Shown here: positions 1 to 34,308 of the stretch, piece by piece
Position numbering within the stretch: position 1 is the stretch's first letter
Layout of the letters: every line of letters starts with the position of its first letter
Assembly (NCBI GenBank): GCA_003283415.1
Contig: QBXH01000014.1
Span: 1-34,308 of the forward strand
Source: Prochlorococcus sp. AG-321-E21
GTDB lineage: Bacteria; Cyanobacteriota; Cyanobacteriia; PCC-6307; Cyanobiaceae
DNA: 34,308 nt
Direction: 5' to 3'
Translations under genes and position numbers: made by a program
Notes under the pieces: generated by a model
What the model was told of the DNA's origin: nothing
The model's input: only the letters and a program-made list of their open reading frames with translations
The model's database searches: none

Positions 1-1403
1 AGTAATAACTTTCTATCATGTAGAAGATTTTTAAGATATTTTTTCTTTTCAATTAATTCTTTCATGTCAATTTCTATATGCTTTCTTTCTAAATTTGTTA
101 ATTTTTTAAGAGGCATACTTAAAACTGCATCTGCTTGTTTAATACTTAAATTTAGTTTAGGTATTAATATTGTTTTGGCTTCAGTTGCATTTTCAGAGTT
201 TTGAATAATTTCAATAATAATTTTTATATTGTTAGTTGCTATAGAAAAACCTTCTAATATTTCAAGTTTTTCCGAGGCAATTTTTAAAAAATAATTTGTT
301 CTTTTTCTTATTGTTTCTTCCCTAAATTCTAAAAAATAATTTAGATATTTTTTTAAACTTAGTTGTACAGGCTTACCGTTTATTAACGCTAAAAATATTG
401 CACCAAAATTCGATTGTAATGCTGTGCGTTTGAATAAATTTGATACTACAATTTCAGAATTTGAATCTTTTTTTAATTCAATAACTATTCTCATTCCCTC
501 TCTATCACTTTCATCCCTAATATCAGATATTCCATCAATTTTTCCGAGATTTACTAATTCTGCAAGCTTTTCAATCCATCCGGCTTTACTTACTTGATAA
601 GGAAGTTCTGATATTATTAGTGCATTTTTTTTATGTTTCCCTTTTCCTAAATTAATTTCTTCATTTTTAATTACTCCTCTTATTGTTATAGACCCTCTTC
701 CTGATTGGTATACTTCTTTAATTGCCTCATTATAAATTAATTCTCCTCCAGTAGGAAAGTCTGGTCCTAATATAAATTTTGATAATTTCAAGTCACTTAT
801 TTCTTTATCCTTGATTAAAGCAATTAAACCATCAATTATTTCACCTAAATTGTGTGGAGGAATATTTGTTGCCATACCAACAGCAATTCCTGAGGAACCA
901 TTTAAAAATAAAAATGGTAGCTGGGCTGGCAATATATCTGGTTCTTGTTGGGAACCGTCAAAATTGTTTGAGTAACTTACTGTTTCAGATCCAATTTCTT
1001 TAAGAAAACATTCATGAGCTATTGGAGCTAGGCGTGTTTCGGTATATCTCATTGCAGCTGGTGGATCGTTATCAACAGATCCAAAATTTCCATGACCATC
1101 AAGAGTTGGATATTTCGTAGAAAAATCTTGTACTAATCTAACCAGTGCTTCATAGACTGCTTGATCTCCATGAGGATGATATTTGCCAAGTACATCACCA
1201 ACAACTCTGGCACATTTTCTGAATGGTCTATCTGGAGTAAGCCCTAATTCATGCATTGCGAATAGAATTCTTCTTTGGACTGGTTTTAAACCATCTCTAG
1301 CATCAGGCAAAGCACGTCCCACTATTACGCTCATTGCATATTCCAAATATGAACGTTGCATTTCTTCTTGTAGTGATATAGAAGTGAATTTTTCCTTAGT
1401 CAT
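1..1403 (-). CDS. Type IIA DNA topoisomerase subunit A (GyrA/ParC family), 3' end cut by window
   Basis: This is the breakage-reunion subunit of DNA gyrase or topoisomerase IV, which cuts and passes duplex DNA. The reading frame is open from ATG at 1403 to the window edge (about 467 residues). It begins [15 protein letters not shown] and contains [19 protein letters not shown] (from about residue 29), [14 protein letters not shown] (about 77-90) and [22 protein letters not shown], with the catalytic Tyr near residue 120. All are hallmarks of the family. Cyanobacteria often carry two such paralogs; without the C-terminal domain I cannot say whether this is the gyrase or the topo IV-like copy, so no symbol is given. 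The residue matching E. coli GyrA Ser83 is Gln (about 81). It lies 89 bp downstream of the TPR gene on the same strand. Confidence 0.93.
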
Positions 1404-1492
1404 TTAATGGGAAATCTATAGTGAGCTTTCATAAACTAAATTAAGATTAATAGGTAAATAAATATTTACCAGTGTTTATCTATTAGAAAATT

Positions 1493-2347
1493 TTATTTTA
1501 ATTTTGTTTTTGCAAATAATATTTCTTTTCTAAGTTGAGGATTTTCAAAAAGTTTTTCAGTAGAACTTTGCAATTTTTCTCCCCAAAGCTGTTCTTTTCT
1601 GTAATTAAAATCAACATAATTTGGGTTTTTATTTAAAGCTTTTTTTGCTAAGAATATGGCTTTATTGATGTCTTTGTTTTTTAGACATGAAGCAAGTGCT
1701 AAAAGTGGTTCAGCGCTTTCTTCTAGATTAATAGCTTTTTCGAAAGAGAAAATAGAAAGATTAATTTTATTTAGCTCAAAATATGCTAGGCCCTTATTGT
1801 TAATTGCCTGCCAAAAATCTACTTTAATTTTAATAGCATTATCAAATTCTTTTATAGCTCTTTCAAAATTCTTTTCTGTTAAATAAACATTACCCAATTG
1901 GAATATTGCATTAAAGTTTTCTGGGAGGATTTTAATGCCTTTTTCTAAGGATACTTTTGCTTTTTTTAATTTTAATTGTTTTAAGTATATAGTACTTTTT
2001 GCAAAATATATTTCACCTAATTTGGGATTTATTTTCTGAGCATTATTTAGTGAAATTAATGCATCATCATATAATTTGTTGGCTATTTGTGTTTCTGCAA
2101 GAATAGTCCATAATGTTTCATTTGTATTATCAATGTTTATAGCTAGTTTTGCTAAATTTAGACTATCTTTTATTTGTCCATAATATAGAAGTTGATAAGC
2201 TTTTTTACCTATTGATAAACCTTTTTTTTGAAAGCTTCCTGTCTCCGGGAAATAATAATATGGTATTAAAGCTTTTAAAGTTTCAGGAATAAAAAAATGG
2301 CTAACAATTATTAAAAAAAATAATATTTTTAAAAGAGATTTTTTCAT
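1493..2347 (-). CDS. Exported or membrane-anchored TPR protein
   Basis: The 284-residue protein starts with two lysines and a hydrophobic stretch (about residues 5-28), which reads as a signal peptide or N-terminal anchor. From about residue 50 to 250 it is built of degenerate tetratricopeptide repeats: alternating helices with W/L/G/Y/A/F/A/P spacing, for example LGNVYLTEKNFERAIKEFDNAI and the preceding unit ending in ILPENFNA. TPR proteins are scaffolds for protein-protein contacts, often for photosystem or envelope assembly in cyanobacteria, but the partner cannot be told from sequence. It follows queG by only 7 bp and is probably co-transcribed with it. Lysine-rich composition is typical of this genome. 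The specific function is unknown. Confidence 0.85.
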   Translation of the reverse strand: MKKSLLKILFFLIIVSHFFIPETLKALIPYYYFPETGSFQKKGLSIGKKAYQLLYYGQIKDSLNLAKLAINIDNTNETLWTILAETQIANKLYDDALISLNNAQKINPKLGEIYFAKSTIYLKQLKLKKAKVSLEKGIKILPENFNAIFQLGNVYLTEKNFERAIKEFDNAIKIKVDFWQAINNKGLAYFELNKINLSIFSFEKAINLEESAEPLLALASCLKNKDINKAIFLAKKALNKNPNYVDFNYRKEQLWGEKLQSSTEKLFENPQLRKEILFAKTKLK

Positions 2348-2354
2348 ATATTTA

Positions 2355-3296
2355 TTAATTTTTTAGCATTGCTTTTATATTTCTTTTCCACATCCATGGT
2401 TTTATCCTTTTTAATGTAGTACCTTGTAGATTCTCTTCCCATCTTTTTTCATCCCAACTTAATGATTCAATATTAAGATTTTCAACCCATGGTTTTGGAT
2501 TTGCTTCAATACTTTTATTAAAAGGAACTTTTTTATTCCAAGGACATACATCTTGGCAAATATCACAACCAGCAATCCATCCATTTAAATTTTTTTCTAT
2601 ATGTTTTGGAATAGTTTGTTCTCTATTTTCAATAGTATGGTAGGCAATACATAGCTCAGAATTAATAACGAAAGGTTCTGTTATTGCATGCGTTGGGCAT
2701 CTTTCAATACATTTTTCACACCCCCCACATAGAGATTGGGAACCTTTATCAGGTGTAAAATCTTCTGAAAGAATCATAAAACCTAATGTAAGCCACGAGC
2801 CATATTTTTTATTGATAAGATTACTATTTTTGCCAATCCAACCTAGACCTGCTTCTTCTGCCCATGCTTTTTCTAGAAGAGGAGATGTGTCAACGCAAAT
2901 TCTCCACTTGCAATCTGGAACTTCAGTATTAATCCATTTACCTATTTTTTTTAATTTTTTGTTAATGACTTTGTGATAATCATCTCCTTGTCCAAATTTT
3001 CCAATTTTAAATTTCGTTTTTTCTCTGTGTTTTTCACTTAAATAATTAAATCCAACAGTTAAAACACTTTTCGCTCCATTTAAGAGAGATTCTATACTTT
3101 TTCTTCTTTCAGCTTCCATCCATTTCATTTCAGAATGATAATTATTTGCTAGCCATCTTTCTAATGCTTTAGTTCTTAGCTTTAGGCGAGAACTTCCTGG
3201 AATTGATGCTATTCCAGACACAGCAAAGCCTTCGAATAGAGCTCTTTTTTTTAGCTTATCACTGAGTTCTTCTTTATTTTGAATCATATTTCTCAT
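2355..3296 (-). CDS. queG: Epoxyqueuosine reductase QueG
   Basis: QueG performs the last step of queuosine synthesis, reducing epoxyqueuosine in the wobble position of tRNAs with GUN anticodons, using cobalamin and two 4Fe-4S clusters in the cytosol. The 313-aa protein has the N-terminal cobalamin-binding region with DTSPLLEKAWAEEAGLGWIGKN (Asp near 136 is the expected catalytic acid). The ferredoxin-like part has Cys190, 193, 196 and 200 (CGGCEKCIERCP) and a second set around Cys244, 247 and 251 (CDICQDVCPWN). It is close to the shorter QueG form lacking the C-terminal HEAT repeats. A second Met at residue 4 is an alternative start. It is transcribed away from the DUF502 gene across a 147-bp intergenic region and leads the TPR gene. 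Cobalamin use fits the cbiD gene in this window. Confidence 0.92.
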   Translation of the reverse strand: MRNMIQNKEELSDKLKKRALFEGFAVSGIASIPGSSRLKLRTKALERWLANNYHSEMKWMEAERRKSIESLLNGAKSVLTVGFNYLSEKHREKTKFKIGKFGQGDDYHKVINKKLKKIGKWINTEVPDCKWRICVDTSPLLEKAWAEEAGLGWIGKNSNLINKKYGSWLTLGFMILSEDFTPDKGSQSLCGGCEKCIERCPTHAITEPFVINSELCIAYHTIENREQTIPKHIEKNLNGWIAGCDICQDVCPWNKKVPFNKSIEANPKPWVENLNIESLSWDEKRWEENLQGTTLKRIKPWMWKRNIKAMLKN

Positions 3297-3443
3297 ACTT
3301 ATATTATGAATTACAATGAAAAAAAAGGTGTTATTAAACTAAGAAACTAATAAATAATTTTAATTTATTAAAAATAAATATATCCCTATCAAAGAAAACT
3401 AGCTAAATTATTAGTAAAATGAATAAAATTAGGAAGTTTAATT

Positions 3444-4181
3444 TTGGTTGAATCTACTCAAAGTCAAGATTCGAACCTAGGTACTAGGCTCCAACAAGAT
3501 TTAAAAAATGATTTGATAGCAGGATTGTTAGTTGTTATTCCATTAGCAACCACTATTTGGTTATCTTCTATTGTTAGTAAATTTGTTCTCACATTAGTTA
3601 CCTCAGTCCCTAAACAATTAAATCCATTCATAACATTAAATCCTTTATTACAAGATTTAATTAATCTTACATTAGGTTTAACAGTACCCTTATTGGCAAT
3701 TTTGTTAATTGGGTTGATGGCAAGAAATTTTGTTGGGAGGTGGTTGTTAGAATTTGGAGAAGGTACTTTATCAAAGATTCCAGTTGCAGGAGCTGTTTAT
3801 AAAACTCTTAAACAATTACTTGAAACTTTTTTAAGTAATAAGTCCAATAGGTTTAGAAGGGTTGTTTTAGTAGAGTATCCACGGGAGGGTTTATTTAGTA
3901 TTGGCTTTGTAACTGGGGATGTTGGCTCATCGCTTCAATCAGAATTGGATGAGAAATTGTTGAGTGTTTTTATACCCACGGCCCCTAACCCAACGACGGG
4001 GTGGTATACCTTAGTTCCTGAATCCTCTGTCAAAGATCTTGCTATTTCAGTAGAAGATGCATTTAGAACAATTATTTCGGTTGGTATTGTTAATCCAGAC
4101 GAAAAAGATAACTCTTCAAATCCCACTTTTTCGAAATTATTTTCTCAGCTTAGAGCTTCTACAAATACTTCATCTACTTAA
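3444..4181 (+). CDS. DUF502 family inner-membrane protein
   Basis: The 245-residue protein belongs to the DUF502 family of conserved membrane proteins of unknown function. Two hydrophobic segments are seen, about residues 25-50 (LIAGLLVVIPLATTIWL) and 68-92 (LTLGLTVPLLAILLIGL). They are followed by the family signature region GEGTLSKIPVAGAVYKTLKQ, VVLVEYPREGLFSIGFVTG and the IPTAPNPTTGWYTLVP block. The start is TTG at 3444, preceded by AGGAAG seven bases upstream; no in-frame ATG lies nearby, so the TTG is the best start. nusB begins three bases after the stop, so the two are probably one transcript with ftsY following. The function is not established; it may act in envelope or membrane homeostasis, which is inference only. 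Confidence 0.88.
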   Translation: MVESTQSQDSNLGTRLQQDLKNDLIAGLLVVIPLATTIWLSSIVSKFVLTLVTSVPKQLNPFITLNPLLQDLINLTLGLTVPLLAILLIGLMARNFVGRWLLEFGEGTLSKIPVAGAVYKTLKQLLETFLSNKSNRFRRVVLVEYPREGLFSIGFVTGDVGSSLQSELDEKLLSVFIPTAPNPTTGWYTLVPESSVKDLAISVEDAFRTIISVGIVNPDEKDNSSNPTFSKLFSQLRASTNTSST

Positions 4182-4184
4182 TTG

Positions 4185-4811
4185 ATGCATAACAGATCGT
4201 TATCAAGAGAATTATCATTAATAACATTAGGTCTTATTAAAGATACAGGAGATTTAGAATTAAACAAAATTCAAATTGATGAAATCTTTGAATCAGCTTT
4301 AGATTCTTTAATAAATCACTGTAGAGATGAGTTAGATGACTGTGAAGCAGATTTAGAAAATGTATCGCAACATCTTTTAGATAGTGAATTAAAGGAAGGC
4401 AGTAATTCTTCTTTTGGAAATGTTCGAGATGAACTCAAAAAAGCTTTTCATAAAATTGAATCTGTAATGAATTCACTTTCAGTTACTTTAGATTTTCCAA
4501 AATTGGTTGTTTCAAGTAATCAAAATGATATGAGAGAAGATGTAAATCATAGAATTTCTAGCATAATTAATAATTTACAATCTATAGATTTTGAAATTGA
4601 TGAAGTAATGGATGGATGGAGATTAAAAAGATTGCCTAGGGTTGATCGTGATATTTTACGCTTAGCTTATGTAGATATGCATTTTCTTAATACTCCTGTT
4701 GCAGTTGCCTGTGATGAAGCTGTCAATTTAGCAAACAAATATTGTGACACACAAGGTAGAAAAATGATTAATGGGGTTTTAAGGAGATTGCAAAAAGTTA
4801 AGGTGAAGTAA
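4185..4811 (+). CDS. nusB: Transcription antitermination protein NusB
   Basis: NusB binds boxA RNA with NusE (ribosomal protein S10) and promotes antitermination during rRNA transcription. The protein is about 208 aa and all-helical, longer than the about 140-aa enterobacterial form because of an acidic insertion in the middle (about residues 50-110), which is usual in cyanobacteria. The N-terminus has the typical (S/R)RELSLITLGLI helix. The C-terminal part has the family pattern WRLKRLPRVDRDILRLAYVDM, then the EAVNLANKYCD and (K)MINGVLRRL helices. I chose ATG at 4185; a TTG immediately before it at 4182 is also possible. It sits 3 bp after the DUF502 gene and 59 bp before ftsY. Confidence 0.93.
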   Translation: MHNRSLSRELSLITLGLIKDTGDLELNKIQIDEIFESALDSLINHCRDELDDCEADLENVSQHLLDSELKEGSNSSFGNVRDELKKAFHKIESVMNSLSVTLDFPKLVVSSNQNDMREDVNHRISSIINNLQSIDFEIDEVMDGWRLKRLPRVDRDILRLAYVDMHFLNTPVAVACDEAVNLANKYCDTQGRKMINGVLRRLQKVKVK

Positions 4812-4870
4812 TTATTTGATATAAATCAATAAGATTTTATAATTTAATTAAATATGATTTAAAAATATTT

Positions 4871-6103
4871 ATGATTACTAATGAATCTGATAGTTCTCGT
4901 GAATGGGCTTCTCAAGCTTATGCTTTATTAAAACAAAAACAAGAATTAAAAAAACAAGAAGCACAATTAAAAGAAGAGAAACTTAAAGAAGATCAGATAA
5001 AAAAAGAGAAACTTAAAGAAAATCAGTCAAAACAAATATTTGATAAACAAGATTTTTCTGATTTCCAGGATGGTCCTGAAGTTAAATTAGGAGAGTTTGA
5101 TGATGATTTTACTTGGTCAGCTATGGTGTTGGCTGCTCAAGGAAAAAAAGTAAATGAAATATCAATTGATGAAATAGATTGGTTGAGTAAATTACGTAGA
5201 GGTTTAGAAGAAACAAGAAAAGGTTTTGTTTCAGAATTATTAGACAAATTAGGAGATGATCCACTTACACCAGAATCTTTAGATGATTTAGAAACTTTAT
5301 TAATAAGAGCTGACGTTGGTATTGACTCAACAGATAAGGTGATTAATTCGCTTAGAAAAAAATTAAATGAAGAGGTTGTTGGAGGAGAAGAAGGAATAAG
5401 ATTTTTAAAAAATGAATTACGAGCGATCATTGAAAAACCAATAATAAATTCGGGTACAAATATTCTTGTTCCACAGAAAGGAAAGTTAAATGTTTGGTTA
5501 ATAGTTGGAGTAAATGGAGTAGGTAAAACTACAACATTGGGTAAACTTGCGTATTTGTCATCAAAAAGTAATTATCAAACTTTAATAGCTGCAGCAGACA
5601 CTTTCAGAGCAGCAGCTGTAGAACAATTAAAGGTATGGGGGGATAGAAGTAAAGTTGATGTTATTTCAAATCAATCAAAGAATGCAGATCCCGCAGCAGT
5701 AGTTTTTGATGCTATTAATGCAGCTCATAAACGTAAAAGTGATTTATTACTCGTAGATACTGCTGGAAGACTTCAGAACAAAAATAATCTTATGGATGAA
5801 TTATCAAAAATAAAAAAAATTATTGATAAAAAAGTACCTGATGCAATTATTGAATCATTATTAGTTTTAGATGCTAGTCAAGGACAAAATGGATTAAAGC
5901 AAGCAAAAAGTTTTGCAAAATCTGCAAATTTAAGTGGTGCAATTATTACTAAATTAGATGGTACTTCCAGAGGTGGTGTCTCTCTAGCTGTTTCTGCAGA
6001 AGTTAATTTACCAATAAGATTTATCGGCGCTGGTGAGGGGATTAAAGATTTAAGACCTTTTAATAGCTTTGAGTTTGTAGAAGCTTTGCTTGCTGATAGA
6101 TAA
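4871..6103 (+). CDS. ftsY: Signal recognition particle receptor FtsY
   Basis: FtsY is the membrane-associated SRP receptor GTPase that docks ribosome-nascent chain complexes to the translocon. The 410-aa protein has a variable, highly charged N-terminal region (about 1-90) with a Lys/Glu/Gln-rich stretch, then the NG domain. GTPase motifs are clear: G1 GVNGVGKTTTLGKLA (about 213-227), TFRAAAVEQL, DTAGR (about 296), TKLDGTSRGG (about 360) and GAGEGIKDLRPF near the C-terminus. Within the charged region two copies of a 22-base unit (4975-4996 and 5005-5026) encode near-identical EKLKE-type peptides, so this linker has grown by tandem duplication. It lies downstream of nusB in the same direction and a PP2C phosphatase gene follows. 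Confidence 0.97.
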   Translation: MITNESDSSREWASQAYALLKQKQELKKQEAQLKEEKLKEDQIKKEKLKENQSKQIFDKQDFSDFQDGPEVKLGEFDDDFTWSAMVLAAQGKKVNEISIDEIDWLSKLRRGLEETRKGFVSELLDKLGDDPLTPESLDDLETLLIRADVGIDSTDKVINSLRKKLNEEVVGGEEGIRFLKNELRAIIEKPIINSGTNILVPQKGKLNVWLIVGVNGVGKTTTLGKLAYLSSKSNYQTLIAAADTFRAAAVEQLKVWGDRSKVDVISNQSKNADPAAVVFDAINAAHKRKSDLLLVDTAGRLQNKNNLMDELSKIKKIIDKKVPDAIIESLLVLDASQGQNGLKQAKSFAKSANLSGAIITKLDGTSRGGVSLAVSAEVNLPIRFIGAGEGIKDLRPFNSFEFVEALLADR

Positions 6104-6170
6104 AAATAAAATTAATTTTATTTAAAAATGTATTTTTAGTGTTAAAACATATCTATGGACTTTATTTGTT

Positions 6171-7514
6171 TTGTCTAATAACCAAAAAGGAAAATTATTT
6201 TCTAACGACATTAATCAAAATTTTTTAGAAAAGGATGATAGTTCTTCTCTTAGGGAGAAAGATAAATTTATTGAAATAGCATCTTCATTAGCTTATTATT
6301 TAAAATCTTTTTCGAATATAAAAAGACTTTTGGATTATATTTCTTTAATTTTTAAACATACTTTTAATCAACAATTAAGTATTGTTATTCCTTTAAACGA
6401 AAAGGGAGAAATATGGAAAGAAAATATTACGTTTGCTGGGGTTACAAAAAATTTAAAAATGGATAGTGAAATTAAAAGTTACTTAAGTAATTTTGATTTT
6501 TCTAAAAATTTTAAATTAAAAGAAATAAATTCTTTTGAAAAACTTTTAAATAATAAATTTAAAGAATACGTAATCAAGTCTTATAAAGTTTTGTCACGAG
6601 GAAAGTGTAGAGGATTTGTTTATACCTTTAAACAAAATACTTCAAATGAGTATGTATACAATGAGCGTAATTTAAATTTTATTATTAGTTGTTTAGCGGT
6701 TGGTTTAGAAAATTATTGGTTAATTAAAATAAAAAAGAAGCACGAAAACGTTGATAGAGAAATTTCTATTGGTGCAGAAATTCAATCACAACTTTTACCC
6801 GATTATTGTCCAATTATTTTTGGCGTCGATTTAGCAGCCCATTGTAGACCAGCCCTTCAATTAGGAGGAGATTATTATGACTTTATGTCTTTGAAAACAA
6901 ATATCTCTGAAAGGAGAAGGGAAAAGGCAAGGTGGGCTTTAGTTATTGGAGATGTTATGGGGAAGGGTATTCCTGCTGGTCTATTAATGACGATGTTAAG
7001 AGGAATGCTAAGAGCAGAGGTCTTGACTGGTTTGCCTCCAGATAGAATATTGCATGATTTAAATCAGTTAGCTATTTATGACTTGGACCAATCGCATAGA
7101 TTTATTACTTTATTTTATTCGGATTATGACCCTAGAACAAAAAAATTAAGATTTGCAAATGCTGCTCATAACCCCCCTTTGCTTTGGAAAAGTTCTGAGC
7201 AAAAGATTATTAAGTTAGATACAGAAGGTTTTGTTCTTGGTTTGCAAAATGATTCTGAATATCAATGTGGCCAAATACAACTTAATGAGAATGATACTAT
7301 TCTTTATTACACAGATGGAGTAACAGATTCTTCTAATTCATTAGGGGAAAGATTTGATGAAGAACGTTTAATTAAATCATTTTCAAAATTATGTCAGCAA
7401 TCACTGAAATCCAAAGAAATCTTAAATAATATTTTTAAAACTTTAGATGAGTTTACTGGGAAGCATAGACAATTAGAAGATGATGCTTCAATGGTAGTCT
7501 TTAAGCTAGATTAG
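6171..7514 (+). CDS. PP2C-type (RsbU/SpoIIE-like) serine phosphatase
   Basis: The 447-aa protein has an N-terminal sensory region (about 30-190, GAF-like in length and pattern, not certain) and a C-terminal SpoIIE/RsbU PP2C phosphatase domain. Visible signatures are AEIQSQLLPD at the domain entrance, LQLGGDYYDF with metal-binding Asp residues, VIGDVMGKGIPAGLLMTMLRGML, FANAAHNPPLLW, YYTDGVTD and a closing EDDASMVVFKLD. Such enzymes dephosphorylate anti-sigma antagonist proteins or act in partner-switching signalling. No kinase, anti-sigma or antagonist gene is adjacent, so the target is unknown. The start is TTG at 6171; an upstream ATG at 6155 is out of frame and stops at once. It lies 67 bp after ftsY. 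Confidence 0.9.
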   Translation: MSNNQKGKLFSNDINQNFLEKDDSSSLREKDKFIEIASSLAYYLKSFSNIKRLLDYISLIFKHTFNQQLSIVIPLNEKGEIWKENITFAGVTKNLKMDSEIKSYLSNFDFSKNFKLKEINSFEKLLNNKFKEYVIKSYKVLSRGKCRGFVYTFKQNTSNEYVYNERNLNFIISCLAVGLENYWLIKIKKKHENVDREISIGAEIQSQLLPDYCPIIFGVDLAAHCRPALQLGGDYYDFMSLKTNISERRREKARWALVIGDVMGKGIPAGLLMTMLRGMLRAEVLTGLPPDRILHDLNQLAIYDLDQSHRFITLFYSDYDPRTKKLRFANAAHNPPLLWKSSEQKIIKLDTEGFVLGLQNDSEYQCGQIQLNENDTILYYTDGVTDSSNSLGERFDEERLIKSFSKLCQQSLKSKEILNNIFKTLDEFTGKHRQLEDDASMVVFKLD

Positions 7515-7573
7515 ATTTTTTGTCACATATATAAAAAAATGCTTTATTAGAAGTAACTAAAGTTTTGATTCAT

Positions 7574-8953
7574 ATGTCTAAAGTTTGGAGTAATAGGTTT
7601 GATAGTAGTCTGAATCCTTTTATTGAAGAGTTTAATGCTTCAATTAGTTTTGATAAGACACTAATTTTTGAAGATATAGAGTGTTCTATTGCTCACGCAA
7701 AAATGTTAGGCAAAACAAAAGTTTTGACTTCTAATGAATCATTAAAGATTATTGAAGGTTTAGAAAGTATAAAACAAGATTTTATTGCAGGTAAATTTTC
7801 TCCTGAAGCTCCATCTGAGGATATTCATTACTGTATCGAAGAAAAACTCATTGATATAATAGGCGAAACTGGAAAAAAATTACATACTGGTAGAAGTAGA
7901 AATGACCAAGTCGGAACAGATATTAGATTATGGCTTAGAAAAAAAATTGATAATATTGATATTCTATTATTGGAACTACAAAGCTCTCTATTATCAATTG
8001 CAGAATCAAATATTTATACTTTAATTCCTGGTTATACGCACATGCAAAGAGCTCAACCTTTGTCTTTTGCTCACCACCTTTTGGCTTATCTTGAAATGTT
8101 TCAAAGAGATCGTGAAAGGCTTAAAGAAGTTAGGTCTAGAGTTAATATATCGCCTTTAGGCTCAGCGGCTTTAGCGGGCACTAAAATTAAAATAGATAGA
8201 TACTTTACAGCTGAGGAATTAGGATTTGAAAATATTTATAAAAATAGTATTGATGCTGTAAGTGATAGAGATTTTTGTATTGAATTTGCCTCATGTTCTG
8301 CTTTGATAATGTCTCATTTAAGTAGAATTTCAGAAGAAATAATTTTGTGGGTAACCGATGAGTTTTCTTTTGCAAAACTAACTGATAAATGTGCAACTGG
8401 GAGTAGTTTGATGCCTCAGAAAAAGAATCCAGATGTTCCAGAATTAATAAGGGGAAAAACGGGACGAGTTTATGGACATGTTCAATCTCTATTGACAATG
8501 ATAAAAGGAGTACCTCTCTCTTATAATAAGGACTTTCAAGAGGATAAAGAGCCAATTTTTGACATAGTAGATACTATTTCTGATTGTTTAAAAGCTATGA
8601 CAATTTTATTTAATGAGGGGATAGAATTTAATGTTGAAAAGTTAATGGATTCAGTACATAGTGATTTTTCTAATGCAACTGATTTGGCAGATTATTTAGT
8701 AACTAAAAACGTACCTTTTAGAGAGGCGTATCAAGTAGTTGGAGACATTGTGAAGTATTGTTTAACAAAAGAAATTTTATTAAAAGATCTGAAATTAGAA
8801 GAATTTCAAACATTTCATAACGAATTTAAAGAAGATATTTTTGAAAATCTCAATCCTATGAACGTAGTCAAGTCAAGAAATAGTGTAGGTGGTACAGGAT
8901 TTGATCAAGTAAAAATTGAAGTAAATAATTGGAAGAAAAAATTAAACACTTAA
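7574..8953 (+). CDS. argH: Argininosuccinate lyase
   Basis: ArgH catalyses the last step of arginine synthesis, splitting argininosuccinate into arginine and fumarate; it is a cytosolic homotetramer of the fumarase/aspartase superfamily. The protein is about 459 aa, the family's usual length. It has [13 protein letters not shown] near the N-terminus, [20 protein letters not shown] with the catalytic His, the mobile signature loop [20 protein letters not shown] with the catalytic Ser, and the C-terminal DLADYLV and [11 protein letters not shown] pieces. I chose ATG at 7574 (MSKVWSNRF), as in relatives; a TTG three codons upstream is less likely. It is flanked by the PP2C gene and an RRM protein gene on the same strand; these are not pathway partners. 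Confidence 0.97.
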
Positions 8954-9068
8954 ATCTCAAGTAATTTTCTACAAAAAGGTATGAATTGAAGTAGGGTATT
9001 ATAGTAATGTATATGAGCTACCTAATAAGTAGTTTTTATCTTGGTTATCATTTAAAGTTGAGTTTCTA

Positions 9069-9575
9069 GTGAGTATTTTTGTTGGTAATTTGCCTTTCCG
9101 CGCAGAGCGAGAGGACATCTTAGAATTATTTACACCATATGGTGAAGTTATGAATTGTTCTCTTCCCTTAGAAAGAGATACAGGTAGAAAAAGAGGTTTC
9201 GCTTTTGTCGAAATGGCAGATGAAGCACTTGAGACATCAGCTATTGATGGTCTTCAAGGTACTGAGCTTATGGGAAGACCTTTAAGAATTAATAAGGCTG
9301 AGCCGAGAGGAGGAGGCGGCGGCTCTCGTAGAGGCGGCGGCGGCGGTAGAGGCGGTTACGGCGGTGGCGGTAATGGTGGCGGTTACGGCGGCGGCGGTAA
9401 TGGTGGTGGTTATTCCGAACCTGCTTCCTCTTACGCTAATAAATCCTCTGGAGCAGAAGGGTGGGAAGATAGAAGTTATGGAAACTCTTCCGAAAGTTCT
9501 GACTTCGAAAATGGCAGAAGTAGAAGAAAAAGAAGTGTATCAGGTAATTCTGAAATCTCTCAAGAAGCTAATTAG
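9069..9575 (+). CDS. Glycine-rich RNA-binding protein (cyanobacterial RRM/Rbp family)
   Basis: The protein (168 aa) has one N-terminal RRM with RNP2 (IFVGNLPF, residues 3-10) and RNP1 (RKRGFAFVEM, about 41-50), then a glycine-rich tail. Cyanobacterial Rbp proteins of this type bind single-stranded RNA and are often cold-induced. The tail contains near-perfect repeats of a GGYGGGGNG-type unit (9345-9415) followed by a Ser/Arg-rich end. The start is GTG at 9069. The repeat tract is locally very G+C-rich, in contrast to the surrounding DNA, and is a likely slippage hotspot. The last four bases overlap the 3' end of convergent dusA. The 115-bp leader holds a weak CTAC-CTAATAA-GTAG hairpin followed by Ts. 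Confidence 0.93.
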   Translation: MSIFVGNLPFRAEREDILELFTPYGEVMNCSLPLERDTGRKRGFAFVEMADEALETSAIDGLQGTELMGRPLRINKAEPRGGGGGSRRGGGGGRGGYGGGGNGGGYGGGGNGGGYSEPASSYANKSSGAEGWEDRSYGNSSESSDFENGRSRRKRSVSGNSEISQEAN

Positions 9576-10576
9576 TATCCTTCTTTTTGAAGTTCTGTAG
9601 TAAGTTTGATCAAGTATTCCATACTTAAGTCTTGTTTTAATGATCTGGTAGAAATTGTATTTCGCCAGATTTTTGCTTTAGGGATACCTTCGACAAGATT
9701 TATAAGATGTTTACAGATATCCCAAGTTTTCCCTCCATTTTTCAAATGTTTTTCAATGTAAGGAACTAATGAAAAGATAATTTCGGAAGCTTTTTTGCTG
9801 GATATATTTTTACCATAAATTTTTTGATCAATTTCAGACCATCTTAAGGGATATTTATAAGCTGATCTGCCTATCATTACACCATCTAAATCATTTAATG
9901 CCTTTATGCATTGATCAATATTTGTAAAACCACCATTGATTTCTATAAGTATTTTGGGATTGATTTTTTTTAATTGTTGAACCACATCATATTTTAATGG
10001 CGGTATTCTTCTATTTTGTTTGGGATTTAGGCCTTTTAAAAATGCTTTTCTTGCATGAACTGTAAATCTGTCTGCTCCAGCACTTGCCACTTCCTTTACA
10101 AAACTATCTAATTTTTCAAAACTATCCTCGTCATCAACACCAATTCTATGCTTGATGGTAACGGGTAAATTACAGTTTTTCTTTAAAGACTCTATACATC
10201 TTGCTACTCTAGTAGGTTCTTTCATAAGAGAAGCACCAAAATTTCCAGAACATACTCTTGGGCTTGGACATCCTACATTAAAATTAATTTCATCGTATCC
10301 CCAATCCTGAGCCATTTTTGCTGCCTCTTGAAGTATTTTTGGATTATCTCCACCAAATTGAATTGATAATGGGTGTTCTTCTGGATTGAAGTCTAAAAAT
10401 TTCTCTTTTTTTTCTGTATAAATTAAACTCTGGGCTACGATCATTTCAGTGTATAAAAGAGCTTTAGAGCTTATTTTTCTCATTATCATCCTAAAGTGTT
10501 TGTCTGTACAATCCATCATTGGTGCAACACTTATTTTATGTAAATTATTTATAGAATTGATTGGATAACTTTTCAT
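9572..10576 (-). CDS. dusA: tRNA-dihydrouridine synthase A
   Basis: Dus enzymes use FMN and NADPH to reduce specific uridines in the tRNA D-loop. The 334-aa protein begins with the flavin-binding strand SVAPMMDCTDKHFRMIMR and has SIQFGG, INFNVGCPSPRVCSGNFGASLM (Cys near 103 is the expected catalytic acid), VTIKHRIGVDD, FTVHARKAFLKGLNPKQNR and EINGGFTNIDQC, followed by GVMIGRSAYKYPL. The HARKA...LKGL.PKQNR.IPPL block is typical of the DusA subfamily. It converges on the RRM gene with a 4-bp overlap of coding ends and diverges from msrB across a 27-bp gap, so the two promoters must overlap. Confidence 0.94.
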   Translation of the reverse strand: MKSYPINSINNLHKISVAPMMDCTDKHFRMIMRKISSKALLYTEMIVAQSLIYTEKKEKFLDFNPEEHPLSIQFGGDNPKILQEAAKMAQDWGYDEINFNVGCPSPRVCSGNFGASLMKEPTRVARCIESLKKNCNLPVTIKHRIGVDDEDSFEKLDSFVKEVASAGADRFTVHARKAFLKGLNPKQNRRIPPLKYDVVQQLKKINPKILIEINGGFTNIDQCIKALNDLDGVMIGRSAYKYPLRWSEIDQKIYGKNISSKKASEIIFSLVPYIEKHLKNGGKTWDICKHLINLVEGIPKAKIWRNTISTRSLKQDLSMEYLIKLTTELQKEGY

Positions 10577-10603
10577 TAAATTCTATTCAAAATATTTGAA
10601 GAT

Positions 10604-11098
10604 ATGAATCAATTTTTATCTAGAAGATCCTTTATGTTAATTCCTACCATGTCATTTATGAAATTTATTCTTAAACCCAAGAAAGTATTAGCTTCAATTG
10701 TAGATTCTGAGGACGATTGGAATTTTTCAAAAAAAGAGTGGAAAAATAAACTTAGTCCAGAGTCATATTATATTTTACGCGAAGAGGGTACTGAAAGAGC
10801 ATTCAGCAGTCAGTTAAATAACGAGAAGAGAAAAGGGATTTATTATTGTGCAGGTTGTAATCAGGCTTTATTCACTTCTGATACTAAATTTGATAGTGGC
10901 ACAGGATGGCCTAGCTTTTGGGATCCTATTCAAGCTTCCGTAGAAACCAAGGTCGATTTTAAATTAATTGTTCCTAGAACGGAATATCATTGTTCTAGAT
11001 GTGAAGGTCATCAAGGTCATGTCTTTAATGATGGTCCTTTGCCAACAGGTAAAAGATATTGTAATAATGGTCTTGCTTTGAAGTTTATTCCTGAATGA
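10604..11098 (+). CDS. msrB: Peptide-methionine (R)-S-oxide reductase, probably exported
   Basis: MsrB repairs the R-epimer of methionine sulfoxide in oxidised proteins. The 164-aa protein has zinc-binding pairs Cys82/85 (YYCAGC) and Cys130/133 (HCSRCEGHQGH), the core FDSGTGWPSFWDP, and catalytic Cys153 in GKRYCNNGLALKF. The N-terminus carries SRRSFM followed by a short hydrophobic stretch, which matches the twin-arginine consensus. This suggests export of a folded enzyme to the thylakoid lumen or periplasm, or membrane anchoring; this is inferred from the motif, not proved. The canonical catalytic segment RYC(I)NS is changed to RYCNNG. It diverges from dusA and precedes grpE after 76 bp that include a small hairpin. 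Confidence 0.94.
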   Translation: MNQFLSRRSFMLIPTMSFMKFILKPKKVLASIVDSEDDWNFSKKEWKNKLSPESYYILREEGTERAFSSQLNNEKRKGIYYCAGCNQALFTSDTKFDSGTGWPSFWDPIQASVETKVDFKLIVPRTEYHCSRCEGHQGHVFNDGPLPTGKRYCNNGLALKFIPE

Positions 11099-11106
11099 GT
11101 AATTAG

Positions 11107-11128
11107 TGCGGCCTTCCGCAACTTGTTT
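11107..11128 (+). terminator. Weak hairpin after msrB
   Basis: TGCGG-CCTT-CCGCA forms a perfect five-pair stem (11107-11120) nine bases past the msrB stop, followed by an interrupted T run (ACTTGTTTT). It could act as a weak intrinsic terminator between msrB and grpE, or as a stabilising 3' hairpin. The poor T tract keeps confidence modest. Confidence 0.4.
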
Positions 11129-11174
11129 TGTGCGTCAATTTCATTCAAAATAGTTAAAGTAGTTTTTTTTTTAA

Positions 11175-11894
11175 ATGATTGAAAAAGAATCAGATAATGT
11201 TGAGAATAAAGATGAGAATATTTCTGAAGAGGAAATCCTTTCTGAAAATACATCTGTAATGGAAGATCAAAACAATGAAGATAAAGATTTCTCAGAAGAA
11301 GATAATTTAAAAATTAACTCAGAAGATTTAAAAAATACTTTAAGTAATAATGATGCAAGATTAGAGCAACTAGAAAAAGAGCATGAAACGTTAAAAAGTC
11401 AGTATGTAAGAATTGCTGCTGATTTTGATAACTTTAGAAAAAGACAATCTCGGGATCAAGACGATTTAAAAATTCAACTTGTTTCAAAAGCTTTAACTGC
11501 AATTTTGCCCATTGTGGATAATTTTGAAAGAGCCAGACAACAGCTCAAACCTGAAAGTGAAGAGGCTCAAACATTACATAGAAGCTATCAAGGACTTTAT
11601 AAGCAGTTAGTTGAAGTCTTAAAACAGCAAGGAGTTGCTCCAATGAGAGTAGTTGGGCAGCAGTTTGACCCTAATTTACATGAAGCGGTTTTAAGAGAAC
11701 CAAGCGAAGAGTTTAATGAAGATATTATTACAGAAGAATTACAGCGTGGATATCATTTAGAAGGGAAGGTTTTAAGACATGCATTAGTTAAAGTTTCAAT
11801 TGGATTTAGTCAACAAAATTCGCAAGAACCAGAAGAAAAAGATAAAGTTATAGAAGATATTGATTCAGAGAACACTATTTCTGAAGACAATTAA
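11175..11894 (+). CDS. grpE: Nucleotide exchange factor GrpE
   Basis: GrpE is the cytosolic nucleotide exchange factor for DnaK. The 239-aa protein has a long acidic, disordered N-terminal extension (about 1-60). It is followed by the coiled-coil dimerisation helix ([29 protein letters not shown]) and the beta-domain with [20 protein letters not shown] and [19 protein letters not shown]. An acidic tail closes the protein. It is immediately followed by dnaJ (30-bp gap), making a heat-shock chaperone pair; no dnaK is in the window, as is common in cyanobacteria where dnaK copies lie elsewhere. The start is ATG at 11175, after a long T run. I see no clear heat-shock operator (CIRCE) upstream. 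Confidence 0.96.
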
Positions 11895-11924
11895 ATCCCT
11901 TAATCAAGATTTGAATATTAACTA

Positions 11925-13049
11925 ATGGCTGATTTTTATCAAATACTCGGTGTTTCAAGGGATGCTGATGCAGATACTTTAAAAAGCGCTTATAGAAAGT
12001 TAGCTAGACAATTTCACCCTGACGTTAATAAAGATCCTGGTGCTGAAGATAAATTTAAAGAAATAGGTAGAGCTTACGAGGCGCTAGCAAATCCTGAAAC
12101 TAGAGCTAGATATGATCAGTTTGGTGAAGCTGGAATAGGAGGAGCGGCTGGGATGCCAGACATGGGTGATATGGGTGGTTTTGGAGACTTGTTTGAAACT
12201 TTTTTTAATGGTTTTGGAGGACAATCATCACAAGGTGGTAGATCACAAAGAAGAGGCCCTCAACAGGGAGATGATTTACGTTATGACTTAAATATTGATT
12301 TTAAAGATGCTATTTTTGGACAACAAAGAGAAATAAAGATTCCTCATTTAGAAACTTGTGAAGTATGTAAAGGTTCTGGAGCAAAACAAGGTACAGGCCC
12401 AACAAACTGTACAACATGTGGAGGGAGTGGACAGGTTAGAAGAGCTACAAGAACCCCTTTTGGGAACTTTACTCAAGTAGCAGAATGCCCGTCTTGTAAT
12501 GGAGTTGGACAATTAATTGCAAATCCATGTGTAAGTTGTGGTGGAAATGGTGTTAAACAAGTTAGAAAAAAATTACGCATTAATATTCCGGCAGGAGTTG
12601 ATACAGGCACTAAATTGAGAGTTTCTGGAGAGGGAAATGTAGGTTTAAAAGGAGGTCCACCTGGAGATCTGTATGTTTTTATAAAAGTCAAAAATGACCT
12701 AAACTTAAAAAGAGATGGTATTAATATTTACTCTGAAATATCAGTTAGTTATCTTCAAGCTATCCTGGGAGATACTGTTGAAATCATCACAGTTGATGGG
12801 AAAGTTAGTTTGAAAATTCCAAGCGGTACTCAGCCAAATAGTATTCTTTCTTTAGAGAACAAAGGGGTTCCTCGATTAGGTAATCCAGTTGCTAGAGGTA
12901 ATCATCAGGTTTCAGTAAAGGTTAAACTTCCAACTCGAATATCAGAAGATGAGCGAATACTTCTTGAGAATTTAGCGTCTAAATATTCTGATCAAAACTC
13001 TAGCTCTAATAGTGGATTATTCAGTAAGTTGTTTGGTAAAGAATCTTGA
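11925..13049 (+). CDS. dnaJ: Chaperone DnaJ (type I Hsp40)
   Basis: DnaJ delivers unfolded clients to DnaK and stimulates its ATPase. The 374-aa protein has all type I parts in order: a J domain with the HPD motif ([12 protein letters not shown], about residues 29-40), a Gly/Phe region rich in GGFGD and MGDMG, and four zinc-finger CxxCxGxG motifs ([32 protein letters not shown], about 147-210). A C-terminal client-binding and dimerisation domain follows. It is downstream of grpE and its stop codon overlaps the TTG start of the TusA-like gene by two bases. It is full-length with no odd residues, so it should be functional. Confidence 0.97.
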
Positions 13050-13282
13050 ATGAAGTTCCAAAGGTTTTGGATTTAGAGTCGATTCCATGTCCTTTGAATG
13101 TAGTTAAATGTAAATTAGCGTTAGAGAAACTTTCGGTAAATGAAACTTTAATAGTTCATCTAGATAAGGGAGAACCTGAAGAGATGGTTAAAAAAGCTTT
13201 AAGAAAAATGAATTACTTTTTTAAAACAATTGAAGAAGATCAAAAAACAATAAAGTTCAAAATTGTGCATGAAGGTTGCTAA
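13046..13282 (+). CDS. TusA/SirA-like sulfurtransferase
   Basis: The small protein (78 aa) belongs to the TusA/YedF/SirA-like fold, a two-layer alpha/beta fold whose conserved Cys carries persulfide sulfur. The N-terminal strand [22 protein letters not shown] holds the Cys-Pro pair at about residues 15-16. The canonical CPxP is here CPLN, as in several cyanobacterial members (from memory). The later [21 protein letters not shown] also fits the family. TTG at 13046 overlaps the end of dnaJ; the ATG at 13050 is out of frame. It overlaps rsgA by 14 bp, so dnaJ, this gene and rsgA are translationally linked. The sulfur acceptor is unknown; tRNA thiolation is one possibility. Confidence 0.85.
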
Positions 13283-14186
13283 AGAATATAAAGGTCTTGT
13301 TACAAAAAAATTTAATGAATTTTTTCGTGTCGAATTAAATTTAAAAGAAAATTTTGATAGTAATAAAAAATTTTTATGCAAAATTAGAAAGTCTGTAAAT
13401 TTTAAAAATCAACTTGTTTTTGTTGGAGATGAAGTTATTATTTCTCAAATTGATTTAAAAAGTAAACGAGCAACAATTGAAAGTTTAGTCCAAAGGAAGA
13501 ATCTTTTGGAAAGACCATCTGTTGCCAACATTTCAAATATATATGTAATTTTCTCTGTAGCAGAACCAAAATTAAATTTATCTCAAGTTAATAGGTTTTT
13601 AATTTCTGCTGAGCAACTTGGGGTTGAGGTTTCATTGGTATTAACAAAATGTGATTTAATAGCAGAACAAAAAAGACTTTTTTTAATTGATAAATTTCAG
13701 AAGTGGGGATATCAAGTTATTACTTTAAATTTAAATAATCCAAATAATTTTAAAAATTTAATGATTGAGTTAAAGAAAAAAAAATGCTCAATATTTATGG
13801 GACCATCTGGTGTTGGTAAAACTACTCTTTTAAATATGATAATTCCAGGGCTTGATAATACTACTGCAGCAGTCTCAAGCAAAATAAAACGTGGAAAAAA
13901 TACTACACGAAATGTTGAGCTATTTTCTTTATCAAGTAAAAGTTATATAGTTGATACTCCTGGATTTAATATGCAAACGCTTGAAATAGATATTCGCGAA
14001 TTACCCAATTTATATCCAGAAATTTATAAACAAGTAGTCACTTTTGGCATAAATTGTAAATTTCGTAATTGCCAACATATTAATGATCAGGGTTGTAAGT
14101 TAAATAAAAATTTTGAAAGGTATATTTTTTATAAAGAAATGATTGAATCATTTAAGAGTCACTATTATCTAAACCAGGGAGATTAA
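13269..14186 (+). CDS. rsgA: Small ribosomal subunit biogenesis GTPase RsgA
   Basis: RsgA is a circularly permuted GTPase that checks late maturation of the 30S subunit. The protein is about 305 aa from ATG 13269 (a TTG two codons upstream is the alternative). It has an N-terminal OB-fold, then G motifs in permuted order: G4 LTKCD (about 121-125), G1 [12 protein letters not shown] (about 178-189), G2 region KRGKNTTRN and G3 DTPGF. The C-terminal zinc knuckle Cys-x4-Cys-x-His-x5-Cys ([14 protein letters not shown]) is intact. It overlaps the TusA-like gene at its start, and at its end overlaps the convergent ybaB coding region by 35 bp. Confidence 0.95.
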
Positions 14187-14502
14187 GATTTAGTCCACCA
14201 GTTAAGTCATTCATTCTTTCCTTCATTGTTGTAGTTGAACTTTCATGAGCCTTTTTAATTGCTTCTAATATATTTTGTTCTATTTTTTCCTTATTAGCAG
14301 TTGAAATTTTTTCATTTACTTCAACTCTTAGAGGGAGTTGATTCCCGCTAATCCATACTTTAATCATTTCATCATCACTTTTACCTTCAATTTCCATGCT
14401 TTCAAGTTCATCCTGTAATTTCTGCGCATTTTGTTGAATTTCTTTAGCTTTTTTAAAAGCTTCTGTTAGTTGTCCAAAATTTGGAAGTCCAAAACCTGCC
14501 AT
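14152..14502 (-). CDS. YbaB/EbfC family nucleoid-associated protein
   Basis: This 116-aa protein belongs to the YbaB/EbfC family of small dimeric DNA-binding proteins linked to nucleoid organisation. It begins [40 protein letters not shown], the typical long N-terminal helix. The family core follows ([18 protein letters not shown]...[28 protein letters not shown]). It lies 21 bp downstream of murB on the same strand, so a murC-murB-ybaB transcript is likely; this linkage is common in marine picocyanobacteria. Its last 35 bp overlap rsgA coding sequence on the other strand, so the two 3' ends constrain each other. Confidence 0.92.
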
Positions 14503-14523
14503 TTGATAAAAAAGTTTCTTTAA

Positions 14524-15414
14524 TTAAGGATAGTCAAATCCGATCATTCTTACTTCCGGTTGAAGATAAATTCCTTTCTTTTGTAGTACTTTTTGTTGAA
14601 TTACTGTTATTAAATCTAAAATATCTTTTGAATCAGCACAAGAATTATTAACTATAAAATTTCCATGCATAGTTGATATTTCTGCGCCGCCTATTTGAAA
14701 ACCTTTTAATCCTAATTCTTCAATTAATTTAGCAGCATAAGTATTAGTTGGATTTTTAAAAACGCTTCCAAAGCTAGGTAAATTGTATGGTTGAGTATCG
14801 GTCTTTTCTTTAAGATTTTTTTTAGTATTTTCTAATAGTTGTTCAATATTTCCTTTTGGCTCAAATCGTAGTTTTGCTCTTATTATTTGGAGATTATTTT
14901 CCTGAAAAGGACTGTATCTGTATTGAAAATTGATATCTTGTTTTTCAATTTCAAATATTTTAAGAGTTTTAGTATCAATAACTTGAACTGATAGAAGATT
15001 ATTTGCTAGTGACAATTTTTTTGAGCCTGCATTCATACAAATAGCACCTCCCACTGTACCTGGAATTCCTACAGTCCATTCACCCCCTTGCAATCCCTTT
15101 TTTGCAAGCATATTTGACATCGTTGGCAGCATTACACCAGCTTCTGCTAAAACTATCCCTGAATGCGATTCAATTTTGATAGAGCGCATTTTTTTGGTAC
15201 ATATAGTTAAGCCTTTTAATAAAATATTATTTATTAATAAATTTGAGCCAGCTCCTATTATTCGACATTTTTGATTTTTTAAATGTGACCACTTTATTAA
15301 ATTGATAAATTCATAAGCATTATTTGGCTTTGAAAAATATTCTGCAAATCCGCCAACTCTTATAGTCGTATAGTTAGAAAGGTTTATATTCTCTTCAAAA
15401 TTAATATTTTTCAT
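14524..15414 (-). CDS. murB: UDP-N-acetylenolpyruvoylglucosamine reductase
   Basis: MurB uses FAD and NADPH to reduce the enolpyruvyl group, giving UDP-N-acetylmuramic acid for peptidoglycan. The protein is about 296 aa and resembles the shorter (type II) class. Visible parts are NYTTIRVGGFAEYF at the start, IGAGSNLLI (FAD binding), GIPGTVGGAICMNAG, the catalytic Ser in LPSFGSVFKNP, and the C-terminal GNFIVN and LQPEVRMIGF. ATG at 15414 is preferred; a TTG directly before it (15417) is possible. murC ends seven bases upstream, so translation is likely coupled. Confidence 0.96.
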   Translation of the reverse strand: MKNINFEENINLSNYTTIRVGGFAEYFSKPNNAYEFINLIKWSHLKNQKCRIIGAGSNLLINNILLKGLTICTKKMRSIKIESHSGIVLAEAGVMLPTMSNMLAKKGLQGGEWTVGIPGTVGGAICMNAGSKKLSLANNLLSVQVIDTKTLKIFEIEKQDINFQYRYSPFQENNLQIIRAKLRFEPKGNIEQLLENTKKNLKEKTDTQPYNLPSFGSVFKNPTNTYAAKLIEELGLKGFQIGGAEISTMHGNFIVNNSCADSKDILDLITVIQQKVLQKKGIYLQPEVRMIGFDYP

Positions 15415-15421
15415 CAATTAT

Positions 15422-16843
15422 TTAATCATCTAATGTATTTTCTTCATCTAAGATTGACCATAGGTTATGACAATCTCCAGCTCCCATATTTAAAATAAAA
15501 TCATTCTTTTTAGTCAAATTAAAGAATTTATCTTTAATTTCATAATTGTCTTTTAAACATGAAACATTCTTATTTTTTTTATAAATAAGTTTAGCTAATA
15601 GTTGCGAGTTAATATTATGTATATTTCTTTCTCCAGCCCCAAAAATATTTGTTAGATAGATAACATCTGCTTTTGACAGTTCTTGAACAAATTCATGAAT
15701 AAATTGTTTTACTCTAGTAAATCTATGAGGTTGAAAAATAGCAATTAATCTTCTATTTTGATCTTTGTTAGTATTATTTTGATTCTTAATGAATAATCTC
15801 GCTAAATTTATCGTCGCTTTAATTTCATTAGGATGATGTGCATAGTCATCATAAATAATTCTCTGCTCTAGTTCACCTCTAAATTCAAACCTTTTTTTTG
15901 GCAATTCCAACGATTTGATATTCTTCTTAATTTCTTTAAAACTTACGCCAATCATTCTACATGCTGCTATGGCAGCAGTAATATTAGAAAGATTATGCAA
16001 TCCAGGAACTGGGATACTTATTGTATCAATGAAATTTCCTTGCTCATAATATTTACCAATTGTTTTATTTTTATTTACAATATTTGGAATAATTGAATAA
16101 GCAATATTATTTATTTCTTTAATAGACCATTGATTACTCGAATTAAAGTTTTTTCGTGAAATAGCGCAATCGTAGTTAATTAATAATTTTTTGGAGTTAG
16201 AAGCAAATTTTTTAAAACGAGATATTATTTCCTCGATATTTTTGTAATGGTCACAATGATCGAAATCAATATTATTAATTATTCCAATATTAGAAATATA
16301 ATTATTTATTGTTCCATCAGATTCATCAATTTCTGTTACTAAGTATTTTGTATCTTCTACATGAGCATTAGATTCATAAATTGGTATTATTCCACCAGTT
16401 ATTGAAGAAGAATTATGAGTACATAACTCCAATAATGTAGAAAGGAAAGTACTAGTAGATGTTTTCCCATGGCTACCTGCTATCGATAATGAAAAATAGG
16501 ATTTCATTATCATTGCAAGGATTTCTGAACGATGTTTTATTATTAGATTACTTTTTCTGCAAAAGTATAATTCCTCGTTTTCATCTTTAATTGCCGAGCT
16601 TATGACAAAATTGATTGTCTGATTTTTAAATTGTGAAATCACAAAATTAATATTACATTTTGTTTGAGAATCAAAAATTATTGCTCCTAATGCTTCTAAT
16701 TTTCTTGTTTCTTTATTTTTAACTAAATCAGAGCCCGAAATTGAGTACCCTTTTTTTATTAATGCCATAGCGATTGCAGACATTCCAATACCACCAATGC
16801 CAATAAAATGAAAATGTTTTTTGACTGGTAATTTTATATTCAA
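15422..16843 (-). CDS. murC: UDP-N-acetylmuramate-L-alanine ligase
   Basis: MurC adds L-alanine to UDP-MurNAc, the first amino acid of the peptidoglycan stem, using ATP. The 473-aa protein has the Rossmann start HFIGIGGIGMSAIAMAL (about 12-28), the ATP loop SIAGSHGKTSTSTFL (about 116-130), TEIDESDGT, the NIDFDHCDHY metal/ligand region, PGLHNLSNITAAIAACR, and IIYDDYAHHPNEIKATI with FQPHRFTR in the C-terminal domain. All are conserved ligase features. The 198-bp region to gap2, transcribed the other way, holds both promoters. murB follows directly. Confidence 0.97.
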   Translation of the reverse strand: MNIKLPVKKHFHFIGIGGIGMSAIAMALIKKGYSISGSDLVKNKETRKLEALGAIIFDSQTKCNINFVISQFKNQTINFVISSAIKDENEELYFCRKSNLIIKHRSEILAMIMKSYFSLSIAGSHGKTSTSTFLSTLLELCTHNSSSITGGIIPIYESNAHVEDTKYLVTEIDESDGTINNYISNIGIINNIDFDHCDHYKNIEEIISRFKKFASNSKKLLINYDCAISRKNFNSSNQWSIKEINNIAYSIIPNIVNKNKTIGKYYEQGNFIDTISIPVPGLHNLSNITAAIAACRMIGVSFKEIKKNIKSLELPKKRFEFRGELEQRIIYDDYAHHPNEIKATINLARLFIKNQNNTNKDQNRRLIAIFQPHRFTRVKQFIHEFVQELSKADVIYLTNIFGAGERNIHNINSQLLAKLIYKKNKNVSCLKDNYEIKDKFFNLTKKNDFILNMGAGDCHNLWSILDEENTLDD

Positions 16844-17041
16844 TTATTATTTTTATACTTAAATCAACATAACTTCTATGTGATTATTTTGGTATTTAAT
16901 TTTTACAAAAAATGTTGGCTTTTTTTATGAATTAATACAAAAATAGAGTTATTTGCTTAATAAAATCAAAAAATACTTACGTTATTGCACAAAATTCTGT
17001 ATGATCAGCAACTTAGGTTAATCATTAGAAAATTTTTAGTT

Positions 17042-18064
17042 ATGACTTTGCGTGTTGCGATTAATGGGTTTGGCAGAATTGGGCGAAACTTTATGCGTTG
17101 TTGGTTAAGTAGAGGAGCTTACACTAACATCGAAGTGGTTGGTATAAATGTAACTTCAGATCCTAAAACTAATGCTCACCTGCTTAAATATGATTCTGTA
17201 TTAGGAAAATTAGATGGTGTAGACATCCAATATACTGACGATACTTTTGTAATTAATAACAAAACGATAAAATGTTTCTCTGATAGAAACCCAATGAATT
17301 TACCTTGGAAAGATTGGGGAGTTGATTTAGTTATAGAATCAACTGGAGTTTTTAATTCTGATGTTGGCGCGAGTAAGCACCTCGAGGTTGGTGCTAAGAA
17401 AGTAATTCTTACTGCTCCAGGTAAAGGTGCAGGTGTTGGTACTTATGTAGTAGGGGTGAATGCCGATCAATATAAACATAGTGATTATGATATTTTGAGC
17501 AATGCGAGTTGTACTACAAACTGTTTAGCTCCAGTAGTAAAAGTTCTTGATCAAACGTTTGGAATTAATAAAGGATTGATGACAACAATTCATAGTTATA
17601 CTGGTGATCAACGTATTTTAGATAATAGTCATAGGGATTTAAGAAGGGCTAGAGCAGCAGCTACAAATATTGTTCCTACTTCAACAGGAGCGGCTAAAGC
17701 AGTTGCTTTGGTTTACCCCGAGATGACAGGTAAACTTACTGGTATTGCAATGAGAGTACCTACCCCCAATGTTTCAGCTGTAGATTTGGTTTTTGAATCT
17801 TCAAAATCTGTTACTAGTGAAGAAGTTAACAATGCCCTTAAAGAATCTTCTTTAGGCTCAATGAAAGGAATTATTAAATACGGTGATGAGCCACTTGTTT
17901 CAAGCGATTATGCAGGAACTAATGAGTCATCAATAGTAGATAGTGATCTTACTATGTCTATTGGCGATAATCTTGTAAAAGTTCTTGCTTGGTATGACAA
18001 CGAATGGGGATATAGTCAAAGAGTTGTAGATTTAGCCGAGATAGTAGCTAAGAAATGGGAATAA
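17042..18064 (+). CDS. gap2: NAD(P)-dependent glyceraldehyde-3-phosphate dehydrogenase (Calvin cycle type)
   Basis: In cyanobacteria Gap2 is the photosynthetic GAPDH that reduces 1,3-bisphosphoglycerate in the Calvin cycle and also works in gluconeogenesis. The 340-aa protein starts [20 protein letters not shown]. It has the catalytic Cys in [58 protein letters not shown], and the C-terminal [18 protein letters not shown] at 17042 gives the family's normal start; a longer frame from 16985 would add 19 residues not seen in the family. It stops one base before the convergent thiL end, so the two genes share a 3' boundary. Confidence 0.96.
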
Positions 18065-19051
18065 TCAATAGTGAGAAAAAGACTTATTTTTAAATAACTT
18101 TTTGTTATCACAGTTTTCAAAAGTGACAGAGCCCTCTCCTTTGATAAAATATCCGATTTCCTTAATAGTTTTATCTTCAGATAGAAGATTATTTGCCCAT
18201 TTTCTTGGGAGAGAAAAAACTAGTTCATAATCCTCACCTCCAAAAAAATAATATTCATCCCATTTATTTCCTTTAGGCCAATTTTTATGTTTAGGAATTT
18301 TCGCATAATCAATAATTGCTTTGCAATTACTTTCAGTTGCTAAATCTAATAATGCTTGAAATAATCCATCACTACTATCAGTACAACCAATTATTTTACT
18401 ATTTTTATCAGGACGGGCTTTTAGTACTTTTTTAAGAAATTTAGGTTTAAGTTTTGGTTTGCAAAATTGTTGTAAAGAACTATTGATTAATGAATCTGTT
18501 AACGAAATATCACTATCAAAAATTGTTTTGTTTTTTATCATTAATCCTAATTTGCTGAGGCCATGAATGCCTGTAGTTAAGATAATTTCTTTTGGTTTGC
18601 ATGAGTTTCTTCGTAATTTTATTTCTCCTTGTGTTCCCAGAGCAGTTATAGAAATTACTTTTTCTTTCCCCACAGAACAATCCCCTCCAAGTATCAAGCC
18701 TCCGAAATGCTTTAAAGCTAGATTTATTCCAGTATATAAATCTTTAATCCAAATCCAATCTGTATTTGATGGAACTATTAATCCAATATTAACTCCTATA
18801 ACTTTGCTGCATCCACTTGAGATTAAGTCAGATACATTGCACGCTACAGCTTTCCAACCTATGTCTAAGGCAGTAATCGTATCATCATTAAAATGGATAT
18901 TTTCAACTAAAGAATCAGTATTAATCAGTAAGTTTTTATTTTTAGTTTTAACAAATGCGCAATCATCAGACACTTGATTTTTAGGCATATATTCAGCAAG
19001 CCTTTTTATTAATTCTTTTTCGCCAATATCCGCTAATAATTCTTTATGCAT
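18065..19051 (-). CDS. thiL: Thiamine-monophosphate kinase
   Basis: ThiL phosphorylates thiamine monophosphate to the active cofactor thiamine pyrophosphate. The 328-aa protein belongs to the PurM-like ATP-binding family. It has the N-terminal GEKELIKRLAEYMP and DDCAF with metal-binding Asp residues, NTDSLVENIHF, IGWKAVACNVSDLISSG, GLILGGDCSVGKEKVISITALG and the C-terminal GCTDSSDGLFQAL and FFGGEDYELVFSLP. Its first codons overlap the 3' end of the upstream cyclophilin gene by 8 bp, so the two are translated from one transcript. It converges on gap2 with no gap. Confidence 0.95.
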   Translation of the reverse strand: MHKELLADIGEKELIKRLAEYMPKNQVSDDCAFVKTKNKNLLINTDSLVENIHFNDDTITALDIGWKAVACNVSDLISSGCSKVIGVNIGLIVPSNTDWIWIKDLYTGINLALKHFGGLILGGDCSVGKEKVISITALGTQGEIKLRRNSCKPKEIILTTGIHGLSKLGLMIKNKTIFDSDISLTDSLINSSLQQFCKPKLKPKFLKKVLKARPDKNSKIIGCTDSSDGLFQALLDLATESNCKAIIDYAKIPKHKNWPKGNKWDEYYFFGGEDYELVFSLPRKWANNLLSEDKTIKEIGYFIKGEGSVTFENCDNKKLFKNKSFSHY

Positions 19052-20135
19052 TTAATTTAAGATTCTCAATTCCGTCTAACACATCAATTGAGATAATTTT
19101 GTCATCTTTTGTTAGCTCCTCTAATACTTCAAAACCTTCTATTACATATCCAAAGGCGGCGTTCCTTCCGTCAATTAAATTGCGACCAGCTGGATTAAGT
19201 TCTGCTTCATATAAAAAGAAGAAAAATTGAGATGATCCATCATCTACTTCTGTACTGGAATGAGACCACCCCAAGGTTCCAAGTGTTGCAAAAGGTAAAG
19301 TTGGAGTTTCTGTATAAAGGCCTAAGTCTTCAAAGGTTTCATTATAAAAAGTCTCGTTTTCGTTAGGTATTCGTATTTCCAGAGGGACATGCCTCTCTAT
19401 ATTTGTTTCAGGATCTATGTATCCAATTTCATTACCAACAGGGTCACCAGTTTGGAGAACAAAAAATTCCTCTGCTCTATTAATAGGTAAATTGCTGTAA
19501 AAATTTTTTGAAGATAAATCTATAAATGCACCAGCAGTAAGAGGTGCATTAAAACCATCTATTATTGCTTGCATATCGCCTTTAGAAGTTTTTATATTGA
19601 CTTTTGCTCTACCAAGTAATCTAGGAAGATCATCAAATTCTCTTGGAATAGAATAAGGAAATTCATTTGGTAAAAAATATTCCTCTATTCCCCCTATTTT
19701 ATTAAGTGCTTCTCTTCTTGTTGTTATGAATGAATATTTATCTTTAGATTTAGCTTCATCTTGAAGATTATCAAAATCATTTTTAAGATTTAAAAATGTT
19801 TTTTCTGCAATTTTTTGTTTTTCAATTGGTAATTCCTCTATGATTCGACTCTTATATTTTTTTAGTAAAGATTGACATTTTGTAACAGTTTTTGAAAGAG
19901 CTGGCCATCTTCCTCCTCTTACAAGATCACTTGTATCCTCTAACTTATGTTGAATTTCTTGTAGCTCAACTTGTTTGATGGGGAGTGCATTTCTAAGTAT
20001 TGCATTGGGATCTTTTACGGCGTTTCCAGTAGGTAAATCAGCTAATACTTGTGTCGGTTTTAAGAAGCAAAATTGTATTAAAATTAAAATTACAATCAAG
20101 TAATGTTTGTTCTGATTTGATAAGAAGTTTTGCAT
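19044..20135 (-). CDS. Lumenal cyclophilin-type peptidyl-prolyl isomerase (TLP40/CYP38-like)
   Basis: The 363-aa protein has a signal peptide (hydrophobic residues about 11-28, likely cleavage after QVLA near 32). A helical N-terminal domain with leucine-rich amphipathic helices follows (about 50-165), then a divergent cyclophilin domain (about 175-355) with [33 protein letters not shown] and SSQFFFFL. This order matches plant CYP38/TLP40 and its cyanobacterial homologs, which act in the thylakoid lumen in photosystem II assembly. The usual cyclophilin active-site Arg/Phe signature is degenerate, so isomerase activity may be low. The gene diverges from efp over 43 bp and overlaps the thiL start by 8 bp. 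Confidence 0.9.
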
Positions 20136-20178
20136 AGCACTCTTACAGGTTTATGATCCTTGGGTATGTAATACAGGA

Positions 20179-20739
20179 ATGATTTCCAGTAACGATTTTC
20201 GCACAGGTACCACCATCGAGATAGATGGACAAGTATGGCGCGTAGTAGAATTCCTACATGTCAAGCCTGGTAAAGGCTCTGCTTTTGTGCGAACCAAATT
20301 AAAATCAGTTCGAAACGGCAATGTAGTCGAAAAAACTTTTCGCGCTGGAGAATCAGTACAACAAGCTGTTCTTGAAAAGTCTAACCTGCAACATACTTAT
20401 GTGGAGTCAGGTGATTACGTTTTTATGGATATGAAAAGTTTTGAAGAAACAAGACTCTCCTCTGATCAAATCGGTAGAGGTTCAAAATATTTAAAAGAAG
20501 GTATGGAGGTTAATGTGATTTTTTATAAAGATAAAGTTTTAGAAGTTGAACTTCCAATCTCTATAACTTTAAAAGTTACAGAAACAGACCCTGGAGTTAA
20601 AGGAGATACTGCAAGTGGGGGTACTAAACCAGCTATCCTAGAAACAGGTGCTCAAGTTATGGTCCCTTTGTTTATTTCCGTAGGAGAAATGATAAAGGTC
20701 GATACCCGTAATGATAGTTATCTTGGACGTGAAAACTAA
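20179..20739 (+). CDS. efp: Translation elongation factor P
   Basis: EF-P relieves ribosome stalling at polyproline stretches. The 186-aa protein has the three beta-barrel layout: an N-terminal KOW-like domain with [18 protein letters not shown] carrying Lys at about residue 32, the site modified in many species. Middle and C-terminal OB domains follow, ending with the signature [34 protein letters not shown]. The modification type cannot be told here; no epmA/epmB is in the window. Its stop codon overlaps the accB start by one base (TAATG), so the two are translationally coupled, a pairing found in many cyanobacteria. Confidence 0.97.
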
Positions 20740-21245
20740 TGGCTATGAAATTAGATCATGATGACTTAGATCGCTTGATAGAAAAAATTTCTACAAGCGA
20801 TATTCAAGAATTTTCTCTTGAAGGAGAAGATTTTAAACTTGAAATAAAAAGAAATTTGTTTGGTCAAAATTATTCAACTAATAATTCACTTGTAAACAAT
20901 TCTTCTGAGAGCCAAATCATTGCCTCTCAATCAGCTCCAACTGATAATATCAATCTTACAACTAATACTGAAGTCTCTCAGGTGGCTCCTCCAGGACGCT
21001 CAGATCTTGTAGATATTACTTCTCCTATGGTTGGAACATTTTATAGAGCTGCAGCTCCTGGAGACGCTCCATTTGTTGACTTAGGAAGTAAAATTAGTAT
21101 CGGGCAAACGATTTGTATACTTGAAGCTATGAAGTTAATGAATGAAATTGAATCAGAGTTTAATGCTGAAATCGTAGAAATCCTTGTTGAAAATGGAACA
21201 CCCGTAGAGTTTGGACAAATATTAATGCGTGTTAAACAGTCTTGA
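20739..21245 (+). CDS. accB: Biotin carboxyl carrier protein of acetyl-CoA carboxylase
   Basis: AccB (BCCP) carries the biotin that shuttles carboxyl groups between biotin carboxylase and carboxyltransferase in fatty-acid synthesis. The 168-aa protein has an N-terminal region (MKLDHDDLDRLIEKIS...FSLEGEDFKLEIKR), a Ser/Thr/Asn-rich flexible linker (about 45-85), and the biotinyl domain. The domain has SPMVGTFYRAAAPGDAPFVDLGS and the biotin site EAMKLMNEIESE, with the modified Lys at about 132. The start overlaps the efp stop by one base. The last 24 bases overlap the 3' end of convergent pdxA. Confidence 0.97.
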   Translation: MAMKLDHDDLDRLIEKISTSDIQEFSLEGEDFKLEIKRNLFGQNYSTNNSLVNNSSESQIIASQSAPTDNINLTTNTEVSQVAPPGRSDLVDITSPMVGTFYRAAAPGDAPFVDLGSKISIGQTICILEAMKLMNEIESEFNAEIVEILVENGTPVEFGQILMRVKQS

Positions 21246-22262
21246 ATGTTTAGTCAAATTAAAAGCTGTTTTTATTGCTTCAACCATACTTTGAGATTGT
21301 GCTACTCCCTTGCCTGCAATATCAAAACCAGTTCCATGATCGGGAGATGTTCTAATAAATGGTAAACCAATAGTTGTATTAACTGAGTAATTAAGAGCTA
21401 TAACTTTTATTGGAATTAATCCCTGATCATGATACATAGCAAGAATTCCATCATGAGTTGGAGCTGTTTTATCTCTCCAAGCTTTTGCAGATGAATTCCA
21501 GCAAGTATCAGGCGAAATAGGACCTGATAATTGAACTCCATTATTTTGTTTTCTCCAGCTAATTACTGCATTGTTTATCCAATCGTTTTCTTCGCTTCCT
21601 AATATTCCTTCTTCCCCAGCATGTGGGTTTAATCCGGCAACTTTTAGAATGGGTTTTTTAACGTAAGTTTTGCAAAAGTTAGAAAATAAATCTAATTTTT
21701 TATGAATTAATTTTGTAGATAATTGTTTTGGTACTTCGCATAGAGGTATGTGTGTAGTTGCTAATAAGGTGTTAAATCTCCAACCAGTTATTGGGGATTT
21801 AGCTGTAAATAACATGCCAACATTATTAGCTTGACAAGATTCGGCTAATAATTCTGTTTGACCAGAATAATTATGGCCTGCTAAAGCCCATGACTTTTTA
21901 CAAATAGGTCCAGTAACTAGTGCTGCATTTGGATACTTTTTGACAATTTCAATAGCTTTTTTTAAGTATAAAAAACTTGCATTCCCATCTCTTTCTTTTT
22001 GTTTATTTATTTCACAAGGAACTTTAATGTCGTATATTTGATAATTATTAGGATCTGCAATATTTTTGATTCCTATAGATTTAAGATTTTTATAAGTATT
22101 TTTTAAGTGAATTTCTGATCCAACAATAATAAAATCAAGATTTTTTGGAATTTCTTTTGAAAAAAGAGCTTTTAAAATTATTTCTGGTCCGACACCTGAT
22201 TCGTCTCCAACGCTAATAATTATTTTAATTTTATCTTCAATATTATTGCTTTGATTATTCAT
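21222..22262 (-). CDS. pdxA: 4-hydroxythreonine-4-phosphate dehydrogenase
   Basis: PdxA oxidises 4-phosphohydroxy-L-threonine in the DXP-dependent route to pyridoxal phosphate. The protein is about 346 aa from ATG 22262; a TTG two codons upstream (22268) is possible. It has ISVGDESGVGPEIILKAL at the start, the metal-binding His in ATTHIPLCEVP, AGLNPHAGEEGILG and AMYHDQGLIPIKV, and the ending FIRTSPDHGTGFDIAGKG. Its 3' end overlaps accB by 24 bp on the other strand. The epimerase-like gene lies 100 bp upstream on the same strand. Confidence 0.96.
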   Translation of the reverse strand: MNNQSNNIEDKIKIIISVGDESGVGPEIILKALFSKEIPKNLDFIIVGSEIHLKNTYKNLKSIGIKNIADPNNYQIYDIKVPCEINKQKERDGNASFLYLKKAIEIVKKYPNAALVTGPICKKSWALAGHNYSGQTELLAESCQANNVGMLFTAKSPITGWRFNTLLATTHIPLCEVPKQLSTKLIHKKLDLFSNFCKTYVKKPILKVAGLNPHAGEEGILGSEENDWINNAVISWRKQNNGVQLSGPISPDTCWNSSAKAWRDKTAPTHDGILAMYHDQGLIPIKVIALNYSVNTTIGLPFIRTSPDHGTGFDIAGKGVAQSQSMVEAIKTAFNLTKHSRLFNTH

Positions 22263-22362
22263 AATCAATCATTAAAATATGAAAAATCAGAACTTTGATT
22301 TGCTTTTAAAATTAGCTTTAAATTAAATCTATTAAATCCAAAACGAAAAATATTTAGAATCA

Positions 22363-23247
22363 TTACTTATTTATATTAGTAAGGCAGTTATTTAAACCTA
22401 CTTGGTAGTTTTTATAAATAAGTTTATAACCTAACTTGTTACACAATAATTTGTTGGAAACCCTTCTATTTTCTATCCAAAATGATTGGGCTATTGGAGA
22501 TAAATCTTTTTTAGCATCTTCGAATAATATTTTTTTAGGCATTTTTAATCCAAGTAATTTATAGCCATATTTTATAACTTCAATTTGTGAGCAAGGCTCA
22601 TCATCTGCGATATTAATTATTGGATGAAAATCCAAATTATTTTTATTTTGTATTAAATAAATAATTGCATTTGTAATATCAGCAACATGAATTCTTGAGA
22701 AAACTTGATTTTCTTTATCTATCACTTTGATTTTTCGTGTTTTAATAGCTTCTAGAGTTGATCTTCCTGGACCATAAATTCCCGGTAATCTAAAAATTTG
22801 TATTGGCAAATTGGAATTAATCCATTCTTTCTCACAATTTAATCTTCTTTGACTTCTTTCTTGAAAAGGATTGGGTTGATCTTTTTCAGAAACCCAATCA
22901 CCATAAGTGTTTCCATAAACACCAGTAGTGGATAGATATCCAACCCATTTGAGAGATAAATTTTTAATTTTGTTGCGAAGTCTTTTTAATACTGGGTCGT
23001 TACCGTTTTTATCAGGAGGTATGCAACTAAGAATATGAGTGACTCCTTCAAAGATTGAATCTTCAGGTATTGAATCATTTTCGCTATTAAAAATAAAACT
23101 ATTGCGGTCATTACGTATAGACCGAGAACTTGTTAACGCGACACAGCCTAGTTTTCTAATAGCTTTTGCAAAATAGTCTCCGCTAAAACCTCCTCCAAAG
23201 ATTAGAAATTTATTTTTTATTGTAAGGTGACTTGCTGAATCGATCAT
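22363..23247 (-). CDS. NAD(P)-dependent epimerase/dehydratase-like protein (SDR)
   Basis: This is a 294-aa atypical or extended short-chain dehydrogenase/reductase. It has a Rossmann nucleotide loop (LIFGGGFSGDYFAKAIRKLG, with GGGFSG in place of GxxGxxG), ILSCIPPDKNGNDP, WVGYLSTTGVYGNTYGDWVSEKD (active-site Ser/Thr and Tyr region), and FRLPGIYGPGRSTLEAI. The pattern matches the YeeZ-like group often annotated as nucleoside-diphosphate-sugar epimerases, but the substrate is unknown. The canonical YxxxK is not evident after the VYG motif, so catalysis may be altered. It is followed downstream by pdxA on the same strand and diverges from a 78-aa gene over 36 bp. Confidence 0.82.
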   Translation of the reverse strand: MIDSASHLTIKNKFLIFGGGFSGDYFAKAIRKLGCVALTSSRSIRNDRNSFIFNSENDSIPEDSIFEGVTHILSCIPPDKNGNDPVLKRLRNKIKNLSLKWVGYLSTTGVYGNTYGDWVSEKDQPNPFQERSQRRLNCEKEWINSNLPIQIFRLPGIYGPGRSTLEAIKTRKIKVIDKENQVFSRIHVADITNAIIYLIQNKNNLDFHPIINIADDEPCSQIEVIKYGYKLLGLKMPKKILFEDAKKDLSPIAQSFWIENRRVSNKLLCNKLGYKLIYKNYQVGLNNCLTNINK

Positions 23248-23283
23248 GTAGTATTATAAATAGTACAAATGTATTATTAAAAA

Positions 23284-23520
23284 ATGCAGACTTTAATTCA
23301 GCCTGAGTTGAAACAAAAGATAGCTAGTTTTGATCGTTCAACTTATCAAACTAAAGAAAAATTAAATAATTCAAAATTTGGCATAGATCTTAAATTCTAT
23401 CAAAAATTATTTGTAATACTTTTCACATCGTGTGTATTTTTAATATTTCCTGAATCCCCTCAAGATTCAGAATTGTTATGTAATAAGTATAATTCTGCTG
23501 AGGCTTGTAATGTTTGGTAA
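23284..23520 (+). CDS. Small protein with one hydrophobic segment, unknown function
   Basis: The 78-aa frame starts with ATG at 23284 (MQTLIQPELKQKIASFDRS) and has a charged first half and a hydrophobic stretch at about residues 43-60 (FYQKLFVILFTSCVFLIF). A short tail holds two Cys (LLCNKYNSAEACNVW). I do not recognise the family. It may be a single-pass membrane protein. The stop abuts the stop of the convergent HNH gene with no gap, and it diverges from the epimerase gene, so it is placed like a real gene. The likelihood that it is coding rests on start placement, base composition and tight fit between neighbours. Confidence 0.65.
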   Translation: MQTLIQPELKQKIASFDRSTYQTKEKLNNSKFGIDLKFYQKLFVILFTSCVFLIFPESPQDSELLCNKYNSAEACNVW

Positions 23521-23922
23521 TTAAGCAGCATTATATTGATTGTCATCAAATTCATAATTTTCATTCTTTTTATTAAAACTAGGGTTTGCCCATTGTAATA
23601 ATCTTATAGCTAATCTTAAATCACCATCTAACCATGCTCTTATAGCCATAGCTCTTCTAGGATCATAGAATTTTTGTTTTCGATACCAATACAAAGCATT
23701 ATTATCTGATTTGTCCCCATTACATGATAAGCATGCTGGGACGCAATTTTCGGTCGTACTTGATCCTCCCTGACTTCTTGGAAGTATGTGATCAATTGAT
23801 TCTGAAGGTTTCCCACAGTAAATGCAACTTTTCCCTGTAAACCTATGAATTGATTTTCGCCATTGCCTGAATCTGATTTTAGGGCATAAATCTTCTAAAA
23901 AGACAGCATCATTAATATGCAT
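23521..23922 (-). CDS. HNH endonuclease family protein
   Basis: The 133-aa protein has an HNH/zinc-knuckle nuclease core: CIYCGKPSESIDHILPRSQGGSSTTENCVPACLSCNGDKSDN (about residues 33-75; CxxC pairs at both ends, His in DHI, Asn in ENC). HNH nucleases of this small, stand-alone type occur in most picocyanobacteria as conserved genes of unknown role, and in phages. There is no methylase, intron or intein next to it, so it is not obviously a restriction or homing system. The C-terminal half (YWYRKQKFYDPRRAMAIRAWLDGD) is not recognised. It converges on the 78-aa gene. Confidence 0.85.
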   Translation of the reverse strand: MHINDAVFLEDLCPKIRFRQWRKSIHRFTGKSCIYCGKPSESIDHILPRSQGGSSTTENCVPACLSCNGDKSDNNALYWYRKQKFYDPRRAMAIRAWLDGDLRLAIRLLQWANPSFNKKNENYEFDDNQYNAA

Positions 23923-24091
23923 TCAGATTCTTTAGTTAGGCATAATTTTGGCAGATTTATGATAGAAGTCAATATTTTTTTATTATTTTATGGATTATAT
24001 TTCTAAAATTAAATATATTTAATGTATATAATTATACCTAATAAATAATATTTAATTTATAACTTTAATGTAGTTAATTATACTTAAAAAC

Positions 24092-24511
24092 TTAGTAGCT
24101 ATACCTATCAATGGTTTCTTCAGTGTAATTGTTATTTTCTTTTTCCTGTAAAAGTTTTTCTTGTTTCCGCTTTTTTTCTTTTCTATTATTTTCTAATTGC
24201 AGTTTTCTATCAGGATGAAGTTGATCTAAATATTCAACGCAATAAGAAAACTTATCTCTTTCTCTTACAACTGTTTCAATAATTTGTCCGGCGGCCTGCT
24301 TTGGAGAGGTCTTAAATAATCCTCCTTTTTGTTTTTTAATGTAACTATAAGCTGCTTGCCAACTGCTTTCATGATTATTCCCACCATCCCGCATTGTACA
24401 AAAAATTTCTGCGCCAAATGAACCTGCACTTGCCTTAGGGATAAATAATAAAGTTGGCAAACACGTTACAATTAAGGTAAAAATTAACTTTGGATCTTTG
24501 TTCCATTTCAT
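24092..24511 (-). CDS. Secreted or membrane-anchored small protein, unknown function
   Basis: The 139-aa frame starts MKWNKDPKLIFTLIVTCLPTLLFIPKASAGSFGAEIFCTMRDGG: a clear signal peptide with a predicted AxA cut near SAG. A conserved-looking segment follows with two Cys (FCTMRDGG and FSYCVEYLDQLHPD), then a Lys/Glu/Asn-rich tail. This arrangement is familiar from conserved picocyanobacterial hypothetical proteins, but I assign no function. Two Cys suggest a disulfide outside the cytosol. It is flanked by 169 bp of very AT-rich DNA downstream and the broken AbrB gene upstream. Confidence 0.72.
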   Translation of the reverse strand: MKWNKDPKLIFTLIVTCLPTLLFIPKASAGSFGAEIFCTMRDGGNNHESSWQAAYSYIKKQKGGLFKTSPKQAAGQIIETVVRERDKFSYCVEYLDQLHPDRKLQLENNRKEKKRKQEKLLQEKENNNYTEETIDRYSY

Positions 24512-24569
24512 GTGTTTCTTGACTGTCTACTTAAAAAATATCTTTTATTTTGATTATGTCTAGATAATT

Positions 24570-25083
24570 TTAAGATTTTATTATTCCAAATGGAGTCAAC
24601 TTTTTAACAATTAATGGCAGAATTAAAAAAATGGTAACTAATCTAACTGCGTGTAAGGTTGCAACCGCAGGTCCTACACCATATTCAGAACCAACTAAAC
24701 TCATACCGCTTATTCCTCCTGGAGCTGCATCTAGAATTGTGGTTATTATATCTACATTAAGTAATCTGTTAGTCCATAAACCAATTGCTAGTCCTGTAAT
24801 TATTAGTGTAAAATGTTATTAAAATTGAAAGTTTCAACAAACTTTGTAATTCAACTAATGAGCTCTTAATTAAGCTAGTTCTAATTACGGTTCCAATGCC
24901 TATTTTCAATATAGTTCTTATGCAATTTGGCCACGAGGCAGAATCAACTTTCCCGCTGATGCTTAAAATACTTGCACTTATTAAAGCACCTGTAAGTGGA
25001 GTTGCGGGGATGCCTGTTTTTAAAGCCAATGCCCCAAAAGCTGAACCAGCAATTAAATAATAAATAAGATTTATATTTGACAT
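24570..25083 (-). pseudogene. AbrB-type membrane protein gene broken by one frameshift
   Basis: Read on the minus strand, the first frame from ATG 25083 gives MSNINLIYYLIAGSAFGALALKTG... and runs to ...KLSILITFYTNN, then stops at 24769. The rest of the family sequence continues in another frame: TLIITGLAIGLWTNRLLNVD, then DAAPGGISGMSLVGSEYGVGPAVATLHAVRLVTIFLILPL, to a stop at 24570-24572. Joining the two needs removal of one base at a run of four A's on the plus strand (24810-24813). The whole is about 170 codons, the size of one AbrB membrane domain (formerly called ammonia monooxygenase). Several Gly positions in the first half look replaced (GTVIRTS), which fits decay, but a one-base sequencing error is also possible. 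Confidence 0.82.
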
Positions 25084-25366
25084 TTAGAAAATAAACTGTA
25101 TTTACTAAATATTAGAAATAAATTTAAAGGCTAGGATTTTTAAAAACATGTTGTTTTTTACTTATTTAAAAAATTCCTTATGAAATTTAATATTTTTTAT
25201 TTGCGATAAACAAAAATTAATGAGCTCAATATTTAGGCTTTAAGCTTATTTTCAAGTTTAAAAATGCTTATTATATTTGAATTAAAAATTCAATATTAAA
25301 AATTAGTTTGATTTTTTCTGCATAATGGGCCTTTGAGTTGCCATAATGTTAAAAAGTATTATTTTT
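25084..25366. other. AT-rich intergenic region
   Basis: About 280 bp between the broken AbrB gene and the 65-aa gene. The DNA is very AT-rich. I see no tRNA, clear terminator or repeat. The promoter for the 65-aa gene should lie here but none is distinct enough to call. Confidence 0.3.
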
Positions 25367-25564
25367 ATGTCACCGCAAATTTCTTATAGAGGTAATAAAA
25401 ACCCAATTACAAAAAAATTATCCTTTTTTGAAGGTGGTCATCAACTCGAGAAATTAGAATTCGCTCTTGCTGTTGCTCAAACCAAAGGTGACGAAGAAAA
25501 ATCGTTAGTTTTAAGAAAAAAAATAGTTGAATTAGGCGGAAATGTGGAAGAACCTGGAACTTAG
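25367..25564 (+). CDS. Small conserved-looking hypothetical protein
   Basis: The frame from ATG 25367 encodes 65 aa beginning MSPQISYRGNKNPITKKLSFFEGGHQLEKLEFALAVAQ and ending ELGGNVEEPGT. An ATG seven codons upstream (25346) would add MLKSIIF; I prefer the downstream start because the added residues look non-homologous to the polar start that follows. The protein is soluble and charged with one likely helical region, and looks like a small conserved picocyanobacterial protein, but I cannot name the family. It lies 9 bp from the convergent aminotransferase end. Confidence 0.7.
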   Translation: MSPQISYRGNKNPITKKLSFFEGGHQLEKLEFALAVAQTKGDEEKSLVLRKKIVELGGNVEEPGT

Positions 25565-25573
25565 ATTATTTTC

Positions 25574-26728
25574 TTAGAGGTTGCATGATGCTATTTTTAA
25601 AGCCTCTCCTGCTTTTTCAGTAGAAATTATATTTTGTTCGACTAATGTATTTCCTATAGCTGCTATCACTGCAATTATATCCTTATTATTTATGTAGCCT
25701 AAGTGACCAACTCTAAATATTTTTCCTTTTAAATGATCTTGTCCTCCAGCCAACAAAATATCATATTTATTTTTTATAGTTTTTCTAAAATGTTCTGCAT
25801 CTATATTTTCAATTTGAATTGCAGTAACTGCGGGACTTAAATGTTTTTCATCAGCAAATAATTTGAGATTAAGTGTTTTTATTGCTTCACTGACTGCTAC
25901 TTTGTGTTTTTCATGTCTTTTAAAAATTTTATCTAGTCCTTCATCTTTCATCATTCTCAAAGATTCATCCAAAGCAAAAACTAAGTTTACTGCTGGAGTA
26001 TAAGGATTGCTATTGCTTGAAAGACTCTTTTTATATGATTTTAAATTTAAATAAAATTTAGGTAAATTAGAATTTTCTGAAGCTTGCCATGCTTTCTCGC
26101 TCATAGACACAAAGCTTAATCCTGGAGGTATCATGTATCCTTTTTGAGATCCAGAAGCAACAATATCTAGCTCCCAATCATCTACCGGTACATTACAAGC
26201 TCCAATACTTGTTACGCAGTCAATAATTGATAAAGCTTTTTTATGATTACGAATATAAGAACTTATTGTTTTTAAATCATTAATTACTCCTGTTGAGGTT
26301 TCTGAATGTGTAAGAATAACTGCTTTTATTTCTTTTTTATCATCTTTTTCTAAAATTGTTTTAAAAATTTCCGGATCAAGTGGTGCCCCCCATTCCGCAT
26401 TAATTTCAATTACTTCGAGTCCGAATTCTTTTGCAACTTTTACCCATCTTTGGCCAAACTTCCCATTTTCACCACAAATAACTTTGTCTCCTTTGCTTAA
26501 TGTACTTATTATGCCTGCTTCCATGGCAGCGGTTCCACTACCTGTAATTGTTAAAATATCATTTTTTGTTTGATGTAGCCATTGTAGATTTTTAGTAGTT
26601 TTCTCAATAAGGTCTTGAAAATCTTTACTTCTATGACCTATAGGATGCCTTCCTAATGCTTGTAAAACTTTTTCTGGAACTGGTGTGGGACCAGGTATCA
26701 TCAATGATAATTTTTGTTGTATGGCCAC
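25574..26728 (-). CDS. Serine/alanine-glyoxylate-type aminotransferase (class V, PLP)
   Basis: The 384-aa protein belongs to the class V PLP aminotransferases close to alanine-glyoxylate and serine-pyruvate aminotransferases. It starts IPGPTPVPEKVLQALGRHPIGHRS (substrate-side N-terminus) and has GSGTAAMEAG, HSETSTGV, IIDCVTSIGACNVPVDDWELDIVASGSQKGYMIPPGL with the PLP lysine at about 196, and a C-terminal RVGHLGYI. A photorespiratory role (glyoxylate to glycine) is likely. Older cyanobacterial annotations call this the small subunit of a soluble hydrogenase; the sequence shows no metal-cluster ligands for that. It diverges from cbiD over 60 bp. Confidence 0.92.
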   Translation of the reverse strand: MAIQQKLSLMIPGPTPVPEKVLQALGRHPIGHRSKDFQDLIEKTTKNLQWLHQTKNDILTITGSGTAAMEAGIISTLSKGDKVICGENGKFGQRWVKVAKEFGLEVIEINAEWGAPLDPEIFKTILEKDDKKEIKAVILTHSETSTGVINDLKTISSYIRNHKKALSIIDCVTSIGACNVPVDDWELDIVASGSQKGYMIPPGLSFVSMSEKAWQASENSNLPKFYLNLKSYKKSLSSNSNPYTPAVNLVFALDESLRMMKDEGLDKIFKRHEKHKVAVSEAIKTLNLKLFADEKHLSPAVTAIQIENIDAEHFRKTIKNKYDILLAGGQDHLKGKIFRVGHLGYINNKDIIAVIAAIGNTLVEQNIISTEKAGEALKIASCNL

Positions 26729-26788
26729 TTTTTTATTAATAAGTCATTCTAAGATTAGTAGTCATAAAATATTTTTCAATTACTTGAT

Positions 26789-27907
26789 TTGAAAAAAGGA
26801 TTTTCTTTACCTTTATGGTTAACTGGAGCTGCCATGTCAGCAATAAAAAAATTAATAGGATTACCATTTAAAGATTATGAATTAATTAAAATTCCTAAAG
26901 ATAATAACCTTATAAAAATTAAGGTTCATTCTTCTGCACTAATTAATGGAGGGTCTCATTCCCTTGGAATTTCTTTTGTAGATTCTGGACTTGATCTTGA
27001 CCTAACGCAAAACTTAGAAATATGGACAATCGCTTCTTTAGAAAAAGCTCATAAGGCAAGTAATAAGCCACTAGATCGAATCAATATTATTCCTGGTCAG
27101 GGTGTTGGTATTGATCAAAAGACGTTTAAGATCTGTATTTCTAATTTTGCGAAAGAAGTATTAGCTGAAAATTTACTAGATATTATTCCTGAAGGATACA
27201 AACTGCATTTAGAAATTATATTTCCAAATGGAAAATTTTTGGCTGAAAGAACAAGTAATAAATCATTTGGAATCGTTGAAGGGCTATCAATTATAGGTAC
27301 TAGTGCTGAAACTTTTTCAAGTGCTTCACCTGACCAATTGAAAAATGCAAAAGCTCAGCTAAAACAAATTATTGCTAATGAATTTTGTGACACAATTATT
27401 TTTGTTATTGGTGAAAATGGTTTACATTTAGCAAAAAGTCTCAACACAAAATTTCCTATTATTAAAGTAGGTAATTGGATAGGACCATTAATAGTTGATG
27501 CTGCACTACAAAATATCAAAACAGTAATTCTTTTTGGCTATCATGGCAAATTAGTTAAATTAGCTGGAGGAATTTTTCATACTCATAATCATTTAGCTGA
27601 TGCAAGAATTGAAATTCTTGTTTATTTAGCAGTAGAATCAGAGGTTCCAATTGAAATAATTAAAAAATTATCACAAGCAAAGACAGTTGAAGATGCCTTG
27701 TTACTTCTTGAAAGTTTTAGTTTTTCTATGGCTGACAAACTATGGAATAAATTATCAGATACTGTTGAAAAGCGCTCTATAGAATATGTAAATAGATATA
27801 CAACAACCGATATGAAAGTTGCAGCAATTATTTTTGATAGAAAGAGAATAATTCGTTGGTCAGGTAACAATAGTAAAGATTATATTTCTGCTTTCAAAGG
27901 TTTCTAA
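26789..27907 (+). CDS. cbiD: Cobalt-precorrin-5B (C1)-methyltransferase
   Basis: CbiD methylates C-1 of cobalt-precorrin-5B in the anaerobic (early cobalt) route to the corrin ring. The 372-aa protein has KKGFSLPLWLTGAAMSAIKKLIG at the start, SLINGGSHSLGISF-like acidic/Gly region, PGQGVGIDQ, GFSxxxGTSAETFSSASPDQL-like IIGTSAETF segment, and KLAGGIFHTHNHLADARIE near the middle, all matching the CbiD family. The start is TTG at 26789; no ATG lies close by. It diverges from the aminotransferase and precedes guaA by 48 bp. Prochlorococcus makes a B12-type corrinoid, and QueG here is one expected user. Confidence 0.93.
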   Translation: MKKGFSLPLWLTGAAMSAIKKLIGLPFKDYELIKIPKDNNLIKIKVHSSALINGGSHSLGISFVDSGLDLDLTQNLEIWTIASLEKAHKASNKPLDRINIIPGQGVGIDQKTFKICISNFAKEVLAENLLDIIPEGYKLHLEIIFPNGKFLAERTSNKSFGIVEGLSIIGTSAETFSSASPDQLKNAKAQLKQIIANEFCDTIIFVIGENGLHLAKSLNTKFPIIKVGNWIGPLIVDAALQNIKTVILFGYHGKLVKLAGGIFHTHNHLADARIEILVYLAVESEVPIEIIKKLSQAKTVEDALLLLESFSFSMADKLWNKLSDTVEKRSIEYVNRYTTTDMKVAAIIFDRKRIIRWSGNNSKDYISAFKGF

Positions 27908-27955
27908 TTTTAAGTGGTTCATGTTTTTGTAAATAAATTGAGGTAACTTTTATAC

Positions 27956-29542
27956 ATGAGTAAAAAATTACTAAAAAAAGAGAGAGATCCTTCAATATTA
28001 ATACTAGATTTTGGATCTCAATATTCTGAATTAATTGCGAGGAGAATAAGAGAAGCAGATGTATTTTCTCTTGTAGTTAGTAACTTTATTTCTATCAATG
28101 AGATTCAGGATATAAATCCTAAGGGAATTATTTTAAGTGGCGGCCCAAATTCTGTATATGAAGATAATGCACCTAAATGTGATGCAAAGATTTTTAATTT
28201 AGGGATTCCAGTCTTGGGTATATGTTATGGAATGCAATTAATGGTTAAAGAATTAGGAGGTACAGTAACCCCAGCAATCAATAAAGCTGAATATGGTAGG
28301 GCTCCAATAAATATTAACTGCGAAAGTGATTTGCTCTTTAATGTAAAAGACAAATCGATTATGTGGATGAGTCATGGAGATTCTATAAATAACTTACCTG
28401 AAGGATTTATTCAAATTTCTCATACAGAAAATACAATGCATGCTGCAATATCAAATAAAAAAAAGAAATTATTTGGTGTTCAATTTCATCCTGAAGTTAT
28501 TCATTCAGAATTTGGTATGACGGTAATTAAAAATTTTGTTTATTCTATTTCTCAATGTAAAGCCGATTGGACTACGGAAACCTTTTTAGAGGAAACAATT
28601 CCAAGAATTAAAGAACAAGTAGGTGATAAGAAAGTCTTATTAGCTCTTTCTGGTGGAGTAGATTCATCAACTCTTGCTTTCCTTCTTAATAAAGCTATTG
28701 GCAATCAGCTTACATGTATGTTTATAGACCAAGGCTTTATGAGAAAAGGTGAACCTGAATTTTTAATGGAATTTTTCGATAAAAAATTTCATATAAAAGT
28801 TGAATATATTAATGCTAGGGAAAGATTCACTCAAAAATTATATGGAATAACTGATCCAGAAGAAAAACGCAAGATTATTGGTGGAGAATTTATCAAAGTT
28901 TTTGAAGAAGAGAGTAATAGACTAGGTCCTTTCCAATATTTGGCTCAAGGAACTCTCTATCCAGATGTTATTGAAAGTGCTGGAACGAATTTAGATCCGA
29001 AGACAGGTGAACGGATTGCAGTAAAAATAAAAAGTCATCATAATGTTGGCGGTTTGCCAAAAGATTTGCAATTTAAATTAGTTGAACCATTAAGAAAACT
29101 TTTTAAAGATGAAGTTAGAAAACTTGGAAAGGCTCTTGGTTTGCCAGATGAAATTATTAAAAGACATCCGTTCCCAGGTCCAGGTTTGGCGATAAGAATT
29201 TTGGGTGAAGTTTCTAATGAAAAACTAAATTGTTTGAGAGATGCAGATTGGATAGTAAGAGATGAAATAAAAAAAGCAGGTCTTTATAATGATATTTGGC
29301 AAGCATTTGCTGTTCTTCTTCCTGTCAAGACTGTAGGGGTCATGGGAGACAAAAGAACTTATGCTTGGCCGATAGTTTTGCGATGCGTATCAAGCGAAGA
29401 TGGTATGACTGCAGATTGGTCAAGAATTCCTTACGAAACTTTAGAGAGAATTTCTAATAGAATCGTTAATGAAGTACCTCAGGTAAATAGAGTTGTTTTC
29501 GATATTACTAGTAAGCCTCCAGGCACAATTGAGTGGGAGTAG
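27956..29542 (+). CDS. guaA: GMP synthase (glutamine-hydrolysing)
   Basis: GuaA converts XMP to GMP using glutamine and ATP. The 528-aa protein has a GATase domain with GICYGMQLM (nucleophile Cys90), and [13 protein letters not shown] with catalytic His and Glu. The ATP-pyrophosphatase domain has the P-loop [11 protein letters not shown] (near 230), and the C-terminal dimerisation domain ends with [16 protein letters not shown]. The last six residues and stop (29525-29542) form the attachment site of the downstream element: the same peptide and a stop recur at 34081-34098 with only synonymous changes. Its own end is therefore probably rebuilt by element DNA, and the protein is unchanged. Confidence 0.97.
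29521..29542 (+). other. Left attachment site (attL) at 3' end of guaA
   Basis: The 22-base stretch ending in the guaA stop matches 34077-34098 at 17 of 22 positions, with 11 identical bases in the middle (ATTGAGTGGGA, 29528-29538). A tyrosine recombinase gene begins 222 bp downstream, which is the usual arrangement for an element inserted in a gene 3' end. If the identical block holds the crossover, bases to its left are host and bases to its right (last codon GAG and stop TAG) came with the element. Confidence 0.8.
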
Positions 29543-29552
29543 TTTCTAGGGG

Positions 29553-29581
29553 TTGATTTTTCCTGTAATCCCTGTTATAAT
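29553..29581 (+). promoter_or_regulatory. Candidate sigma-70-type promoter for the integrase
   Basis: TTGATT (29553-29558) and TATAAT (29576-29581) are spaced by 17 bases, an almost ideal sigma-70 layout, just inside the left end of the element. The -10 box lies in the loop of an inverted repeat ATCCCT (29568-29573)/AGGGAT (29583-29588), which could be a regulator site over the promoter. It leaves a leader of about 175 nt before the integrase ATG. Confidence 0.5.
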
Positions 29582-29605
29582 AAGGGATATTGGGTGATCG
29601 GAATG

Positions 29606-29688
29606 ATCACACATAGGTCACACACAAGATAATATAAACCCATTTTTCAAGGGTTCTGAGATGACCATTTCACTTCCATCACACATAG
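29606..29688 (+). repeat. Direct repeat pair in integrase leader, possible recombinase arm sites
   Basis: The 11-mer ATCACACATAG occurs at 29606-29616 and again at 29678-29688. Between them is a short inverted repeat AACCC (29637-29641)/GGGTT (29651-29655). A TGATC-GGAA-TGATCA-like inverted repeat overlaps the first copy (from 29596). Repeated short sites between att core and integrase start are typical of recombinase arm or excisionase binding sites; that role here is inferred from position. Confidence 0.45.
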
Positions 29689-29763
29689 AAGTTAGAAGCA
29701 TCTCCACAGAGAAATCTTAGATTGGCACATTCGATATTTTATAAACTTACAAAATGAAGAATT

Positions 29764-31236
29764 ATGGGTTTCCGTGGAAACAATGAGCGTACCTTCGCTG
29801 AGTACGTTGAATTAGATATTGCTGTGAATGATGACTCACCTAATGCTTACATCTATAAAAGATTAGACAGCGAAACTAATAAACTAGTTAGTGAAAGGAC
29901 TTGGTATGTAGGTATCCCCATTCCAAACAAAGGTAATGGAAAAAGATTATCTCTTCGTACTTCCGATTTATCTAATGCGAAGAAAAAAGCACTCCAAAAA
30001 GTAGTGAATATTATGTCTGACCTAGATCAAGGTGTTGATGTATGTGGAAGTAAGGTTCAAGTAATGATTGATGAGTTCCTTTCCAAGAAATTCATCAATG
30101 TACGTCTTGAAATGATGGGTAAAAAGGAAGGTGGTTGTAAAAGTATTACTAAAGATAGGTATGACAATATAAAAGGAAAACTGAAAAATTACTTTATTCC
30201 TTTTGTTGGTGCTAATACTATTGCTACTAATCTAAAACCTAAGGAGTTTGAGGAATGGGAATATTGGAGAAGGCAAGAAGAAAACTGGGCAGGTGTAGGC
30301 AAAAAGAAAAAAGCACCTTGTCAATCAACTATTGGTGATGAGATTACTTTGTTTCGTGAGGTTTGGAGATGGGGAGTCAAGAAAGGATTCATCAGATCAT
30401 CATTAGATGTCCCGTTTGATGATCATAATTTCATTGAAGATGAAAAAGTAAAAAGGGATACTTGGGAACTGAATGAATGGAAGGAGTTCCTAGACAGAGA
30501 AAGTGATTGGTATGCCTTAGAACAAAACTCTGAAGATCAAGATCGTGTTTGGGAATCATTTGTCGCTCATCAACTCATTCGTATTTGTGCTTGCTCTGGA
30601 CTTAGACCTAAAGAATGGTCTTTATTGAAGTGGAAAGATGTAAAAGATTATCCAAATGAAGATTCTATTGATGAAGAAGATAAGTTGGCGATTGAAATAA
30701 TTACTCATCCATCAACTAAAACTGGACAAAGAGAAGCATATTGTACTGGTGGTATCTGGTTCCGAAACATCTATGAAAAGACAAAGTTCAAAAGTAAAAA
30801 TGATTGGATATTTACTGATTTAGAAGGCAATAGATTAGAACCTGATTGGTTCAGCGACATATTCAATGGAGAAGGTAATTGTAATGGACTTATAGAATTT
30901 ACTAATCAATATAAATTGACAGGAAAAGAATTAGTTCCTTATTCTTTGAGGCATTTTTATGCTTCTCAATCCATATACAATGAGGTTCCTGAAGATATTA
31001 TTGCTGACAATATGGGGATAACTAAAACCAGATTGAATAGATCATATAAACATTGTTTTTTGAGGGTACGAACTAAGAGATTATTCAGTAAAAAAGGAAG
31101 TCAAGTTCCTATAAAACAAATGAGAACTTTTGGTATTGGTCAATATGCTTTCTTTACTGGAACTATGAAACAAAAAGATCCATCTTCTAGTCAAAAATCT
31201 AGAAAATTGGGTCTTAGTTTATCTCGTTTGAAGTAG
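29764..31236 (+). CDS. Tyrosine recombinase/integrase of the guaA element
   Basis: The 490-aa protein is a tyrosine-type site-specific recombinase. It has an N-terminal arm-binding-like part (about 1-90), a core-binding SAM-like domain (about 95-215, KSITKDRYDNIKGKLKNYFIPFVG...), and the catalytic domain. Visible catalytic residues are Arg281 (CACSGLRPKEWSLLKW), Lys319 (STKTGQRE), the (H/Y)xxR box as YSLRH (Tyr393, Arg396, His397) and the nucleophile Tyr428 (NRSYKH). The first His of HxxR is Tyr, and the later His/Trp position is not obvious, as in a group of phage and island recombinases. It starts 222 bp past guaA and is closed by a strong hairpin terminator. It is longer than the usual 350-420 aa because of a C-terminal extension (about 60 aa). 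It has a higher G+C content than the core genes by eye. Confidence 0.9.
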   Translation: MGFRGNNERTFAEYVELDIAVNDDSPNAYIYKRLDSETNKLVSERTWYVGIPIPNKGNGKRLSLRTSDLSNAKKKALQKVVNIMSDLDQGVDVCGSKVQVMIDEFLSKKFINVRLEMMGKKEGGCKSITKDRYDNIKGKLKNYFIPFVGANTIATNLKPKEFEEWEYWRRQEENWAGVGKKKKAPCQSTIGDEITLFREVWRWGVKKGFIRSSLDVPFDDHNFIEDEKVKRDTWELNEWKEFLDRESDWYALEQNSEDQDRVWESFVAHQLIRICACSGLRPKEWSLLKWKDVKDYPNEDSIDEEDKLAIEIITHPSTKTGQREAYCTGGIWFRNIYEKTKFKSKNDWIFTDLEGNRLEPDWFSDIFNGEGNCNGLIEFTNQYKLTGKELVPYSLRHFYASQSIYNEVPEDIIADNMGITKTRLNRSYKHCFLRVRTKRLFSKKGSQVPIKQMRTFGIGQYAFFTGTMKQKDPSSSQKSRKLGLSLSRLK

Positions 31237-31307
31237 GGGTATAAAACCCCCTATCCTATTTTTTTACTGGGCAATTTTCTTTATTTGATTGCTATCTCAA
31301 GGTAGAT
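31183..31307 (+). repeat. Repeat A, copy 1: integrase 3' end, terminator and following 40 bases
   Basis: This 125-base stretch matches 33845-33969 over its whole length, with an identical-looking tail (ACTGGGCAATTTT... GCTATCTCAAGG). It spans the last 17 integrase codons, the terminator and downstream DNA. The copy near the right end lacks the rest of the integrase, so it is the derived or older remnant. Confidence 0.85.
31233..31265 (+). terminator. Intrinsic terminator of the integrase gene
   Basis: GTAGGGG pairs with CCCCTAT (31248-31254), followed by CC and a run of seven T's to 31265. The stop codon TAG (31234-31236) is part of the left arm. A second copy lies at 33896-33927 with a perfect 8-bp stem. 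Confidence 0.75.
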
Positions 31308-31356
31308 TTCAAAGGTTTATAGGTTGATAGTATCTTCCTTTTTATATCTTGCCATC

Positions 31357-31497
31357 CTACTTTTTTAGGTTTCTATGGAAGGGTTTCTTCTTGTGTTCTT
31401 GATATTCTTGAAGTGATCATTCAGTTAGAAACTTAGGAAGTGATTTGTTATGACGTTTAGCAATTTATTCCAACATTCTGTATGTCATATCTTCTAA
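31357..31497 (-). pseudogene. Remnant of unidentified gene (repeat B, copy 1), two internal stops
   Basis: Read leftward from 31497, 47 codons align without gaps to the copy at 33712-33852. Here the frame is broken by TAA and TGA at codons 11 and 27, where the other copy has Tyr and Trp. About 33 of 46 residues match, including KSLPKF and EYQEH.KKPFHRNLKK before the shared TAG stop. Sequence similarity continues about 24 bases past the stop. No family is recognised. It lies between the integrase terminator and the acyltransferase, in the same direction as the latter. Confidence 0.75.
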
Positions 31498-31518
31498 GTA
31501 GATTGATTTCTATTTTTA

Positions 31519-33600
31519 CTAATTATTGGTATTACTTTTTTGAGCGTTTATTTGATTTATCATAGAAAGAAGGTCATTTGAAATCATAATCGCGCCCTCT
31601 TTGCTTAGGTGGTCATCATCACTGAATAAATAAGTATTATCTCTTGTTGAATAGCAGTTTTTCTTGTCGCAGAATTTATCAAACGGATCGAAAATATAAA
31701 TGTTATTGACTTCCATTGTTAGTGCATTTATCGCTTCAAGAATGTGCTTTCGCTGTCTTTCGAGAAAATTCCGCTCGGTTTTTTGGCAGGTGCCTGCTGG
31801 TGAAGGTCTAAACCACTGTCGTGAACAAATTTCAGGAATAAAACCTGGATGTTGCGGTAATGGAGCAACTAAAATCAAAGATGCATTTATATTTCTGAGT
31901 TTTTCAGCAAGTTTCTTGGATGCATCAATAAATCTTACTAGATTCTTGTCAACAGAACTTCTAGAGCCATCGGAATGCTTTTTGAATTGCCTGCGATGTA
32001 CACCCGTGTATCCAAAATGTGAGTTTAGGTATGATGTGGCGACAAAAAATGATCCATTCTTTCTATTACTCATCTCTTTGATCATCACTTTAGCGACAGA
32101 CGACTGAACCTCATCACAATGCCTTCTAGTGATCTCGCCTTGGGCAGGGAATGCACATCCATCTCTGCTATGAGAAAAAACATCATATTGCGATGTAGAT
32201 GCGATTACCTCGCTAATGGGAAAGATCGCGAGCGAATGACTGTCTCCGCTAAAGGCAACTAGCGGTCTTTCACTTTTTGCTGACAAACAGTTATCAATGA
32301 ATTGATTTGTGATCTGATTTGCACCTACCAAGGCATCAATTGTTTTGTCGTTGGAACTATGGCAGTCTTTTGCAATGCGCCCAGTAATATCTCCTTTGAA
32401 CTCAATTGGTTTTGTGATGGAGTTAGTGAAATCCTTACCACTATAGAGTTTTCCTTTGAGCGGTTTCCCAAGAGCGATAAGACCACCCGAAAGTGTAACT
32501 ATCACGCCTCCTCCAACTACAATTGTCTTCCATCGTTTCCCAAACCAGTTACCTTTACGAAGAGGAGTTTCTATATATCGATATGAAGCAAATGCAAGAC
32601 CAAACATAAGAGCAACTTGGAAAGGCACTGACCACCAATGAATACCGATAGTCCAACGACTTATCGAAAGGATACCCCAGTGCCATAGGTAAAGGGAATA
32701 AGAAATGAGACCTATATAAACAACTTTGGGATTTGTAAAAAATGCAAACACTCTTGTTCCCCTTTTCAAAGAAGCGATAAGAACAGATGACAAGATGACT
32801 ACTGAAATAGTCGATGCTATCGCCAAATTCATCGGCAAATACATTACCCCAATAATCAATAACAGCACTAAAAGCGGTGGTATCTTTTCAAGGAACTGTT
32901 CTATAGATTTTCTTTTTTGAAATCCAATAAATATCAAACAACCTGATGCCATTTCCCAGAATCTTGTCGGCATCAAAAAATATGCTTCTGATTGGTTGAT
33001 TGGATAGAGATATAGAAATCCAATCAACGAGGCAATTGTTAGTGTCCCAACTATTAGAAAAAGGTTGCGAGCACCATTTTTGGTTTGGCGTCCAAATCCA
33101 GAAAACCAAATCAGGAAGGGAAAGAGGATATAGAACTGCTCTTCAACTCCAAGAGACCAAGTGTGAGTGAATGTATTTAGTTCTGTTGTTTGAGCAAAGT
33201 AGTTAGTTGATTGTTTGAGTAGGTATAGGTTTGATAATCCAAATAAAGAAGTCAAAGCTGTTTGTAAAGAAAGACCAGGGTGTGGATTGAATAAGCAAAT
33301 CGCAATACTCGTAATCAGCACAAATACTGAAAGTGCAGGAACTAATCTTTTGATCCTGCGTTCATAAAATCCACTAATGAAATCCTTGAAGTTTTTACTT
33401 GGTCTTTGATAAAGAGATGATGTTATGACAAATCCTGAAATTACAAAAAAGATATCAACTCCAAGGTATCCATTTGGCAGTATTTCTTTATTGAAGTGAT
33501 TGATAATGACAGCGACTACGGCAAATGCTCTTAGACCATCAATCTCTGGACGATATCGACTTTTTATGGATAATTTATTTTCTTCGATATCTATTGACAT
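31519..33600 (-). CDS. OafA-type membrane O-acyltransferase with SGNH domain
   Basis: The 693-aa protein has an N-terminal acyltransferase-3 domain of about ten membrane helices (about 20-375) and a C-terminal extracytoplasmic SGNH-like domain (about 400-690). Signatures are YRPEIDGLRAFAVVAVIINHF (conserved His about 35), GYLGVDIFFVISGFVI, HTWSLGVEEQFYILFP, YSLYLWHW, then SGNH block I FSGDSHS (about 451-456) and a block V-like DDDHLSKEG (Asp and His about 661-664). Proteins of this fused type move acetyl groups to sugars of O-antigen or exopolysaccharide in the cell envelope. ATG at 33600 is preferred over a TTG just before it. It is the only intact cargo gene of the element, is more G+C-rich than the core by eye, and is oriented against the integrase. 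Relatives encoded by temperate phages cause serotype conversion, so a surface-masking role is plausible, but the substrate is unknown. Confidence 0.92.
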   Translation of the reverse strand: MSIDIEENKLSIKSRYRPEIDGLRAFAVVAVIINHFNKEILPNGYLGVDIFFVISGFVITSSLYQRPSKNFKDFISGFYERRIKRLVPALSVFVLITSIAICLFNPHPGLSLQTALTSLFGLSNLYLLKQSTNYFAQTTELNTFTHTWSLGVEEQFYILFPFLIWFSGFGRQTKNGARNLFLIVGTLTIASLIGFLYLYPINQSEAYFLMPTRFWEMASGCLIFIGFQKRKSIEQFLEKIPPLLVLLLIIGVMYLPMNLAIASTISVVILSSVLIASLKRGTRVFAFFTNPKVVYIGLISYSLYLWHWGILSISRWTIGIHWWSVPFQVALMFGLAFASYRYIETPLRKGNWFGKRWKTIVVGGGVIVTLSGGLIALGKPLKGKLYSGKDFTNSITKPIEFKGDITGRIAKDCHSSNDKTIDALVGANQITNQFIDNCLSAKSERPLVAFSGDSHSLAIFPISEVIASTSQYDVFSHSRDGCAFPAQGEITRRHCDEVQSSVAKVMIKEMSNRKNGSFFVATSYLNSHFGYTGVHRRQFKKHSDGSRSSVDKNLVRFIDASKKLAEKLRNINASLILVAPLPQHPGFIPEICSRQWFRPSPAGTCQKTERNFLERQRKHILEAINALTMEVNNIYIFDPFDKFCDKKNCYSTRDNTYLFSDDDHLSKEGAIMISNDLLSMINQINAQKSNTNN

Positions 33601-33711
33601 CAAAAATTACTAACTAATAATTATTAGTTTATGGCGTATCCTCAAATTTCACAAACATTTTATATATCGCTTTTCAAGTTTTGAGTACCTTGGTTTTTAT
33701 ATCTGCTCATC

Positions 33712-33852
33712 CTACTTTTTTAGGTTTCTATGGAATGGTTTCTTCTCGTGTTCTTGATACTCTTGAAACGACCATTCAGTATGAAACTTAGGTAGAGATT
33801 TGTGATTTTGTTTAGCAATATATTCCAATATTCTGAACATCATATCTTCTAG
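33712..33852 (-). pseudogene. Remnant or small gene of unidentified family (repeat B, copy 2), frame open
   Basis: Read leftward from 33852 the 47 codons are open to TAG at 33712-33714: LEDMMFRILEYIAKQNHK, then SLPKFHTEWSFQEYQEH and EKKPFHRNLKK. The frame stays open further upstream through the integrase remnant, which is not expected of the original gene. An ATG at 33843 with AGAAG just upstream would give a 43-aa product, so it could be a live small gene. More likely it is the C-terminal end of a larger gene that was cut at the TCTTCTAG junction (33845-33852). Copy 1 is clearly dead. No family is recognised. Confidence 0.6.
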
Positions 33853-33969
33853 AAATAAATCTAGAAAAATAGAACTCTTCTTATCTGATTTAGAAGTAGG
33901 GGTATAAAAACCCCTACCCTATTTTTTACTGGGCAATTTTTTTTATTTGATTGCTATCTCAAGGTCGAT
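33845..33969 (+). pseudogene. Integrase 3' stump plus terminator (repeat A, copy 2)
   Basis: This matches the end of the resident integrase gene and the DNA after it (31183-31307). Translated, SSRNKSRKIELFLSDLE aligns with the integrase tail SSSQKSRKLGLSLSRLK; a one-base insertion before the stop shifts the frame so it reads past the original TAG. The rest of that integrase is missing. The left edge coincides with repeat B, sharing TCTTCTAG. It is evidence of an earlier integrase copy at this end of the element. Confidence 0.75.
33896..33927 (+). terminator. Intrinsic terminator (copy in integrase stump)
   Basis: GTAGGGGT and ACCCCTAC form a perfect 8-pair stem around the loop ATAAAA, followed by CC, TA and six T's. 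It is the better-kept of the two terminator copies and would stop transcription running rightward towards the right attachment site. Confidence 0.75.
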
Positions 33970-33973
33970 CTAA

Positions 33974-34146
33974 AAACCTAGTTATAGATTTAAAAAAAAG
34001 GTTTCCCGTGGGAAAATAGATGTTATAATACGCTCAAATCCGTTGCAATATCTACGTTGTTTACTATGATTTTCTCAGGTACTATTGAGTGGGAATGAAA
34101 ATAAGTTATAAACCTAGTTATAGTCTAAAAAAATAGGTTTCACGTG
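33974..34146 (+). repeat. Paired 37-bp direct repeats bracketing the right attachment site
   Basis: Copies at 33974-34010 and 34110-34146 match at 32 of 37 positions, both beginning AAACCTAGTTATAG and ending GTG. Each contains its own inverted repeat: AAACCTA with TAGGTTT (34110-34116/34134-34140, perfect), and AAACCT with AGGTTT in the first. The first copy is followed by TTTCCC-GT-GGGAAA symmetry. One copy is inside the element and one outside the att core, which a single clean insertion would not give. Confidence 0.75.
34077..34098 (+). other. Right attachment site (attR), duplicate of guaA end
   Basis: The sequence reads Gly-Thr-Ile-Glu-Trp-Glu-stop (GGT ACT ATT GAG TGG GAA TGA), the same peptide as the guaA C-terminus, but with changes at third positions and the stop. 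The 11 identical bases are 34084-34094. A few codons upstream similarity to guaA ends (ATGATTTTCTCA has no counterpart), as expected at an element boundary. Confidence 0.8.
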
Positions 34147-34192
34147 AGTTTCACGCGAAGCAAAAAGTACGTCTCTACAGAGAAATCGAAAA
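34099..34192 (+). mobile_element. Element-like remnant beyond the right attachment site
   Basis: Past the right core there is a second copy of the 37-bp repeat (34110-34146), and then GTCTCTACAGAGAAATC (34171-34187). The latter matches CATCTCCACAGAGAAATC in the integrase leader at the left end (29699-29716). So this stretch looks like the left end of another element whose genes are gone, lying next to the present one. Ordinary AT-rich DNA resumes after about 34195. Confidence 0.55.
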
Positions 34193-34308
34193 AAGCGTTA
34201 TTCTCTACACTTTTTTTGTTTAATTTTCAATAAAGTTTTTTATTTAATTTCAGTTAAATTTAATTTATTAATATCTTAAATATTTTCGGGTAAATTCCAT
34301 TCAAAATA
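34193..34308. other. AT-rich flank to window end
   Basis: About 115 bp of very AT-rich DNA typical of core intergenic sequence. No gene, RNA or repeat is seen. It is probably the start of the host region that lay after guaA before insertion. Confidence 0.3.

Follow-up and report, generated by a model that had tools for sequence, protein, structure and literature searches.

The window analysed here is a complete contig (C14, 34,308 bp) of the Prochlorococcus genome G000, an assembly of 1.31 Mb in 48 contigs that is 73% complete. By Pfam and repeat analysis, the integration target in this window is guaA, which encodes GMP synthase (27956-29542, plus strand) and the 3' end of which forms the left att site. 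A direct repeat search showed that 19 bases of this 3' end (29520-29538, plus strand) recur with two changes at 34076-34094 on the same strand, so that the left and right att copies lie 4,556 bp apart and bound a unit of 4.56 kb. An 11-base core, ATTGAGTGGGA, is exact in the left (29528-29538) and right (34084-34094) copies, and both copies contain the core GAGTGGGA that is known for guaA att sites. Allowing up to one mismatch, the chance expectation for the att core is 0.39 matches over the window, and two are obtained in 4 of 100 shuffled sequences. The window thus has the features by which guaA islands are recognised, namely the guaA 3' end, the GAGTGGGA core and direct repeats at both ends, and it has no P4-type integrase with an adjacent AlpA, which is a further mark of such islands. 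No tRNA gene was found in the window and the integration site is guaA, which places the unit outside the definition of tycheposons.

Inside the unit, guaA is followed by a gene for a tyrosine integrase (29764-31236, plus strand; PF00589, PHROG 1), which has an intact reading frame of 490 aa and for which Pfam reported PF00589 alone at E 0.001. Repeat A (31182-31313, plus strand) covers the 3' tail of the integrase gene and the sequence 3' of it; in its second copy, repeat A' (33844-33975, plus strand), the integrase tail persists in decayed form. Between these copies lies a gene for a fused acyltransferase-3/SGNH protein (AT3-SGNH; 31519-33603, minus strand), the sole intact cargo. This gene is itself bracketed by direct repeats, with repeat B (31316-31496, plus strand) on its 3' side and repeat B' (33671-33851, plus strand; 83% identical to repeat B) on its 5' side. 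We considered whether repeat B is a piece of a second integrase body and found no significant match in a translated comparison. To the left of the right att copy lies an arm (33976-34075, plus strand) in which 76 bp are 95% identical to the corresponding arm of a G046 cassette with restriction genes (L071), and further hotspot-like sequence (34095-34308, plus strand) extends from the right att copy to the contig end. No open reading frame of at least 50 aa was found in the guaA-integrase gap, in the integrase-AT3-SGNH gap or, outside the AT3-SGNH gene, in the rest of the stretch from the integrase to the right att copy. Structural, packaging and lysis genes are likewise absent from the unit, which consists of the integrase and AT3-SGNH only. 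The two 1-kb segments of the contig with the highest G+C content (0.387 and 0.400) both lie in the AT3-SGNH gene. The initial annotation had described the acyltransferase-3 plus SGNH protein as the only intact cargo, and with one intact cargo frame this is true of the 4.56-kb unit. Since the contig stops 214 bp past the right att copy, where hotspot-like sequence runs on, the description holds for the unit and not necessarily for the whole guaA site of G000. Contig C5 of G000 carries the core gene that is usually next to guaA, and its end does not overlap the end of the window.

The AT3-SGNH frame is open over 694 codons; its first codon is TTG with an ATG right after, and translation therefore likely starts at 33600. 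Pfam placed Acyl_transf_3 (PF01757) at residues 19-339 (6e-27) and SGNH at residues 434-677 (4e-27), and PHROG 6705, 'O-antigen acetylase', matched residues 13-681 (1e-106). The window protein has R25-X10-H36, which we take to be the Arg-X10-His motif of AT3, as well as S455, D662 and H665. In a family alignment of 54 proteins, from which the twice-fetched loci L010, L012 and L014 had been dropped, S455 was conserved in all 54 rows, D662 in 51 of 52 and H665 in 52 of 52. Ser, Asp and His make up the SGNH triad according to PMC7448272. An AlphaFold2 model of the protein had a mean pLDDT of 85, and the best PDB match in a fold search was the periplasmic domain of OafB (6se1; E 1e-4, TM 0.64 by target length, 16% identity), while phmmer against the PDB sequences returned no match. 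The O-antigen acetylase of Pseudomonas phage D3 is a full-length homologue with 26% identity over 98% of the query. Relatives with 26-30% identity were also seen in SAR11 single-cell genomes (uncultured Pelagibacteraceae AG-447-B20 and AG-453-D05; L180, L194). Pattern scans of IMG/VR with AT3-SGNH and with the integrase confirmed no relative; these scans, like the single-protein scans of GTDB, use short peptide patterns and detect close relatives only. Domains, motifs, predicted fold and homology together indicate that the window protein is probably an acyltransferase of the surface-glycan type, which bears out the surface-polysaccharide acylating class proposed for it earlier; its enzyme activity and acceptor are predictions from sequence.

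To place the unit in context, we searched 266 genomes of the genus and found the C-terminal part of guaA in 218 and the next core gene, which encodes a PD-(D/E)XK protein, in 221. Among the matches listed for both genes (the best 150 places each), the pair lay on one contig and strand in 90 genomes, and the distance from guaA to the next core gene was 40-75 bp in 31 of these, 191-555 bp in 12 and 1.07-20 kb in 47. The guaA 3' end is an insertion hotspot. We read 62 guaA loci, picked as near relatives of the window or for their long inserts and thus not a random sample; 57 were occupied and four had at most 204 bp. The remaining one, in G041 (L106; G041:C1:35000-54900), was set aside since guaA there is seemingly followed by core genes and the next-core-gene match is 22 kb off on the opposite strand. 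The core genes in question (alanyl-tRNA synthetase, ArgJ, GatB, CoaE and NDK) are among the families of the A2 scan, in which L106 supplies 11 of 35 members, and they were assigned to L106 by length.

A 20-base att pattern, with up to three mismatches allowed, was matched 55 times on the guaA strand across the 323,858 bp of the 57 occupied islands. Thirty-eight islands had a copy, 13 of them at least two, and the pattern was absent from the other 19. On the other strand, one copy was found in the 343 kb of all 62 loci, and this copy lies within the G041 locus. A shuffle control gave one match in three rounds over equal lengths; single bases were permuted in it, using not the islands themselves but pieces of these loci that were as long as the islands. 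Among the closed occupied islands, 35 of 52 had an att copy, and in 17 of these 35 the right-most copy was 68-97 bp from the next core gene. Cassettes with unlike cargo have att arms in common, as seen for the 76 bp shared by the window and the G046 restriction cassette, and att-bounded units without a recombinase stand beside units that have one, the arrangement by which accreted islands are recognised. In the literature that we searched, most of it outside subscription journals, there was no description of a Prochlorococcus guaA hotspot or of AT3/SGNH mosaicism.

Integrases are rare at this hotspot. Among 63 genomes, PF00589 was found inside the guaA island of G000, G026, G009 and G234 only, and G182, from outside this set, has a guaA-island integrase too. 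At E 1e-12, seven of the 266 genomes had a relative of the window integrase: these five, G203, where a 55-residue relic lies by AT3-SGNH, and G194, where the relative is not on a guaA contig. A tblastn search of a plasmid collection with the window integrase gave no match, and a pattern scan of GTDB contigs confirmed no relative. The guaA elements of G026, G009, G234 and G182 (L041:4190-10242, L042:587-8736, L064 and L146) are larger and have a common integrase family. These four share two conserved proteins without an assigned role (266 and 316 aa in G026); a helicase-like protein is common to the elements of G009 and G182, and a serine recombinase to those of G026 and G009. Relics of the integrase or its flanks adjoin AT3-SGNH in G203, G118, G156 (5' flank only), G008 and G248, which indicates that integrase and AT3-SGNH have been partnered more often than the single intact case shows.

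The occurrence of the same integrase family in larger elements could mean that the window unit is an immobile, decayed remnant of a guaA element with integrase, replication genes and recombinase, as in G026 and G009, in which AT3-SGNH is a passenger left by deletion. The repeated integrase tail in the window would fit such a history, as would G118, where a fragment of the 266-aa protein known from the larger elements is found next to AT3-SGNH. We nevertheless consider this unlikely, since the integrase frame is intact over all its 490 aa, the att cores are exact at both sides and att-bounded AT3-SGNH units recur in other genomes. Moreover, the C-terminal part of guaA in G147 is 100% identical to that in the window, and the 10.3 kb after it contain neither the integrase nor AT3-SGNH. 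In our preferred reading, the unit with integrase and AT3-SGNH would be an integrative cassette specific for guaA.

The other cargo at guaA was then compared. A profile made from five Pfam-confirmed domains detected sulfotransferase domains, often behind TPR repeats, in 26 of the 62 loci read, all 26 being among the 57 occupied ones. A lone TPR-sulfotransferase gene of ~490-530 aa on the strand opposite to guaA was common (e.g. in L094, L096, L097, L098 and L100). Restriction or related proteins were assigned singly to L067, L068, L071 and L072, while L057 has a member of one restriction-related family and L069 an MkoA-like protein. A MurA-like protein and MreB occur together in seven loci (L048, L053, L054, L059, L061, L067 and L069) and MreB occurs without MurA in L063 (L063:1997-3118), where the contig ends; these cell-wall and shape genes seem to travel as a cassette. 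Six of the MurA-like/MreB islands also have a sulfotransferase of the L048:2282-3226 family. The scans by family alignment, with at most 25 families listed per scan, give the cargo as a lower bound and do not assign it to loci. The initial annotation had suggested that a survey of guaA elements might reveal a surface or defence theme. Sulfotransferases, AT3-SGNH and restriction proteins do give the cargo such a leaning, but asparagine synthase, carbamoyltransferase and M20 peptidase, which lack a clear role of this kind, are also among the cargo families. The theme is real, not exclusive.

Relatives of AT3-SGNH at E ≤1e-30 were present in 49 of the 266 genomes, a patchy distribution that is not that of a core gene. 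Had the orthologs for the most part been confined to fixed core positions throughout the relatives, this would have spoken against the island proposed earlier; the genes were instead found at several sites. We read the flanks in 44 of the 49 carrier genomes (all except G111, G164, G230, G246 and G265), and the contigs of G248 and G295 were too short for placing the gene. AT3-SGNH lies in the guaA hotspot in 15 genomes, with both flanks on the contig in eight (G021, G027, G042, G169, G277, G118, G011 and G107), the guaA flank only in four (G000, G203, G007 and G116) and the next-core-gene flank only in three (G156, G008 and G218, the last without a detected att copy). G042 is Prochlorococcus sp. 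AG-347-L02. Two att copies flank AT3-SGNH in G277, G008 and G116, where no intact integrase accompanies the gene. A single mismatch in 14 bases is seen in each of the two G008 copies, in one of the two G277 copies and likewise in one of the two G116 copies. The earlier proposal of a stand-alone island is thus matched by att-bounded AT3-SGNH units in these three genomes, whereas in G000 the hotspot continues past the unit.

The AT3 subtype of the window is concentrated at guaA, with 15 of the 17 guaA proteins belonging to it as compared to 9 of the 37 others. These 37 of the 54 aligned proteins were not placed at guaA, some of them on contigs that are too short, so guaA is a frequent carrier and not the sole one. 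At approximately seven AT3-SGNH loci away from guaA, the flanks were mostly core-gene families (46 proteins from 7 loci, among the families listed). Clusters of two to three AT3-SGNH genes within 20 kb, with diverged AT3 halves, were seen off guaA at L126 (G280), L128 (G240), L127 (G219), L131 (G059) and L133 (G212). The share of proteins beyond guaA could be taken to mean that AT3-SGNH owes its spread to homologous recombination in flanking repeats and core genes, with no more than an incidental role for the guaA integrase. Direct repeats B bracket the gene not only in the window but also in G008, and the tandem G169 genes, which are identical in their 5' parts, are in line with recombination of this type. 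The subtype bias towards guaA, the integrase or flank relics beside AT3-SGNH in five genomes and the att-bounded copies in several genomes all argue against it, and we regard such a mode of spread as improbable. We therefore retain transfer as a guaA cassette as the preferred reading.

The alignment revealed a sharp difference between the two parts of the protein. Column identity declines from about residue 360 and falls steeply past residue 390, with the last hydrophobic segment at 361-379, and we split the halves at residue 390. Of the 165 pairs whose AT3 halves share at least 75% identity, 132 had SGNH halves that were less than 35% identical (median 19%). The SGNH halves fell into 31 types (45% identity, single linkage), and the 24 proteins with an AT3 half at least 75% identical to that of the window, the window itself included, had nine of these types. 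For the SGNH half of the window the best relative here was in G199, at 38% identity (55% in the AT3 half). Conversely, the same SGNH type occurs on AT3 halves that are ~60% identical. The step in identity between AT3 and SGNH is also visible at the codon level. In the tandem genes of G169, 115 upstream and 1,115 coding bases are identical, up to codon 372, and are followed by unrelated SGNH modules; an assembly error might have produced this arrangement. A tree of the AT3 halves (51 rows; three of the 54 have short AT3 halves and were omitted) was compared with trees constrained by SGNH type. Grouping the 12 rows of type T0 was rejected (p 2.8e-8), grouping the six rows of type T1 was not (p 0.114), and the strongly supported branches by themselves force one change each for T0 and T1.

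The same divergence might have arisen if SGNH halves underwent fast diversifying evolution in place and no exchange took place. Their catalytic positions are kept, as expected of fast-evolving homologues, and the T1 grouping is compatible with the AT3-half tree. This explanation is, however, very unlikely in our judgement: it is at odds with the abrupt codon-level step, the rejection of the T0 grouping, the occurrence of one SGNH type on AT3 halves ~60% identical and the G169 genes, in which DNA-identical 5' parts give way to unrelated SGNH modules. We thus favour exchange of the SGNH half. Neither this domain mosaicism nor the cassette structure of the hotspot was part of the initial annotation.

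Taken jointly, we consider the following model likely. The unit would be a guaA-specific integrative cassette of Prochlorococcus; the hotspot would be a pile-up of att-bounded cassettes, few of which have their own integrase; the cargo enzyme would acylate surface glycans; and its family, a constant/variable mosaic with a near-constant AT3 half, would owe its variable SGNH half to exchange through recombination. In this model, the tyrosine integrase would act on the att copies, recombining the ATTGAGTGGGA core with the guaA 3' end in such a way that guaA stays whole, and an integrase like that of the window could move integrase-less cassettes in trans. The AT3 domain would move an acyl group, which is probably acetyl, through the membrane, and the SGNH domain would hand it to a surface-glycan acceptor. 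An SGNH swap would take place within the final membrane helix or immediately behind it (residues ~370-390), with the transport half kept, and repeats B together with the common AT3 half may provide the homology for it. In Salmonella OafA/OafB, the SGNH extension is reported to confer acceptor specificity (PMC7448272; also PMC9558356), and the window gene can therefore be read as a mobile gene for surface acylation in which the acceptor specificity is open to exchange. Since the AT3 half is kept and the SGNH half exchanged, acquisition or swap would change the acylated sugar or position.

Whether the modified acceptor is a phage receptor is a separate matter. AT3 proteins have many roles according to PMC9558356, and it is quite possible, though we lean the other way, that the acceptor is no phage receptor and that acylation serves another role, e.g. 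in grazing, wall stability or glycolipid export. Phage relatives of the enzyme are labelled O-antigen acetylase, restriction systems occupy the same guaA site, and the same source describes O-antigen acetylation by phage SF6 as leading to immunity to superinfection; by analogy, AT3-SGNH may bring a benefit against phage. For the question of how the Prochlorococcus surface changes under phage pressure, the empty and filled guaA sites, together with the exchanged probable acceptor module, provide natural variants distinguished chiefly by a single cassette or SGNH module. Type I restriction enzymes exchange specificity domains. With this parallel in mind, we tentatively propose two layers of surface diversification: rare integrases might serve integrase-less guaA cassettes with shared att arms, and within a constant/variable O-acyltransferase the acceptor domain might be exchanged between tandem or incoming copies with a near-identical membrane half.

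Temperate phages that convert the serotype of enteric bacteria carry an integrase and a surface acyltransferase on a mobile unit. The parallel to them in the initial annotation is strengthened by the D3 O-antigen acetylase homologue and stops at the lack of any phage gene: the integrase and acyltransferase are alike, but the window has a 4.56-kb att-bounded unit in an integrase-poor hotspot. OafA/OafB and the D3 enzyme resemble the window protein in domain order, Ser/Asp/His residues and SGNH-half fold, whereas the window family is set apart by its low identity to D3 and by the exchange of SGNH halves on a near-constant AT3 half. Cis-mobilizable elements are att-bounded units without their own recombinase that are stacked at one site, and the known ones derive from conjugative elements. 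The guaA islands studied here likewise contain stacked recombinase-less att-bounded units, but no conjugation gene was found among the families listed. Tycheposons, as described in PMC10872708 and PMC11389934, are cargo-carrying Prochlorococcus elements with a tyrosine recombinase; they share genus, cargo and recombinase type with the window unit and differ in their site, which is at tRNA genes and not at guaA.

The closest counterparts in terms of site are GIsul2 and ICERspD18B. According to PMC9376610, GIsul2 lies at the guaA 3' end with the core GAGTGGGA and three att sites, and its integrase excises both the island and an integrase-less sub-unit; PMC7775301 gives ACAATNGAGTGGGAATNNTT as the direct repeat of ICERspD18B and describes guaA islands with P4-type integrases and AlpA. 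As far as these sources go, GIsul2/CR2-sul2 and ICERspD18B resemble the window in being inserted at GAGTGGGA in the guaA 3' end between direct-repeat att sites, and the GIsul2 sub-unit moved by the island's integrase resembles the integrase-less cassettes found here. In contrast, those islands carry resistance or conjugation genes and P4-type integrases with AlpA, while the window unit has a single surface-type enzyme and an integrase recognised by PF00589 only and unmatched among the plasmids. For the guaA GAGTGGGA site, the published cases referred to here are proteobacterial islands whose integrases are of the P4 type; the window extends it to another kind of integrase in cyanobacteria.
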